Shown piece after piece: positions 1 through 64,000 of a stretch of 64,000 nucleotides of DNA. The notes under the pieces were generated by a model. The model searched no databases, was not told where the DNA came from, and was given only the letters and a program-made list of their open reading frames with translations. Numbering within the stretch: the first letter of the stretch is position 1; each line of letters begins with the position of its first letter. The stretch is taken from positions 62,001 to 126,000 of the forward strand of contig JAAXUF010000003.1 of NCBI GenBank assembly GCA_013336165.1, written 5' to 3'. The position numbers were made by a program, and so were the translations under genes. Source of the DNA: Coriobacteriia bacterium. GTDB taxonomy: Bacteria > Actinomycetota > Coriobacteriia > Anaerosomatales > JAAXUF01.

Positions 1-350
1 AGCACCTCGAGCTGCGCGAAGCCGTACTCGCCGATGTCGGTCTTGGGGATCTCCCCGCCCAACTGCAGCGCCATCTCCTGGATGCCGTAGCAAAAACCCA
101 GGATCGGGATGCCCAGCGCGAGCACGGCGGGATCCATATGCGGCGCACCCTCGGCGTACACGCTCGCGGGACCACCCGACAGGATGATCGCGGCCGGACC
201 CCGACGTGCGACCTCCTCGGCAGAAATGTCGAAGGGTACGATCTCGGAGTAGACGCGGGCTTCACGCACGCGGCGTGCGATCAGTTGCGCGTACTGCGCG
301 CCAAAGTCCAGGACGAAGACGGTGGGCTGGTTCTCGTGTTGTTGCGCCAC
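1..350 (-). CDS. guaA: GMP synthase, N-terminal part (cut by window edge)
   Basis: This is the glutamine amidotransferase half of GMP synthase, which converts XMP to GMP using ammonia from glutamine in the cytoplasm. About 116 residues are visible. The amidotransferase features are [18 protein letters not shown] near residue 14, [10 protein letters not shown] near 56, and the nucleophile elbow GFCYG with the catalytic cysteine at about residue 87. The ATP-pyrophosphatase and dimerisation domains lie beyond position 1. I chose a GTG start at 350 because it follows the guaB3 stop by six bases and gives a normal N-terminus; the ribosome site before it is weak. It is read after guaB3, so the two guanine-pathway genes probably share a transcript. 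Confidence 0.93.
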
Positions 351-356
351 CGGCTG

Positions 357-1529
357 CTACCGGCCCATTCCGACGCCCTGCGTGTTCTGCAGTACCTTGC
401 CCTCGGTCTGAAGCGACGGGGCAACCATGACTTCGGCCTTCTGGAAAGCCTTCAGGTTCTCGTAGCCGGTCGTGGCCATCGAAGTGCGCAGGCCGCCGAG
501 AAGGTTCAGGGTACCGTCGTTCTGGTGCGCCGGGCCAAGCAGGATCTCTTGCAGCGTGCCGCGTATGGTCGCCTTGACGCGGGTGCCGCGAGGCAGATCC
601 GGGTGGAAGGTCGCCATGCCCCAGTGGTAGCCGCGGCCGGGCGCCTCAGAGGCACTCGCGAGCGGCGAGCCGATCATGACGGCGTCGGCGCCAACGGCGA
701 TCGCCTTAGCGAGGTCGCCACCGGTGCGCATGCCGCCATCGGCAATGATGTGGCAGTACTTGCCCGTCTCCTCAAGGAAGCGGGTACGAGCGGCAGCTGC
801 GTCGGCAATAGCGGTGGCCTGCGGCACACCGATGCCGAGCACGCGGCGCGAGGTGCACGCATGGCCTGGGCCCACACCCACGAGCACGCCCACGGCGCCG
901 GCACGCATGAGGTGCAGAGCGCCTTGGTAGCTGCAGCAACCGCCGATGATGCACGGGATGTCGAGAGCTTCGACGAAGGCGTTCAAGTCGAGCGGCTTGT
1001 CGTAGCTGCTCACGTGCTCAGCCGAGACGACCGTGCCCTGGATGACAAGGAGGTCGAGACCGCCGGCAAGGGCAGCTTCTAGGTAGCGTTCACAGTTCTG
1101 GGGAGTGAGCGATGCGGCGGCAAGAACGCCGCCGTCTTTGATCTCGCGAACGCGCTTCGTGATCAGCTCAGGCTTGATCGGCTCCTTGTAGATCTCCTGC
1201 ATCTTCGCGGTTGCCTCTTCCTTGTCGAAAGAAGCGATCGCGTCGAGCATGGGCGCCGGATCCTCGTAACGGGTCTGGATGCCCTCGAGGTTCAGGACCG
1301 CGAGACCGCCCAATTTGCCTAAGGTGATCGCAAAGGCGGGATCGACGACACCGTCCATAGCTGAGGCGAGGACAGGAAGCGGGAAGACGTAATCACGACC
1401 GCGGAACGAGAACTGCCAAGTGATATCCACATCGCGCGGATCCCGAGTCCTCCTGGATGGCACGATCGCAATGTCGTCGAATCCGTATGCCCGCCGTGCC
1501 GTCTTGCCGCGTCCGATCTCGATCTCCAT
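357..1529 (-). CDS. guaB3: GuaB3-family IMP dehydrogenase-related protein
   Basis: This is a 390-residue TIM-barrel protein of the IMP dehydrogenase/GMP reductase superfamily. It matches the GuaB3 group found in actinobacteria and cyanobacteria more than the classical roughly 490-residue GuaB. There is no CBS-domain insertion after the first barrel strands. The catalytic loop GVGPGHACTSR is at about 218-228 with the cysteine at 225, and the phosphate-binding ADGGMRTGGD segment is near 263-272. It probably converts IMP to XMP, feeding guaA immediately downstream, but activity of the family has been uncertain in some species, so the reaction is inferred. The ATG at 1529 has a strong AAGGAGG site. 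The 207 bases upstream, up to ychF, show no clear RNA or promoter. Confidence 0.88.
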   Translation of the reverse strand: MEIEIGRGKTARRAYGFDDIAIVPSRRTRDPRDVDITWQFSFRGRDYVFPLPVLASAMDGVVDPAFAITLGKLGGLAVLNLEGIQTRYEDPAPMLDAIASFDKEEATAKMQEIYKEPIKPELITKRVREIKDGGVLAAASLTPQNCERYLEAALAGGLDLLVIQGTVVSAEHVSSYDKPLDLNAFVEALDIPCIIGGCCSYQGALHLMRAGAVGVLVGVGPGHACTSRRVLGIGVPQATAIADAAAARTRFLEETGKYCHIIADGGMRTGGDLAKAIAVGADAVMIGSPLASASEAPGRGYHWGMATFHPDLPRGTRVKATIRGTLQEILLGPAHQNDGTLNLLGGLRTSMATTGYENLKAFQKAEVMVAPSLQTEGKVLQNTQGVGMGR

Positions 1530-1737
1530 ATGTGCGCATCCTCCTTGAAAGTCAAAACGCCTCTTTGGGCGATGGTTCCACTTTCACCGGGGACGAGGGC
1601 GGCGGGTCTTCCAGATACGACGAGACCAGGCAATCGTCGCCGAGTTGCAGAAGCGAGCTGCCTGGTCCGACCTAATGCTACGAAGAGTGGCCCGCGGAAC
1701 CGGAAATCCATCCGGACTGCGCCCCGGTGTGAGTATT

Positions 1738-2802
1738 CTACACGTTGAACTTGAAGTGCACCACATCACCGTCAGCCATGACGTACTCTTTGCCCTCAAG
1801 CCGCATCTTGCCTGCCTCGCGGGCGCCCTTCTCCCCGCTGAGCGCGACATAGTCCTCATATGCGATGACCTCGGCTTTGATGAAACCACGCTCGAAGTCC
1901 GAGTGGATCACGCCGGCTGCCTGTGGCGCCTTCGCGCCGATCGGAATCGTCCACGCGCGAACTTCCTTCTCTCCCGCGGTGAAGTAGCTCTGCAGGCCGA
2001 GCAGGCGGTATGCCTCGCGGATAAGCGCGTTTAAACCAGGCTCAGACAAGCCGAGATCAGCGAGATACTCGGCTGCCTCTGTCGGATCGAGTTCGGCGAC
2101 GTCTGCCTCTATCTGGGCGCAGATAGGGATGGGACGCACGCCATCCACCAGCGCCAGCTCTTTCGTGACCTGCGACTCGTCGACGTTGGCGACGTAGAGC
2201 ATCGGCTTCATGGTGAGCAGATGCAGGTCGCGCACCGACTCGCGCTCCTCGGGAGTCATGTCCATCTTGGCCGCGCGGTGACCCTGGTTCATCCAGACCT
2301 GTAGGCGTTTGGCGACCTCGATCTTGAGCTCGAGTGTCTTGTCGCGTTTGGCTTCCTTCTCAAGCCGCGGAAGCGCGCGTTCCAGAGTGCCCAGATCCGC
2401 TAGGACGAGTTCCGTTCGAATCGTCTCGACGTCACTCTCGGGATCGACCCGGCCTTCGACGTGGACGACATTCTCGTCGGTGAAGTAGCGCACGACCTCG
2501 GCGATGGCGTCGGTCTCGCGGATGTTGGCGAGGAACTGATTGCCCAGACCCTCCCCTTCGTTCGCGCCCTTGACCAGCCCGGCGATGTCGACAAACTCGA
2601 CGGTGGCCGGCATGATGCGCTGAGGGTGCACGATCTCGGCAAGGCGCTCAAGCCGGGCATCCGGAACCGCCACGATGCCGACGTTGGGCTCGATCGTGGC
2701 GAACGGATAGTTCGCGGCGTCGACCATCTTGCGGGTCAGTGCGGTGAACAGGGTGGACTTGCCCACATTGGGCAAACCGACGATTCCCAGGGAAAGCGCC
2801 AC
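1738..2802 (-). CDS. ychF: Redox-regulated ATPase YchF (Obg-family)
   Basis: This is a universally conserved P-loop protein of the Obg/TRAFAC class that binds ATP in preference to GTP and associates with ribosomes. With a GTG start at 2802 it has 354 residues, close to the usual 363. The G1 loop GLPNVGKST is at about residues 9-17, a DIAGLVKGANEGEGLGNQFL-like G3 region follows near 66, and a nucleotide-base motif with NVDE replaces NKxD. The C-terminal 80 residues form a TGS domain. The reading frame runs open to 2871, but GTG at 2802 has GAGGAG seven bases upstream and gives the family N-terminus ALSLGIVG. It is divergent from the glycosyltransferase at 2870. Confidence 0.95.
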   Translation of the reverse strand: MALSLGIVGLPNVGKSTLFTALTRKMVDAANYPFATIEPNVGIVAVPDARLERLAEIVHPQRIMPATVEFVDIAGLVKGANEGEGLGNQFLANIRETDAIAEVVRYFTDENVVHVEGRVDPESDVETIRTELVLADLGTLERALPRLEKEAKRDKTLELKIEVAKRLQVWMNQGHRAAKMDMTPEERESVRDLHLLTMKPMLYVANVDESQVTKELALVDGVRPIPICAQIEADVAELDPTEAAEYLADLGLSEPGLNALIREAYRLLGLQSYFTAGEKEVRAWTIPIGAKAPQAAGVIHSDFERGFIKAEVIAYEDYVALSGEKGAREAGKMRLEGKEYVMADGDVVHFKFNV

Positions 2803-2869
2803 GTCTAGACTCCTCGGCAGAAGCACCGGAACGCCAACCGCCCCGCGTGCATGCGGTATAGTACCACCC

Positions 2870-4015
2870 ATGAGTTCTCTACCAACGATCGTGGTCGTAC
2901 ACGCATCGGTGGGCTCCGGTCATAAGATCGCCGCCGAATCCGTTGCCGCCGAACTGCGCACACTTAATCCCGAAGTCCGCGTCAGGGTTCTCGACGTGCT
3001 TGACTTCGGCACTTTGCGAATCTCGGGCAACTCCGCTGCGAGCATCGTTGCAGGTCCGATGGCGCCCGTCTATAACGCCGTCTGGGGCAGCGTTCCTCTC
3101 GGCCGAGCGGTCATGGCGGCAGGACGCCCCGCTTTGCGCGGCTTCTTCGGGCGCTTCGAGCGCTGGCTTCGCGAGAATCGCCCCGTTGCCGTAGTCGCCA
3201 CCCACGCACTCGCCGCAAACCTCGCGGTCCAAGCGGCGGCGCGCAATGCCAACCTCAAGAACATGCCGATAATCGCGGTCGCGACCGACTTCGGCGTTCA
3301 CGGCTACTGGCCGCGGCGCGGGCTTTCTCTCTTCTGTGTGGCCGATGACGCAAGCGCACGGGAGCTGCAGCATCGTGGAATGCCGGAGGACGCGATCGCA
3401 GTGACGGGCATCCCCGTACGTCCGCAGTTCATGGTATCCCGAGACGCTATTGCGACCCGGGAGCGTCTCGACCTGCCACCCGAAAGGCGTCTGCTTCTGG
3501 CGCTTGCGGGAGCCTCGATGCCGGGACCGTATGAGCACTTCAAGACTGCGCTTGCCGTCGCACTGCCTGCAATTGCCGGATTGCCCGATACGGCCGTAGC
3601 GGTTGTCACCGGCCGCGACACGGCGTTCGCCGATGAACTACGCAAGCGCGCCTCCGGCATCACCGCCACGAACGTCCGCATTCTCGGCTACACGGAGAAC
3701 ATGGCTGACCTCATGGGTGCCGCCGATCTGGGAATATGCAAGCCCGGCGGCCTCGTGACCGCAGAGTGCATCGACTCCGGCCTTCCGGTGGTATTGGTAG
3801 GGCCGTCGGCCGGTCAGGAGCGCGCGAACGTGCACACGCTGGTCCGAGCCGGAACCGCGGTCGACTGCGAAGACCCGCGCCGACTCACGGAAGTCGCGCG
3901 CAAGACGATCTCAAACCCCGCTAAGCTCGCGCAGATGCGGGAAGCGACGCTGAAGCTCGCGCGCCCGACCGCTGCAATCGATATCGCCGAGCGAATCTTG
4001 AGACTCATCGGCTAA
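2870..4015 (+). CDS. MGDG synthase/UgtP-like glycosyltransferase (GT28)
   Basis: This is the only convincing plus-strand gene. The 381-residue protein has the two-domain GT-B plan of MurG, UgtP and plant MGDG synthase. The N-terminus carries HASVGSGHKIAA at about 11-22, the signature of the MGDG-synthase acceptor domain. The C-terminus carries a sugar-nucleotide site, GICKPGGLVTAECIDSGLP, near residues 287-305. It lacks a signal peptide and is probably a peripheral membrane enzyme that transfers a hexose to diacylglycerol or a related lipid acceptor; the acceptor and sugar are inferred. ATG at 2870 is chosen because the conserved glycine/histidine loop begins ten residues in, and longer readings would overlap ychF. 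The 67 bases to ychF contain TATAGT at 2857-2862, a possible -10 element. Confidence 0.85.
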   Translation: MSSLPTIVVVHASVGSGHKIAAESVAAELRTLNPEVRVRVLDVLDFGTLRISGNSAASIVAGPMAPVYNAVWGSVPLGRAVMAAGRPALRGFFGRFERWLRENRPVAVVATHALAANLAVQAAARNANLKNMPIIAVATDFGVHGYWPRRGLSLFCVADDASARELQHRGMPEDAIAVTGIPVRPQFMVSRDAIATRERLDLPPERRLLLALAGASMPGPYEHFKTALAVALPAIAGLPDTAVAVVTGRDTAFADELRKRASGITATNVRILGYTENMADLMGAADLGICKPGGLVTAECIDSGLPVVLVGPSAGQERANVHTLVRAGTAVDCEDPRRLTEVARKTISNPAKLAQMREATLKLARPTAAIDIAERILRLIG

Positions 4016-4024
4016 GGCACCGAG

Positions 4025-4076
4025 GGGAATCACCCTCTGCCCGGATTTGTCACTTATCTCCAGGCAGAGGATTCCC
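4025..4076. terminator. Inverted repeat between convergent genes, possible bidirectional terminator
   Basis: The arms at 4025-4041 and 4063-4076 are complementary, reading GGGAATC...CTCTGCC against GGCAGAGGATTCCC with a three-base bulge and a 21-base loop. It sits between the ends of the glycosyltransferase and the lipoprotein gene, where a shared terminator is expected. Neither side has a strong T-run, so termination is inferred from position. Confidence 0.4.
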
Positions 4077-4096
4077 GCTAGAAACACCCTTTCGCG

Positions 4097-5143
4097 CTAG
4101 CGTCTCTCGATCAGGAAGAGATCGCACGTGCCGGGTGCGCCGCTTGAGCCCTTCCATGCGATTATCGTCCCGTCCGATGAGGTCTTGACGAAATCCACGG
4201 CCTCCCGGAGTGGCGCGTACTCTTGCTGTTGCCCATGTTTCTGGTCGATGAGCTGCACCGTAAGCTTCCCATTCCGATCGACGATCACAAGCAGGTTGTC
4301 GGCGATTCTGAAGTAGTTGGCGATGAACCCGTCCTCCACAATCGGCACGAATCGCCGCTCCTCGATCGAGTAGTAGCCGAGCTGCTGAGCATTCCAATCC
4401 CACTCGTCCGTGGAAGTGAAGTTCACGGAATAGATGCGACCTCCTACCTCTTGAGCGTAGCCGGGATAGCGGAAGACCCCGTCAGAAAGAATGTAGCCCT
4501 CCTTGCCACCAGTCGCCGTGTCAAGAACGTTGTAGTACCCTGCTCCGTCGATAACGTCCGTCCAGACAAGCCGACTGCCGTTCCACGACGGGAAGTTATT
4601 GTAGAGATCCGGCAGCACTAGTGGAGCAACCACCGTCGTCTCCTGTGATTTCAGATTCCGCAAGACAATCTGGTGCGTACGCGAGGGCGTCAGGTCGTCC
4701 CACGCGACCAGGTCCCCATTCAGCGCAGGGGCGTAGAGATCTCGCGATGAAGACAGAACTTGCCGCTCCCCAGTAGCCACCGACTGCGCGAAGAGCTCGA
4801 GCCCCACATTCCAGACCAGCCAGCTATCGTTCGCGACAAACCAGCCAATCGCCTCGGAGTCCGAAGCCTCGACAATGATCTTGGCGGTCTTCGAATTGAT
4901 GTCGTAGCAGATGAGCGCGTCTCCCTTGTCGGCCCCCTGACCTACGGTTGCGTAGATCGACGAACCGACCTTCTGTGGGTTACCGCAGTCGGCATATGGT
5001 AACCGCACACTCGTGACAGTGAACGGCTGGCTTTCCGTCTCGGTCGCGCTGCCCGAAAGCTTGCCGCATCCCGGAACCATCAGAAGCGCGACTGCAAGCG
5101 CAACAGCACACGAGGACTTCCACAGTCGCCTCGTGGCTACCAT
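4097..5143 (-). CDS. Putative lipoprotein with TolB-like beta-propeller
   Basis: This 348-residue protein begins with a basic and hydrophobic signal ending in a lipobox, LMVPGC, with the lipidated cysteine at about residue 26. That predicts an exported, membrane-anchored protein. The rest is a series of short repeats that alternate a polar strand with WLVWN, LVAWDD, RLVWTD and IIAWKG segments, as in six-bladed TolB/WD40-like propellers. No catalytic motif is visible and I do not recognise a specific function. Its ATG overlaps the stop codon of the C39-like peptidase gene by seven bases, so the two are translationally coupled and may act on or report the same surface process. It could be a sensor or scaffold for the peptidase. 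Confidence 0.7.
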   Translation of the reverse strand: MVATRRLWKSSCAVALAVALLMVPGCGKLSGSATETESQPFTVTSVRLPYADCGNPQKVGSSIYATVGQGADKGDALICYDINSKTAKIIVEASDSEAIGWFVANDSWLVWNVGLELFAQSVATGERQVLSSSRDLYAPALNGDLVAWDDLTPSRTHQIVLRNLKSQETTVVAPLVLPDLYNNFPSWNGSRLVWTDVIDGAGYYNVLDTATGGKEGYILSDGVFRYPGYAQEVGGRIYSVNFTSTDEWDWNAQQLGYYSIEERRFVPIVEDGFIANYFRIADNLLVIVDRNGKLTVQLIDQKHGQQQEYAPLREAVDFVKTSSDGTIIAWKGSSGAPGTCDLFLIERR

Positions 5144-5943
5144 GCCATCGCCTTGTTTGTGCCTCTGACGTCAGCCTCATAGCAGGCCCGGCACAGTCCG
5201 TTGACGGTGGTGGATCCGACGTTCTCCCAGCGGATCCCGTAGTAGGCGCTGTTGTAGTGCGGATCGACACTACGCATCTTCATCGGACTGACGGTGTCGT
5301 TGATTCCGCTGATAGTCATGTAGTGGCGCGCGGAGACTCCGTTGTAGCGAGGGATGTACTTGGTCTCCACAAGAATGATCGGCGTCGTGGGGCTTGAGAC
5401 CATGTACTTCAGCATCGTGCCGATCCTGTTCACGAAGGTCTCGTACGGATTTGCGGTATCGGTGATGTCTGAAGCCAAGTACGAGACAGAGCCGAATGTG
5501 CCGTTGTAGCGATTCAGTGCAGACGCGATACCGGTTGTCGTGCTGCCGGATGTGGTGGTTCCGATTCTGGTCGCCAACGTAGACTGCGATGGCAGCGCCG
5601 CCGATGAACCGCTGAACGCCTTGTGGAAACTCAAGGCCTGGCGGGCTGAGGCCACTCCGCACCAGTACGTAGTCTCCTGCCGATAGTTGGTCACGGGCCG
5701 CGTCACCAGTCCATAGGAGTTGAGCGACATCGTCGAAATGCCGCCCCCCGTGCGTATTCCGTTGGCAGCATCCTTTTCGGCACTGAGTGCCTGCAGTTGA
5801 GACTGGACTATCGGGGTCAGACTCGGGTCGTTAACAAGAGCGCCACTCTGGTTTGTCTTGCCCGAAGCGGCGAAAGCCGGGGTGGCCGATGCGGCCAACA
5901 GCAATACAACGAGTGTCGTTGCGATGAAAGGACTCTGTTTCAT
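5137..5943 (-). CDS. Secreted C39-like (papain-fold) cysteine peptidase
   Basis: This 268-residue protein has a Sec signal peptide of about 25 residues with an AFA cleavage site. It then has a low-complexity spacer and a C39_2-type domain. The catalytic pattern is visible: an oxyanion glutamine in RQETTYWCGVASARQ (Gln89), nucleophile Cys95, His207 in SARHYMTI and Asp227 in VDPHY. It probably acts outside the membrane as a peptidase or peptidase-like hydrolase; the substrate is unknown. The two late cysteines in LCRACYE may form a disulfide. The start ATG at 5943 follows a G-rich ribosome site. It lies upstream of, and overlaps, the lipoprotein gene, and no transporter gene of the bacteriocin-processing kind is nearby. 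Confidence 0.75.
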   Translation of the reverse strand: MKQSPFIATTLVVLLLAASATPAFAASGKTNQSGALVNDPSLTPIVQSQLQALSAEKDAANGIRTGGGISTMSLNSYGLVTRPVTNYRQETTYWCGVASARQALSFHKAFSGSSAALPSQSTLATRIGTTTSGSTTTGIASALNRYNGTFGSVSYLASDITDTANPYETFVNRIGTMLKYMVSSPTTPIILVETKYIPRYNGVSARHYMTISGINDTVSPMKMRSVDPHYNSAYYGIRWENVGSTTVNGLCRACYEADVRGTNKAMAW

Positions 5944-6161
5944 GAAGCATTCCCCCCCTGAACCGGGACGATGGATGTACCGCTACCACCTACTGAATTG
6001 ATTGACTCCAGCGACTCTGATCTCGCCTCCTGTCCGCCGCACCGGTTGTCTCAGCCGCGCCCCCGGCGACCGCTACACACGCAGGACGAGCGTATGCTCC
6101 ATGGCTTGCGCGAACCCTGCACAGACCTAATCCGGACCCATGCAGCAGGGAAATGTGGCGC

Positions 6162-6203
6162 AACAGCAAGAGCCCCGACATCTTCGCCGAGGCTCTTGCT
6201 GTT
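6162..6203 (-). terminator. Hairpin after groEL
   Basis: A perfect 13-base-pair stem pairs 6162-6174 (AACAGCAAGAGCC) with 6191-6203 around a 16-base loop, 35 bases past the groEL stop. On the minus strand it is followed by a short run in CACATTTCCC. The rest of the 294-base gap to the C39 gene (5944-6161) shows no gene, RNA or clear promoter to me. Confidence 0.65.
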
Positions 6204-6237
6204 CTATGGTGCTGGCGCTCTGCTGTAGACAGGAAGC

Positions 6238-7893
<1,656 letters not shown>

Positions 7894-7935
7894 TCAGTTA
7901 ATTACGGACAAATCGGACGTTGAGCGAGCCCAAGA

Positions 7936-8223
7936 CTAGACGACGATTGCGAAGATCTCGTCGGTGCGCAAGATCTTATACTCCTCTTCGTCGACCTTGA
8001 TGTCCTGGCCGCTGTACTTGCCGTAAATGACGACGTCCCCGACCTTGACATCCATCGGGATGCGCTTGCCGGATTCATCACGCTTGCCCTCGCCTACCGC
8101 AAGCACAGCGCCGCGCGCGGGCTTCTCCCTGGCGCCCTCTGCAAGGATGAGACCGCTCTTGGTCACTTCCTCGGCTGCCGCCACCTTGATGATGACGCGA
8201 TCTCCCAAAGGCTTCAGATTCAT
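7936..8223 (-). CDS. groES: Co-chaperonin GroES (Hsp10)
   Basis: This 95-residue co-chaperonin caps the GroEL ring. It opens with MNLKPLGDRVIIKV, contains the GroEL-binding mobile loop around residues 17-35, and ends with a conserved beta strand, EEYKILRTDEIFAIV. It is the first gene of the groESL operon. A strong promoter and CIRCE operator lie 145-208 bases upstream, and the AGGAGG site seven bases before the ATG fixes the start. It lies just downstream of the rimI-tsaD gene, an arrangement of tsaD and groES often seen in actinobacteria. The long untranslated leader (about 8224-8367) has no other feature I can name. Confidence 0.98.
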   Translation of the reverse strand: MNLKPLGDRVIIKVAAAEEVTKSGLILAEGAREKPARGAVLAVGEGKRDESGKRIPMDVKVGDVVIYGKYSGQDIKVDEEEYKILRTDEIFAIVV

Positions 8224-8367
8224 TCGCGTTCCTCCTACCTTTCAGTCTGATATTTCCTGACAGTGTCCTTGGCGCAGTTCTTTCGAGCTTTAGTCTTGCC
8301 CGGGCGGACGCATCTCGCTTTCGCCCTCAGGTGTTTGGCACCCCGCTCGTAGAGTCTACCCCGACTG

Positions 8368-8394
8368 CTGGCACTCCGATCACCTGAGTGCCAA
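8368..8394. promoter_or_regulatory. CIRCE operator (HrcA binding site)
   Basis: The inverted repeat CTGGCACTC, nine bases, GAGTGCCAA matches the CIRCE consensus TTAGCACTC-N9-GAGTGCTAA with two changes per side at most. It starts nine bases past the -10 element of the groES promoter, so a bound HrcA repressor would cover the transcription start. No hrcA gene is in the window. Confidence 0.92.
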
Positions 8395-8402
8395 CATAGG
8401 CG

Positions 8403-8431
8403 ATTCTATCGTTACCTTCGAGGAGGTTCAA
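8403..8431 (-). promoter_or_regulatory. Vegetative promoter of groES-groEL
   Basis: On the minus strand TTGAAC (8431-8426) and TAGAAT (8408-8403) are separated by 17 bases, a good housekeeping-sigma promoter. It reads directly into the CIRCE operator. Confidence 0.82.
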
Positions 8432-8499
8432 GAGAAAAGAACGCGAATCCCCACAGATCTGACAACTGCGCACTCAGATTTCTTCGTCAGCACAGGTGT

Positions 8500-10050
8500 C
8501 TACTCTGTGTCGAGTCGCCAATTTGGCAGCGGCTCGGCGTCGAGTGACAGCCTGTCGCCGCACAAGAAGCGATAGTGTGCCGCGGCGGCGATCATTGCGG
8601 CATTGTCGGTGCACAGCGCCATCGGCGGCACGCTCACGTGAACGCCGAGCGCCCCTATCGCCGAGACGAGCGCCGAGCGCAGCGCAGGGTTGGCTGCAAC
8701 GCCGCCGGCCAGACAAAACGTGGTCGCACCGGTCTCCTTGACAGCGCGAACCGCTTTGGATACCTGCACGTCGATCACTGCCTGCTGGAACGAGGCCGCA
8801 AGATCGGGAATGTCGATCTCGCGCCCAGCCTCCCGCTCGTGGCGGATGTGGTTGATGACGGCAGTCTTGAGCCCCGACAGCGAGAACGCGTAGTCGCCGG
8901 ATCGCATCATTGCCCGCGGGAAGTCGATCGCTGCAGGATCGCCGGTCTCGGCCATGCGCGAAAGAATGGGTCCACCGGGATAGCCTAGTCCAAGCACCTT
9001 CGCGACTTTGTCGAACGCCTCGCCGGCAGCATCGTCCAGCGTTTCGCCGAGGGTGTGGTAGCGCCCCCACTCCGGCATGTGCACAAGCGACGTATGGCCG
9101 CCGGATACCAGAAGGGCCACCAGTGGTGGTGCAACCTGTGGATCGGCGAACACGTTTGCAAAGATGTGGCCTTCGAGGTGATTCACCCCCACAAGGGGCA
9201 GTCCGGTCGCCATCGCAAGCCCCTTCGCGTAGGCCACGCCCACCACCAGTGCGCCGACAAGACCCGGGCCCTGCGTCACCGCTATCGCATCGAGATCGGC
9301 GAACTCCAGCCGGCCGCCTTCGAGGCCGAGCGCCGTACCGGCTTGCTGCATCGCCTCCTCGACCACGCTGACGATCGCCTCGGTGTGCTTGCGGCTCGCG
9401 ATCTCCGGCACCACACCTCCGAAGCGCGCATGGAAGACGATCTGGCTCGCCACGACATCGCCGAGAAGTTCCCGCCCGCCCCTCATGACGGCGGCGGCAG
9501 TCTCGTCGCACGAGGACTCGATCGCGAGAATGAGGTCGTCGGTGCGGAGGGCTTCTCGGCGCAGTTCGCACACTGCACATCCGCGATCGGACTCCTCCTC
9601 GGCAGGGAGGTCTCCCCACATGATGACGGCCGGCTCGCCCGTGTCACTGTAGTAGCCGGGACGCAGGCCGACCTCCTCCAGCCCGTGCGCGCGATAGAGA
9701 GCGATTGCGGCCGCGTTGCCGGGGCGCACCTCAAGCGTCATTCGCTCAGCACCAAAACCGCGCGCATCGCGCATGGCGCTTTCGAACAATAGTCGGCCGA
9801 TTCCCTCGCGCCTGCGGTCATTCCGCACGGCGATATCCATAAGGTGCGCCTCGTTGCCGACGATCATGACACCCGCGTAGCCAACCAGCGAACCGTCACC
9901 CTCGTCCTCGGCGACGAGATAGAGCCTTCCTGGGGCGCAGAGCTCGTCATCGAACATGCCTCGCGTCCACGGGTCGGAAAACGACGTCGCCTCGATCGCG
10001 CTTACGGCGGCAATGTCATCGTGGCGCATGTCGCGCAGTACGACGCTCAT
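8500..10050 (-). CDS. tsaD: Fusion of RimI-like N-acetyltransferase and t6A transferase TsaD
   Basis: The 516-residue product joins two enzymes. Residues 1-150 are a GNAT acetyltransferase of the RimI type, which acetylates the N-terminus of ribosomal protein S18; the acetyl-CoA loop RRREGIG is near 79-85. Residues about 172-516 are TsaD, which transfers the threonylcarbamoyl group to A37 of ANN-decoding tRNAs. Its nucleotide motifs ESSCDETAAAV, SGGHT (316-320) and AGGVAAN (448-454) are present, as are metal ligands His291, His295 and Asp482. The linker holds CAVCELR. The frame is open throughout, with no stop or frameshift. The ATG overlaps the tsaB stop by four bases. In most bacteria rimI and tsaD are separate neighbours, so this is a fusion of adjacent genes. 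Confidence 0.93.
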   Translation of the reverse strand: MSVVLRDMRHDDIAAVSAIEATSFSDPWTRGMFDDELCAPGRLYLVAEDEGDGSLVGYAGVMIVGNEAHLMDIAVRNDRRREGIGRLLFESAMRDARGFGAERMTLEVRPGNAAAIALYRAHGLEEVGLRPGYYSDTGEPAVIMWGDLPAEEESDRGCAVCELRREALRTDDLILAIESSCDETAAAVMRGGRELLGDVVASQIVFHARFGGVVPEIASRKHTEAIVSVVEEAMQQAGTALGLEGGRLEFADLDAIAVTQGPGLVGALVVGVAYAKGLAMATGLPLVGVNHLEGHIFANVFADPQVAPPLVALLVSGGHTSLVHMPEWGRYHTLGETLDDAAGEAFDKVAKVLGLGYPGGPILSRMAETGDPAAIDFPRAMMRSGDYAFSLSGLKTAVINHIRHEREAGREIDIPDLAASFQQAVIDVQVSKAVRAVKETGATTFCLAGGVAANPALRSALVSAIGALGVHVSVPPMALCTDNAAMIAAAAHYRFLCGDRLSLDAEPLPNWRLDTE

Positions 10051-10802
10051 CGGCAGGTTCCCCCCGCCTCGCCCGCGGCTTTGATGCGCGCGGCCTCGTC
10101 TTCCTCGGCGTCAGAGAGACGCGTGTAGACGGGCAGAACCTCGCCCGCCTCACCCGAGCCTTCCGCGCCGTCGGCCAGAAGAGCCGAGAACGCGCCGAAG
10201 AGCCCATAGCCCGAAGGCGCCCACTTCGCTTCGTCAACCGCCATTGCCCGGTCGCCCAGCGCCGAGGTGAACCGCGGGCCATACTTGCGCAGGCCGTTGC
10301 CCGCGAGCAGGAGCGGCTCGCCGAGCGCGGCCCATTCGCCCGCGACCTCGTCGGGTTTGGCGACGCGGTGGGGCGTCAAGCGCTCTGCACGGCCACCACC
10401 AAGGCGGAACAGCGCCGGGTAGACCTCGCCGCGCATGGCATCGCCGACGACGCCCAGAAGCGCGTGCTTGTCGGCGAACCCCCAGGCGATGGCGTCGAGC
10501 GTGCCGACCCCGTACAGGGGAACGCCGAGGCCGTGCGCGAGGCCCTTCGCGGTCGCGACACCGATGCGCACGCCAGTGAACGAGCCCGGCCCTCTGCCAA
10601 CGATGACCGCGGAGACATCGCGCGACGTCACACCGCCGGCCGCGAGGAGCGATTCCGCTATCGGAAGCACGCGAGACATCGCCGCACGAGGCGCGTCAAC
10701 TTCGGCACTCGCGACGACCTCGATGTTGTGTGCAGTACGCCAGGCAAGCCCCACGACGGTGACTTCGGTGGCGGTATCGAGCGCGAGGAGCAGTTGCCTC
10801 AC
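10047..10802 (-). CDS. tsaB: t6A biosynthesis dimerisation protein TsaB
   Basis: TsaB is the inactive TsaD paralogue that pairs with TsaD and TsaE in tRNA threonylcarbamoyladenosine synthesis. The 251-residue protein starts with LLALDTATEVTVVGL, the actin-like phosphate-1 strand. It has VGRGPGSFTGVRIGVATAKG near residues 67-86, the family signature. The C-terminal third is longer and less conserved, as usual. A GTG start at 10802 overlaps the tsaE stop (GTGA). It overlaps the next gene, rimI-tsaD, by four bases too. All three t6A partners are therefore made from one coupled message, which fits their function as a complex. Confidence 0.95.
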   Translation of the reverse strand: MRQLLLALDTATEVTVVGLAWRTAHNIEVVASAEVDAPRAAMSRVLPIAESLLAAGGVTSRDVSAVIVGRGPGSFTGVRIGVATAKGLAHGLGVPLYGVGTLDAIAWGFADKHALLGVVGDAMRGEVYPALFRLGGGRAERLTPHRVAKPDEVAGEWAALGEPLLLAGNGLRKYGPRFTSALGDRAMAVDEAKWAPSGYGLFGAFSALLADGAEGSGEAGEVLPVYTRLSDAEEDEAARIKAAGEAGGTCR

Positions 10803-11311
10803 AGCCCTTCACCCGCCGAGACATTCACGCCCGCGGCATCGGAGCACGCGTCCACCCACGCCCTCACAAGCGCAGCACCGCGCTTTCCGCGCGGCTCGAG
10901 CTCGATCTCGCGCGTTTCGTCGCCCGTGATCGTGAATCGCACGATCACGCATTCCTCCGGGACAGCCGAGGGGAAGCGGTCCCCCCACTCGACGAGCGAG
11001 ACTCCATCGGCTTCGAGCGTGCCCCAGTAGTCGATGTCTTCGAGCTGCTCGGCGGAGTCGAGACGGTAGATGTCGAAGTGGTGAAGCGGGATGCGCCCCT
11101 CGTGAATGCGCATGATGTTGAAGGTCGGGCTGGTCACCGGCTCGACTACGCCCAGCGCCCGCGCCACGCCCTTGGTCAGGCACGTTTTGCCCGCACCCAA
11201 GTCGCCGGAGAGGATGAGCACGTCACCAGGCACCAGAAGCGGGGCAAGCTTCTCACCGCACTCCTCGGTCGCTACGGCGCCGGCGGTGCGCAGAACGCAG
11301 GTGGCCATCAT
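10799..11311 (-). CDS. tsaE: t6A biosynthesis ATPase TsaE
   Basis: TsaE is the P-loop ATPase that resets the TsaB-TsaD complex during t6A synthesis. The 170-residue protein has a Walker A motif GDLGAGKT at 36-43, the following SPTFNIMRIHEG strand, a HFDIYRL motif near residue 78 and an EWGDRFP segment near residue 109. It is slightly longer than the usual 150, with extra residues at the C-terminus. Two in-frame ATGs (11311 and 11308) overlap the uracil-DNA glycosylase stop; I took the first. It lies in a run of genes with overlaps of 4-10 bases, from the nitroreductase through tsaD. Confidence 0.95.
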   Translation of the reverse strand: MMATCVLRTAGAVATEECGEKLAPLLVPGDVLILSGDLGAGKTCLTKGVARALGVVEPVTSPTFNIMRIHEGRIPLHHFDIYRLDSAEQLEDIDYWGTLEADGVSLVEWGDRFPSAVPEECVIVRFTITGDETREIELEPRGKRGAALVRAWVDACSDAAGVNVSAGEGL

Positions 11312-11895
11312 CGCCCCGCAGCCAAGAGTTCACGCAGAAGCCCGAAATCGGCGAAGAGGTCGTCACTCTTGGTGCGGTCATAGATAGCCGCAGCAGGGTG
11401 AAAGATCGGCAGCACCGTGAAACGGCCGGCATGCGCAACCTTTCCGCGCAGCTGGGTGATGCCGGTCTCCGTGCGCAGAATCGCCTTCGTGGAGTGGTTT
11501 CCCAGCGTGACGAGGATCTCGGGTGAAATGAGCCTGGCCTGTTCGCGAAGGAACGGCATGCACGTCTCCTTCTCGACCGGCTCGGGATCGCGATTGCCGG
11601 GCGGGCGGCACTTCACCATGTTGGCGATGTAGACCTCGTCGCGAGTCAGGCCGGCATGCGCGAGAAGGTCGTTTAAGAGCTGGCCCGCCGCCCCAACGAA
11701 CGGCTCCCCCTTCAGGTCCTCGTTCTTGCCCGGAGCCTCGCCGATCAGCATCACGCGGGCATGAGGATCCCCCACGCCAAACACCAGCTTCGTGCGCGTG
11801 TCGCCTAGCGGACAGCGATGGCAATCGCCGATGAGTTCGCGGAGTTCATGCAAGTCGGCACATCCAAAGCCTGACACCTGTTCACCTAGATCCAC
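11308..11895 (-). CDS. udg: Family 4 uracil-DNA glycosylase
   Basis: This 195-residue enzyme removes uracil from DNA to start base-excision repair. It belongs to the iron-sulfur family 4 UDGs, recognised from four cysteine ligands at about Cys25, Cys28, Cys96 and Cys112. Motif 1, GEAPGKNED, is at 52-60 and motif 2 is HPAA near 166. A GTG start at 11895 overlaps the nitroreductase stop by ten bases, and its own stop overlaps tsaE. The repair gene is therefore embedded in an operon otherwise concerned with tRNA modification. The alternative, a SPO1-type phage DNA polymerase domain, is unlikely because the domain stands alone. Confidence 0.93.
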   Translation of the reverse strand: MDLGEQVSGFGCADLHELRELIGDCHRCPLGDTRTKLVFGVGDPHARVMLIGEAPGKNEDLKGEPFVGAAGQLLNDLLAHAGLTRDEVYIANMVKCRPPGNRDPEPVEKETCMPFLREQARLISPEILVTLGNHSTKAILRTETGITQLRGKVAHAGRFTVLPIFHPAAAIYDRTKSDDLFADFGLLRELLAAGR

Positions 11896-12401
11896 GTGGA
11901 GACTTCGGAAAGCGGCCTGCGCGCCGGACGCCCGGCAGACTCCGCCGAATAGCCGATGGGCAGTATCACCAGCGGTTCAATGGGAGCAGGAATCCCAAGC
12001 GCTTCGGAAACCGCCTTCGCGTCGAACGCGCCGACCCAACAGGAGGCGAGTCCCCTGTCGACAGCGGCAAGCAGGATGTTCTCGGCAGCTGCAGCGGTGT
12101 CCTGGATGGCGTAGAGGCGCTCGCCGCGCTCGGAGTAGCGCGCAGCACACGGCCGGGGATCGACGGAGACGACAATCACGACCGGGGCGCCGGTAGCCCA
12201 GCGTTGGTGCAGTGCGCCGGCGAGACGCTCGCGCGCTTCCGCCGAGCGGACCACGGTGAAGCGCCATGGCTGGATGTTGCCGGCCGTCGGAGCGGCCACC
12301 GCCGCATCCAACAGGTAGTTGATGTCCTCATCGGAGACTTCGCGTTTGCTGTTGAAGTGGCGCACGCTGCGCCGTTTGGCGATCAGTTCCGAGAAATCCA
12401 T
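11886..12401 (-). CDS. Nitroreductase-family flavoprotein
   Basis: This is an FMN-dependent oxidoreductase of the nitroreductase fold, 171 residues long. It begins MDFSELIAKRRSVRHF, where the RRSVR segment contacts FMN phosphate, and has APTAGNIQPWRF near residue 37, another flavin-contact signature. A GLASCWVGAF segment near residue 118 binds the flavin ring. The physiological substrate cannot be told from sequence. The frame is open to 12464, but ATG at 12401 has AAGGAG eight bases upstream and gives the conserved N-terminus. It appears to be the first gene of the group ending in tsaD. A TAGAAT at 12463-12468 might be a -10 element, but no matching -35 is seen. Confidence 0.85.
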   Translation of the reverse strand: MDFSELIAKRRSVRHFNSKREVSDEDINYLLDAAVAAPTAGNIQPWRFTVVRSAEARERLAGALHQRWATGAPVVIVVSVDPRPCAARYSERGERLYAIQDTAAAAENILLAAVDRGLASCWVGAFDAKAVSEALGIPAPIEPLVILPIGYSAESAGRPARRPLSEVSTWI

Positions 12402-12541
12402 CCTAGGAGCTCCTTGTGATGCTTGGCTGTCGTTATCAGGCAGCACGTCAAGTGCGGCTGTCACATTCTAGACCAGCGCTCCGACAGCTGCAGCAGTCGC
12501 CCGCAAGGTCACCGTGGAGAGAGCCGCAGAAGAAGACGAGT

Positions 12542-13660
12542 CTAGACGTACACCCGTTCCAGCCGCGCGCCAAACGCGCATGACAGCTCGTAGTTGATGG
12601 TGCCCGCGCGCTCGGCGAGGTCGTCGAGCATGATCTGCCCGCGGCCCTGCCGCCCGACGATGACGGCTTCGTCGCCCATCTCGGCCGAGACCCCGCGCGG
12701 CACTTCGACCATCAGCTGGTCCATGCACACGCGCCCGATCTGCCGACAGCGCACCCCGCCGATGAGGACTTCCATGTTGTTGGACAACACGCGGTGAATG
12801 CCGTCAGCGTAACCCAGCGGAAGCGTGGCGACCGTGGTCGGCGCCGCCGCCGTCCACGTGAATCCGTAGCTGACGCTCTCGCCCACGCCGATGCGCTTCA
12901 CAAGCGAGAGTCGCGCCTTCAGGGTCAGGATCGGCTCGAGCTCGATGTGTTTGTACGTGCTCGGCGCCGGGTGCAGTCCATACAGCGCGATCCCACAGCG
13001 CACCATGTCGAAATGCGCGTCCGGCCACAGTATGGTGCCCGCGCTGTTCGCAGCGTGTACGATTCCGGGGTCCACGCCCTCGGTCCGCATGACCTCGAGC
13101 GCATCGGTAAACCGCTCCAACTGCCGCCTGACCTCCCAGTCGCCTGGCACGTCCGCGGTTGCTAGGTGGGTAAACGTACCCTCCAGCGCCAAGCCGCCCA
13201 ACCCCGACTGCCAGCGCGCAAACTCCGCAACGTCTTCGGCCCTCACGCCGCTGCGGTTCATGCCGCTGTCGACCTTCAGGTGGTAGTGCGCCCGGGCTCC
13301 GCCGGAAAGCGCCCGTGCGGAGAGCGCGGAGGCAAACTCGCGCGTCGTGACCGCGGGAATGACGTCTTTGGCCAGCAGCGCCGGAATTGCCGAGACCGGC
13401 GGCTCGGAAAGAAGCTGCAGGGGCGCCCTCAGGCCCGCTGAGCGCAGTTCCAGCGCCTCATCGACAGTGGCCACGCCCAGACGGTCCGCGCCTGCCGAGA
13501 CGGCTGCGCGCGCGACTCGCACCGCGCCGTTGCCATATCCGTCAGCCTTGACGACTGCCATGAAACCCGTACCGGGACGCGTCTTGGCCTTGAGCGTACG
13601 CACGTTGCGACCAAACGCCGCCAGATCGATTTCGGTCCATGCCCAACGACGATCGGTCAC
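12542..13660 (-). CDS. alr: Alanine racemase
   Basis: This PLP enzyme interconverts L- and D-alanine for peptidoglycan synthesis. It has 372 residues, the normal length. The PLP-binding lysine is Lys38 in VVKADGYGNG and the catalytic tyrosine is Tyr265 in SVSYGFTW. The C-terminal beta domain contains CMDQLMVEVP near residue 318. A GTG start at 13660 overlaps the stop of the CBS-domain gene (GTGA). Linkage with nnrD, acpS and glmS is common in actinobacteria and places it in a wall and cofactor housekeeping cluster. The 140 bases between alr and the nitroreductase start hold no gene. Confidence 0.97.
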   Translation of the reverse strand: MTDRRWAWTEIDLAAFGRNVRTLKAKTRPGTGFMAVVKADGYGNGAVRVARAAVSAGADRLGVATVDEALELRSAGLRAPLQLLSEPPVSAIPALLAKDVIPAVTTREFASALSARALSGGARAHYHLKVDSGMNRSGVRAEDVAEFARWQSGLGGLALEGTFTHLATADVPGDWEVRRQLERFTDALEVMRTEGVDPGIVHAANSAGTILWPDAHFDMVRCGIALYGLHPAPSTYKHIELEPILTLKARLSLVKRIGVGESVSYGFTWTAAAPTTVATLPLGYADGIHRVLSNNMEVLIGGVRCRQIGRVCMDQLMVEVPRGVSAEMGDEAVIVGRQGRGQIMLDDLAERAGTINYELSCAFGARLERVYV

Positions 13661-14124
13661 TTCTCGGCGCCCCCGACAATCGAGCGCAGCACGTCGGACT
13701 TCGTGACGATGCCGATAACCACGTCGCCATCGAGCACGGGAATCCTTGAGACATCGCGGTCAACAAGCAGCGTGGCGACATCTTCGATGCTCGCCGATCC
13801 CTGAACGGTCACCGGATTCTTGGTCATGACGTCGTCCACCGTTGCGGCAACCGCCTTTCGAAGCTCGCTTTCGAAACGCGCCGTCGAAGGTGGATACATG
13901 AAGAAGCCGTCAAGAAGGTGAATGTAGGTCGGATACTCAAGCTTGATGTCCTTGATGATCAGGTCGCCCTCGGTGACCAAGCCCACGAGGATTCCGTTCT
14001 CGACCACGGGCAGTGCGCCGATCCCCTTGTCCACCATGAGACGCGCGGCGTCGGTGACCGACACTTCGCGTCCAACCGTCACAGGATCAGGCGTCATGAT
14101 GTCGCGCACGGAACCTTCTGCCAT
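13657..14124 (-). CDS. Tandem CBS-domain protein
   Basis: This small 155-residue protein consists of two CBS domains, the Bateman module that binds adenosyl ligands such as AMP, ATP or c-di-AMP. The repeats are DIMTPDPVTVGREVSV at about residue 9 and DVMTKNPVTVQGSASI near 94, each ending in an LPVV/IPVL strand and a G-V-T motif. There is no attached enzyme or transporter domain, so it probably acts as a ligand sensor or partner for another protein. It starts at one of two adjacent ATGs (14127 or 14124); the second has the better spacing from AGGAGG. It overlaps the nnrD stop by one base and alr by four. Confidence 0.85.
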   Translation of the reverse strand: MAEGSVRDIMTPDPVTVGREVSVTDAARLMVDKGIGALPVVENGILVGLVTEGDLIIKDIKLEYPTYIHLLDGFFMYPPSTARFESELRKAVAATVDDVMTKNPVTVQGSASIEDVATLLVDRDVSRIPVLDGDVVIGIVTKSDVLRSIVGGAEK

Positions 14125-15692
14125 CATCGTCCTCCTAGCGCTCTCGTATCGATTGTCTTGCCGCGAGTATTCTTCGCGCCGAGCAAACCGGCGACCGCGA
14201 CCGGCAGATAGCCCGGCACGTCCTCGGCGGTCACACACACCGGCGTCAGCACCTCCGCCGCCGCTTCCCCCGCGCGTCCATGCAGGTACGCGCCGAGCGC
14301 ACCCGCCTCAAGGGGCCCAAGCCCCTGTGCGAGCAGTGCGCCGATCACCCCTGACAGCACGTCACCGGTTCCCGCCGTAGCAAGAGCTGGAGTACCCGAC
14401 GTGTTGATGACCTGCCGATCCGCCCCGCTGGTAATGGTTCCTGCACCTTTGAGTACCACGGCACGCATCTGCCCTGCCAGCATTCCTGCTGATGACAGCC
14501 TATCACTCTGAACCCGTTCCACGCTCGTCTTGAGCAACCGCGCCAGCTCTCCGGGGTGCGGCGTCATCACGACGGGGCCGACAAGGCCTCGCACAAGGTC
14601 CGTCCCATTCGCCAAGGCGTTCAAGGCGTCGGCGTCCAGCACGACCGGCACTTTGAGCCGCAGCACAACCTCCCGCACAGCCGCGACCGCGCCGGGAGCC
14701 ACTGTCAACCCGGGGCCAAGCACCACTGCATCGGCGTTCTCGGCCAGACTGAGAACCTCCTCGGCCGCCTCGGCCGACAGTGCGCCATCGGTACCTTCGG
14801 GAAGTCCCACAACAGGGACCGCAAGCAGATGGCACTGCGCGATCGGAACGACCGATCGCGGAACAGCTAGGCGCACATAGCCCGCCCCGGAGCGCATGGC
14901 GCCCTTCGCCGCAAGAATCGCCGCCCCCGGATACGCGAGCGACCCTGCGACCACCAGCACCCGCCCGCGCGAGTTCTTGTGCGCGCCGAGTGCCGGAACC
15001 GGGAGCAGCGCAGCGTAGTCGGCAGAATCCCAAACCTCTGCAACTCCGGGAACAGGCACAAGAAGACCCGTCCCCACGTCGGCCACGACCATCTCACCAA
15101 CATAGCCAGCACCGGGGTAGGTCAGCAGCCCGAGTTTGGGGGCCGCGAAGGTTACCGTGCAGTCGGCACGCATGGCGCCGCCCGGTACCGCGCCGGAGTC
15201 GGCGTCCACACCGGTCGGCACGTCGACAGCCACCACGAAGGCGTTGCCAGCGTTCGCAGCATCGACCCAGGCTCCGATCGGCGCACGAGGTGCACCCGAC
15301 ACTCCCGTGCCGAGGAGCGCGTCAACGATCACCGCAGCCTCGGCCAGCTCGTCGGGAGCAGGCGAGCCGAACGGCACGCGCCACTGCACCCCGCTCGCAA
15401 TCGCGTCGCGGGCGGCCTCCGCGGCAATGCCGGAGAGTTCGCCCGGATTGCGCACCGAGAGCACCTTCACGCTTCTGCCGGCCGCCTTCAAGTCACGCGC
15501 AGCCACCCAGCCGTCGCCGCCGTTGTTGCCCGGTCCGGCCAGCACCACCACGTCGCCGCATGCGGCTTTCTCGGCGACGACGCGGGCGACCTGGAGACCT
15601 GCCGAGCGCATCAGCGACGCCAGAGAGACTCCTGCGCTCACGGCCTCTTCCTCGACGGCCCGCGTCTGTGCTGCTGTCAGCGTGCGAAACAC
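14124..15692 (-). CDS. nnrD: Bifunctional NAD(P)HX epimerase/dehydratase NnrE-NnrD
   Basis: This enzyme repairs hydrated NADH and NADPH. The 522-residue protein has a YjeF_N epimerase domain at about 1-215, with the phosphate loop GPGNNGGDG near 53-61. A ribokinase-like ADP-dependent dehydratase domain follows at about 225-510, with HPGELARLL and the GTGDVLSG motif. The open frame runs upstream to 15848, but that would overlap acpS. The GTG at 15692 has a GGAGGAGGGG site and the family N-terminus FRTLTAAQTRAVE, so I chose it. The stop overlaps the CBS gene. Both domains have intact glycine-rich loops, so both activities are likely. Confidence 0.94.
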   Translation of the reverse strand: MFRTLTAAQTRAVEEEAVSAGVSLASLMRSAGLQVARVVAEKAACGDVVVLAGPGNNGGDGWVAARDLKAAGRSVKVLSVRNPGELSGIAAEAARDAIASGVQWRVPFGSPAPDELAEAAVIVDALLGTGVSGAPRAPIGAWVDAANAGNAFVVAVDVPTGVDADSGAVPGGAMRADCTVTFAAPKLGLLTYPGAGYVGEMVVADVGTGLLVPVPGVAEVWDSADYAALLPVPALGAHKNSRGRVLVVAGSLAYPGAAILAAKGAMRSGAGYVRLAVPRSVVPIAQCHLLAVPVVGLPEGTDGALSAEAAEEVLSLAENADAVVLGPGLTVAPGAVAAVREVVLRLKVPVVLDADALNALANGTDLVRGLVGPVVMTPHPGELARLLKTSVERVQSDRLSSAGMLAGQMRAVVLKGAGTITSGADRQVINTSGTPALATAGTGDVLSGVIGALLAQGLGPLEAGALGAYLHGRAGEAAAEVLTPVCVTAEDVPGYLPVAVAGLLGAKNTRGKTIDTRALGGR

Positions 15693-15738
15693 CCCAGTCC
15701 CCTCCTCCGCTCGCAGACCAACTGACTCAAAGAAGAGC

Positions 15739-16239
15739 CTACCCCAGACCGCCCCGTTCTTGCCCCTTCTCGGGGGAAACTTCATCGAGTAGGAAGCGCG
15801 CCTCCTTGAAGGACGCCGCCAACTGAGCGCGGGTGTCCGGACGCTCATCGCGCGTCGGCCGAGCCTCCTGGGTGATCGCGACGGCCGAAGCGACCGCTGT
15901 CACGTGGGTGAACGACAGCGACAGATGCATCTCGACCACGCCGAGCTCTGCGGCCCGCTCGGCGGCCCGGCCCGAAAGGCGCGGCACCGGCCGTCCGCTC
16001 GCCTCGCGCATAACCTCCACGTCGGTGAACCTCATCCCCCGAAACCCGGTGCCGAGTGCTTTGAGCACGGCCTCCTTGGCTGCGAATCTCAGCGCGTAGT
16101 GCACCTCGGGCCGCGAGCGCTTATCGCAATACGCGCGCTCTTCCGCCGAGAACAGCCTCTCCTTCAGGAGCGGCCGACGGGCGAGCGCGACCTTCATCCT
16201 CTCGATCTCGACGATGTCGACACCCAATCCGGTGATCAT
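15739..16239 (-). CDS. acpS: Holo-[acyl-carrier-protein] synthase with C-terminal extension
   Basis: AcpS transfers 4-prime-phosphopantetheine from CoA to acyl carrier protein. The first 124 residues are typical: GLGVDIVEIERM with a magnesium-binding aspartate at residue 8, RFAAKEAVLKALG near 52-64, and a closing LSLSFTHVTAVASAVA strand. About 42 further residues follow, rich in Arg, Glu and Asp, which is not usual for the roughly 120-residue family. The extension continues in frame to a stop at 15739 without an internal start for another gene. The gene lies five bases after glmS and 46 bases before nnrD, so it is likely in one transcript with both. Confidence 0.9.
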   Translation of the reverse strand: MITGLGVDIVEIERMKVALARRPLLKERLFSAEERAYCDKRSRPEVHYALRFAAKEAVLKALGTGFRGMRFTDVEVMREASGRPVPRLSGRAAERAAELGVVEMHLSLSFTHVTAVASAVAITQEARPTRDERPDTRAQLAASFKEARFLLDEVSPEKGQERGGLG

Positions 16240-16244
16240 CGGGG

Positions 16245-18071
16245 CTACTCCACCGTCACAGACTTGGCGAGGTTGCGGGGCTGGTCAACGTTGCAGCCCC
16301 TATGCTTGGCGATGCGGTACGCGAGCAGCTGCAACGGCACGGTCGCAGGAATCGCCGAGAGTGCCTCGATCACCGGCGGTATGTACAGCACGCACTCGGC
16401 GTAGTTCCGAATGTGCTCGTCACCTTCGGTCGCAACCGCAATGACGTGGGCGCCGCGAGCGCGAACCTCCTGGATGTTGCTCATGACCTTGTCGTACGTG
16501 CGCCCCTTGGTGGCCACCACGACGACGGGAAGCTCATCGGTTATGAGCGCGATCGGACCGTGCTTCATCTCGCCGGCCGGATAGGCCTCGGCATGGATGT
16601 AGGAGATCTCCTTGAGTTTGAGCGCCCCCTCCATCGCCACAGGCACGCCCATCCCCCTGCCGAGGAAGAGCACACTCTTCGCATCGCCGAAGACCCCCGC
16701 ACAGTCATCCAGAGAACCTGTATCGGCAAGTATCGCTTCCACGATCTCGGGAATCGCCGAGAGGTCCGCAAACAGGGAGGCGACCTTCTCCGAGGTCAGC
16801 AGGCGCTTGGCCTGCGCGAGCTTGAGCGCCAGCACCGTGAGCGCGGCAATCTGCGCGGTGAAGGTCTTCGTCGCCGCGACGCCAATCTCGGGACCGGCGT
16901 GGGTGTAGATGACGCCGTCGGCCTCTCTCGTCACGCGCGACCCCACGACGTTCGTGATCGCGATGACCTTGCCGCCACGATCTTTCGCTTCGTGAATCGC
17001 CGCCAAGGTGTCTGCGGTCTCTCCCGACTGGGTGATCGCCACACACAGCGTCTTCTCGTCGACAATCGGGTCGCCATAGCGGAATTCGCTTGAGCACTGC
17101 ACCTCGACTGGCACCCGAACCCACAGCTCAATGAGATTCTTGGCAACGTAGCCTGCGTGCAGGGACGTGCCGCACGCTACCACGTACACGCGGTCGATCG
17201 ACTCGATCTGCTCCGGCGTCATCGCCAGCTCGGAAAGCTGGATGCTCCCATCCTCGCCCATACGCCCCCTGAGCGTCTCGCGTATGGCCTTGGGCTGCTC
17301 AAAGATCTCCTTGAGCATGAAATCTTCGAAGCCGTTCTTTTCGGCGGCGTCGAGGTCCCACTGCACATGCATGAGTTCGGGTTCCACCGCGTTGCCGGCC
17401 ATGTCTCGCACTGTAACGCCTTCGCTCGTCACAACAGCAATATCGCCGTCGTGTAGCGCGAGCACTTCGCGCGTGTACTCCAGCACGGCCGGGATGTCGC
17501 TTGCCACGATGTTCTCACCGTCGCCCAGACCGATGATGAGCGGCGAGTCCTTTCGGGCCGCGACGATGACGCCGGGCTGGCCGCGGTGAACCACCGCGAT
17601 TGCGTAGCTTCCCTCAAGGTCGGCCATCGCGCGGGCGACCGCCGAGACGAGATCTCCGCGGTAGTGGCTTTCGACCAAGTGCACGATGGTCTCGGTATCG
17701 GTCTCACTACGCAAGACGTGCCCGGCCGCTGCCAACTGTTCGCGCAACTCGGCGTAGTTCTCAATGATGCCGTTATGGACCACGGCGATGCTGCCGGTGC
17801 AATCCGTGTGTGGGTGAGCGTTCTCTTCCGATGGACGCCCGTGTGTCGCCCAACGCGTGTGGCCGATGCCCGTCCCGCCGAGGAGAGGAGCCGCATCAAG
17901 CGCATTCCTCAAGTTGACAAGCTTGCCGACACGCCGCGTGATCTTGAGCTTGTCGCCTTCCAGTATCGCAACTCCGGCCGAATCGTATCCACGGTATTCG
18001 AGCCTGGCCAGACCGCTCAGGAGTACGTCACTGGCCCGTCTGGGGCCAACATATCCGACTATTCCGCACAT
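16245..18071 (-). CDS. glmS: Glutamine-fructose-6-phosphate aminotransferase (isomerising)
   Basis: GlmS makes glucosamine-6-phosphate from fructose-6-phosphate and glutamine, the entry step of amino-sugar and peptidoglycan precursor synthesis. The 608-residue protein begins MCGIVGYVG, where Cys2 is the N-terminal nucleophile after removal of Met1. The glutaminase domain spans about 1-235. Two SIS isomerase domains follow, with VACGTSLHAGYVAKN near 300 and AITQSGETADTLAA near 345, and the C-terminus ends DQPRNLAKSVTVE. A ribosome site GGAGG lies 11 bases before the ATG. The upstream leader carries a glmS ribozyme at 18190-18347 that should reduce expression when glucosamine-6-phosphate is plentiful. 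Confidence 0.98.
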   Translation of the reverse strand: MCGIVGYVGPRRASDVLLSGLARLEYRGYDSAGVAILEGDKLKITRRVGKLVNLRNALDAAPLLGGTGIGHTRWATHGRPSEENAHPHTDCTGSIAVVHNGIIENYAELREQLAAAGHVLRSETDTETIVHLVESHYRGDLVSAVARAMADLEGSYAIAVVHRGQPGVIVAARKDSPLIIGLGDGENIVASDIPAVLEYTREVLALHDGDIAVVTSEGVTVRDMAGNAVEPELMHVQWDLDAAEKNGFEDFMLKEIFEQPKAIRETLRGRMGEDGSIQLSELAMTPEQIESIDRVYVVACGTSLHAGYVAKNLIELWVRVPVEVQCSSEFRYGDPIVDEKTLCVAITQSGETADTLAAIHEAKDRGGKVIAITNVVGSRVTREADGVIYTHAGPEIGVAATKTFTAQIAALTVLALKLAQAKRLLTSEKVASLFADLSAIPEIVEAILADTGSLDDCAGVFGDAKSVLFLGRGMGVPVAMEGALKLKEISYIHAEAYPAGEMKHGPIALITDELPVVVVATKGRTYDKVMSNIQEVRARGAHVIAVATEGDEHIRNYAECVLYIPPVIEALSAIPATVPLQLLAYRIAKHRGCNVDQPRNLAKSVTVE

Positions 18072-18189
18072 AGCTGGATGAACCTCCGGTTTGTGGGAGT
18101 GTGTGTTTTCGCGCGGCCGATATGCCGCAATGAGCCCGCAGCGCCCTGCATGCCGGAGGCCGGGGCATCTGGCCCCTGTGAGTTGTGGA

Positions 18190-18347
18190 GAAACCGGTGC
18201 GATGCCGTCTCTGTCTCCGCAGTCACCCGCGGGCTTTCTTCGACACCGTCACGACCCCGGTTGGGGCCGGAGGGCCATCCGCCGAATACTTCGATGAGCC
18301 CTCTCCTCGTCAACTGGCGAAAATTCGCACGAGCCAGTTCCGGCGCT
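18190..18347 (-). ncRNA. glmS ribozyme (self-cleaving riboswitch)
   Basis: The minus-strand leader 120 bases before glmS matches the glmS ribozyme core. It has GCGCC from 18346, AACTGGC paired with GCCAGT to form P2, the invariant GTTGACGAGG with the catalytic guanine at 18311, and then TCATCGAAGTATTCGGCGGATG with flanking GGGC and GCCC arms. A hairpin GCCCC-AACC-GGGGT follows, and its loop AACCGG is complementary to CCGGTT at 18197-18192, the expected P3.1-type pseudoknot. Cleavage is predicted between 18347 and 18346. The RNA binds glucosamine-6-phosphate, the product of GlmS, as a cofactor for cleavage. The remaining leader, 18072-18189, shows no further gene. Confidence 0.93.
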
Positions 18348-18442
18348 CTGCCATGCTGCTATCTCTCGGGTGGCGCTCCTCCCTGTCGGCACGAGTTCTC
18401 GTCACTGCAGTGTAGCAGCCCCAGAGCGCACAAAGCGATTAC

Positions 18443-18468
18443 GGGTAGGTGACGGCAACCGCCTACCC
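18443..18468 (-). terminator. Hairpin after glmM
   Basis: The stem GGGTAGG (18443-18449) pairs with CCTACCC (18462-18468), with inner CGG/CCG pairing, nine bases past the glmM stop. The minus-strand tail GTAATCGCTTTG is only weakly T-rich. It would separate glmM from the glmS leader. Confidence 0.55.
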
Positions 18469-18476
18469 CACGATCT

Positions 18477-19811
18477 CTAGCCGATCTCGGCGCGCACGAC
18501 TTGAGCGATATCCTCGGCGAGTTCACGTGCCGTCGCCTCATCCGCAGCCTCGATCATGACCCTCACAAGCGGCTCGGTCCCCGACGCCCGCACAAGAACC
18601 CTGCCCGTGTCGCCAAGCGCATCTTCTGCCTTCAGAATCGCCTCGGCGATCCTCACATTAGCCGAGAAGCCGCCCTTGTCTCCCACCCGCACATTGACGA
18701 GTGTTTGCGGATAGCGGCGCATGACCTGCTTGAGTTCTGAGAGCGGTTTGCCGGTCACGTGAAGCACGGATGCGAGCTTGAGAGCCGTGACCAATCCGTC
18801 GCCGGTCGTATTGTGCTCAAGGAAGATGACGTGGCCGGATTGCTCACCGCCCAGCGTGGCACCTGAGTCTCTCATCTGCTCAAGGACGTAACGATCGCCG
18901 ACAGCGGTCTTGATGACGCGAATGCCGCGTTCCCGCATGGCGATCTCGAACCCGAGGTTGCACATGACGGTCGAAACCACCGCGTCCAACGACAGGCGGC
19001 CGCCCTCGCGCAGATGCGCGGCACAGATTGCCATGATCATGTCGCCGTCGACTTCCGCACCGGTCTCGTCGATCGCAAGCATCCTGTCGGCGTCGCCGTC
19101 GTGTGCGATGCCGAGATCGGCTCCCTCACGCACAACAAGCTCCGCCAGCGGGGCCAGATGGGTGGAGCCGCACCCGACGTTGATGTCGAATCCGTCGGAC
19201 TCGCAATTGAGGGCGATCACCGTGGCGCCGAGACGGCGCAAGGCCTCCGGTGTGATGCCCGACGATGCGCCGTGCCCGCAATCAACTGCGATGACCAGCC
19301 CCACAAGATCGCCCTCAACCGTGGCGATGCTGTGAGCGATGTAGCGTTCAACCGCGTCCTCGACTCGGAGAACCCGTCCAACCGCCGAGCCCGTCGGATG
19401 TGCCCAGTCACGCTCAGCGACACAGAAGGCCTCGATCTCGTCCTCGACCGCATCGGCGAGCTTGAAACCCTGGCGGTCGAAGAACTTGATGCCGTTGAAC
19501 TCGGGCGGATTGTGCGATGCGGAGATGACCACACCGCCGTCGGCGCCCAGCTCACGGACCAGCAACGCGACCGCAGGAGTGGGAACAACGCCGGCGACAA
19601 GCGCATCCGAACCCGCCGAGCAGATCCCCGCTACGAGCGCCGCTTCCAGCATGTCGCCGGAAAGCCGGGTGTCTCGGCCGACCACGATGCGACCGCGGGC
19701 GGATCCGGCCAAGAACCGGCCTGCCGCTTCTCCCAGTTTGAGCGCGAGTTCCGGAGACAGCTCCGAGTTCGCTATTCCGCGGACGCCGTCCGTGCCGAAG
19801 AGTCGGGCCAT
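18477..19811 (-). CDS. glmM: Phosphoglucosamine mutase
   Basis: GlmM converts glucosamine-6-phosphate to glucosamine-1-phosphate on the path to UDP-GlcNAc. The 444-residue protein has the full alpha-D-phosphohexomutase layout. It opens with LFGTDGVRGIAN; the phosphoserine loop ISASHNP has Ser99, the metal loop DGDADRM is near 241, the sugar-specificity loop GGEQSGHVIF is near 325, and the phosphate loop RASGTEPLVRVM is near 410. The start ATG at 19811 follows GGGAGG. It stands directly upstream of the glmS leader. The neighbours therefore encode the two consecutive steps, with separate control because the ribozyme lies between them. Confidence 0.97.
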   Translation of the reverse strand: MARLFGTDGVRGIANSELSPELALKLGEAAGRFLAGSARGRIVVGRDTRLSGDMLEAALVAGICSAGSDALVAGVVPTPAVALLVRELGADGGVVISASHNPPEFNGIKFFDRQGFKLADAVEDEIEAFCVAERDWAHPTGSAVGRVLRVEDAVERYIAHSIATVEGDLVGLVIAVDCGHGASSGITPEALRRLGATVIALNCESDGFDINVGCGSTHLAPLAELVVREGADLGIAHDGDADRMLAIDETGAEVDGDMIMAICAAHLREGGRLSLDAVVSTVMCNLGFEIAMRERGIRVIKTAVGDRYVLEQMRDSGATLGGEQSGHVIFLEHNTTGDGLVTALKLASVLHVTGKPLSELKQVMRRYPQTLVNVRVGDKGGFSANVRIAEAILKAEDALGDTGRVLVRASGTEPLVRVMIEAADEATARELAEDIAQVVRAEIG

Positions 19812-19832
19812 GCTTTCCTCCCGGGGATGAAA

Positions 19833-19860
19833 CGGGGCCCGCCGCTTCCGGCGAGCCCCG
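19833..19860 (-). terminator. Hairpin between rpsI and glmM
   Basis: CGGGGC (19833-19838) pairs with GCCCCG (19855-19860), enclosing GCC/GGC pairs. On the minus strand it is followed by GTTTCAT. It lies 28 bases after the rpsI stop and probably ends the rplM-rpsI message or limits read-through into glmM. Confidence 0.5.
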
Positions 19861-19887
19861 ATCGAGACAACTGATGAGCCGCGGATC

Positions 19888-20286
19888 CTAGCGCTTGGAG
19901 AACTGCGGCTTCTTGCGGGCCTTCTTCAGACCGTACTTCTTGCGCTCGACCATACGCGGGTCGCGGCGCAGGTAACCCGCCTTCTTGAGGTCGGCGCGAT
20001 AATCGTCGCCAGCCTCCAAGAGCGCACGTGCGATGCCGTGACGAAGCGCACCGGCTTGGCCGGAGACTCCGCCGCCCTCGAGCTTCGCGATGACGTCGAA
20101 GCGGCCGACGGTTTCGGTCGCCTTGAACGGAGTCTCGGCGAAGTTGACGAGCGCCGCCCGGCCGAAGTACTCGACCGCGGGCTTCTTGTTGATAGTCATG
20201 ACACCCGTGCCGGGTATCAGACGCACACGGGCCACGGAGGTCTTGCGGCGGCCGGTGCCGTAGTAGACTGCCTTGATTTCAGCCAT
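19888..20286 (-). CDS. rpsI: 30S ribosomal protein S9
   Basis: S9 is a small-subunit head protein whose C-terminal tail reaches the P-site tRNA. The 132-residue product has [19 protein letters not shown] at the start and the basic tail [17 protein letters not shown]. The invariant last two residues, Lys-Arg, contact tRNA. The length is typical. It follows rplM by five bases in the conserved L13-S9 operon, which has its own promoter at 20800-20828. Nothing is unusual. Confidence 0.98.
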
Positions 20287-20291
20287 CTCGA

Positions 20292-20726
20292 CTAGCCCTC
20301 CAGAGTGATCTCGCGCGGCTTCTGAGCTGCGTGAGGGTGGTTCGGACCGGCATAGACCTTGAGCTTACGGTTCATCGCCCGGCCGAGGGTGTTCTTCGGG
20401 AGCATGCCTTTGACGGCCTTCTCGATGATGCGCTCGGGGTGCTTGGCCAGCATGCGCTCGTAGGAGACCTCTTTGAGTCCTCCGATGAAACCACTGTGGC
20501 TGTAGTAGATCTTGGTTTCAGCCTTATTGCCGGTCAGACGGATCTTCTCGGCGTTGACAACGATGACGAAGTCACCGGTATCCACGTGCGGGGTGTACTG
20601 CGGCTTCGTCTTGCCTTTCAAGATCTGGGCGATCTGGCTGGCCAGACGGCCGAGCACGACGTCGGTGGCGTCAACAACAAGCCACTCGCGCTCAACTTCG
20701 CCTGTCTTGGCGTGGTAGGTCTTCAC
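20292..20726 (-). CDS. rplM: 50S ribosomal protein L13
   Basis: L13 is an early-assembling large-subunit protein. The 144-residue product has the [19 protein letters not shown] start, [16 protein letters not shown] near 54, and [17 protein letters not shown] near 112. The frame is open to 20750, but GTG at 20726 has GGAGG four to five bases upstream and gives the family N-terminus, so I used it. It is the first gene of the operon with rpsI. The promoter lies about 75 bases upstream and overlaps the end of truA. Confidence 0.97.
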
Positions 20727-20799
20727 AAGTCCTCCAACAGATGTTTGCATGGAATTGTTCGAGTCAACCGTTTCACGGGGCTGGGAAACGAACCCTCAC

Positions 20800-20828
20800 A
20801 TAGTAGCCGCGAGCCTGCTGCACGTCAA
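20800..20828 (-). promoter_or_regulatory. Promoter of rplM-rpsI
   Basis: TTGACG (20828-20823) and TACTAT (20805-20800) on the minus strand are spaced by 17 bases, a close match to the housekeeping consensus. The -35 box overlaps the truA stop codon, so the ribosomal pair can be transcribed independently of truA. Confidence 0.78.
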
Positions 20829-21658
20829 TCAGCACACGCATCCGGGTGTTCCCACACGTCGACAGGGTACTCGACCTTCCACAGCGTGAGTCCGCGAGCA
20901 GGTGCCGTCGGCCCTGCAGCAGACCGGCTGTGCGCCTTCAGCGCGTCGGCCACCCACCGTGGTTCTCGCCTGCCCACGCCCACCTCGACAAGCGTCCCAA
21001 CAACTATCCGGACCATCGAGTGCAGAAATGCGTTGCCGACCACCCTCACGACCACGCATCGCTCGCCCAGGTGCTCTTCCTCAACGATGTCGATCTCGTC
21101 GATTCGCCGAAACGTGCGTTTGCCCTGCGCAGACTCCGTGACGCAGAACGACCTGAAGTCGTGCTCTCCTATGAGGTGAGCGGCCCCTTTGCGCATGGCG
21201 TCCAGATCGATGTCCTTCTTCACCCACCATGAGAAGCGCGCTAGGAACAGCGGTGGAACCGGGCCGGTGACAAGTCGATAGCGGTACTCCCGCGAGACTG
21301 CATCGAACCTCGCCGAGAACCCCGGTGGCGCTTCGCGCACTTCCGTCACAACGACGTCGTGGCCCACGAGCGCGTTGACTGATCGGAGCAATGACGTCGC
21401 CGGGAGCTCTTCGCCGTCGGAGTCGAAACTGACGACCTGCCCCAAGGCGTGCACGCCTGCATCCGTCCGCCCAGCGCACACGGTCTCCACCTCACGGCGA
21501 AGGACCGTCGACAAAGCAGTCTCAAGCCGTCCCTGCACGGTTTCAAGCCCAGGCTGCCGAGCAAACCCGGCGAACTTCGAGCCGTCGTAGGACACGGTGA
21601 GCACGAGCGCGTGAGGAGACGAATCATCCATCTTCATAGGGCTTTCAATATCGTCCAT
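20825..21658 (-). CDS. truA: tRNA pseudouridine38-40 synthase TruA
   Basis: TruA makes pseudouridine at positions 38-40 of the tRNA anticodon arm. The protein is about 277 residues. The catalytic aspartate sits in CAGRTDAGVHALGQVVSF near residue 60, and an SREYRYRL segment near 120 and a LHSMVRIVVGTLVEVG segment near 215 are typical. The open frame extends to 21856, but that would run into ecfT. I chose ATG at 21658, nine bases after the ecfT stop, although ATGs at 21637 and 21631 are possible and no start has a strong ribosome site. Its place after ecfT and before rplM matches the conserved order in Gram-positive bacteria. Confidence 0.93.
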   Translation of the reverse strand: MDDIESPMKMDDSSPHALVLTVSYDGSKFAGFARQPGLETVQGRLETALSTVLRREVETVCAGRTDAGVHALGQVVSFDSDGEELPATSLLRSVNALVGHDVVVTEVREAPPGFSARFDAVSREYRYRLVTGPVPPLFLARFSWWVKKDIDLDAMRKGAAHLIGEHDFRSFCVTESAQGKRTFRRIDEIDIVEEEHLGERCVVVRVVGNAFLHSMVRIVVGTLVEVGVGRREPRWVADALKAHSRSAAGPTAPARGLTLWKVEYPVDVWEHPDACAD

Positions 21659-21666
21659 CGCAGGCA

Positions 21667-22464
21667 CTAGAGTACGACCGCAGCCATAAGTACCGCTACC
21701 CCTGACGCCAGGATGATCCAGTCCACCGTGCGCATATGCGGCTGGTGCAAGCGCGTACGGCCCTCGCCGGTGTAGCAGCGCGATTCCATCGCAAGCGCGA
21801 GATCGTCCGCTCGGCGAAAGAGGTTCACGAACAGCGGTATGAGAACCGGCACCCACGCTTTTGCGCGCCGAACCGGTCCGCCTTCATTGAAGCGGGCGCC
21901 GCGAGCTGTCTGAGCAAGAGTGATCTTCTCGGCTTCCTCGGCAGTGGTCGGGATGAAACGCAATGCGATCGAGAACATCATCGCCACGTCGTCCACCGGA
22001 AAGCGAAACACGCGTAGGCCGCTCATGAGCCGTGCCAGAGCGTCAGTGAGGGCCACCGGCGATGTCGTAAGCGTGACGAGCGACGTGCTCACCACGATGA
22101 GTACGATACGCGCCGAGAAGAAGAGTCCCGTCGAAAGGCCGGATGCGTCTACACCCAGTGGACCGACGGACACCAGCGCCGATGAAGAATGAAGCCGCAG
22201 CGCGTTTACGGCCACGGTGAACAACAACAGCAAGGCGACAGGCTTGAGCCCGCGAAGTGCCAGTCGCGGCGGAACGCCGGAGAAGACAAGCGCGATGACC
22301 GCAAGCAACGCCGGCACCGCCAACCGTATCCAACCGTGGACCGCGAATACAAGTACGGTGAACGCGGCGGCCAGCACAAGCTTCACGCGTGGATCGAGGC
22401 GGTGCACGGGCGAGTCACCCGGGACGAACTGACCGAACGGCATCGGGACCGACACTATGCCCAC
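21667..22464 (-). CDS. ecfT: ECF transporter transmembrane component EcfT
   Basis: EcfT is the membrane scaffold of an energy-coupling-factor importer. It links the two ATPases to vitamin- or metal-binding S components. The 265-residue protein has five or six hydrophobic segments, at about 28-60, 70-90, 110-135 and 243-262. It carries the two coupling-helix motifs AQTARGARF near 184 and AMESRCYTG near 226 that contact the ATPases. A GTG start at 22464 overlaps the ecfA2 stop by ten bases. No S-component gene is adjacent, so this is a shared group II module serving S proteins encoded elsewhere. Confidence 0.92.
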   Translation of the reverse strand: MGIVSVPMPFGQFVPGDSPVHRLDPRVKLVLAAAFTVLVFAVHGWIRLAVPALLAVIALVFSGVPPRLALRGLKPVALLLLFTVAVNALRLHSSSALVSVGPLGVDASGLSTGLFFSARIVLIVVSTSLVTLTTSPVALTDALARLMSGLRVFRFPVDDVAMMFSIALRFIPTTAEEAEKITLAQTARGARFNEGGPVRRAKAWVPVLIPLFVNLFRRADDLALAMESRCYTGEGRTRLHQPHMRTVDWIILASGVAVLMAAVVL

Positions 22465-23291
22465 CCCCCGGCCTCGGCCATATTTCTAGCAGCTTGCAGA
22501 GGATCGACAGCAAACGGCGCTTTCAGGTCGATACCACGGTCACGCGCCAGCCACTGCGCCCGGAGCACCTCGGGGGCATCCAGACCGGCACGCGCCAACA
22601 CTCCGGGATCGGAAACCAGAGCCTCGGGCGCACCCACGAACACGGGGGCGCCAGCCGCCAGCACGAGCACCGCAGTCGCATCCTCCAAGAACTCCTCGGC
22701 GGAATGGCTCACTATGACAACCCCGGCGCGGTGTCGAATCTCGTGTACGAGCGAACGGATGGCGTGCCGGCCACCGGCATCGAGTCCGGCCGTGGGCTCA
22801 TCGAGCAGCAGATACCGGGGATCCATCGCCAGCACGCCTGCAATCGCCACGCGCCGCGACTCCCCTCCCGACAGCGCAAACGGCGACCGCTCGCCATACT
22901 GCGCGGCATCCAGCCCGACTGCCAGCAGCGCGCTTTCTGCCACGGTGCGCGCCTCGGCAGCCGAAAGACCGAGATTGCGCGGACCGAACATCACGTCATC
23001 GCATACCGTGTCGGCAAAGAGTTGAGATTCAGGATCCTGAAACACAAGGCCAACCACCCCGCGGGCGCTTGATGAGTCGAGAGGCGCTCCATCGATCCGG
23101 ATTTCGCCTGCCGAGGGTTGTACCAACCCGGCCGCCAAGCGCAAGAGTGTCGACTTGCCGGATCCCGTCGAACCGATCACGAGCACCAGATCGCCCGGTG
23201 CGACCTCTAGCGAAACTCCAGTCAACGCCTGCTGCGAGAACGTGGTCCCGCTGGAGTATGTGTATCCCACTGTCTGCATGCTCAGGGCCAC
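22455..23291 (-). CDS. ecfA2: ECF transporter ATPase EcfA2
   Basis: This is one of the paired ATPases of the ECF importer, about 278 residues. Walker A is GSTGSGKST near residue 37, the Q-loop VFQDPESQLF near 82, the ABC signature ALSGGESRRVAIAG near 139, and Walker B RYLLLDEPTAGLD near 160, with a SHSAEEF switch histidine. The frame is open to 23399. I chose GTG at 23291, overlapping the ecfA1 stop by ten bases, because it gives the first beta strand; ATG at 23279 is an alternative. It differs from its partner in the signature (GGES versus GGQK), as expected for the heterodimer. Confidence 0.92.
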   Translation of the reverse strand: MALSMQTVGYTYSSGTTFSQQALTGVSLEVAPGDLVLVIGSTGSGKSTLLRLAAGLVQPSAGEIRIDGAPLDSSSARGVVGLVFQDPESQLFADTVCDDVMFGPRNLGLSAAEARTVAESALLAVGLDAAQYGERSPFALSGGESRRVAIAGVLAMDPRYLLLDEPTAGLDAGGRHAIRSLVHEIRHRAGVVIVSHSAEEFLEDATAVLVLAAGAPVFVGAPEALVSDPGVLARAGLDAPEVLRAQWLARDRGIDLKAPFAVDPLQAARNMAEAGGWA

Positions 23292-24097
23292 AGCGACATC
23301 ACCAGCTTCTCGGCGTCTGCAACGTCCCGCGGCACCGGGACACCCAGTCTGCGAAGTTCCTCGGCGAACCGAAGGAAGGGGGGCATCTCGAGCCCGCATT
23401 CCGCGAGCAGCCCAGGCTCAGCCAGGACTTCTCGCATGGTTCCTGCGAAGCGCACACTCCCCTTGAGCAGCACGACAACCCTGTCCGCATCAAACACGTC
23501 CGCGAGGTTGTGAGTGACGTGCAGAAAACCGTGCCCCTCCTTGCGAAGCTGCGCAAAGATGCCGAGAACCTCTGTTCGCCCCTGAGGATCGAGCATTGAA
23601 GTCGGCTCATCCACAATAAGGTACGCCGGCCGCATCGCCAAAGCACCCGCAATAGCGAGCCGCTGTTTCTGCCCGCCCGACAAAAGATGCGGCTCCCGGC
23701 GCTCCAATCCTGTCAGGCCGACAGCCGCCAACGCCTCATCAACGCGACTCCGTAGGTGCTCCCGCGCTAGGCCGAGGTTCTCGGGTCCGAAGGCGACCTC
23801 GTCTTCGACGCTCGTCGCGACTATCTGGTCGTCCGGACGCTGGAACACCATGCCCACACGTTCGCGCAACTCACGAACCCGCTGAGTGTCGCGTGTATCG
23901 ATCCCGTCGACGGTAACCGTTCCGGAATCCGGCAGGAACAGTCCGTTCGCCATGCGCGCTAAAGTCGACTTACCGCTTCCGTTCGATCCCAAGACGGCAA
24001 CCATGTCGCCGGGATGGACCTCGAGACTGACGCCCCGGAGCGCCGGTGCTCCGCCTTGAGCATCGTATGAGTACGCTATGTTCTCGAAGCGAATCAA
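23282..24097 (-). CDS. ecfA1: ECF transporter ATPase EcfA1
   Basis: This is the first ATPase of the ECF importer, 271 residues. Walker A is GSNGSGKST near residue 37, the Q-loop VFQRPDDQIVATSVEDEVAF near 83-102 is the usual EcfA pattern, the signature is LLSGGQKQRLAIAG, and Walker B is YLIVDEPTSMLD, followed by a THNLADV switch histidine. The start is a TTG at 24097 with a poor ribosome site, which may lower its translation; no better start exists before the first strand. It begins the ecfA1-ecfA2-ecfT-truA block, 130 bases after rplQ, and a terminator separates them. Confidence 0.92.
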   Translation of the reverse strand: MIRFENIAYSYDAQGGAPALRGVSLEVHPGDMVAVLGSNGSGKSTLARMANGLFLPDSGTVTVDGIDTRDTQRVRELRERVGMVFQRPDDQIVATSVEDEVAFGPENLGLAREHLRSRVDEALAAVGLTGLERREPHLLSGGQKQRLAIAGALAMRPAYLIVDEPTSMLDPQGRTEVLGIFAQLRKEGHGFLHVTHNLADVFDADRVVVLLKGSVRFAGTMREVLAEPGLLAECGLEMPPFLRFAEELRRLGVPVPRDVADAEKLVMSLWP

Positions 24098-24145
24098 GCT
24101 CGCAAGCTCTCTCTAAGACAACGGCACCACACGTACAGGAAAGAC

Positions 24146-24175
24146 ATATGAAAGGGGCCTCCAGCGGAGGCCCCT
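24146..24175 (-). terminator. Terminator after rplQ
   Basis: A ten-base-pair stem, AGGGGCCTCC (24153-24162) with GGAGGCCCCT (24166-24175) and a three-base loop, is followed on the minus strand by TTTCATATG. It lies about 50 bases past the rplQ stop and is a good Rho-independent terminator for the ribosomal superoperon. Confidence 0.75.
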
Positions 24176-24226
24176 GCATAGTACCGCGAGCACGCACAAT
24201 AACGCGCAAGTGGTTCCTTAAACGAT

Positions 24227-24580
24227 CTAGTCAACCAGCTCCATGATGACCATGGGAGCCGCATCGCCCTTGCGGGGACCGAGCTTCAGGATACGGGTGT
24301 AACCACCCGGACGACCCTCGAACCGCTCGCGATCGTTAAACACCTTGGCAACCACTTCCTTGTTGTTGCCAAGTGCGGCGATGGCCAGACGACGCGAGTG
24401 CACGTCGCCCTTCTTGGCCCAGCCGATGATCTTGTCCACAAGTGGACGGACTTCTTTTGCACGGGCTTCCGTGGTCTTGATTCGCTCGCTCGTGAGCAGC
24501 CCGATCGCAACCCCTCTGAGGATAGACTTCGTATGGGATGCATCGCTGCCGAGCTGGCGGCCTTTAACTTGGTGTCTCAT
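24227..24580 (-). CDS. rplQ: 50S ribosomal protein L17
   Basis: L17 lies near the exit of the large-subunit tunnel. The 117-residue product has the family start MRHQVKGRQLGSDASHTKSI and TEARAKEVRPLVDKIIGWAK near residue 37. It ends with RKGDAAPMVIMELVD, the conserved strand of bacterial L17. It is the last gene of the long ribosomal cluster, 16 bases after rpoA, and is followed by the hairpin at 24146-24175. Length and sequence are ordinary. Confidence 0.98.
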   Translation of the reverse strand: MRHQVKGRQLGSDASHTKSILRGVAIGLLTSERIKTTEARAKEVRPLVDKIIGWAKKGDVHSRRLAIAALGNNKEVVAKVFNDRERFEGRPGGYTRILKLGPRKGDAAPMVIMELVD

Positions 24581-24596
24581 CGTTTGTGCTCTCCCA

Positions 24597-25535
24597 CTAC
24601 GGCTTCAGGCCCAGACCGACCTGCTGCAGTTTGTCCTTGACTTCTTCAATCGACTTCGCGCCGAAGTTCCTGATGTTGAGCAGATCATTCTCGGAACATT
24701 CGGTAAGCTGACCAACGGTGTTCACGCCCTGCCTCTTGAGACAGTTGTATGAGCGAACCGAAAGGTCAAGTTCCTCAATAGGAGTGTCCAAAACGCTCTC
24801 ACCCTCGTCGGCAGCTGCAGCAAAAATGCCTTCGCCCTCCAACTCGGTCGAGGCCTGGTCGACGAAGAGCAACATGTGCTCCTCGATGATCCGGCCGGAC
24901 CGCGCGACAGCGTCGCCCGGATCGATCGAACCATTCGTCTCGACCTCAAGCGTCAGCTTGTCATAGTCCGTACGCTGTCCGACACGTGTGTTCTCCACAA
25001 CGTAGGTGCAGCGCGAAACCGGGCTAAACAGCGAGTCAACCGTTATCACGCCGATCGGATCTTCCGGACGCTTGTTGCGGTCGGCCGAGACGTACCCACG
25101 ACCCACGCCTATCCGGATGCTCATCTCAAACTGCGCGCCCTTATTCAGGGTTGCAATCACATGCTCCGGGTTCATCAGCTCGAACTCGGAAGGAACCCGA
25201 AGATCCGCACCCGTGACAACCGCAGAACCCGTGACAGACAGCGTGGCGACTGCGTCGCCGGCGCCGATGCCGGTCTCACGGAACACGAGACCCTTCACGT
25301 TCAGCACGATGTCGGTAACGTCCTCTCGGACTCCGTCGATCGAGGCAAACTCATGCTGCTGACCCTCAATGCGAATTGAGGTTGCAGCTGCGCCCTGAAG
25401 CGACGACAGCAACACGCGACGCATGCAGTTGCCCAGCGTGTATCCAAAACCACGCTCGAGCGGCTCCACGACGTAGCGAGCTACCCGCTCGTCGATTCGG
25501 TCTACTTTGACCTGGGGCCTCATGAACTCTGTCAT
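24597..25535 (-). CDS. rpoA: RNA polymerase alpha subunit
   Basis: Alpha dimerises to nucleate the polymerase core, and its C-terminal domain binds UP elements and activators. The 312-residue protein has the N-terminal dimerisation domain at about 1-230, including ERGFGYTLGNCMRRVLLSSL near 28. A short linker follows, and the alpha-CTD is at about 248-312. The CTD keeps the DNA-contact block VRSYNCLK, equivalent to E. coli Arg265, Asn268 and Cys269, and NFGAKSIEEVKDKL. The ATG at 25535 has AAGGAGG seven bases upstream. It lies between rpsD and rplQ as in most Gram-positive bacteria. The CTD is a useful comparison for the similar domain on RpoC at 43215-43421. Confidence 0.98.
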   Translation of the reverse strand: MTEFMRPQVKVDRIDERVARYVVEPLERGFGYTLGNCMRRVLLSSLQGAAATSIRIEGQQHEFASIDGVREDVTDIVLNVKGLVFRETGIGAGDAVATLSVTGSAVVTGADLRVPSEFELMNPEHVIATLNKGAQFEMSIRIGVGRGYVSADRNKRPEDPIGVITVDSLFSPVSRCTYVVENTRVGQRTDYDKLTLEVETNGSIDPGDAVARSGRIIEEHMLLFVDQASTELEGEGIFAAAADEGESVLDTPIEELDLSVRSYNCLKRQGVNTVGQLTECSENDLLNIRNFGAKSIEEVKDKLQQVGLGLKP

Positions 25536-25563
25536 CCAGTAGCCTCCTTGGCTTCCCGGTAGG

Positions 25564-26190
25564 TTACTTCGAGTACAGCTCGACGATCAGCTGCTCGCGA
25601 ACCGGCGCATCAATCTGCTCACGCGTCGGCAGCGACAGGATCTTTCCCTGCAGCTTCTCGATGTCAACCTCGAGCCAGCCCGGAACCTCGATCTTCTCCG
25701 ACGAAATGAGTGCCGTCTTGATCACGAGAAGATCCTTCGCTTTCGTGGTGACCGATATCACTTCGCCCGCACGAACGCGGTATGAAGGAATGTCAACACG
25801 CTGGCTGTTGATATCGATGTGACCATGACGCACGATCTGACGTGCCTCGTCACGCGACTTGGCGAAGCCAAGGCGGTAGACGACGTTGTCCAGACGGCTC
25901 TCAAGCAAGCGCAACAGGTTCTCGCCGGTGATGCCCTTCTGGTTTGACGCAACGGTGTAGTACGCACGGAACTGCTTCTCCAGCAGGCCGTACATACGCT
26001 TCGCCCGCTGCTTCTCGCGAAGCTGGACACGGTATTCCGAGTCCTTCGGACGCTTCTTGCCCGCCTGTCCAGGCGGATACGGGCGCTTCTCTACTCCGCA
26101 CTTCTCGGAGTAGCAGCGATCGCCCTTGAGGAACAATTTGATGCCTTCACGGCGGCACAGACGACAGTCCGCCCCGGTGTATCGAGCCAT
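25564..26190 (-). CDS. rpsD: 30S ribosomal protein S4
   Basis: S4 nucleates 30S assembly by binding 16S rRNA and commonly represses its own operon. The 208-residue product begins [16 protein letters not shown] and contains a zinc-type cluster of cysteines (CRLC ... CYSEKCG) in the first 35 residues. The S4 RNA-binding domain includes [20 protein letters not shown] near 93. It is 28 bases upstream of rpoA and follows rpsK. I cannot see an obvious S4-binding pseudoknot in the short gap before it, so autoregulation here is untested. Confidence 0.98.
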
Positions 26191-26208
26191 AGCTTAGATC
26201 CTCCCGAG

Positions 26209-26610
26209 TTACACGCGACGACGCTTGCGCGGACGGCAACCGTTGTGCGGGACCGGCGTGCAATCCTGAATGCTGGAAATCTCCAGACCGGTGGCCTGAA
26301 GCGAACGGATCGCTGTCTCCCGACCCGAACCCGGGCCCTTGACGAAGACGGCAACTTTGCGGAGACCATGCTCCTGCGCCATCTTCGCAGCCGCTTCGGC
26401 AGCCATCTGCGCTGCGAACGGCGTCGACTTACGCGAACCCTTGAATCCCACGGTGCCTGCGGACTGCCATGAAATGACGTTGCCCGTCGGATCCGTGATT
26501 GTGACGATGGTGTTGTTAAACGTGCTCTTGATGTGTGCCTGGCCAACAGCGATGTTCTTGCGCTCAGAGCGCTTGAGCCTCGTCCTGACGGCCTTTTTCT
26601 TCGCTACCAT
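26209..26610 (-). CDS. rpsK: 30S ribosomal protein S11
   Basis: S11 sits on the platform of the small subunit beside the mRNA path. The 133-residue product has the conserved [20 protein letters not shown] near 28-47 and ends [17 protein letters not shown], the usual basic tail. The N-terminus [19 protein letters not shown] is lysine- and arginine-rich. The start ATG at 26610 is three bases after the rpsM stop. Nothing is unusual. Confidence 0.98.
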
Positions 26611-26613
26611 CGT

Positions 26614-26988
26614 CTATTTGCCCTTCTTCTTCGCACCAATTTGGCGACGCGGACCCTTGCGAGTGCGCGCGTTCGTATGCGTGCGCTGACCGCGGACCGG
26701 AAGGCCCTTGCGGTGACGAAGGCCACGATAGCAGCCAATCTCCATGAGGCGCTTGATGTTCTGCGAGACCTCACGGCGGAGGTCTCCTTCGACCTTGAGG
26801 TTCCGGTCGATGTACTCGCGCAGAACAGCGACCTCTTCTTCGGTGAGATCACGAACGCGAGTCGAGGGGTTGATGCCTGTCTCGCGGATGATCTGCTGAC
26901 TGGTCGTCAGACCAATCCCGTAGATGTAGGTCAGGCCGATCTCAACGCGCTTTTCGCGCGGGAGGTCGACACCTTGAATTCGGGCCAA
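26614..26988 (-). CDS. rpsM: 30S ribosomal protein S13
   Basis: S13 bridges the subunits and contacts P-site tRNA. The 124-residue product starts [20 protein letters not shown] and has the [20 protein letters not shown] block near 92-111 with the basic tail [13 protein letters not shown]. The start codon is TTG at 26988 with AGGGAG six bases upstream. Several other essential genes in this window use TTG (rpsJ, rpsL, rpoC, nusG). It follows rpmJ by 14 bases. Confidence 0.97.
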
Positions 26989-27002
26989 CGCGTACTCCCT
27001 CC

Positions 27003-27116
27003 CTAGCCCTGACGCTGCTTGTGGCGCGGGTTCTCACAGATCACGAGAACACGCCCATGGCGCCGGATGACCTTGCACTTGTCGCACATTCTTTTGACTG
27101 AAGGACGTACCTTCAT
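27003..27116 (-). CDS. rpmJ: 50S ribosomal protein L36
   Basis: L36 is the smallest ribosomal protein, 37 residues, and binds 23S rRNA through a zinc ribbon. The sequence starts [17 protein letters not shown] and has a C-x2-C-x12-C-x4-H arrangement in CDKC and ICENPRH. It was too short for automatic listing but is clear between infA and rpsM. The start ATG at 27116 has AAAGGGAG upstream. The 112 bases between it and infA hold a small CACGTC/GACGTG hairpin and no gene. Confidence 0.96.
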
Positions 27117-27228
27117 CGTTCTCCCTTTCAGTACTGATCACATCTATCTGCACGTCCAGCCGCAGACGTGGTTTTTCGTTCATGGCCGGCACACGCTGCC
27201 GGGAGTATCCACTTGCCGAGAACCCAGC

Positions 27229-27450
27229 TTACTTGTAGCGGTATGTGATGCGACCGCGGGTCAAGTCATACGGTGAAAGCTCAACAACCACTTTGTCACC
27301 CGGCAAGATACGGATGTAGTGCATACGCATCTTGCCAGAGATGTGCGCAAGGACCTTGTGTCCATTCTCGAGCTCAACGCGGAACATTGCGTTGGGTAGG
27401 GGTTCAAGCACCGTACCTTCGAGCTCAATGGCATCGTCACGCTTTGTCAC
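27229..27450 (-). CDS. infA: Translation initiation factor IF-1
   Basis: IF-1 blocks the A site during initiation. The 73-residue OB-fold protein has [20 protein letters not shown] near the start and [20 protein letters not shown] in the middle, ending in [15 protein letters not shown], all typical. It starts with GTG at 27450, nine bases after GAGGAG. The 99 bases between map and infA contain GATAAGAT, which could serve as a -10 element, but no matching -35 is visible, so I do not call a promoter. Confidence 0.97.
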
Positions 27451-27549
27451 TAAAGGCTGCTCCTCACAAGGGGCGTAACACGCAAGTGGACATCTTATCG
27501 TACTTCACCTATCGGCGCCAGATTTTTATTCTCGGCGACGATTGTCTCG

Positions 27550-28302
27550 CTATTCATCAAGCGTCAGAACGAGTGGCCCGGCTGTTGTGACGGCCACGGT
27601 GTGCTCGAAGTGCGCCGAGGGCGAGTTGTCCCTAGTGACAACAGTCCACCCGTCCGGAAGTGACTCTACCGCGGCACCGCCGGCGTTGATCATCGGCTCA
27701 ATCGCGAGCACCATGCCGACTTCAAGCAGCGGTCCCTTGCCCGGGCGCCCGTAGTTCGGCACGTTCGGATCCTCATGCATACTGCGGCCGATTCCGTGAC
27801 CGACGTACTCACGAACCACCGAGAAGCCTGCACCCTCCGCAACGGCCTGCACTGCTGCGCCGATGTCGAAAAGATGATTGCCGGCACGGCATGCATCGAT
27901 ACCCGCCCCCAGCGAAGCTTCTGTCGCTTCGAGGAGACGCTGTGTTCTCGGCGCGATAGCCCCAACCGGAAACGTCCGAGCATTGTCGCCATAGTAGCCA
28001 TCGATGATCGCCCCGACGTCTACGGAGAGAATGTCTCCCTCGCGCAGAACGACCTTCTTCGATGGGATTCCATGAACCACCTGCGCGTTCACGGAAGTGC
28101 ACAGCGTCGCCGGGAAACCATGATAGCCTTTGAACGCCGGGGCTCCGCCACCCGCGCGGATGATCTCCTCGGCAAGCTCGTCAAGTTCGGCCGTGGTGAC
28201 TCCGACCCTGACCGCTTCCCCAACCATGCGAAGCGCCCTCGCACTGAGACGCCCTGCCTGGCGCATCAATTCTATCTCGGCTGCCGACTTGCGGATGATC
28301 AC
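27550..28302 (-). CDS. map: Methionine aminopeptidase, type I
   Basis: This cytoplasmic metalloenzyme removes the initiator methionine from new proteins. The 250-residue protein has the metal ligands in the expected order: an aspartate in SVDVGAIIDGYYGDNARTF near 90-110, a histidine in GHGIGRSMHEDP near 166, a glutamate in MVLAIEPM near 199 and a final glutamate in ARFEHTVAV-like SAHFEHTVAV near 233. It is type I and lacks the SH3-like zinc-binding N-terminal extension. It starts with GTG at 28302, five bases after the adk stop. Confidence 0.97.
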   Translation of the reverse strand: MIIRKSAAEIELMRQAGRLSARALRMVGEAVRVGVTTAELDELAEEIIRAGGGAPAFKGYHGFPATLCTSVNAQVVHGIPSKKVVLREGDILSVDVGAIIDGYYGDNARTFPVGAIAPRTQRLLEATEASLGAGIDACRAGNHLFDIGAAVQAVAEGAGFSVVREYVGHGIGRSMHEDPNVPNYGRPGKGPLLEVGMVLAIEPMINAGGAAVESLPDGWTVVTRDNSPSAHFEHTVAVTTAGPLVLTLDE

Positions 28303-28307
28303 GCGAG

Positions 28308-28937
28308 TCAGGCTCCCAACACTGATTTGACGTCGGCGAATACGACCTCTACCGGACGATCACCATCGATCTCATGCAGCACGCCCTTGGAGCGGTAGTA
28401 CTCGATGAGGGGAGCCGTGGAGCGTTCGTAGACATCCAAGCGATTCCTGACGGTCTTCTCATTGTCGTCGTCGCGCTGGTAGAGCTCGCCACCGCATTTG
28501 GCGCACTCAGGACCCTCGGCATCCCCGGTGATCGCGCCGCAAACGCGGCATACGCGCCGTGAAGTTAGGCGGCACACGATGACCTCAGGATCTACGGTAA
28601 TCGCAATCGCCGAGTCAATCTCCTTGCCAAGCGTCTGGAGTTCGAGATCCAGTGCCTCCGCCTGATTAGTGGTGCGGGGAAACCCGTCCAGAATGAAGCC
28701 CTTGTCGGTGTCCCGCTCGCCAAGGCGCGACTTCACGAGGCCGATCACGACCGAGTCCGGGACAAGCTCACCCGCATCCATGAAGCGCTTGGCCTCGAGT
28801 CCGAGAGGCGTCTGGTTCTTGACAGCCGCTCGAAGAATGTCGCCCGTAGAGATGTGCGGAATCCCGTACGCCTCGATCAGGCTGGCGGCCTGTGTTCCTT
28901 TGCCGGCACCGGGCGCCCCCAACAAAACGATGTTCAT
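28308..28937 (-). CDS. adk: Adenylate kinase (zinc-LID type)
   Basis: Adk interconverts ATP and AMP with two ADP. The 209-residue protein has the P-loop GAPGAGKGTQA at 7-17, FILDGFPRT near 81-89, and a long LID domain. The LID carries four cysteines, CRVC and CAKC near 129-152, that bind zinc, as in Gram-positive adenylate kinases. The start ATG at 28937 has GGGAGGGG upstream. It lies between secY and map, the standard spc-operon position. Confidence 0.98.
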   Translation of the reverse strand: MNIVLLGAPGAGKGTQAASLIEAYGIPHISTGDILRAAVKNQTPLGLEAKRFMDAGELVPDSVVIGLVKSRLGERDTDKGFILDGFPRTTNQAEALDLELQTLGKEIDSAIAITVDPEVIVCRLTSRRVCRVCGAITGDAEGPECAKCGGELYQRDDDNEKTVRNRLDVYERSTAPLIEYYRSKGVLHEIDGDRPVEVVFADVKSVLGA

Positions 28938-28976
28938 ATCCGTTACCCCTCCCGCAGTACTTGTAGGATGTCCGGC

Positions 28977-30239
28977 CTACTCAGGGAAAAAGCCATCGTA
29001 GTGACGCATCTTCAACTGGCTCTCAAGCTGCGTCATCGTTTCCAGCGCGACGCCGACCATGATCAGGATCGACGTTCCGCCGAACTGCTGAATCAGCGTG
29101 TTCTGGGTGGTGTAGAAGACCATGCTCGGCACAACCGCGATAAGACCTAGGAACAGAGAACCGGGCAGGGTTATGCGGTTCAGAACGTTCTCGATGTAAC
29201 GCGTCGTAGCGCCACCCGGGCGCACTCCCGGTATGAACCCGCCATTCTTGCGCAGGTTGTCCGAGAGATCGAGGGGGTTAAACACGAGCGCAGTGTAGAA
29301 GTACGTGAAGAAGACGATGAGCACAAAATCCAGCACCCAGTACAGCGGACCCGCTGCCAGTGCGTTGCCGAGCTTCGTCAGCCACGAGATGTTCGCCAGC
29401 GCAGCAAGCTGCGAGGGGAAGAACAGTATCGCGGAAGCGAAGATGATGGGAACGACGTTGGCGCCGTTGATCTTCAGGGGGATGTAGGTCCCTGAACCAC
29501 CATAGACCCTGCGGCCGATGACACGCTTCGCGTACTGCACGGGAATCCTTCGCTGCGCACGCTCCATAGTCACGATTGCAGCGATGATGAAGAGCACGAT
29601 GAACAGCAGTGCGGCGGTCAGCAGCCCACTGGCAAACTCGAAAGACTGCACGATCGCGGTCGGAAAACGCGAGACAATGCTCGCAAAGATCAGCAAGGAC
29701 ATGCCGTTGCCAACACCGTGCTGAGTGATGAGTTCACCCATCCACATGATGAAGGCGGTACCGGCGATCAGGGTGACGACAATCACCATGTCCGTGAACC
29801 ATGAAGGCACACCCGTTGCCGAGGACAGGGTAATAGCACCCCGGAACGTAGCAAGCAGGCCGAGCGACTCCAGCAGTGCAATTCCCAGAGTCATGTAGCG
29901 CGTGATCTGCGTGATCTTGCGTTGTCCGGTTTCGCCTTCCTTGGCCCATTGCTCAACCTTCGGGATCACACCCTGCAACAGCTGCATGATGATCGACGAA
30001 GTGATGTAGGGCATGATGCCGAGCGAAAACACCGCGAACTTCTCGAGCGCACCGCCCGAGAATAAGCCAAGCAGACCGAGGGCTGCGTTGCTCTCGATCT
30101 GCGTCTGCACGGTCGCGATATCGATGCCGGGTACCGGGATGAACGCGCCGAGACGATACAGCGCGATCATCGCCAAGGTGAAGAGAATCTTGCGGCGGAG
30201 CTCCGGGACGCGAAACGCGTTGGAGATCGCTGTCAGCAC
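28977..30239 (-). CDS. secY: Protein translocase subunit SecY
   Basis: SecY forms the membrane channel for Sec-dependent export. The 420-residue protein has ten hydrophobic segments, an N-terminal amphipathic start (AFRVPELRRKILFTLAMIAL) and a plug region after the first helix. It keeps the cytoplasmic loop block VPIIFASAILFFPSQ near 265 and GGFIPGVRPGGAT near 336. A GTG start overlaps the rplO stop by seven bases, so translation is coupled to L15. It partners the SecE at 54398-54679. The adk gene follows 39 bases on. Confidence 0.97.
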   Translation of the reverse strand: MLTAISNAFRVPELRRKILFTLAMIALYRLGAFIPVPGIDIATVQTQIESNAALGLLGLFSGGALEKFAVFSLGIMPYITSSIIMQLLQGVIPKVEQWAKEGETGQRKITQITRYMTLGIALLESLGLLATFRGAITLSSATGVPSWFTDMVIVVTLIAGTAFIMWMGELITQHGVGNGMSLLIFASIVSRFPTAIVQSFEFASGLLTAALLFIVLFIIAAIVTMERAQRRIPVQYAKRVIGRRVYGGSGTYIPLKINGANVVPIIFASAILFFPSQLAALANISWLTKLGNALAAGPLYWVLDFVLIVFFTYFYTALVFNPLDLSDNLRKNGGFIPGVRPGGATTRYIENVLNRITLPGSLFLGLIAVVPSMVFYTTQNTLIQQFGGTSILIMVGVALETMTQLESQLKMRHYDGFFPE

Positions 30240-30682
30240 GATACCTCTACCGTCCCTCCCGCAGCCTCGATCTTCTGCTTGGCTGCGCCCGACACCTTGT
30301 CGACTCTTACGGTTAACTTCTTCGAGATCTCACCATCGCCGAGGATCTTGACCGGGACGGAGGTGTTCTTGATTAGCCCCTTGGACACAAGCGCGTCGCA
30401 GTCGACCAGATCGCCATCGGCGAATACAAGCTCGAGACGAGACACGTTGACAACATCGTATTCAACTCGGCTGCGGTTCGTGAAGCCCGGAAGCTTCGGA
30501 AGCCGCATGGCCAACGGGTTCTGTCCACCCTCGAATCCCGGACCCTTACCTCCACCTGCACGCGAGTTCTGGCCCTTGTCGCCGCGACCCGCAGTACTTC
30601 CGTGGCCACTTCCGTTTCCGCGTCCAACGCGCTTGCGGTTCTTCCGTGAACCCGGTGCCGGGAACAGGTCATTGATCTGCAT
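30233..30682 (-). CDS. rplO: 50S ribosomal protein L15
   Basis: L15 is a late-assembling large-subunit protein. The 149-residue product starts MQINDLFPAPGSRKNRKRVG and has a glycine- and arginine-rich N-terminal arm (GRGNGSGHGSTAGRGDKGQN). The globular part includes LPKLPGFTNRSRVEYDVVNV near 69-88. The arm threads through 23S rRNA in known structures. The gap of 141 bases to rpmD holds a GGAGCC/GGCTCC hairpin just before the rplO ribosome site and no gene. Confidence 0.97.
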   Translation of the reverse strand: MQINDLFPAPGSRKNRKRVGRGNGSGHGSTAGRGDKGQNSRAGGGKGPGFEGGQNPLAMRLPKLPGFTNRSRVEYDVVNVSRLELVFADGDLVDCDALVSKGLIKNTSVPVKILGDGEISKKLTVRVDKVSGAAKQKIEAAGGTVEVSC

Positions 30683-30823
30683 TGCTTGACTCCCTCTGTT
30701 CGCTTCTCATGGAGCCTCCCGGCTCCGCGTTGCCGACCGCTCGCCGCCGGCTGACTCTACCTGCTTGCTGCGGGCAAAGACGTTCGCCCAAACACACGCG
30801 GTTCTCGCCGCGCATGAACCGTG

Positions 30824-31009
30824 CTAGATCTCTTCAACTTTCACAAGGTGCTTGACTTTGAAGATCATCCCTCGAACAGTCGGAACATCGGCCTGTTCAA
30901 CGGTATCGTTGATACGCTTGAGTCCAAGAGCACGAACGGTGCGCTTCTGGTCGGCCGGAAAGCCGATACCACTCTTGATCTGAGTGATCTTGAGTCTCTT
31001 CTCGGCCAT
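30824..31009 (-). CDS. rpmD: 50S ribosomal protein L30
   Basis: This short 61-residue protein of the large subunit has the conserved [20 protein letters not shown] start and [20 protein letters not shown] in the centre. It is the bacterial short form. The start ATG at 31009 sits three bases after the rpsE stop with GGGAGGAG upstream. It precedes rplO, with an unusually long spacer for this operon. Confidence 0.97.
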
Positions 31010-31012
31010 AGG

Positions 31013-31525
31013 TTACTCCTCCCAGCCGTAGATGCGGCCCACGGACAGACCACGCCTGCGGGCAATGTCCTGCGGGCTTGCGAGCTGCTGAAGACCTTGT
31101 GCTGCAGCCTTGACCATGTTAAGCGCGTTGTCGCTACCGAGCGACTTGGAAAGCGCATCGGTCACGCCCGCAAGCTCAAGAAGCGCGCGCACCGGGCCGC
31201 CGGCAATGATTCCGGTACCAGGGGCTGCAGGCTTCAACATGACACGACCAGCACCGAACTCGCCGATGATCCCATGTGGAATCGTCTTGTCTTTGGTGAG
31301 AGGCACCTTGAACATGTTCTTCTTGGCGTCCTCAATACCCTTCTTGATGGCGATCGGCACTTCCTGGGACTTGCCCATTCCGACACCGACGTTGCCCGCG
31401 CCGTCGCCGACGACGACCAAGGCGGTCAGCGCGAACCGACGGCCGCCCTTGACGACCTTCGATACACGGTTGATGTATACGACCTTCTCCTGGAGTTCGG
31501 AGACAGGAGCTTCTCTGCGCGCCAT
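31013..31525 (-). CDS. rpsE: 30S ribosomal protein S5
   Basis: S5 helps control decoding accuracy with S4. The 170-residue product has [20 protein letters not shown] near 14 in the double-stranded-RNA-binding domain, [18 protein letters not shown] near 44, and ends [15 protein letters not shown]. The frame is open to 31576, but ATG at 31525 has GGAGG upstream and does not overlap rplR, so it is preferred. It sits between rplR and rpmD. Confidence 0.97.
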
Positions 31526-31538
31526 GTGCTGATCCTCC

Positions 31539-31907
31539 CTAGAACTCAAGGCCGGCGCTACGCGCACCGTCCGCAAGAGCCTTCACGCGGCCATGGTACA
31601 GGCGACCGCCCCTGTCAAAGACTACAGCCGTCACGTTCGCGGCAAGCGCGCGGCGTCCAACGGCCTCGCCCACTACCTTCGCGGCCTCTGCGGTGCCGCC
31701 GCTCTTTAGCGCACCCTTGAGTTCGGGGTCCAGCGTCGAGGCAGCGGCCACGGTGACGCCGGCGACATCGTCAATCACCTGCGCATAGATGTTCGTGTTC
31801 GTGCGGGTCACGCACAGGCGGGGCCGCTCGGCGGTTCCGCTCACTTTGCCACGAACCCTGCGATGCCGGCGGTCGAGTTTCGCCTGCTTCGCCTTCAACT
31901 TGTCCAT
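31539..31907 (-). CDS. rplR: 50S ribosomal protein L18
   Basis: L18 binds 5S rRNA in the central protuberance. The 122-residue product has the basic start [20 protein letters not shown], the core strand [20 protein letters not shown], and the terminal block [20 protein letters not shown] followed by ARSAGLEF. It is intact and of the normal length. It follows rplF by 54 bases and precedes rpsE. Confidence 0.98.
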
Positions 31908-31961
31908 ATCGTCACTGCTCTCCTCGTTCGCGCCGACCAGCCGGTCGGTTTGCCAGAATCG

Positions 31962-32498
31962 TTACTTAGCGGCCTTGCCGAGCTTACGGCGGACCTTCTC
32001 GCCTTCGTAGCGGACACCCTTGCCCTTGTAGGGCTCAGGCTTACGCCACTGGCGAATGTCGGCGGCCACTTGTCCCACGCGCTGCTTGTCGATACCGCGA
32101 ACGGTGATCTTCGTCGGCACGGGAACCTCGAATGTGATGCCCGGCTCGGCCACCATGAGTACCGGATGGCTGAATCCGAGCAGCAACTCCAGGTCGCTGC
32201 CCTTCATCGAGGCGCGGTAACCGACGCCGACGATCTCAAGGTTCTTCGCAAAACTCTCAGACACGCCGGTCACCATATTCGCGATGAGCGTACGAGTCAG
32301 ACCATGCAGTGAGCGCGCTTCGCGCGACTCATCCGCACGAGCGACTATGATGGCACCGTCCTCGATCTCAACCGAGAGCAAGTCACTGAAGGCCTGCGAG
32401 AGATGACCCTTCGGCCCCTTGACGGAGACGATCGAATCCTTAATCTGCACCTCGACCCCGGACGGGACCGGGATGGGCTGTTTGCCGATACGTGACAC
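31962..32498 (-). CDS. rplF: 50S ribosomal protein L6
   Basis: L6 lies near the factor-binding site. The 178-residue product contains the two L6 repeats: [20 protein letters not shown] at the start, and the C-terminal motif [20 protein letters not shown] near 153. The start is GTG at 32498, with AAAGGAG upstream. The start fits the family exactly. It is 32 bases after rpsH. Confidence 0.98.
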
Positions 32499-32530
32499 GG
32501 CTGTTCGCTCCTTTCCTTAGTCCGGTCCGA

Positions 32531-32929
32531 CTACCAAATGTAAGCGATGACTTCGCCGCCGACGCCCGCTTTGCGCGCACCCCGGTCGGTCATCACGCCA
32601 TGAGAAGTCGAAATAATGGCAATACCGAGGCCGCCGAGAACTCGGGGCAACTCGTCTTTCTTGGCATACACACGCAAGCCGGGCTTGCTGATCCGGCGAA
32701 TACCTGTGATGGTGCGCTCTTTCTTCGCTCCGTACTTCAAGGTTACCTCGAGCGAATTCTGCGGATCTCCTTCGATCACCACAAAATCGGCGATGTAACC
32801 CTCCTGCTTCATGATGCGCGCGATCTCGACGAGTTTCTTCGACGATGGCATCGTGGTGACCGCCTTGTATGCTGAGTTCGCATTGCGAATGCGCGTCAGC
32901 ATATCGGCGATCGGGTCGGTCATGCTCAT
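32531..32929 (-). CDS. rpsH: 30S ribosomal protein S8
   Basis: S8 binds the central domain of 16S rRNA and represses the spc operon in several bacteria. The 132-residue product starts [18 protein letters not shown] and ends [22 protein letters not shown], both typical. AGGAGG five bases before the ATG at 32929 fixes the start. A target stem-loop in the L5 region, as in E. coli, could not be confirmed by eye. Confidence 0.98.
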
Positions 32930-33028
32930 GTGTTCCTCCTATGGTCCGGGATGATCCGATCCCGTGGTTCGCGCCTACCCGTGGCGGGCGCGCCTCTCAG
33001 GCCGGGTCTCCTCCGTGCGTGATACGGA

Positions 33029-33214
33029 CTACCAGCTAGCCTTGCGCACGCCGGGAAGCTCGCCGCGGCTCGCAAGCTCACGCACGCAAACTCGGCATAG
33101 ACCGAACTGCCGGTAGAACGCGCGTGGTCGCCCACACCGGGCGCAGCGATTGTGCTGACGCACCGAGAACTTGGGCTGGCGCTTGGCCTTGGCGATCATC
33201 GACTTCTTTGCCAC
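33029..33214 (-). CDS. rpsN: 30S ribosomal protein S14, zinc type (type Z)
   Basis: S14 binds the 3-prime domain of 16S rRNA. This is the short 61-residue zinc-binding form: CARC near residues 24-27 and CRVC near 40-43, with the [20 protein letters not shown] block. Zinc-type S14 is usual in actinobacteria and Firmicutes. The GTG at 33214 follows GGAGG by seven bases; the longer open frame upstream would run into rplE. The spacer of about 100 bases to rpsH holds no gene. Confidence 0.96.
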
Positions 33215-33260
33215 TTCATCCTCCTTGTCACGGCAGCTTTTCTGAGCTGCCGGCTGACGC

Positions 33261-33803
33261 CTATCGCTTGAACGGGAAACCGAAGGCATCGAGCAATGCC
33301 TTGGCGCCATCGTTGGTGTCTGATGTCGTAACAAACGTGATATCCATGCCGCGAGTACGGTCAACCTTGTCGTAATCGATCTCAGCGAAGATGAGCTGCT
33401 CGGTCACGCCCATTGAATAGTTGCCGCGCCCGTCGAATGAGTTCGGATTCAGGCCGCGGAAGTCACGTACCCGCGGAATGGCCGTTGAGAGCAAACGATC
33501 CATGAACTCCCACATACGGTCGCCACGCAGCGTGACCTTGGCGCCGATGGGCATACCCTGGCGAATCTTGAAGCCTGCGATCGACTTCTTTGCGTGGGTG
33601 ATCGTCGGTTGTTGGCCGGTGATCAGACGCAGATCGGCGATCGCGGCGTCAAGTTGCTTGGAGTCCTGAACTGCAGCGCCAACACCCATGTTGACGACGA
33701 TCTTCTCAAGACGCGGGATCTCGTTGACATTCCCAAGAGCCAGCTGCTCCTTGAGAGCGGGGACCACCTCTTTGAGGTACTTCTCTTTGAATCTCGGAGC
33801 CAT
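33261..33803 (-). CDS. rplE: 50S ribosomal protein L5
   Basis: L5 anchors 5S rRNA and touches P-site tRNA. The 180-residue product starts [20 protein letters not shown] and has [19 protein letters not shown] near 34 and [20 protein letters not shown] near 127. It ends in the usual short basic stretch GFPFKR. The length is normal. It is between rplX and rpsN. Confidence 0.98.
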
Positions 33804-33877
33804 TCTTTTCCTCCAACGGGGTTCTCAGTACAGGATTTCCGACCCTGTACCTCCTCGACAATGCGGGGAGCCGCTTA

Positions 33878-34195
33878 CTAGTCGATATCTTTGCCGCACT
33901 TCTTGCAGGTACGAATCCGGTTGCCGTTCTCACGCCTACGGCCGATGCGGGTCGGTTGCGAGCACTTCGGGCACACGATCATTACGTTGGAGACGTGAAT
34001 CGTTCCCTCGATCTCCAGGATGCCACCCTTGGTGTTCTTCTGAGTCGGGCGAACGGCCTTCTTCATCATGTTGACCCGCTCAACGGACAGACGCTCCTTG
34101 TGCGGGAACACCGCGAGAACCTTGGCCTCTTTGCCCTTGTCCTTGCCGGCGATCACTCTCACGTTGTCGCCCGTGCGGATGCTCATCTTTGCCAT
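33878..34195 (-). CDS. rplX: 50S ribosomal protein L24
   Basis: L24 is one of the two assembly initiators of the large subunit. The 105-residue product has a KOW motif, RTGDNVRVIAGKDKGKEAKV near 5-24, and a C-terminal cysteine group, VCPKCSQPTR with CKKCGKDID, seen in many actinobacterial and Gram-positive L24 proteins. The frame is open to 34237, but ATG at 34195 has AAGGAGG and the expected start MAKMSIRTGD. It is 13 bases after rplN. Confidence 0.97.
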   Translation of the reverse strand: MAKMSIRTGDNVRVIAGKDKGKEAKVLAVFPHKERLSVERVNMMKKAVRPTQKNTKGGILEIEGTIHVSNVMIVCPKCSQPTRIGRRRENGNRIRTCKKCGKDID

Positions 34196-34208
34196 GTGTA
34201 CAACCTCC

Positions 34209-34577
34209 TTAGAGCACCTCAGGCGCCAGCGAGACAATCTTCATATACTTGCGGTCGCGCAGTTCGCGCGCAACCGGGCCGAAAATACGGGTCCCCTTGG
34301 GGTTACCCTGGTTGTCGATGATGACAGCCGCATTGTCGTCAAACTTGATGTAGCTGCCATCAGGACGACGGACTTCCTTCTTGCAGCGCACGACGACTGC
34401 CTTCACAACGTCGCCTTTTTTCACAGCACCGTTAGGAACGGCTTCCTTGACGGCACAGACGATGACATCGCCCACATACGCATAGCGACGTTTCGAGCCG
34501 CCGAGAACCTTGATGCACAGAACCTTGCGTGCACCCGAGTTGTCAGCAACTTTCAGCCGGGTTTCTGCCTGGATCAT
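34209..34577 (-). CDS. rplN: 50S ribosomal protein L14
   Basis: L14 forms an intersubunit bridge. The 122-residue product starts [20 protein letters not shown] and ends SLAPEVL, with [20 protein letters not shown] near 79. Sequence and length are standard. It follows rpsQ by 73 bases and precedes rplX. Confidence 0.98.
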
Positions 34578-34650
34578 ATCTTCCTCCGACTACAGATCGG
34601 TCCTTCAGCGGTGCACCTTCGCATCTGGCGCACATGATCGGCCGACGGAA

Positions 34651-34911
34651 CTACTTGGCCTTTTCCACGATTTGGACGAGACGCCAGCGCTTCAGCTTCG
34701 AAAGCGGGCGGGTCTCCATGATCGTCACTGTATCGCCTACACCGCACTCGTTATTCTCATCGTGTGCGTGGAACTTCTTCGACATCGTGATCATCTTGCC
34801 GTAGAGCGCATGCTTCTTACGCTCTTCGACCTTCACAACGCAAGTCTTGTCAGGGGCCGTCGAGACTACGACGCCCTGGCGAACCTTACGGCTGTTGCGA
34901 TCGGTATCCAT
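34651..34911 (-). CDS. rpsQ: 30S ribosomal protein S17
   Basis: S17 is a primary 16S rRNA binder with an OB fold. The 86-residue product has the conserved [20 protein letters not shown] near 11 and [20 protein letters not shown] near 46. It ends [11 protein letters not shown]. The N-terminal extension is short, as in Gram-positive bacteria. It lies 20 bases after rpmC. Confidence 0.98.
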
Positions 34912-34931
34912 TCCTTCTCCTCACATGTCCC

Positions 34932-35147
34932 TTAGGACGCTGCCGCGTCGCGCTGGGCGCGAAGCTCACGGCTGCGCAACTCAGTGCGCAGACGAGCGAT
35001 ATCTTTCTTCACGACCGCAATGCGGCCGGTATTGCCCAACTGGCCTGTTGCCAACTGGAAACGAAGGTTGAACAGTTCCGCCCTTGTGTCCTTCAGCTTC
35101 TGCAACAGATCTGCATCAGCCAGCTCTATGATCTCTGAAGTCTTCAT
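34932..35147 (-). CDS. rpmC: 50S ribosomal protein L29
   Basis: L29 surrounds the peptide exit and helps bind trigger factor. The 71-residue helical hairpin has [20 protein letters not shown] and the family motif [20 protein letters not shown]. The ATG follows the rplP stop directly with no gap (TAGATG), suggesting coupled translation. It precedes rpsQ. Confidence 0.98.
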
Positions 35148-35573
35148 CTACGCCTCCCCGCCTGACTCGGCACGGGTAACAAACTTCGTCTTGATCGGCA
35201 GCTTGTGCGCCGCCAAGCGAATCGCCTCGCGTGCGACCTCTTCGGAAACGCCCGCGATTTCGAACATGACACGGCCGGGCTTGACTACGGCGACCCACTT
35301 CTCGGGGCTGCCCTTACCTGAGCCCATTCGGGTCTCAGCCGGCTTCTGCGTGATTGGCTTGTCCGGGAACACGCAGATCCAGACCTTGCCGCCACGCTTC
35401 ATGTAGCGAGTCATCGCAATACGTGCGGCCTCAATCTGACGGTTCGTGATCCAGGCCGCCTCAAGCGCCTTGATACCGTATTCGCCAAAATTGACGGCGG
35501 TACCGCCCTTGGCCTCACCCTTGCGGGATCCGCGCTGCACCTTGCGGTGCTTGACTCTCTTCGGCAAAAGCAT
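35148..35573 (-). CDS. rplP: 50S ribosomal protein L16
   Basis: L16 helps place tRNAs in the A site. The 141-residue product starts [19 protein letters not shown], has [20 protein letters not shown] near 34 and [20 protein letters not shown] near 84. The arginine-containing loop equivalent to Arg81 in E. coli, [11 protein letters not shown], is present. It is five bases after rpsC. Confidence 0.98.
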
Positions 35574-35578
35574 TTCGA

Positions 35579-36274
35579 CTATCTCCCTTCACCGCGACGC
35601 GGCCGGGCTGAACGAGCGCCCTCGATGGCCGGGTTGGGAGGTTCCTGCCCTGGCAGCACTTCGCCGTGATAGACCCACACTTTGACGCCGATGGCGCCCA
35701 TTGTGGTTGCGGCTACCTTGGTACCGTAGTCAATCTTGGCACGCAGGGTGTGAAGCGGCACGCGGCCTTCGCGATACCACTCGCGGCGGCTCATCTCGGC
35801 GCCGCCGAGACGGCCGGAACACTGAATCCTGATGCCCTGCGCGCCGCTCTTGATGGCGGAGGTTACCGCCTTGCGCATCGCGCGGCGGAAAGCCACGCGG
35901 CCCTCAAGCTGCTCGGCGACGCTCTGTGCGATCAGGACCGCATCCAGCTCGGGACGCTTGATCTCAACGATGTTGACTGAGGCCTGCCCGCCTGTGTACT
36001 TCTCGATTTCCTTGCGCAGCACGTCGACTTCGGCGCCTTTCTTGCCGATGACGATGCCGGGGCGGGCGGTCCATAGCGAAACGACCGTCTTCTCACCCTT
36101 GCGCTCGATCTCGATCTTGCTCAGTGCAGCACGCGCCAGTCTCTTGAAGAGGAACTTGCGAACCGCAAGATCACTCTCGAGTGTCTGCGCGTAGTTCTTG
36201 CCGGCGTACCAGCGCGAGCGCCAGTTCTCCGTGATGCCCAGACGTAGGCTGATTGGATATACCTTCTGTCCCAT
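35579..36274 (-). CDS. rpsC: 30S ribosomal protein S3
   Basis: S3 lines the mRNA entry tunnel. The 231-residue product starts [20 protein letters not shown] and has the KH-domain block [20 protein letters not shown] near 68. The C-terminal domain includes [15 protein letters not shown] near 200. The C-terminal tail is short compared with many actinobacterial S3 proteins. It is seven bases after rplV. Confidence 0.97.
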
Positions 36275-36281
36275 GCGGCTC

Positions 36282-36623
36282 CTACGCCCCCTCTCGCTGC
36301 TTGACGACGACCGTGATATGGCTGGTTCTCTTGTTGATCCGGAACGCCCGGCCCATGGCCCGCGGCGTAGTCCGCTTCAGGGTCGGACCCTCATCGACGA
36401 ATGTGGCACCGACGATGAGGTCGCTCGCCTTGATGTGGAGGTTACGCTCGGCGTTGGCCGTAGCGCTGTTCAGTACCTTCTCCACGACTTCAGCGGCGGC
36501 ACGTGGCGAGAACCTCAGAATGGCGCGAGCATTCTCGACGGACTTGCCGCGGATGAGGTCGACCACCAGTCGGGCCTTGCGCGGGCTTACCCGCACGTAG
36601 CGTGCAACTGCTCTGGCTTCCAT
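36282..36623 (-). CDS. rplV: 50S ribosomal protein L22
   Basis: L22 has a beta hairpin that lines the exit tunnel. The 113-residue product starts [20 protein letters not shown] and contains [20 protein letters not shown] in the hairpin near 80-99. The open frame extends to 36809 but would overlap rpsS; ATG at 36623 has GAGGTAG upstream and the proper start. No unusual insertion is seen in the hairpin. Confidence 0.97.
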
Positions 36624-36628
36624 GTGCT

Positions 36629-36907
36629 CTACCTCTTGCCCTTCTTCTTGTCGGCGGCGTGACCGCGGAATGTCCGCGTCGGCGAAAACTCGCCGAGTTT
36701 GTGGCCAACCATCGACTCGGTAACGTACACCGGTACGTGCTTGCGGCCATCGTGCACGGCTATCGTGTGTCCAACCATCTCCGGGAAGATGGTTGACGGC
36801 CGTGACCACGTCTTGACCACTCTCTTCTCGCCTGCCTCATTCATCGCGTGAATACGCTCGAGGAGGCGAGGCTGTACGAACGGTCCCTTTTTCAGGCTTC
36901 TGCTCAC
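36629..36907 (-). CDS. rpsS: 30S ribosomal protein S19
   Basis: S19 contacts the A-site tRNA and 16S head. The 92-residue product starts [20 protein letters not shown] and ends [20 protein letters not shown], both standard. It starts with GTG at 36907, 33 bases after rplB. Its stop is five bases before rplV. Nothing is unusual. Confidence 0.98.
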
Positions 36908-36940
36908 TGTCGAATCAGCTCCCTATCGCTTCTGTGAGCG

Positions 36941-37771
36941 CTACTTCTTGCGGCGTCTGATAATGAGGCGACTTGACGCCTTGGTCTTATTGCGGGTCCT
37001 GTGACCCTTTGTCGGAACACCCCAAGGGGTGACCGGGTGACGACCGGCTGACTTGTTCTTGCCCTCGCCACCTCCGTGCGGATGGTCCACAGGGTTCATG
37101 GCGGTACCACGAACGGTCGGACGTACGCCCATCCAGCGTGCGCGACCGGCCTTTCCGATCTTGATGTTGCCGTGCTCGGCGTTTCCGACTTCGCCGATGG
37201 TTGCGCGGCAGGTGACGAGTACGCGGCGCATTTCCGAAGAAGGCATGCGCAGCACCGCATAGTCCGCCTCCTTGCCCATCAGCTGGATCGATGTTCCAGC
37301 TGAACGCGCAAGGGCAGCGCCCTTACCAGGCTGGAGCTCCACAGCGTGAACCACAGTACCGACCGGAATGTCAGACAGAGCAAGCGTGTTGCCGGGCTTG
37401 ATATCGGAACCAGGCCCGCTGTTCACAGTATCGCCGACGACGAGGCCCTTCGGCGCCAGAATGTAGCGCTTCTCGCCGTCCGCATAGTGCAGGAGAGCGA
37501 TACGGGCCGACCTGTTCGGGTCGTACTCGATGGTCGCGACCTTCGCAGGCACGCCATCCTTCTTGCGCTTGAAGTCAATCACGCGATATTGGCGCTTGTG
37601 CCCGCCACCCTGATGCCGCGTGGTGATGCGGCCATTGTTGTTGCGGCCGCCCTTCCTTGGCAACGGCTCCACAAGCGACTTCTCAGGAGTCGTGCACGTG
37701 ATCTCCTTGAAGTCGGATACCGTCTGGAAACGGCGACCCGGGGAGGTCGGTTTGTATTGCTTCAGTCCCAT
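36941..37771 (-). CDS. rplB: 50S ribosomal protein L2
   Basis: L2 is needed for peptidyl transferase and subunit association. The 276-residue product starts [20 protein letters not shown] and has the conserved histidine block [20 protein letters not shown] near 223. It ends [11 protein letters not shown]. Length and sequence are normal. The 147 bases before it, after rplW, hold no gene; the ribosome site GGAAGGAG lies close to the ATG at 37771. Confidence 0.98.
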
Positions 37772-37918
37772 GTCGTCTCCTTCCGTCCGATGGCCGGTGT
37801 CGTCCGGGACCGGCGGAACTTCTCCGCCAACGACTCCGACGCCGGACTACCACGGTGCCGGGCGGCTCCATAAAGAGTCATTCTCCGACACCCTTGGCCT
37901 TACGTACAGACCCTTACC

Positions 37919-38206
37919 TTAGTGACTCTGGAAAAACTCGATCGAATCGCCAGCTTTGAGTGTGACGATTGCCTTCTTCCAGTCGCGCGTCATGCCTTTG
38001 GCGGCACGCACACGACGTGGTTTTCCGTTCACGTTCAAGGTGTTCACGTTCGTTACCGTGACACCGAAGATCTCTGCAACCGCCGAGGCGATCTGAGGCT
38101 TGCGGGCGCTCTTCGCAACCTCGAAAGTATATCTGTTCATCTCGATCATCTCGTAAGATTTCTCCGAGATAATCGGGCGAATCACTATATCGCGAGGATC
38201 GTACAT
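37919..38206 (-). CDS. rplW: 50S ribosomal protein L23
   Basis: L23 lies at the tunnel exit and docks trigger factor and SRP. The 95-residue product has the family start DPRDIVIRPIISEKSYEMIE and FEVAKSARKPQIASAVAEIF near 29. The binding-glutamate region is retained. It overlaps the rplD stop by one base (TAATG), indicating coupled translation. The stop is followed by a 147-base spacer before rplB. Confidence 0.98.
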   Translation of the reverse strand: MYDPRDIVIRPIISEKSYEMIEMNRYTFEVAKSARKPQIASAVAEIFGVTVTNVNTLNVNGKPRRVRAAKGMTRDWKKAIVTLKAGDSIEFFQSH

Positions 38207-38829
38207 TAGGACAGCACCCCCTCAAGCCACGTCAGGGCCGGCCGGGTGAGCACAACGGCTGCGTTGTCGATGAGATCATACGTATTCGCTTCGGATCCCG
38301 TGATCACGCGCACCCGCTTGATGTTGCGGAATGACAGCATGGTGTTAACGTCGTCTTCACCCACCACGATTGTGATGCGTCCCTTGACGCCCAGCGCCGC
38401 GATGATTTGCTCGGCCTGCTTGGTCGAGGGCTTCTCGAAAGCGAAACCGTCGATCACGTACAGTACTTCCTCGGCAAGCTTCGCCGAGAGAGCTGAACGC
38501 ATCGCAAGCTTGACGACCTTGTTGGGAACCTTGAACCCGTAGCTACGAGGATGCGGCCCGAAGACCACTCCACCGCCCGCCCACTGCGGCGAACGTGTGG
38601 AACCCTGGCGGGCGCGACCTGTGCCCTTCTGGCGCCATGGCTTCGCCCCACCGCCGGAAACCTTCCCGCGGGTGAGAGTCGAATGCGTACCAGCGCGACG
38701 AGCCGCAAGCTGGCTGCGCACGACCTGGTGCATTGCAAACATGTTCGGCGCTATGCCGAAGACGCCCTCGGCGAGGTCGACTGTGCCGACCTTCTTGCCG
38801 GCGGTGTCTGTGATATCGATCTTGGCCAT
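38206..38829 (-). CDS. rplD: 50S ribosomal protein L4
   Basis: L4 has a loop in the exit tunnel and in some bacteria regulates the S10 operon. The 207-residue product has SGGGAKPWRQKGTGRARQGS near 58-77, the tunnel loop. The frame is open to 38865, but ATG at 38829 has AAGGAG upstream and gives the family start AKIDITDTAGKK. It follows rplC by 44 bases and overlaps rplW. Confidence 0.97.
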   Translation of the reverse strand: MAKIDITDTAGKKVGTVDLAEGVFGIAPNMFAMHQVVRSQLAARRAGTHSTLTRGKVSGGGAKPWRQKGTGRARQGSTRSPQWAGGGVVFGPHPRSYGFKVPNKVVKLAMRSALSAKLAEEVLYVIDGFAFEKPSTKQAEQIIAALGVKGRITIVVGEDDVNTMLSFRNIKRVRVITGSEANTYDLIDNAAVVLTRPALTWLEGVLS

Positions 38830-38873
38830 CTTCAGTATCTCCTTGACTGCGTCGAAAAGCTGCAAAAGCGTCT

Positions 38874-39494
38874 TTATGCCATCCGAATGGTAAGCAACGC
38901 GCCCTTGCCGCCGGGAACGGCGCCTTTGACGATGATCAGGTTCTGCTCGGTGTCGATCTTGACGACCTCGAGGTTGCGAACGGTCACAGTCTCGTCACCC
39001 ATGTGACCGGGAAGCTTCATGCCCTTGAAAACGCGCGACGGAGTCGCACACTGTCCAATGGAACCGGGAGCACGGTGGAAGTGCGAACCGTGTCCACCAG
39101 GACCACCCTTGAAGTTGTGACGCTTCATGACGCCCGCGAAACCCTTACCCTTACTGGTTCCGGTGACGTGCACGGCTTTGGCCTCTCCGAACGCTTCGAC
39201 CGTGATAGCCTGCCCAACCTTGGCGGTCTCACCGGCAGACATGCGAATCTCGGCCAAATGACGCTTGGGATCGACATTGGCCTTTTCGAAGTGGCCGGCC
39301 ATGGGCTTGTTCACTTTGCTCGGCTTCATGTCGCCAAAACCGATCTGTACCGCGCTGTACCCATCGTTCTTGTCCGTCTTGACCTGGGTGACCACGCAGG
39401 GGCCGGCCTGAATGACGGTAACCGGCAGGAGCTTGTCGTTATCGCCCCAGACCTGCGTCATCCCCAGCTTGCGGCCGAGTATCGTCGTAACCAT
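38874..39494 (-). CDS. rplC: 50S ribosomal protein L3
   Basis: L3 reaches towards the peptidyl transferase centre. The 206-residue product starts VTTILGRKLGMTQVWGDNDK and has the conserved GKGFAGVMKRHNFKGGPGGH near 115-134, whose loop contains the methylatable glutamine region in other bacteria. It ends GGKGALLTIRMA. Length and position are usual. The 121 bases before it, after rpsJ, hold no clear gene. Confidence 0.97.
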   Translation of the reverse strand: MVTTILGRKLGMTQVWGDNDKLLPVTVIQAGPCVVTQVKTDKNDGYSAVQIGFGDMKPSKVNKPMAGHFEKANVDPKRHLAEIRMSAGETAKVGQAITVEAFGEAKAVHVTGTSKGKGFAGVMKRHNFKGGPGGHGSHFHRAPGSIGQCATPSRVFKGMKLPGHMGDETVTVRNLEVVKIDTEQNLIIVKGAVPGGKGALLTIRMA

Positions 39495-39615
39495 TTCTCT
39501 TCCTAACCTTAAGCGGTCATGGGACCCTCGTGGCGCATCTTTGCATCACTGCCCAGCGGACCGCACCTGTCGCGTCGTCCGCGCAAAGCGCACGGCCGAC
39601 GATTCTACCAGAAAA

Positions 39616-39924
39616 CTAGAGTTTGATCTCGATATCCACGCCGGCAGGCAAATCCAGCCGCATGAGCGAGTCAACCGTCTTTGCCGTAGGCTCAAGGATG
39701 TCGATGAGCCTTTTGTGCGTCTTCATCTCGAACTGCTCGCGGCTGTCCTTGTTGACATGCGGCGAACGGATAACGCAGTACAAGCTGCGCTCAGTCGGAA
39801 GCGGGATCGGTCCGCAGACCTTCGCGCCCGTCTTCTGAGCTGTGTCAACAATCAGCTTCGTGGACTGATCCACAATCTCGTGGTCGTAGCCCTTGAGGCG
39901 GATCCTGATCTTCTGGTTCGCCAA
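39616..39924 (-). CDS. rpsJ: 30S ribosomal protein S10
   Basis: S10 is in the small-subunit head and, with NusB, joins antitermination complexes. The 102-residue product starts [20 protein letters not shown] and has [20 protein letters not shown] near 54-73. Its start is a TTG at 39924, seven bases after GGAGGG; no ATG or GTG is available before the conserved start. It is the first gene of the S10 group and is preceded by a hairpin at 39950-39972. Confidence 0.96.
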
Positions 39925-39949
39925 CTCTCAACCCTCCGTCAGATGCGTT

Positions 39950-39972
39950 GCCCCGACACTATTGCTCGGGGC
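39950..39972 (-). other. Hairpin between fusA and rpsJ
   Basis: GCCCCGA (39950-39956) pairs with TCGGGGC (39966-39972) around nine bases, a perfect seven-base-pair stem 16 bases past the fusA stop. No T-run follows on the minus strand. It may be a processing or pausing site, or a weak terminator between the str and S10 groups. Confidence 0.4.
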
Positions 39973-39988
39973 GTGCGTGTTGCCTGTA

Positions 39989-42079
39989 TTAAGCTTTGCC
40001 GCCGACCTTGCTGACGATCTCTTCTGCCACCGATTTCGGCACCTGCTCGTACGCCTTGAACTGCATGGTGTAAGCCGCACGTCCCTGCGTCTTCGAGCGC
40101 AAGTCGGTTGCATACCCGAACATCTCGGACAGCGGAACCTTAGCGCGGATGACCTGCGCATTTCCGCGCTGCTCCATCGCTCCGATATGTCCGCGACGAC
40201 GGTTCAGGTCGCCGATGACGTCGCCCATGAAGTCCTCGGGCGTGTTGACCTCAACGGACATCATCGGCTCAAGGATGATCGGGCCCGCTTTGCGGAGGGC
40301 CTCTTTGAAGGCCATCGAGCCGGCGATCTTGAACGCCATTTCCGAGGAGTCGACTTCGTGATAGCTACCGTCTATGAGTTCGACTTTGACGTCGACGATC
40401 GGGTAGCCGGCCAATACGCCGGAACCGAGCGACTCCTGGATGCCCTTGTCCACTGAAGGAATGTACTCCTTGGGAATCGCGCCGCCGACGACCTTGTTGT
40501 CGAAGGAGTAGCCGGCACCCGGTTCCTGGGGCAGGAGGTTGATCACAACGTGACCGTACTGACCACGGCCACCAGACTGGCGGGCGTACTTCAGGTCGAC
40601 GTTGTCGGCGCGACGGCTTGCCGTTTCGCGGTAGGCAACTTGAGGCTTGCCGACATTCGCTTCGACTTTGAACTCGCGCAGAAGCCTGTCGACGATGACC
40701 TCGAGGTGCAACTCGCCCATTCCGGCGATGATGGTCTGGCCGGTCTCGATGTCGGTGCGTACCCGAAACGTCGGATCCTCTTCTGCGAGTTTCGCAAGCC
40801 CGTTGCCGAGTTTGTCCTGCTCGGCCTTGGTCTTGGGCTCGATCGCGATGTCGATAACCGGATCGGGGAAGACCATCGACTCGAGGAGCACAGGGAAGTC
40901 TTCCGCGCACAGCGTATCGCCGGTCGTGGTGTTCTTGAGTCCGACTGCGGCAACGATGTCGCCTGCCGAAACCTCGTCAATGTCCTCGCGATGGTTCGCG
41001 TGCATCTGTAGGAGACGGCCGATGCGCTCTTTGTGGCCCTTGGTCGAGTTCAGCACGTAGGAGCCGGAGCTCAGCGTGCCCGAGTAGACGCGGAAGTAGG
41101 TCAGCTTGCCGACAAACGGGTCGGTCATGACCTTGAATGCGAGAGCGGCGAACGGCGCCTTGGCATCCGCCGGACGCTCTACCTCTTCGTCGGTATCGAG
41201 GTCGATTCCCTTGATCGCAGGAATATCGAGTGGCGAGGGCAGGAAGTCGACAACCGCATCCAAGAGGGGCTGAACGCCCTTGTTCTTAAACGATGCACCG
41301 CAGACGACCGGAGTGACCGCGTTGGCGATGCACGCACGACGCAGGGCCGCTTTGATCTCGGCGGCAGTGACGGGCTCGTCTTCCATGACCTTCATCATGA
41401 GCTCGTCGTCCCACTCCGTAGCAATCTCGATGAGTTCATGGCGGTACATTTCCGCATCGTCCGCGAGTTCGGCTGGGATCTCGCCAACGGTGGGATTGAT
41501 TCCCTTGTCATCCTCGTTGAAATGGATGGCGTGCATCTCGATCAGGTCGATGATGCCGGTGAAGGTATCCTCGGCGCCGATGGGGAGCTGGATGGATACA
41601 GGGCGAGCAGCTAGGCGCGACTTCATCATTCCGACGACGTTATAGAAGTCAGCGCCCGAGCGATCCATCTTGTTGATGTAGGCGATACGAGGGACTCCAT
41701 AAGTGTCCGCCTGACGCCAGACTGTCTCAGACTGCGGTTCGACCCCGCCGACAGCGCAGAATACTGCGACCGCGCCGTCCAGAACTCGAAGGGACCGCTC
41801 GACTTCGACGGTGAAATCGACGTGCCCGGGGGTATCGATGATCTGGATCCGGTGGTCCTTCCAGAACGCGGTGGTCGCGGCGGAAGTGATGGTGATGCCG
41901 CGCTCCTGCTCCTGAACCATCCAGTCCATGGTGGCAGCGCCGTCGTGGACCTCGCCGATTTTGTGCGTCTTGCCTGTGTAGTACAGAACGCGCTCAGTCG
42001 TCGTGGTCTTACCGGCGTCAATATGAGCCATGATCCCGATGTTGCGGGTCTTGGCGAGTGTGTACTTGGGGGTGGCCAT
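39989..42079 (-). CDS. fusA: Elongation factor G
   Basis: EF-G drives ribosomal translocation using GTP. The 696-residue protein has the G1 motif [13 protein letters not shown] near 18-30, the switch block [12 protein letters not shown] near 59, [20 protein letters not shown] near 82, NKMD near 136, and domain IV with [19 protein letters not shown] near 503. Length and domain order are canonical. It is 42 bases after rpsG. In many bacteria tuf follows, but here rpsJ comes next and tuf is at 55180-56364. Confidence 0.98.
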
Positions 42080-42121
42080 TAAACTGCAGACCTCTATCTC
42101 ATTCGCAAGCGGTCGGAGCTA

Positions 42122-42592
42122 TTACCAGCGGTAGTGCGAGAAGGCACGGTTTGACTCGGCCATTTTGAAGAGGTCCTCACGCTTCTTGACCGAGGAACCC
42201 GCTCCATTCGATGCATCGAGGATCTCACCGGCAAGACGCTCGGCCATGGTCTTCTCACGGCGCTTCCGCGAGAAGGTCACAACCCAGCGAACCGCAAGAG
42301 TGGTCGAACGGCGAGAGTTGACTTCGACCGGAACTTGGTACGTCGCGCCGCCGACTCGCTTCGGGCGAACCTCAAGCGTCGGGCGGACGTTGTCCATGGC
42401 CTTCTTGAACGTGGCCAAAGGATCAGCACCCGTGCGCTGTTCGACGATCGAGAAAGCGCCGTACACGATGTCCTCGGCGGTGGCCTTCTTGCCGTCGAGC
42501 AACACCTTGTTGATCAGTTGAGTGACGAGCCTGTTGTTGTAAATGCTGTCTGGCATGATCTCGCGCCGGACAGCTGCTGCGCGCCTTGGCAT
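42122..42592 (-). CDS. rpsG: 30S ribosomal protein S7
   Basis: S7 binds the 3-prime major domain of 16S rRNA and controls the str operon in E. coli. The 156-residue product starts [20 protein letters not shown] and contains [20 protein letters not shown] near 73. It ends [13 protein letters not shown]. The frame is open to 42700; the ATG at 42592 has AGGAGG upstream and the family start. It lies between rpsL and fusA. Confidence 0.97.
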
Positions 42593-42650
42593 CTGCCTGT
42601 CTCCTCCTAAAGCGGTCAGGACCGCGCGGTCGCGGTCCATCACATCACAA

Positions 42651-43028
42651 TTACTTGGTCTTGGGCTTCTTAGCGCCGTAGCGCGAACGTGCCTGGGCAC
42701 GCTTGTTCACTGCGGCACAGTCGAGCGCAGCGCGGATAATCTTGTAGCGAACACCCGGGAGGTCCTTAACACGGCCGCCGCGCACAAGCACGATGCTGTG
42801 CTCCTGCAGGTTGTGACCGATACCGGGAATGTACGCCGTGATTTCCATACCGCTCGTAAGGCGGACACGAGCGACCTTACGCAGGGCCGAGTTCGGCTTC
42901 TTCGGGGTGGTGGTGTACACACGGGTACACACTCCGCGCTTCTGCGGGTTCCCTTTCAGCGCCGGCGTCTTGCTCTTCTCGGCTGCCTGATTGCGGCCCT
43001 TGCGGACCAGCTGGTTGATTGTAGGCAA
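42651..43028 (-). CDS. rpsL: 30S ribosomal protein S12
   Basis: S12 sits in the decoding centre. The 125-residue product has [20 protein letters not shown] near 41-60 and [20 protein letters not shown] near 83, both keeping the lysines that when altered give streptomycin resistance in other bacteria, so it looks wild-type. The start is a TTG at 43028, seven bases after GAAGGAG. A strong promoter lies 78 bases upstream. Confidence 0.97.
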
Positions 43029-43105
43029 CGCTGCACTCCTTCGTTGATGTCTCGTGCCAGCTCGAGGTTTCTACGTGACCCCCGAGCGTCAAGTCACAAG
43101 GTCGC

Positions 43106-43134
43106 ACTTTACCAAGCCCCGAGCAGCGTGTCAA
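43106..43134 (-). promoter_or_regulatory. Promoter of the str operon (rpsL)
   Basis: TTGACA (43134-43129) and TAAAGT (43111-43106) are 17 bases apart on the minus strand. This is one of the best matches to the housekeeping consensus in the window. It should drive rpsL-rpsG-fusA and probably the ribosomal genes beyond. Confidence 0.85.
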
Positions 43135-43171
43135 ACACCACGCACCCGGGCGTATCCATTTCCGACACGCA

Positions 43172-43201
43172 CCTGCGCCCAGGCAGATGCCCAGGCGCAG
43201 G
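43172..43201 (-). terminator. Hairpin after rpoC
   Basis: CCTGCGCC (43172-43179) pairs with GGCGCAGG (43194-43201), with a 14-base loop, 13 bases after the rpoC stop. No T-run follows, so it may be a Rho-assisted or processing structure rather than an intrinsic terminator. Confidence 0.5.
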
Positions 43202-43214
43202 TCAGATACGCATC

Positions 43215-47447
<4,233 letters not shown>

Positions 47448-47450
47448 TGG

Positions 47451-50957
<3,507 letters not shown>

Positions 50958-50991
50958 CAGGCGATTCCTCCTTCAGAATGGGAAGCTGCCG

Positions 50992-51039
50992 ACATTAGTC
51001 GCAAAGTAGTAGGATAGTCAACGTCCATCCGGACGTCAA
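50992..51039 (-). promoter_or_regulatory. Two overlapping promoters before rpoB
   Basis: On the minus strand TTGACG (51039-51034) is 17 bases from TATCCT (51016-51011). A second pair, TTGACT (51021-51016) and TAATGT (50997-50992), is 18 bases apart and shares bases with the first. Either would let rpoB-rpoC be transcribed separately from rplJ-rplL. Confidence 0.68.
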
Positions 51040-51071
51040 CAGAAACTATCTGCCTTTTTGCGAGTCGAGTC

Positions 51072-51101
51072 GAAGGCCGGGACCGTGTGGTCCCGGCCTT
51101 C
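51072..51101 (-). terminator. Strong hairpin between rplL and rpoB
   Basis: A perfect 13-base-pair GC-rich stem (51072-51084 with 51089-51101) encloses the loop GTGT, 69 bases past the rplL stop. The minus-strand tail CGACTCGACTCGCAAAAAGG lacks T residues, so it may be a partial terminator or RNase III-like processing site. Partial termination here is common in other bacteria. Confidence 0.55.
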
Positions 51102-51169
51102 GCATATCCGGACCGGTCTTCCCCTTTTGAAGGTCGACGACCCGGTGTCGAGTCGAAATGCGGTGCGAA

Positions 51170-51547
51170 CTACTTGAGGACGACTGTGGCGCCAGCGGCC
51201 TCGAGCTTGGCCTTGGCCTCCTCGGCCTTGTCCTTTGCTGCGCCTTCAACGACGACCTTCGGCGCGGCCTCAACGGCGTCCTTGGCCTCTTTCAGACCCA
51301 GACCGGTGAGCTCACGAACAACCTTGATGACGGCGATCTTGTTGTCGCCGAAGCTCTCGAGGCTGACGTCGAAGCTGTCCTTCTCCTCGACGGGAGCGGC
51401 TTCCTCGCCACTGGCGGCGACCGCAACAGCGGCCGGAGCGGCGGCGGACACGCCGAAGATCTCCTCGAGCTCATGCACGAGCTCGGAGAGCTCAAGCGCG
51501 GGCATCGCCTTAATTGCCTCAATGATTTCGTCTTTGCTGACAGCCAT
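51170..51547 (-). CDS. rplL: 50S ribosomal protein L7/L12
   Basis: L7/L12 forms the mobile stalk that recruits translation factors. The 125-residue product has an N-terminal dimerisation helix ([14 protein letters not shown]), an alanine-rich hinge near 35-50, and the globular domain with [20 protein letters not shown] near 68-87, ending GATVVLK. It follows rplJ by 70 bases. Length and hinge are normal. Confidence 0.98.
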
Positions 51548-51617
51548 TTCTGTCTTCTCCTTATTGGTCTCGATGACGAACCCTCGAAGGTTCGCCAGGT
51601 CATCTGCCGGCTGCTAC

Positions 51618-52139
51618 CTAAGCAGCCTTTTTCTGCTCTGCGATCGCGTTCAGGACGCGAGCGAAAGCTGCGGCCGGGCCGTTGAGCACCCGGACGATCT
51701 TGACAAGCGGATTCTGCATGGTGCCGAGAAGGCTCGCAATGAGCTGCTCGCGCGACGGAAGTGCGGCAATCGCCTGAACGCCATCAGCGTCGACGATGCG
51801 GTTCTGAACCAAGCCACCCTTGACCACAAGAGTCTTGTGGGTCTTTGCGAACGTGTTGAGAACCTTGGCCGCAGCCACAGGATCATCACCGGCGAACACG
51901 ATAGCCGTCGGTCCTGCGAGATACTCGTCCAAGCTCGGAAGAGCAAGCTCTCGCATCGCAATCTGGGTCAGCGAGTTCTTGTAGACCTTGAAGTCGCTTC
52001 CCGCCCCGCGCAGCAAGCCACGGAGTTCCTGCATCTCCTTGACGGTCAGACCGCGGTAGTCGGTCATGATGACCGATTCGCTTTCGGCAAACCGGCCCTT
52101 GATCTCGACTACTAGTTCTTCTTTCTGAACTGTGGGCAT
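51618..52139 (-). CDS. rplJ: 50S ribosomal protein L10
   Basis: L10 anchors L7/L12 dimers to the ribosome and represses its own operon. The 173-residue product has ESESVIMTDYRGLTVKEMQE near 20-39, FKVYKNSLTQIAM near 52, and a C-terminal helical tail that binds L12. The frame is open to 52337, but ATG at 52139 has GGAGG upstream and gives the family start. The 359 bases upstream hold a promoter, an L10 leader RNA and a terminator, listed separately. Confidence 0.97.
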   Translation of the reverse strand: MPTVQKEELVVEIKGRFAESESVIMTDYRGLTVKEMQELRGLLRGAGSDFKVYKNSLTQIAMRELALPSLDEYLAGPTAIVFAGDDPVAAAKVLNTFAKTHKTLVVKGGLVQNRIVDADGVQAIAALPSREQLIASLLGTMQNPLVKIVRVLNGPAAAFARVLNAIAEQKKAA

Positions 52140-52228
52140 GTACTCCCCTCCTTCCCGTTTCGTGCACACGACCCGGGTTCGGCCTCTCACGAGAACCGAT
52201 TGCGCGAGCCGCATTTCCGAATACCTTC

Positions 52229-52271
52229 GAAAGAAACAATACGGCCCCCACCGATGAAGCAGCGGGGGCCG
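52229..52271 (-). terminator. Attenuator terminator in the rplJ leader
   Basis: CGGCCCCC (52242-52249) pairs with GGGGGCCG (52264-52271), followed on the minus strand by TATTGTTTCTTTC, a good Rho-independent terminator. It lies downstream of the L10 leader and 90 bases before rplJ, so it can stop transcription of rplJL. Regulation by L10 is inferred by analogy with Bacillus. Confidence 0.75.
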
Positions 52272-52310
52272 CGAGCATTTGCTCATGATGCCGCTTCCGC
52301 GGCACCTTAA

Positions 52311-52390
52311 CGACCACCTCGGCAGGCGGACACGCACTTAAGCGCTTCCATTACGCCCGATACTAGGGGCACCGGCTGTCTTCGGCAGTG
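52311..52390 (-). ncRNA. Ribosomal protein L10 leader RNA
   Basis: The minus-strand sequence begins CACTGCCGAAGACAGCCGGTG, continues through a TTAA loop, and closes with CGCCTGCCGAGGTGG. This pattern of CCGAAGACAG and CCTGCCGAGG flanking a kink-turn loop matches the L10 leader family, which mimics the L10 site on 23S rRNA. The main stem has one C-U mismatch. It sits between the promoter at 52400-52427 and the attenuator. Confidence 0.8.
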
Positions 52391-52399
52391 AATCTATGT

Positions 52400-52427
52400 G
52401 CACTATTGATTTGTGAACGTAGGTCAA
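52400..52427 (-). promoter_or_regulatory. Promoter of rplJ-rplL
   Basis: TTGACC (52427-52422) is 16 bases from TAGTGC (52405-52400) on the minus strand. It would start the leader RNA just upstream of its first stem. The -10 is a weaker match, so the confidence is moderate. Confidence 0.5.
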
Positions 52428-52498
52428 GGTACCGAGGTACCGGCGTTCCGTCAAGCGTGTGATCTGCCCAAGGGCACACCACGGTCAAACTGCGCTGC

Positions 52499-53215
52499 CT
52501 ACTCGGCAGTTTCCTCGAGCAGGTTGCGGGTCTTGCTGGTATCGACTTTGATACCAGGGCCCATCGTCGTGGCCATGGTGATGGACTTCAGGTACTTGCC
52601 TTTTGAGCTCGAAGGCTTGGCGCGAATGATCTCGTCGAGAACGGCGCGGTAGTTCTCGATCAGGGCGACCGACTCGAAGGAAACCTTGCCGATCCCGACA
52701 TGGGCGATACCGAACTTGTCGGCACGGTACTCGACACGACCGGCCTTGAGTTCCTTGATGACGCGGCCAACATCCTGCGTCACGGTACCGAGCTTCGGGT
52801 TGGGCATGAGGCCCCTGGTACCGAGGATGCGGCCGAGCTTTCCGACCTTGCTCATCTGATCGGGAGTCGCGACCGTAGCGTCGAAGTCCAAGAAGCCGCC
52901 CTGAATCCGCTCGACGAGATCATCGCTGCCGACGATGTCGGCACCAGCCGCCTCAGCCTCGCGGGCCTTCTCGCCCTCCGCGAAGACCGCGACACGAACC
53001 GTCTTGCCGGTTCCGTTGGGCAGCGACACCGAGCCGCGAACCTGCTGGTCTGCCTGGCGGGTGTCTACGCCGAGACGAAAGTGAACTTCGAGGGTCTCGT
53101 CGAAGCCCGCAGTCGAGATTTCCTGTGCAAGGCGTGCTGCCTCCAGAGGCGCGTAAACGCGCGACTTGTCGATCTTTGAGGCTGCCTCGCGAAACTTCTT
53201 TCCGTGCTTGGGCAT
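52499..53215 (-). CDS. rplA: 50S ribosomal protein L1
   Basis: L1 forms the mobile L1 stalk and can bind its own message. The 238-residue product has [20 protein letters not shown] near 60-79 and [20 protein letters not shown] near 129, with the C-terminal block VGIGKVSFE. The frame is open to 53260; ATG at 53215 gives the family start MPKHGKKF. It follows rplK by 84 bases. The rplJ promoter follows its stop. Confidence 0.97.
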
Positions 53216-53299
53216 AATATGCTTCCTCTCGTGGTCAACGGACCTGCCCGGCCCTCCCACTTACACGCGGCGCGTATCGCCGCGGCCAATCCGGTGCTG

Positions 53300-53731
53300 C
53301 TACTCGGTGATCTCGATACCCATCGAACGGGCGGTGCCGGCGATGATCTTCATGGCGGCATCGATGTCGTTGGCGTTGAGATCCGGCATCTTCGTCTCCG
53401 CAACCTCGCGAAGCTGTGCATTCGTGATCTTGGCGACCTTGGTGCGGTTCGGCGTGGCCGAGCCCGACGGAACGCCGGCGATCTGCTTCAGGAGGACGGA
53501 CGCGGGTGAGGTCTTGAGTACGAAATCAAATGACCGATCGTCATAGACGGTGATTTCGACCGGGATGACCGTTCCGACCTTGTCGGCGGTGGCGGCGTTG
53601 TACGCCTGCACGAACTGCATGATGTTGACTTGGTGCTGACCCAGCGCCGGGCCCACAGGAGGGGCAGGCGTTGCCTGACCTGCATTGAGCTGCAGCTTGA
53701 TGAAGCCGACTATCTTCTTCTTCTTGGCCAT
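53300..53731 (-). CDS. rplK: 50S ribosomal protein L11
   Basis: L11 is part of the GTPase-associated centre. The 143-residue product starts [20 protein letters not shown] and has [20 protein letters not shown] near 23-42, where the prolines are involved in thiopeptide sensitivity. I chose ATG at 53731 for the family start; an ATG at 53743 is also in frame. It follows nusG by 130 bases. Confidence 0.96.
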
Positions 53732-53814
53732 GGTGCTAACCATCTCTCTTGTCTACGGCCATGTCAGCCGTGTTAGTCTCGCATCTATATCCGCTCAGAG
53801 CGCTTCCGTGAGAA

Positions 53815-53842
53815 GCCCCCAGCGGCTCCACAACCGCGGGGC
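53815..53842 (-). other. Hairpin between nusG and rplK
   Basis: GCCCC (53815-53819) and GCGG (53822-53825) pair with CCGC (53834-53837) and GGGGC (53838-53842), leaving a two-base bulge. The tail TTCTCACGG has no long T-run. It could be a leader structure for rplK, or a weak terminator after nusG. Confidence 0.4.
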
Positions 53843-53861
53843 ACGAGCCTGAGTGGGTTCC

Positions 53862-54392
53862 CTAGAGCTTAGCCACCTGATCGAACCCAAGTTCGACAGG
53901 CGTTTCGCGACCGAATATCGAAACCAGTACTTTCACTTTGCCAGCATCCGCATTGACCTCAGAGATTATACCGTCGAAGTCGGCAAGCGGACCGGAGGTC
54001 ACCTTGACCCCCATACCTTCAACCAGATCGGTCGAGGTACGCTGCTTCACGCCGGATTCCGTGCGCTTCATGATCCGATGGAACTCGTCGCGCGAAAGAG
54101 GCACCGGCTTACCTTGTGAGCCGACGAAACCAGTGACTCCGGGAGTATTGCGCACGACGTACCAAGACTCGTCGTCAAGCTCCATCTGAACCAAGATGTA
54201 CCCGGGAAAGACCTTCTTCTCAGAGGTGACCCGCTTGCCGCCCTCTTTGAGGTCGGTAACGGTCTCAGTCGGGATTTCGACCTTGAATATCTTCTCGTCC
54301 ATTCCCATCGACTGAATGCGGTGGAGAAGGTTGGTCTTAACTTTGTTCTCGTAACCGGAGTATGTATGAATCACGTACCACTTCTTTGCCAA
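53862..54392 (-). CDS. nusG: Transcription termination/antitermination protein NusG
   Basis: NusG binds RNA polymerase beta-prime and links it to Rho or to the ribosome. The 176-residue protein has the NGN domain ([20 protein letters not shown], and [20 protein letters not shown] near 64-83, with [13 protein letters not shown]) and a C-terminal KOW domain, [20 protein letters not shown], near 128. It starts with TTG at 54392, five bases after the secE stop. Order and spacing are typical. Confidence 0.97.
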
Positions 54393-54397
54393 TTAAG

Positions 54398-54679
54398 CTA
54401 CCCGCCGATCTTGGACAATAGGCCGAGAGCCTTGACGACAACGAAGTCGGTTGCGGCTATGAACACAATGAAGAAAAGTAGCGTCGTAATGACAACGACA
54501 CTCGAATTCAGCACTTCGGACCGAGAGGGCCACACGACGCGTTTCATCTCGGAACGCACGTCGCGGACGTAGCTGACCAGCCGGGCAAACACGTTCGGCT
54601 TGCCGGACTTGCCGAGCTTCGCCTGTTTGGCCGATTTCTCAGCGCTCTTCGGCTTGTCAGGTGTTGTTCCCTTGGCCAT
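54398..54679 (-). CDS. secE: Protein translocase subunit SecE
   Basis: SecE clamps SecY in the membrane. The 93-residue protein has a lysine- and serine-rich N-terminal tail, the amphipathic helix ARLVSYVRDVRSEMKRVVWP with the conserved WPSR motif near 48-50, and one membrane segment, VVVITTLLFFIVFIAATDFV, near 58-77. The frame is open to 54790 but the upstream part overlaps the tRNA-Trp gene; ATG at 54679 is the likely start. Confidence 0.95.
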   Translation of the reverse strand: MAKGTTPDKPKSAEKSAKQAKLGKSGKPNVFARLVSYVRDVRSEMKRVVWPSRSEVLNSSVVVITTLLFFIVFIAATDFVVVKALGLLSKIGG

Positions 54680-54757
54680 ACGTTTTCCGTCCTTCACAGC
54701 GGTCCTGTTTGGCCGCTTTGTACACATCGCAGCAGGCGCGGCGACGAGAGTGAGCAC

Positions 54758-54834
54758 TGGCAGGCCAGGAGGGGCTCGAACCCCCAACATCCGGTTTTGG
54801 AGACCGGCGCTCTACCAATTGGAGCTACTGGCCT
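54758..54834 (-). tRNA. tRNA-Trp (CCA anticodon)
   Basis: A full cloverleaf reads on the minus strand: acceptor AGGCCAG/CTGGCCT, a D arm GCTC/GAGC, an anticodon stem CCGGT/ACCGG with loop CTCCAAA (anticodon CCA, plus-strand 54798-54800), and a T arm with TTCGAGC. The CCA end is encoded at 54760-54758. It lies between rpmG and secE, the usual place in many bacteria. Confidence 0.96.
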
Positions 54835-54862
54835 GCATCTTAGCAAGCTCACATAGTAGAGA

Positions 54863-55012
54863 CTATCGGGTCTCTTTGTGAACAGTGTGGGTCTTGCACC
54901 ACTTGCAGTACTTCTTGTACTCGATGCGTTCCGGGTTGTTCTGCTTGCTCTTATTGGTGGTGTAGTTCCGGCGCTTGCACTCAGTGCATGCCAGCGTAAC
55001 CAGCGTTCGCAT
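54863..55012 (-). CDS. rpmG: 50S ribosomal protein L33 (zinc-binding)
   Basis: L33 is a small 49-residue large-subunit protein. It starts [20 protein letters not shown] and has the two cysteine pairs CTEC and CKWC near 9-12 and 39-42, marking the zinc-binding form. The ATG at 55012 has AGGAGG six bases upstream. It is the first gene after the promoter at 55065-55094 and precedes tRNA-Trp and secE. Confidence 0.96.
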
Positions 55013-55064
55013 GGGTCCTCCTGTGGGGCCGCCCCGAACCGGAAAGGTTCGAGCGCGGAAGGGT

Positions 55065-55094
55065 ACTCTAGCACCCCTTTTTTGGCACTGTCAA
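55065..55094 (-). promoter_or_regulatory. Promoter of rpmG-tRNA-Trp-secE-nusG
   Basis: TTGACA (55094-55089) and TAGAGT (55070-55065) are 18 bases apart on the minus strand, with an A-rich spacer. It lies just after the tuf terminators and should drive rpmG through rplA. Confidence 0.82.
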
Positions 55095-55102
55095 ACTCGG
55101 CA

Positions 55103-55156
55103 CGCCCGGTTTCCGGGCGGTGAAACGGGGTCCGACACCGAACGCGCCGGACCCCG
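55103..55156 (-). terminator. Tandem hairpins after tuf
   Basis: The first stem pairs CGGGGTCCG (55126-55134) with CGGACCCCG (55148-55156), followed on the minus strand by TTTCA. The second pairs CGCCCGG (55103-55109) with CCGGGCG (55113-55119), followed by GTTTGAC. Together they end the tuf message 24 bases past its stop. Confidence 0.7.
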
Positions 55157-55179
55157 CTCTCATAGCGTGTGAGAATCTA

Positions 55180-56364
55180 CTACTTCAGGATCTCGATAAC
55201 TCGACCTGAGCCAACGGTGCGACCACCCTCGCGGATGGCGAAGCGCAGGCCTTCCTCCATGGCGATCGGGTTGATGAGCTCGCCGCGAACGACAACGTTG
55301 TCGCCCGGCATAACCATCTCGGTGCCCTCGGGGAGGTGCGCAACACCGGTAACATCGGTGGTACGGAAGTAGAACTGCGGGCGATAGCCATCGAAGAACG
55401 GGGTGTGACGGCCGCCTTCCTCCTTGGTCAGGATGTAGACCTGGCCCATGAAGTCGGAGTGCGGGGTGATCGAGCCCGGCTTGCACAGAACCTGGCCGCG
55501 CTCGATGTCCGTGCGCGCAACGCCGCGGAGCAGAACGCCGATGTTGTCGCCGGCCTGCGCCTCATCGAGGAGCTTGCGGAACATCTCAACGCCCGTGACT
55601 ACTGTCTTGCGGGTGGTGTGAATGCCGACGATCTCAACATCGTCGCCGACATGAACCTTGCCACGCTCGACACGACCGGTAGCTACAGTACCGCGGCCGG
55701 TGATCGTGAAGACGTCCTCAACAGCCATGAGGAACGGCTTGTCGGTGTCGCGAATGGGATCGGGAATGAAAGTATCGATGGCATTCATAAGCTCATCGAT
55801 GCCGGAGACCCATTCCTGATCGCCCTCGAGGGCCTTGAGCGCCGAACCACGGATGATCGGGGTGTCGTCGCCGGGGAACTCGTTGTCGGAGAGCAGCTCG
55901 CGAACTTCCATCTCGACAAGCTCGATGAGCTCTTCGTCGTCAACCATGTCGCACTTGTTGAGGAAGACAACGATGTAGGGAACGCCGACCTGACGGGCAA
56001 GCAGAATGTGCTCACGGGTCTGGGCCATCGGGCCATCGGTCGCAGCGATGACCAGGATTGCGCCGTCCATCTGTGCGGCACCGGTGATCATGTTCTTGAC
56101 GTAGTCAGCGTGACCCGGGCAGTCAACATGCGCATAGTGGCGAGTTGCGGTCTGGTACTCGACGTGAGCGATAGCGATAGTGATACCGCGCTCGCGCTCT
56201 TCGGGAGCCTTGTCGATCTGGTCGAACGGGGTGAAGTCAGCGAAACCCTTCTCCGCCTGACGCTTGGTGATGGCTGCGGTAAGCGTAGTCTTACCGTGGT
56301 CGACGTGACCGATGGTACCCACGTTGACGTGCAGCTTGGTGCGCTCGAACTTCTTCTTCGCCAT
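55180..56364 (-). CDS. tuf: Elongation factor Tu
   Basis: EF-Tu delivers aminoacyl-tRNA to the ribosome. The 394-residue protein has [11 protein letters not shown] near 18-28, the switch block [15 protein letters not shown] near 54, [20 protein letters not shown] near 80, and NKCDMVDD near 135. Domains 2 and 3 are complete, ending [15 protein letters not shown]. The frame is open to 56406, but ATG at 56364 has AAGGAGG and the family start [15 protein letters not shown]. It is the only tuf in the window and is read with the upstream tRNA genes. Confidence 0.98.
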
Positions 56365-56497
56365 GAGTCTCCTCCTTAAAAGGGCCTCTGCGACGGAAAC
56401 CGACAACTGTCCGTGCCGTCAGCCGCATCCGTCTACTAATTGTACTTTACGATACTGTCTACCTATAAACGCCGCCCCGCGGACGACGTGTGGTACC

Positions 56498-56573
56498 TGG
56501 TAGCGGTGACTGGATTTGAACCAGTGACTCCGCGGGTATGAACCGCGTGCTCTAGCCGCTGAGCTACACCGCC
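56498..56573 (-). tRNA. tRNA-Met (CAT anticodon, elongator)
   Basis: The cloverleaf has acceptor GGCGGTG/CACCGCT, D arm GCTC/GAGC, anticodon stem CGCGG/CCGCG with loop TTCATAC (anticodon CAT at 56538-56540), T loop TTCAAAT and an encoded CCA. It lacks the three G-C pairs of the initiator anticodon stem and the C1-A72 mismatch, so it is an elongator; a tRNA-Ile with a modified C34 is less likely. Confidence 0.92.
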
Positions 56574-56617
56574 GGGGCCAATCGCGAGCCAAACCCGGCT
56601 GGAATCGGGCCGCACGA

Positions 56618-56693
<76 letters not shown>

Positions 56694-56729
56694 GCTTTCA
56701 TGCCGGACGAAACCCAATCGGAGCTCTCC

Positions 56730-56814
56730 TGGTGGGGGCGCCAGGATTCGAACCTGGGTAGGCGTAGCCAACGGGTTTACAGCCCGTCCCCTTTAGCCAC
56801 TCGGGCACACCCCC
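56730..56814 (-). tRNA. tRNA-Tyr (GTA anticodon)
   Basis: This class II tRNA has acceptor GGGGGTG/CGCCCCC, an anticodon stem CGGGC/CCGTT-type with loop TGTAAAC (anticodon GTA at 56778-56780), a long variable arm and T loop TTCGAAT, with CCA encoded. It leads the group tRNA-Tyr, Thr, Met, tuf. Confidence 0.95.
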
Positions 56815-56879
56815 GGGAGACAAAAAAATAGACCTTCTGTACGCTTTTCAAGTTGCAGCGCCCTAGAAAGGCAGTCGGC

Positions 56880-56909
56880 ATAGTAAGCCATCGCCGCATA
56901 GAGTGTCAA
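56880..56909 (-). promoter_or_regulatory. Promoter of tRNA-Tyr-Thr-Met-tuf
   Basis: TTGACA (56909-56904) and TACTAT (56885-56880) are 18 bases apart on the minus strand, 66 bases before tRNA-Tyr. This is a very strong housekeeping promoter match. The other parts of the 56815-57038 gap show no gene. Confidence 0.85.
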
Positions 56910-57038
56910 TGCCGACAACGGTGCCGGGTGTGGCTACTCCCCCCGCTACAAAAACCCGTTCGATACAGATCTCCGAAACAGGAATCATGAACGGAGTCCG
57001 CTCGCACAGTGTACTCCCTCACGATGATGAGCAGGAGA

Positions 57039-57113
57039 TGGAGCTGGCGACAGGAGTTGAACCCGCAACCTACTGATTACAAATCAGTTGCTCTGCCATT
57101 GAGCTACGCCAGC
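57039..57113 (-). tRNA. tRNA-Thr (TGT anticodon)
   Basis: The acceptor is GCTGGCG/CGCCAGC, the D arm GCTC/GAGC, the anticodon stem ACTGA/TCAGT with loop TTTGTAA (anticodon TGT), the T loop TTCAACT, and CCA is encoded. It is separated from the other tRNA genes by 224 bases and has its own promoter. Confidence 0.95.
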
Positions 57114-57124
57114 AAGCAGGCATC

Positions 57125-57153
57125 AGTGTATCCGAGGAAAGGCCGCATGTCAG
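57125..57153 (-). promoter_or_regulatory. Promoter of tRNA-Thr (TGT)
   Basis: CTGACA (57153-57148) and TACACT (57130-57125) are 17 bases apart on the minus strand and start about 10 bases before the tRNA. It lies just after the yacP stop. Confidence 0.65.
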
Positions 57154-57181
57154 CGGCGCAGCGGGGTGTTTGTCGGATCGG

Positions 57182-57694
57182 CTAGCTCCGCGCCCATTTC
57201 GCAAGCCGACGGCGAGTCGCCTCATCGATGCGGTCCTCCAGCCTGCCACGAACGCTGCCGGCCGGCGAGTGCTCCCGCCACCATCCGCTGCTGTCCCTCA
57301 GGGAGTCCGCAAACTCCGCCGAAGACATCCTGCCAACCGAGCCTCCGAGCACCGTCCATTGCATCTGCGCGTCCGAAGTGACCACGACCGTCTCGTCGCC
57401 ACGCTCCCTCGCCGCACGCGCAAGGGACTCTATCACCGAGTCAGCGTCGATTCCGTACCTAGAGAACGTGACTGTGAGCCCGGCCAGCCGATGAGATACG
57501 CCGTCGGATCGCGGGTTTGCGTGGGCGTCGAAAACGACCGTGGCACGCCATGCACCTTGAGCCGCATACGCCGACACATCCGAGACAAGTGCCGCTCGTG
57601 CCGTATCAAGGTCTTGCTCGGCAAGCACGGAATACGGCGGCGTCTGCCGGATGACGTTGTAACCGTCAACGATCAGCACCCGATGCTTGCTCAC
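57182..57694 (-). CDS. yacP: NYN-domain ribonuclease YacP/Rae1-like
   Basis: This 170-residue protein has a PIN-like NYN fold. The motif VLIVDGYNVI near residue 6 holds the first acidic metal ligand, VVFDAHAN near 54 the second, and VVTSDAQMQW near 103 another acidic group. In Bacillus the homologue Rae1 cuts mRNA in the ribosomal A site; that role here is inferred from position and fold. The GTG at 57694 overlaps the rlmB stop (GTGA) and follows GAGGGG by ten bases; the longer frame to 57721 would overlap rlmB. In Bacillus sigH follows, but here the tRNA/tuf block does. Confidence 0.87.
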   Translation of the reverse strand: MSKHRVLIVDGYNVIRQTPPYSVLAEQDLDTARAALVSDVSAYAAQGAWRATVVFDAHANPRSDGVSHRLAGLTVTFSRYGIDADSVIESLARAARERGDETVVVTSDAQMQWTVLGGSVGRMSSAEFADSLRDSSGWWREHSPAGSVRGRLEDRIDEATRRRLAKWARS

Positions 57695-58428
57695 TTTTGC
57701 TGAGCCCCTCGGCGCAGCCATTCGTAGGCGATGGCGGTTGTCGCCTGCGCGACGTTGAGTGAACCGACCTTGCCGGCCTGCGGCAGGCGCACCAAGAAGT
57801 CACAGGCCTCCAGTGCCAGTCGAGACAACCCTGCACCTTCCGAGCCCATCACTAAGACGACGCGGCCGTCCAGAGGAGCCTCCCATACGTTCTGCTCGGC
57901 CCGTTCGGAGGCGCCGGCCACCCAGTAGCCCGCCTCCTTGCAGCGTTCTATCGAGCGCACGAGGTTTGGCTCCTGAGCGAGATGCACGTGCGCGAGTGCA
58001 CCGGCCGAAGTCTTGTACGCCGCCGGCGTCACCGCGGCCGAGCGGCGCTTGGCGACAATCACCCCGTCAGCGCCGACGACTTCGGCGCTCCGACAGACGG
58101 CGCCGAGATTGCCGGGATCCGTCACGTGATCGAGCGCGATGATGAGTGAGCGGACCTTGCCCTCCGCCGCCGACAAGACGTCGTCGAGCGAAGCGAAGCG
58201 GTACGGATCCGCCTCAGCGAGCACGCCTTGGTGCGCTCCCCGCTCGCTGCGCGAATCGATGTCGCGGCGCGGTACGCGCTTGACCGGGACTCGGGCCACG
58301 CCCGCCTGGCGCACTATCTCGTCGATTCCGCGGTCGGGCTTGGTGCCCTCGGCGATGAATATGTTGCGCAATGGCACCCCGGCGCGCAGCGCCTCGATGA
58401 CCGAATTGCGACCTTCAATGATGAGCAT
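57691..58428 (-). CDS. rlmB: 23S rRNA 2-prime-O-methyltransferase RlmB family (SPOUT)
   Basis: This 245-residue protein is a TrmH/SpoU methyltransferase. A small N-terminal substrate-binding domain is at about 1-75, then the knot domain with ALDHVTDPGNLGAVCRSAEV near 97-116, VLVMGSEGAGLSRLALEACD near 191-210, and LPQAGKVGSLNVAQATTAIA near 213-232. These are the three SPOUT motifs. The expected target is G2251 of 23S rRNA, but substrate is inferred. It follows cysS by three bases and overlaps yacP by four. In Bacillus the mrnC gene lies between cysS and rlmB; it is missing here. Confidence 0.93.
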   Translation of the reverse strand: MLIIEGRNSVIEALRAGVPLRNIFIAEGTKPDRGIDEIVRQAGVARVPVKRVPRRDIDSRSERGAHQGVLAEADPYRFASLDDVLSAAEGKVRSLIIALDHVTDPGNLGAVCRSAEVVGADGVIVAKRRSAAVTPAAYKTSAGALAHVHLAQEPNLVRSIERCKEAGYWVAGASERAEQNVWEAPLDGRVVLVMGSEGAGLSRLALEACDFLVRLPQAGKVGSLNVAQATTAIAYEWLRRGAQQK

Positions 58429-58431
58429 TGC

Positions 58432-59922
58432 CTAGCCTTCCGGCCGGAAGACGACGCGCGCGCCCTGTGCGGTATCTTCGATGAGGAGCCCGACCTTCGC
58501 GAGCCCGTCTCGCACCGCGTCGGCCAGCGCCCAGTTCTTGTCGGCTCTCGCGGACGCACGGGCCGCCAGAAGAGCTTCGACGCCCGCTTCCGCGTCCGTA
58601 CCCTCGTAGCCAGCCACCTCGCGCGCCAGGCCGAGGACCTCGGGCGGGTACGCGGTGCGCTGCTCGCACGCCAGATCCACGCCCAGCACGCCGAGCAGCG
58701 ACACGACGGCATCTTCGGCTTCGCACAGGACCTGCCGGTCTGTCTCGGCGATCGCGGACTGATGATCAGCGAGGAAGCCGTTGGCGATGCGGGCGATCTC
58801 GAAGATGGCGGCCAGCGCGCCGGCGGTGTTGAAGTCGTCGTCCATCTCGGCGTCGAACTTCTCGCGGGTCTCGTGGATCGCCGAGCGCAGATCCTCGACG
58901 GCCGCGCCGGCGACACCAGCGCCGGACGCCGGAGACTCGCGTGCCCAGCGCAGGTTGCGCACCAAGTTGTCGAGTCGCTCATAGGCGATAGCGGTCTCGT
59001 CGAGTCGCACGTCGGAGAAGTCGAGTGAACTGCGATAGTGGGTCTGGAGCATGAGCAGGCGGATCACCGGCACAGGATAGCGGGCCAGCACGTCGCGAGC
59101 GAGCGTGAAGTTGCCGAGAGACTTGCTCATCTTCTCGGCGTTGATCTGCAGCATGCCGCCGTGTAGCCAGTAGCGCACGAACGGGACGCCGAACGCCGCC
59201 TCGGACTGCGCGATCTCGTTCTCATGGTGCGGGAAGATGAGGTCGCTTCCGCCGCCGTGGATGTCGAACGGCAGGCCAAGTTCCATCTCCGACATGACCG
59301 AGCATTCGATGTGCCAACCGGGGCGCCCCTCCCCCCACGGGCTCGGCCAGTGCGGCTCGCCGGGCTTGGCGGCTTTCCAGAGAGCGAAATCGAGCGAGTC
59401 GCGCTTGCGATCGCCGGACTCGACGCGAGCCTGCGTTTCCATCGCATCGATATCGCGGCCGGAGAGCAGGCCGTATGCCGGGAAGCTGCGTACCGAGAAG
59501 TAGACGTCGCCGTCGGCCTCGTACGCGTGGCCACCCTCGATGAGCCGCGTGATGGTCGCAACCATCTGGGGGATGGTCTCCGTGGCCTTGGGGCGGACCG
59601 TCGGGTCCTTCACGCCGAGGGCGCGCATGTCCGCATAGAACGCCTCGGCGTACTGCTCGGCGATCTCGGCGGGAGCGCGGCCTTCCTCGGCGGCGCGGTT
59701 GATGATCTTGTCGTCGACGTCGGTGATGTTCTGGACGAAACGCACGTCGAACCCTTTGTGCTCCAGGTAGCGCCTGATGACATCGAATGAAAGGAACGTG
59801 CGCGCATTGCCGATATGGATGTAGTTGTAGACCGTCGGCCCGCACACGTAGACGGCGACCTTGCCGGCCTCGCGGGGCACGAACTCTTCCTTTGTGCGGG
59901 TGAGCGAGTTATAGACCTTCAT
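58432..59922 (-). CDS. cysS: Cysteinyl-tRNA synthetase
   Basis: CysRS charges tRNA-Cys. The 496-residue class I enzyme has the zinc-site cysteine in YVCGPTVYNYIHIGNART, where HIGN is the HIGH motif near 37-40. The KMSKS motif appears as AEKMSKSLGNF near 269-279. Zinc ligands are also seen in WHIECSVM near 204. A C-terminal anticodon-binding domain follows. The start ATG at 59922 is about 100 bases after cysE; a TATACT in that gap might be a promoter -10. It follows cysE as in Bacillus. Confidence 0.97.
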   Translation of the reverse strand: MKVYNSLTRTKEEFVPREAGKVAVYVCGPTVYNYIHIGNARTFLSFDVIRRYLEHKGFDVRFVQNITDVDDKIINRAAEEGRAPAEIAEQYAEAFYADMRALGVKDPTVRPKATETIPQMVATITRLIEGGHAYEADGDVYFSVRSFPAYGLLSGRDIDAMETQARVESGDRKRDSLDFALWKAAKPGEPHWPSPWGEGRPGWHIECSVMSEMELGLPFDIHGGGSDLIFPHHENEIAQSEAAFGVPFVRYWLHGGMLQINAEKMSKSLGNFTLARDVLARYPVPVIRLLMLQTHYRSSLDFSDVRLDETAIAYERLDNLVRNLRWARESPASGAGVAGAAVEDLRSAIHETREKFDAEMDDDFNTAGALAAIFEIARIANGFLADHQSAIAETDRQVLCEAEDAVVSLLGVLGVDLACEQRTAYPPEVLGLAREVAGYEGTDAEAGVEALLAARASARADKNWALADAVRDGLAKVGLLIEDTAQGARVVFRPEG

Positions 59923-60024
59923 TGATGTGACCTGTTTCGAGAAGTCGTCGCGTGTTGATTGCGTGCCCAGTATATCGCCCCCGGCTTGGCGGGTCGGCGT
60001 CGAGGCGCGGAATGGTGATATCGG

Positions 60025-60747
60025 CTATATCTCACAGATCCTGTCGGCGTCGTCGACGTCAACAGCGGCCTCTTCCGACTCCAGCTCGGCCGCGCCCAGG
60101 TGCAGAACCGCCTCCCGGTCTTCTGATGCGCGGCGCTCGAGCCGGTCCATGCGACGCTGAAGACAGCGGAACATCTCGACGACCGGGTCGGGAAGATCCT
60201 CGTGGTGCAGATCGATGGCATCGATCCGCGATCCGCTGCGCATGACCACGCGCCCCGGCACACCCACCACCGTGCAGTTCGGAGGGACGTCGTCAATCAG
60301 GACCGCGCCGCCACCGACCTTGCTGCCGTGCCCCACCGTGATGTCGCCCAGCACGGAAGCGCCGACGCCCACAACCACCCAGTCCTCAAGCGTCGGATGC
60401 CTCTTGCCGACCTCCTTGCCGGTACCGCCGAGCGTGACCCCTTGGTACAGCGTCACATCGTTGCCGATGATCGTCGTCTCGCCGATGACCACACCCATGC
60501 CGTGGTCAATGAAGAATCGTCGGCCGATCAGAGCACCGGGATGGATCTCGATTCCCGTGCAAAAGCGCACGGCTTGGGAGCACCAGCGGGCGAATCCGGG
60601 AGAGCCATGGGTCCAGAGCCAGTGGTTGATCCGGTACCCCCACAGTGCGTGCAAGCCAGGGTAGTTGAACAGCACGCTCGCCGACGATGTCGCTGCGGGG
60701 TCGCGCTCCTTCACACTCCGGATGTCTTCACGCATTCGCTCGAACAT
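60025..60747 (-). CDS. cysE: Serine O-acetyltransferase
   Basis: CysE makes O-acetylserine, the precursor of cysteine. The protein has about 240 residues. An N-terminal helical part precedes the left-handed beta helix with hexapeptide repeats, including [20 protein letters not shown] near 65-84 and [20 protein letters not shown]. The catalytic histidine and aspartate fall in this block. I chose ATG at 60747; a TTG at 60759 is nearer an AGGGAG site. The C-terminus is acidic and longer than usual. The gene precedes cysS, so cysteine supply and its charging are linked. Confidence 0.95.
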
Positions 60748-60832
60748 GGTCTTGGTCAAGGCTCCCTATCAGTCCTCGTGCCCGTGGCACCTTCCTGCCG
60801 CACAGTCTAGCAGCAGATTCCCACATGCACTT

Positions 60833-61306
60833 CTACGCTCGGTCCAACAGCACGACCGCCTGCGCTCCGACCCCCTCGGCCCGGCCCTCGAACCCGAGAC
60901 CCTCGGTGGTGGTGGCCTTCAGGCCAACAGAGTCGAGCGGAACGCCGAGCGCACGCGCAAGGTTCGCGCGCATATGGTCTCGGAACGGCGATATCTTGGG
61001 CCGCTCAAGGATCAGCACGCAATCGGCGTCCACGACCACCCAGCCCATCTCACGCGCAAGATCGCCGACGCGGGAGAGCAGGACGATTGAGTCGGCACCG
61101 GAATAGGCGGGATCCGTGTCCGGAAACAGCGCTCCGATATCCCCCGCACGCAACGCGCCGAGCACTGCGTCAGCGAGTGCATGCGCAAGGACGTCGGCAT
61201 CCGAATGGCCGAGAAGACCTCGATCGTGGTCGATCCGCACGCCACCGAGAATCAGCTGCCGACCTTCGGCGAATGCATGGGCGTCATACCCGATCCCTAT
61301 CCGCAT
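60833..61306 (-). CDS. ispF: 2-C-methyl-D-erythritol 2,4-cyclodiphosphate synthase
   Basis: IspF makes the cyclic diphosphate of the MEP isoprenoid pathway. The 157-residue protein starts MRIGIGYDAHAFAEG, with the metal ligands in YDAH, and has RGLLGHSDADVLAHALADAV near 29-48 with the third metal histidine. TTTEGLGFEGRAEGVG near 132 is the cytidine pocket. The start at 61306 has GAGGAGG upstream and overlaps the end of ispD by 23 bases in a different frame, larger than usual. Confidence 0.96.
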   Translation of the reverse strand: MRIGIGYDAHAFAEGRQLILGGVRIDHDRGLLGHSDADVLAHALADAVLGALRAGDIGALFPDTDPAYSGADSIVLLSRVGDLAREMGWVVVDADCVLILERPKISPFRDHMRANLARALGVPLDSVGLKATTTEGLGFEGRAEGVGAQAVVLLDRA

Positions 61307-62060
61307 CTCTTGAACCTCCTCTCTCCAACCTGCGCGCCAAGATCGCTTCGACCAGCGCGAGATCCTCGGGGACGGTCACCTTGATGTTGTCTCTCGGCCC
61401 CTCGAAGAGGAGCACAAGCCCACCCAAACGCTCGACAAGCGAGGCGTCATCAGTTCCAAGGAAGCCATCGGCCGATGCCCGCGCAAACGCCACCTTCAGC
61501 GCCTCCAGCCGAAACACCTGCGGCGTCTGCACCGCCCAGAAACGCGCGCGGTCGGGAGTGGACAGCACGCGCTGCCCCTCGACAAGCTTGAGCGTGTCCA
61601 CTGACGGGTAGCCGACGACGACGCCTGCCGCCTCCGGGGCGGTCTCGAGCGTCTCGAGAAGCCTCCCGATGAGGTCACTCGTCACGAGCGGTCTTGCGCC
61701 GTCGTGGACAAGGACTATCTCAGCGGTACCGGGAACTGCGGCAAGCCCGTTGGCGACGGACTCCTGACGGGTTTCGCCTCCGCCGGTCACCACGAGCGGA
61801 GTCTGGAGTCCGAGCGCGTCAAGAGCTGCCCGGTAGTCGGCCACGCGGCCTGGGTGCGCGACAAGTACGATCAGGTCGACACCCGGGGCAGCGTCGAACG
61901 CCTCGGCAGTCCAGCCGAGCATCGGTCGCCCGAGCAGGACGGCAAGCTGCTTGCCGCTCGCCGAACCGAAGCGCTCGCCATTCCCACCGGCCACGATCAC
62001 TGCCGCGGTTCTCACATGACCCACGTCGGTGGCCTTTCTGCCGGCGGCGCTCATGAACAT
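61284..62060 (-). CDS. ispD: 2-C-methyl-D-erythritol 4-phosphate cytidylyltransferase
   Basis: IspD joins CTP and MEP in isoprenoid synthesis. The 258-residue protein has the nucleotide motif VIVAGGNGERFGSASGKQLA near 22-41, with the catalytic lysine. VTGGGETRQESVANGLAAVP near 91 and VLVHDGARPLV near 116 follow. It ends with a basic tail that overlaps ispF. The start ATG at 62060 is eight bases after the disA stop. It precedes the next pathway step, ispF, and is of standard length. Confidence 0.95.
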   Translation of the reverse strand: MFMSAAGRKATDVGHVRTAAVIVAGGNGERFGSASGKQLAVLLGRPMLGWTAEAFDAAPGVDLIVLVAHPGRVADYRAALDALGLQTPLVVTGGGETRQESVANGLAAVPGTAEIVLVHDGARPLVTSDLIGRLLETLETAPEAAGVVVGYPSVDTLKLVEGQRVLSTPDRARFWAVQTPQVFRLEALKVAFARASADGFLGTDDASLVERLGGLVLLFEGPRDNIKVTVPEDLALVEAILARRLERGGSRDADRDRV

Positions 62061-62068
62061 GGATACCT

Positions 62069-63130
62069 CTAGACCTCGGAGTGGGCCTTGAGCCGCATCA
62101 GGCCGCTCGCTATTGCTTTGGCCCTGCGGGTGCCGACGCCATCCACCTCGTCAAGCTGCTCAGAGGACGCCTTCATGATGCCCGGGAGCGAGTCGAAACG
62201 AGCCACCAGCCGGTTTGTGACGCCTGCCGGCAATGCCGGCAACTGCGCAAGCACTCGGTACCCCCGCGAGTAGACGTGCTGCTCCGCGCGGTCTATGGCA
62301 TCCAACCCAAGCTCGTGCGCGACAGCATCCGACTCGAGCAGCCTCTCGAGCGGAAGCTCCGCAAAACGGCCGAGGAGCGAGGCCGCTTCACGCAGCGAAG
62401 GATCGGCGGCATAGTCCCGGGTGAGAAGCAGGTACTGGTCCTCCACGTTGGCGGTCAGCTCATCTGCCTGCATCCTGATGAGCCTTCCGTCGGTGCCAAG
62501 CTGCGCAATATACCGTGTGACTTCCTTGGAAACGCGCCGAACCATCTCGAATCGCCCGACGGCCTCTGCCACATTGCCTATGGTGACGAGATCGTAGAAC
62601 TCTAGATGGGTAAGCCGGTCAAGAACCTCGTCGAGCCTCGTGCGGTAGTTCTGAAGCGTCTGCAACGCCTGATTGGCTTTCGCCAAGACGACCTCGATAT
62701 CCTCGAGGGCGACTCGGCGGCCGCGCAAGTAGAGGCTAACGACTTCGCGACGCTGAGACACCGAAAGAACCAGCGCGTGTGTCTGACGACTCACCCGCTC
62801 GGCGGTCCGGTGGCGCATTCCCGTCTCGGTGGTCAGAAGCGATGAATCGGGCACGAGGTGCACGTTGGCTCGGATGATCCTCTCCCCACCCTCATCAAGA
62901 ATGATGGCGCCGTCCATCTTGGCGAGTTCGAAGAGGCGCTGCGGAGAAAACGGCGTATCTATGACGAATCCGCCATCGCACAGCTCGTCGACCGCATCCG
63001 TGTCCCCCATTACGATCAGGGCTCCGGTGCGTGCCGACAGAATCATGTCGAGCCCCTCGCGTAGCCGCGTTCCCGGCGCGACCTTTTCGAGTTCCTGGTG
63101 CATCAGGTCCTTCCCTCGCTGCTCAGCCAC
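62069..63130 (-). CDS. disA: DNA integrity scanning diadenylate cyclase DisA
   Basis: DisA makes c-di-AMP and binds branched DNA structures. The protein has about 353 residues. The DAC domain carries the catalytic MDGAIILDE near 72-80 and ETGMRHRTAERV near 102-113. A helical linker follows, and a helix-hairpin-helix DNA domain at the C-terminus (SSEQLDEVDGVGTRRAKAIA). I chose GTG at 63130, with GGAGG five bases upstream; ATG at 63103 also has a good site. It follows radA by 54 bases, the usual DisA partner. The c-di-AMP product could be sensed by CBS or other proteins elsewhere. Confidence 0.95.
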   Translation of the reverse strand: MAEQRGKDLMHQELEKVAPGTRLREGLDMILSARTGALIVMGDTDAVDELCDGGFVIDTPFSPQRLFELAKMDGAIILDEGGERIIRANVHLVPDSSLLTTETGMRHRTAERVSRQTHALVLSVSQRREVVSLYLRGRRVALEDIEVVLAKANQALQTLQNYRTRLDEVLDRLTHLEFYDLVTIGNVAEAVGRFEMVRRVSKEVTRYIAQLGTDGRLIRMQADELTANVEDQYLLLTRDYAADPSLREAASLLGRFAELPLERLLESDAVAHELGLDAIDRAEQHVYSRGYRVLAQLPALPAGVTNRLVARFDSLPGIMKASSEQLDEVDGVGTRRAKAIASGLMRLKAHSEV

Positions 63131-63184
63131 CTGCGCCTCCGACTTCGGATTCGTGTAGGAACCACACACGCGCAATCAGCGCTG

Positions 63185-64000
63185 TTACAGCATACCAAGC
63201 GCGTCGTTCACCGTCGCCACATTCACGAGTCCTTGTACCGAGGTTTTTCCCGCCGACGCCGAAGCTGCGCCCAATACTCTGCTCATCCCCAGCCGAGAAG
63301 CCTCGCGCACCCGATCGGCGGCTCGCGAGACCGGCTTGACCTGTCCTGTGAGTCCAAGTTCGCCAAAGGCGCCGATATCTATCGGCACGGGAACGTCCTT
63401 TCGCGCCGAAGCGAGCGCGAGGGCGAGAGGCAGATCGACGGCAGGCTCGGTCACCCGAAGGCCACCGGCAACTGACACGTACACATCCTGTCCGGCGAAG
63501 GACAGCCCTGCCCGACGCTCAAGCACGGCGAGCACCTGCAGCAGGCGCGCAAGGTCGATACCGGTGGCAAGCCTTCTCGGCGCTGGCAGATAACTCGGCG
63601 TGACAAGCGCCTGTACCTCGACAAGCAGCGTCCTCGATCCTTCCACGGCCGCCATGACTGCCGATCCGGGAACGGCCTTGGTTCGCTCGGCCAAGAGCGT
63701 GGCCGACGGAGAGTCAACCCCCGCAAGCCCCGCCTCGCCCATCTCGAAGACGCCTATCTCACCTGAAGGACCGAACCGGTTCTTGACCGCACGAACGATC
63801 CGGAAGGAATGGTCCCGGTCACCCTCGAAGTAGAGCACGACGTCGACCATGTGCTCCAACATGCGAGGCCCCGCTATCGCGCCGTCCTTCGTCACGTGGC
63901 CGACAAGGAACGTAGTCACGCCGAGGTCCTTTGCGACTCGCATCAGCCGCGACGTGCACGCACGAATCTGCCCGACACTACCAGGCGCGCCACCGGCATC
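63185..64000 (-). CDS. radA: DNA repair protein RadA (Sms), C-terminal part (cut by window edge)
   Basis: RadA helps process recombination intermediates. About 272 residues are visible; the N-terminal zinc finger and Walker A lie beyond position 64000. The RecA-like core is seen in GAPGSVGQIRACTSR at the edge, VGHVTKDGAIAGPRMLEHMV, and the RadA-specific KNRFG motif near 63790-63770. The C-terminal Lon-protease-like domain ends the protein, including DVYVSVAGGLRVTEPAVDLP and GELGLTGQVKPVSRAADRVR. It lies upstream of disA, as in Bacillus and actinobacteria. Confidence 0.95.
   Translation of the reverse strand, partial: DAGGAPGSVGQIRACTSRLMRVAKDLGVTTFLVGHVTKDGAIAGPRMLEHMVDVVLYFEGDRDHSFRIVRAVKNRFGPSGEIGVFEMGEAGLAGVDSPSATLLAERTKAVPGSAVMAAVEGSRTLLVEVQALVTPSYLPAPRRLATGIDLARLLQVLAVLERRAGLSFAGQDVYVSVAGGLRVTEPAVDLPLALALASARKDVPVPIDIGAFGELGLTGQVKPVSRAADRVREASRLGMSRVLGAASASAGKTSVQGLVNVATVNDALGML

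Follow-up and report, generated by a model that had tools for sequence, protein, structure and literature searches.

A full-length glmS ribozyme in the glmS leader of a Coriobacteriia bacterium

The glmS ribozymes of Bacillus subtilis, B. anthracis and Thermoanaerobacter tengcongensis (Rfam family RF00234) share a cleavage site, a catalytic core, a double pseudoknot, a P3.1 pseudoknot and a P4 helix with GNRA-type tetraloop, are placed before glmS, and occur in company with an RNase J gene. All of these features recur in the element described here, which lies in a 64,000-nucleotide stretch of a Coriobacteriia genome (the window). It differs from the three in its GC-rich helices, its Coriobacteriia host, the presence of glmM upstream and small differences in internal loop IL4. 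The glmS ribozymes of Fusobacteriota and Chloroflexi belong to the same RNA family and are likewise found before glmS, with the scored loci reaching 72–89 bits compared to 106 for the window element.

The RF00234 covariance model matches the minus strand of the window from 18358 to 18191 over its full length (model positions 1–167), with a score of 106.4 bits (E 6.3e-24) against a family gathering score of 37 bits. This score ranks fifth among the 48 ribozymes of the order. No second copy was found in the genome, the next-best RF00234 match being at noise level (11.7 bits). The ribozyme is located on the glmS strand, 119 nt upstream of the glmS ATG, and glmM ends 118 nt upstream of it on the same strand. 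Score, core and cleavage site, helices and position in the glmS 5' leader all agree with the family, confirming a full-length glmS ribozyme and a further case of this established class. A preliminary description, based on the sequence, had proposed a complete glmS ribozyme directly before glmS in an actinobacterium and suggested comparison with the family threshold. These points are borne out, including the bounds and the host (Coriobacteriia, Actinomycetota), while the strand, which it did not state, is minus. The motifs it listed are all present, as AGCGCC, AACTGGC/GCCAGTT, GTTGACGAGG and TCGAAGTATTCGGCGGATG.

Table 1 Features of the glmS locus and of ribozyme loci in relatives. Coordinates refer to the window unless a locus (L) is named.
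Feature	Position	Strand	Basis or remark
glmS ribozyme, complete RF00234 match	18191..18358	-	covariance model
Predicted cleavage site, A-1 (18347) / G1 (18346)	18346..18347	-	RF00234 alignment; AGCGCC the same in all 41 aligned order members
Catalytic core GACGAGG with active guanine 18305	18305..18311	-	PMC11602151 mapping; invariant in 41 sequences
P1	18339-18333 with 18318-18312	-	structure; both sides changed in 4/7 pairs, the other 3 invariant
P2.2	18345-18342 (CGCC) with 18283-18280 (GGCG)	-	invariant, 100% paired
P2.1	C18309-G18292 and G18308-C18293	-	B. subtilis C38-G55 and G39-C54; invariant
P2 (GAGGG/CCCTC)	18303-18299 with 18274-18270	-	both sides changed in 4/5 pairs, 100% paired
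P3 hairpin, loop enters P3.1	18252..18269	-	structure, pairs changed on both sides
P3.1 pseudoknot	18262-18258 with 18196-18192	-	4/5 pairs changed on both sides
P4, internal loop IL4, P4a with GUGA tetraloop (18226-18223)	18201..18247	-	P4 6/7, P4a 5/7 pairs changed on both sides
glmS, glutamine-fructose-6-phosphate aminotransferase, 608 aa	16245..18071	-	SIS and glutamine amidotransferase domains
Likely Shine-Dalgarno GGAGG of glmS	18083..18087	-	sequence, 11 nt before ATG at 18071
glmM, phosphoglucosamine mutase, upstream gene	18477..19811	-	four PGM_PMM domains
nagB ribozyme L288	5082-5231 (G753:C18:24581-24730)		then acyltransferase-like ORF and glmM
nagB ribozyme L298	404-556		then acyltransferase-like ORF and glmM
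nagB ribozyme L299	234-387
nagB ribozyme L301	231-384
nagB ribozyme L302	2842-2995	-
nagB ribozyme L303	2846-2997	-
nagB ribozyme L294	617-772	-
f41 locus L242	137-379 and 494-1825
f41 locus L240	174-406
f41 locus L241	230-472

The core of the B. subtilis ribozyme is numbered from G36, with P2.1 formed by C38-G55 and G39-C54 and with a covarying G48-C72 pair in P2; G42 is the active-site guanine, and replacing it (G42A) disrupts the site (PMC11602151). The window GACGAGG maps to G36–G42, the two P2.1 pairs fall on the positions given in Table 1, and G48-C72 corresponds to G18299-C18274. Hence, G42 is 18305, the last G of the motif, and G36 is 18311, so that the active guanine previously expected at 18311 is misplaced. 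AGCGCC, GACGAGG, AUCGA and UCGGCGG are invariant in an alignment of 41 order members.

Covariation was assessed on these 41 ribozymes using a structure that includes P2.1, P2.2 and P3.1. Paired cells amount to 94.4%, compared to 30–44% when partners are slid. Changes on both sides affect 26 pairs (shuffled mean 16) and 195 cells (shuffled mean 60, with none of 500 shuffles as high). Because the 41 ribozymes are relatives of one another and the fold was taken from the window copy, these counts are not to be read as probabilities. P2.1 and P2.2 show no variation and thus provide no covariation evidence either way. The pseudoknot proposed from loop AACCGG (18262-18257) and CCGGTT (18197-18192) corresponds to the known P3.1, whereas AACTGGC/GCCAGTT, previously labelled P2, is P1 by standard naming. 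In IL4 (18208-18240) the window copy has AAGAAAG and GACAGAGA, against ACAAAG and GACAAAG in most relatives; these differences could tune activity.

The GlmS protein shows a full-length match to solved GlmS structures. A consensus scan of the locus for a sigma-70-like promoter found none, and the promoter and terminator scan gave nothing useful. The same genome, which is 99.5% complete, encodes RNase J (585.7 bits). It contains no match to nagB and a single 20-bit match to nagA, below the cut-off. GlmS therefore looks like the main source of glucosamine-6-phosphate (GlcN6P) in this host, and a feedback brake on its synthesis makes sense.

Sequence, structure with covariation, gene context and the RNase J gene are established here; for ligand, cleavage and degradation we infer from the known class. 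The predicted fold of the transcript comprises P1, a double pseudoknot of P2, P2.1 and P2.2, the P3 hairpin with its P3.1 pseudoknot, and P4. By analogy, GlcN6P, the GlmS product, would bind the core and serve as acid/base cofactor, leading to self-cleavage between A18347 and G18346. The downstream fragment, carrying a 5'-hydroxyl, would then be degraded by RNase J, and this mRNA decay would lower GlmS levels. The location of the ribozyme before glmS in an actinobacterium supports the earlier suggestion that GlcN6P feedback control is its natural function, as judged from the known class. We consider it very probable that the element is an authentic glmS ribozyme-riboswitch, with GlcN6P-triggered self-cleavage lowering GlmS, and that within the order it has mostly been inherited, with repeated losses.

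The ribozyme is present in 48 of 61 sampled genomes of the order, which is probably Anaerosomatales. Across the class it occurs in 65 of 398 genomes, which comprise the order and one other family (f17); a further family, f18, yields a single sub-threshold RF00234 match of 26 bits. In the phylum it was found in 75 of 396 genomes, across at least 10 further families. Outside the phylum it turned up in two records each of Chloroflexi and Fusobacteriota, in four of Firmicutes and in the control Deinobacterium (Deinococcota). The notion of an isolated occurrence outside the main range is not supported. Our literature search, which did not extend to earlier surveys of the class, found no report linking Coriobacteri- or Rubrobacter with a glmS ribozyme.

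Six order genomes encode orthologous GlmS (71–76% identity) without a detectable ribozyme. Degenerate remnants in the ribozyme-minus relatives were considered and rejected, since a search relaxed to E 10 showed no sign of RF00234 there. In one of the six (G025, locus L178), glmS starts 117 nt after the apparent end of glmM, compared to 405 nt in the window, as if the ribozyme had been cleanly deleted. Three other order genomes (G042, G054 and G055; L181, L182 and L183) lack the ribozyme and encode a divergent GlmS (50–52% identity) that groups away from the order GlmS, an apparent replacement of glmS.

As the six genomes with orthologous GlmS show the ribozyme to be dispensable, the window copy might have kept its fold while being inactive or decaying, and its unusual IL4 could be read in the same way. 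This is very unlikely given the intact core, the fifth-best score of 48 in the order and the pairing of every named helix save one P4a end pair; moreover, some relatives likewise depart from the common IL4, with ACAGAG. A different proposal has the leader doubling as a conventional switch, in which the 3' strand of P3.1 (CCGGUUU) pairs with the Shine-Dalgarno region (AAACCGGAGG). The window does contain a 7-nt complementary run, matched in length by 3 of 100 shuffles, but across 39 order members the mean longest run is 5.3 compared to 5.2 in shuffled sequences. With complementarity not conserved, such a switch was rejected and we regard it as extremely improbable.

Recent acquisition of glmS together with its ribozyme from a Firmicute also has to be weighed against inheritance, since Firmicutes are the best-known carriers of the class and the GlmS of two families of the same phylum (f45 and f47) does group with Firmicutes. 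A GlmS tree of 128 rows, and a second, smaller tree for AU tests, were built by quick searches under a simple model. In the former, the order GlmS forms one clade (SH-aLRT 100) within a Coriobacteriia clade (95), separate from Firmicutes and Fusobacteriota GlmS (99), and the ribozyme-less class members group with Eggerthellaceae and Collinsella. The smaller tree does not recover the Coriobacteriia clade as its best arrangement, yet that clade is not rejected (AU p 0.39); a grouping of the order with Firmicutes/Fusobacteria, when enforced, is rejected (AU p 0.002). Recent transfer from Firmicutes is thereby rejected for the GlmS coding sequence; the tree traces the protein and not the RNA, and transfer of the leader alone would leave it unaltered. 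Considering also how common the ribozyme is in the order, recent acquisition is highly improbable. Of the two origins put forward in the preliminary description, ancient retention is thus favoured, and recent gene transfer is not supported. The position of GlmS among Coriobacteriia and the rejected Firmicutes/Fusobacteria grouping mean that, for the order, inheritance with repeated loss fits the sequences better than recent gene transfer. Accounting for ribozyme presence over the whole GlmS tree takes 13 or more changes of state, so that gains, losses or leader transfers may each have occurred deeper in the phylum.

In family f17 the ribozyme precedes nagB in seven genomes (G552, G647, G691, G698, G727, G737 and G753), with RF00234 scores of 62–72 bits. 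G753 carries ribozymes at both glmS and nagB, while the other six have a separate glmS at which none was detected (about 190 nt of leader being covered in G691). Complete NagB proteins encoded beside the ribozyme score 379–385 bits against the nagB model, compared to 280–286 bits in four f17 genomes with the ribozyme at glmS only, in two of which nagA adjoins. It is conceivable, if rather unlikely, that the ribozyme moved from glmS to nagB in f17, where GlcN6P would control a synthetic NagB acting as ammonia-dependent GlcN6P synthase, with the window arrangement being ancestral. The ribozyme-linked NagB may instead be catabolic, given that nagA is present in all 11 f17 genomes searched. ZMP/ZTP riboswitches (51–52 bits) were observed near glmS in two f17 genomes (L306 3693-3772; L311 1027-1106, minus strand).

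At three loci of family f41 (Actinomycetota) the ribozyme lies 1.5–1.7 kb before glmS, leaving room for a gene between them. In L242 the intervening gene is glnA, encoding glutamine synthetase, giving the order ribozyme-glnA-glmS. Glutamine synthetase supplies the amino donor of GlmS.

In view of its places before nagB and glnA in relatives, the ribozyme seems able to change targets. The genomes sampled here offer a ready-made series for asking under what circumstances, and for what reason, bacteria give up ribozyme control. GlcN6P-sensing self-cleavage would be a regular trait of this Coriobacteriia order, with clear losses, rather than a peculiarity of Firmicutes.
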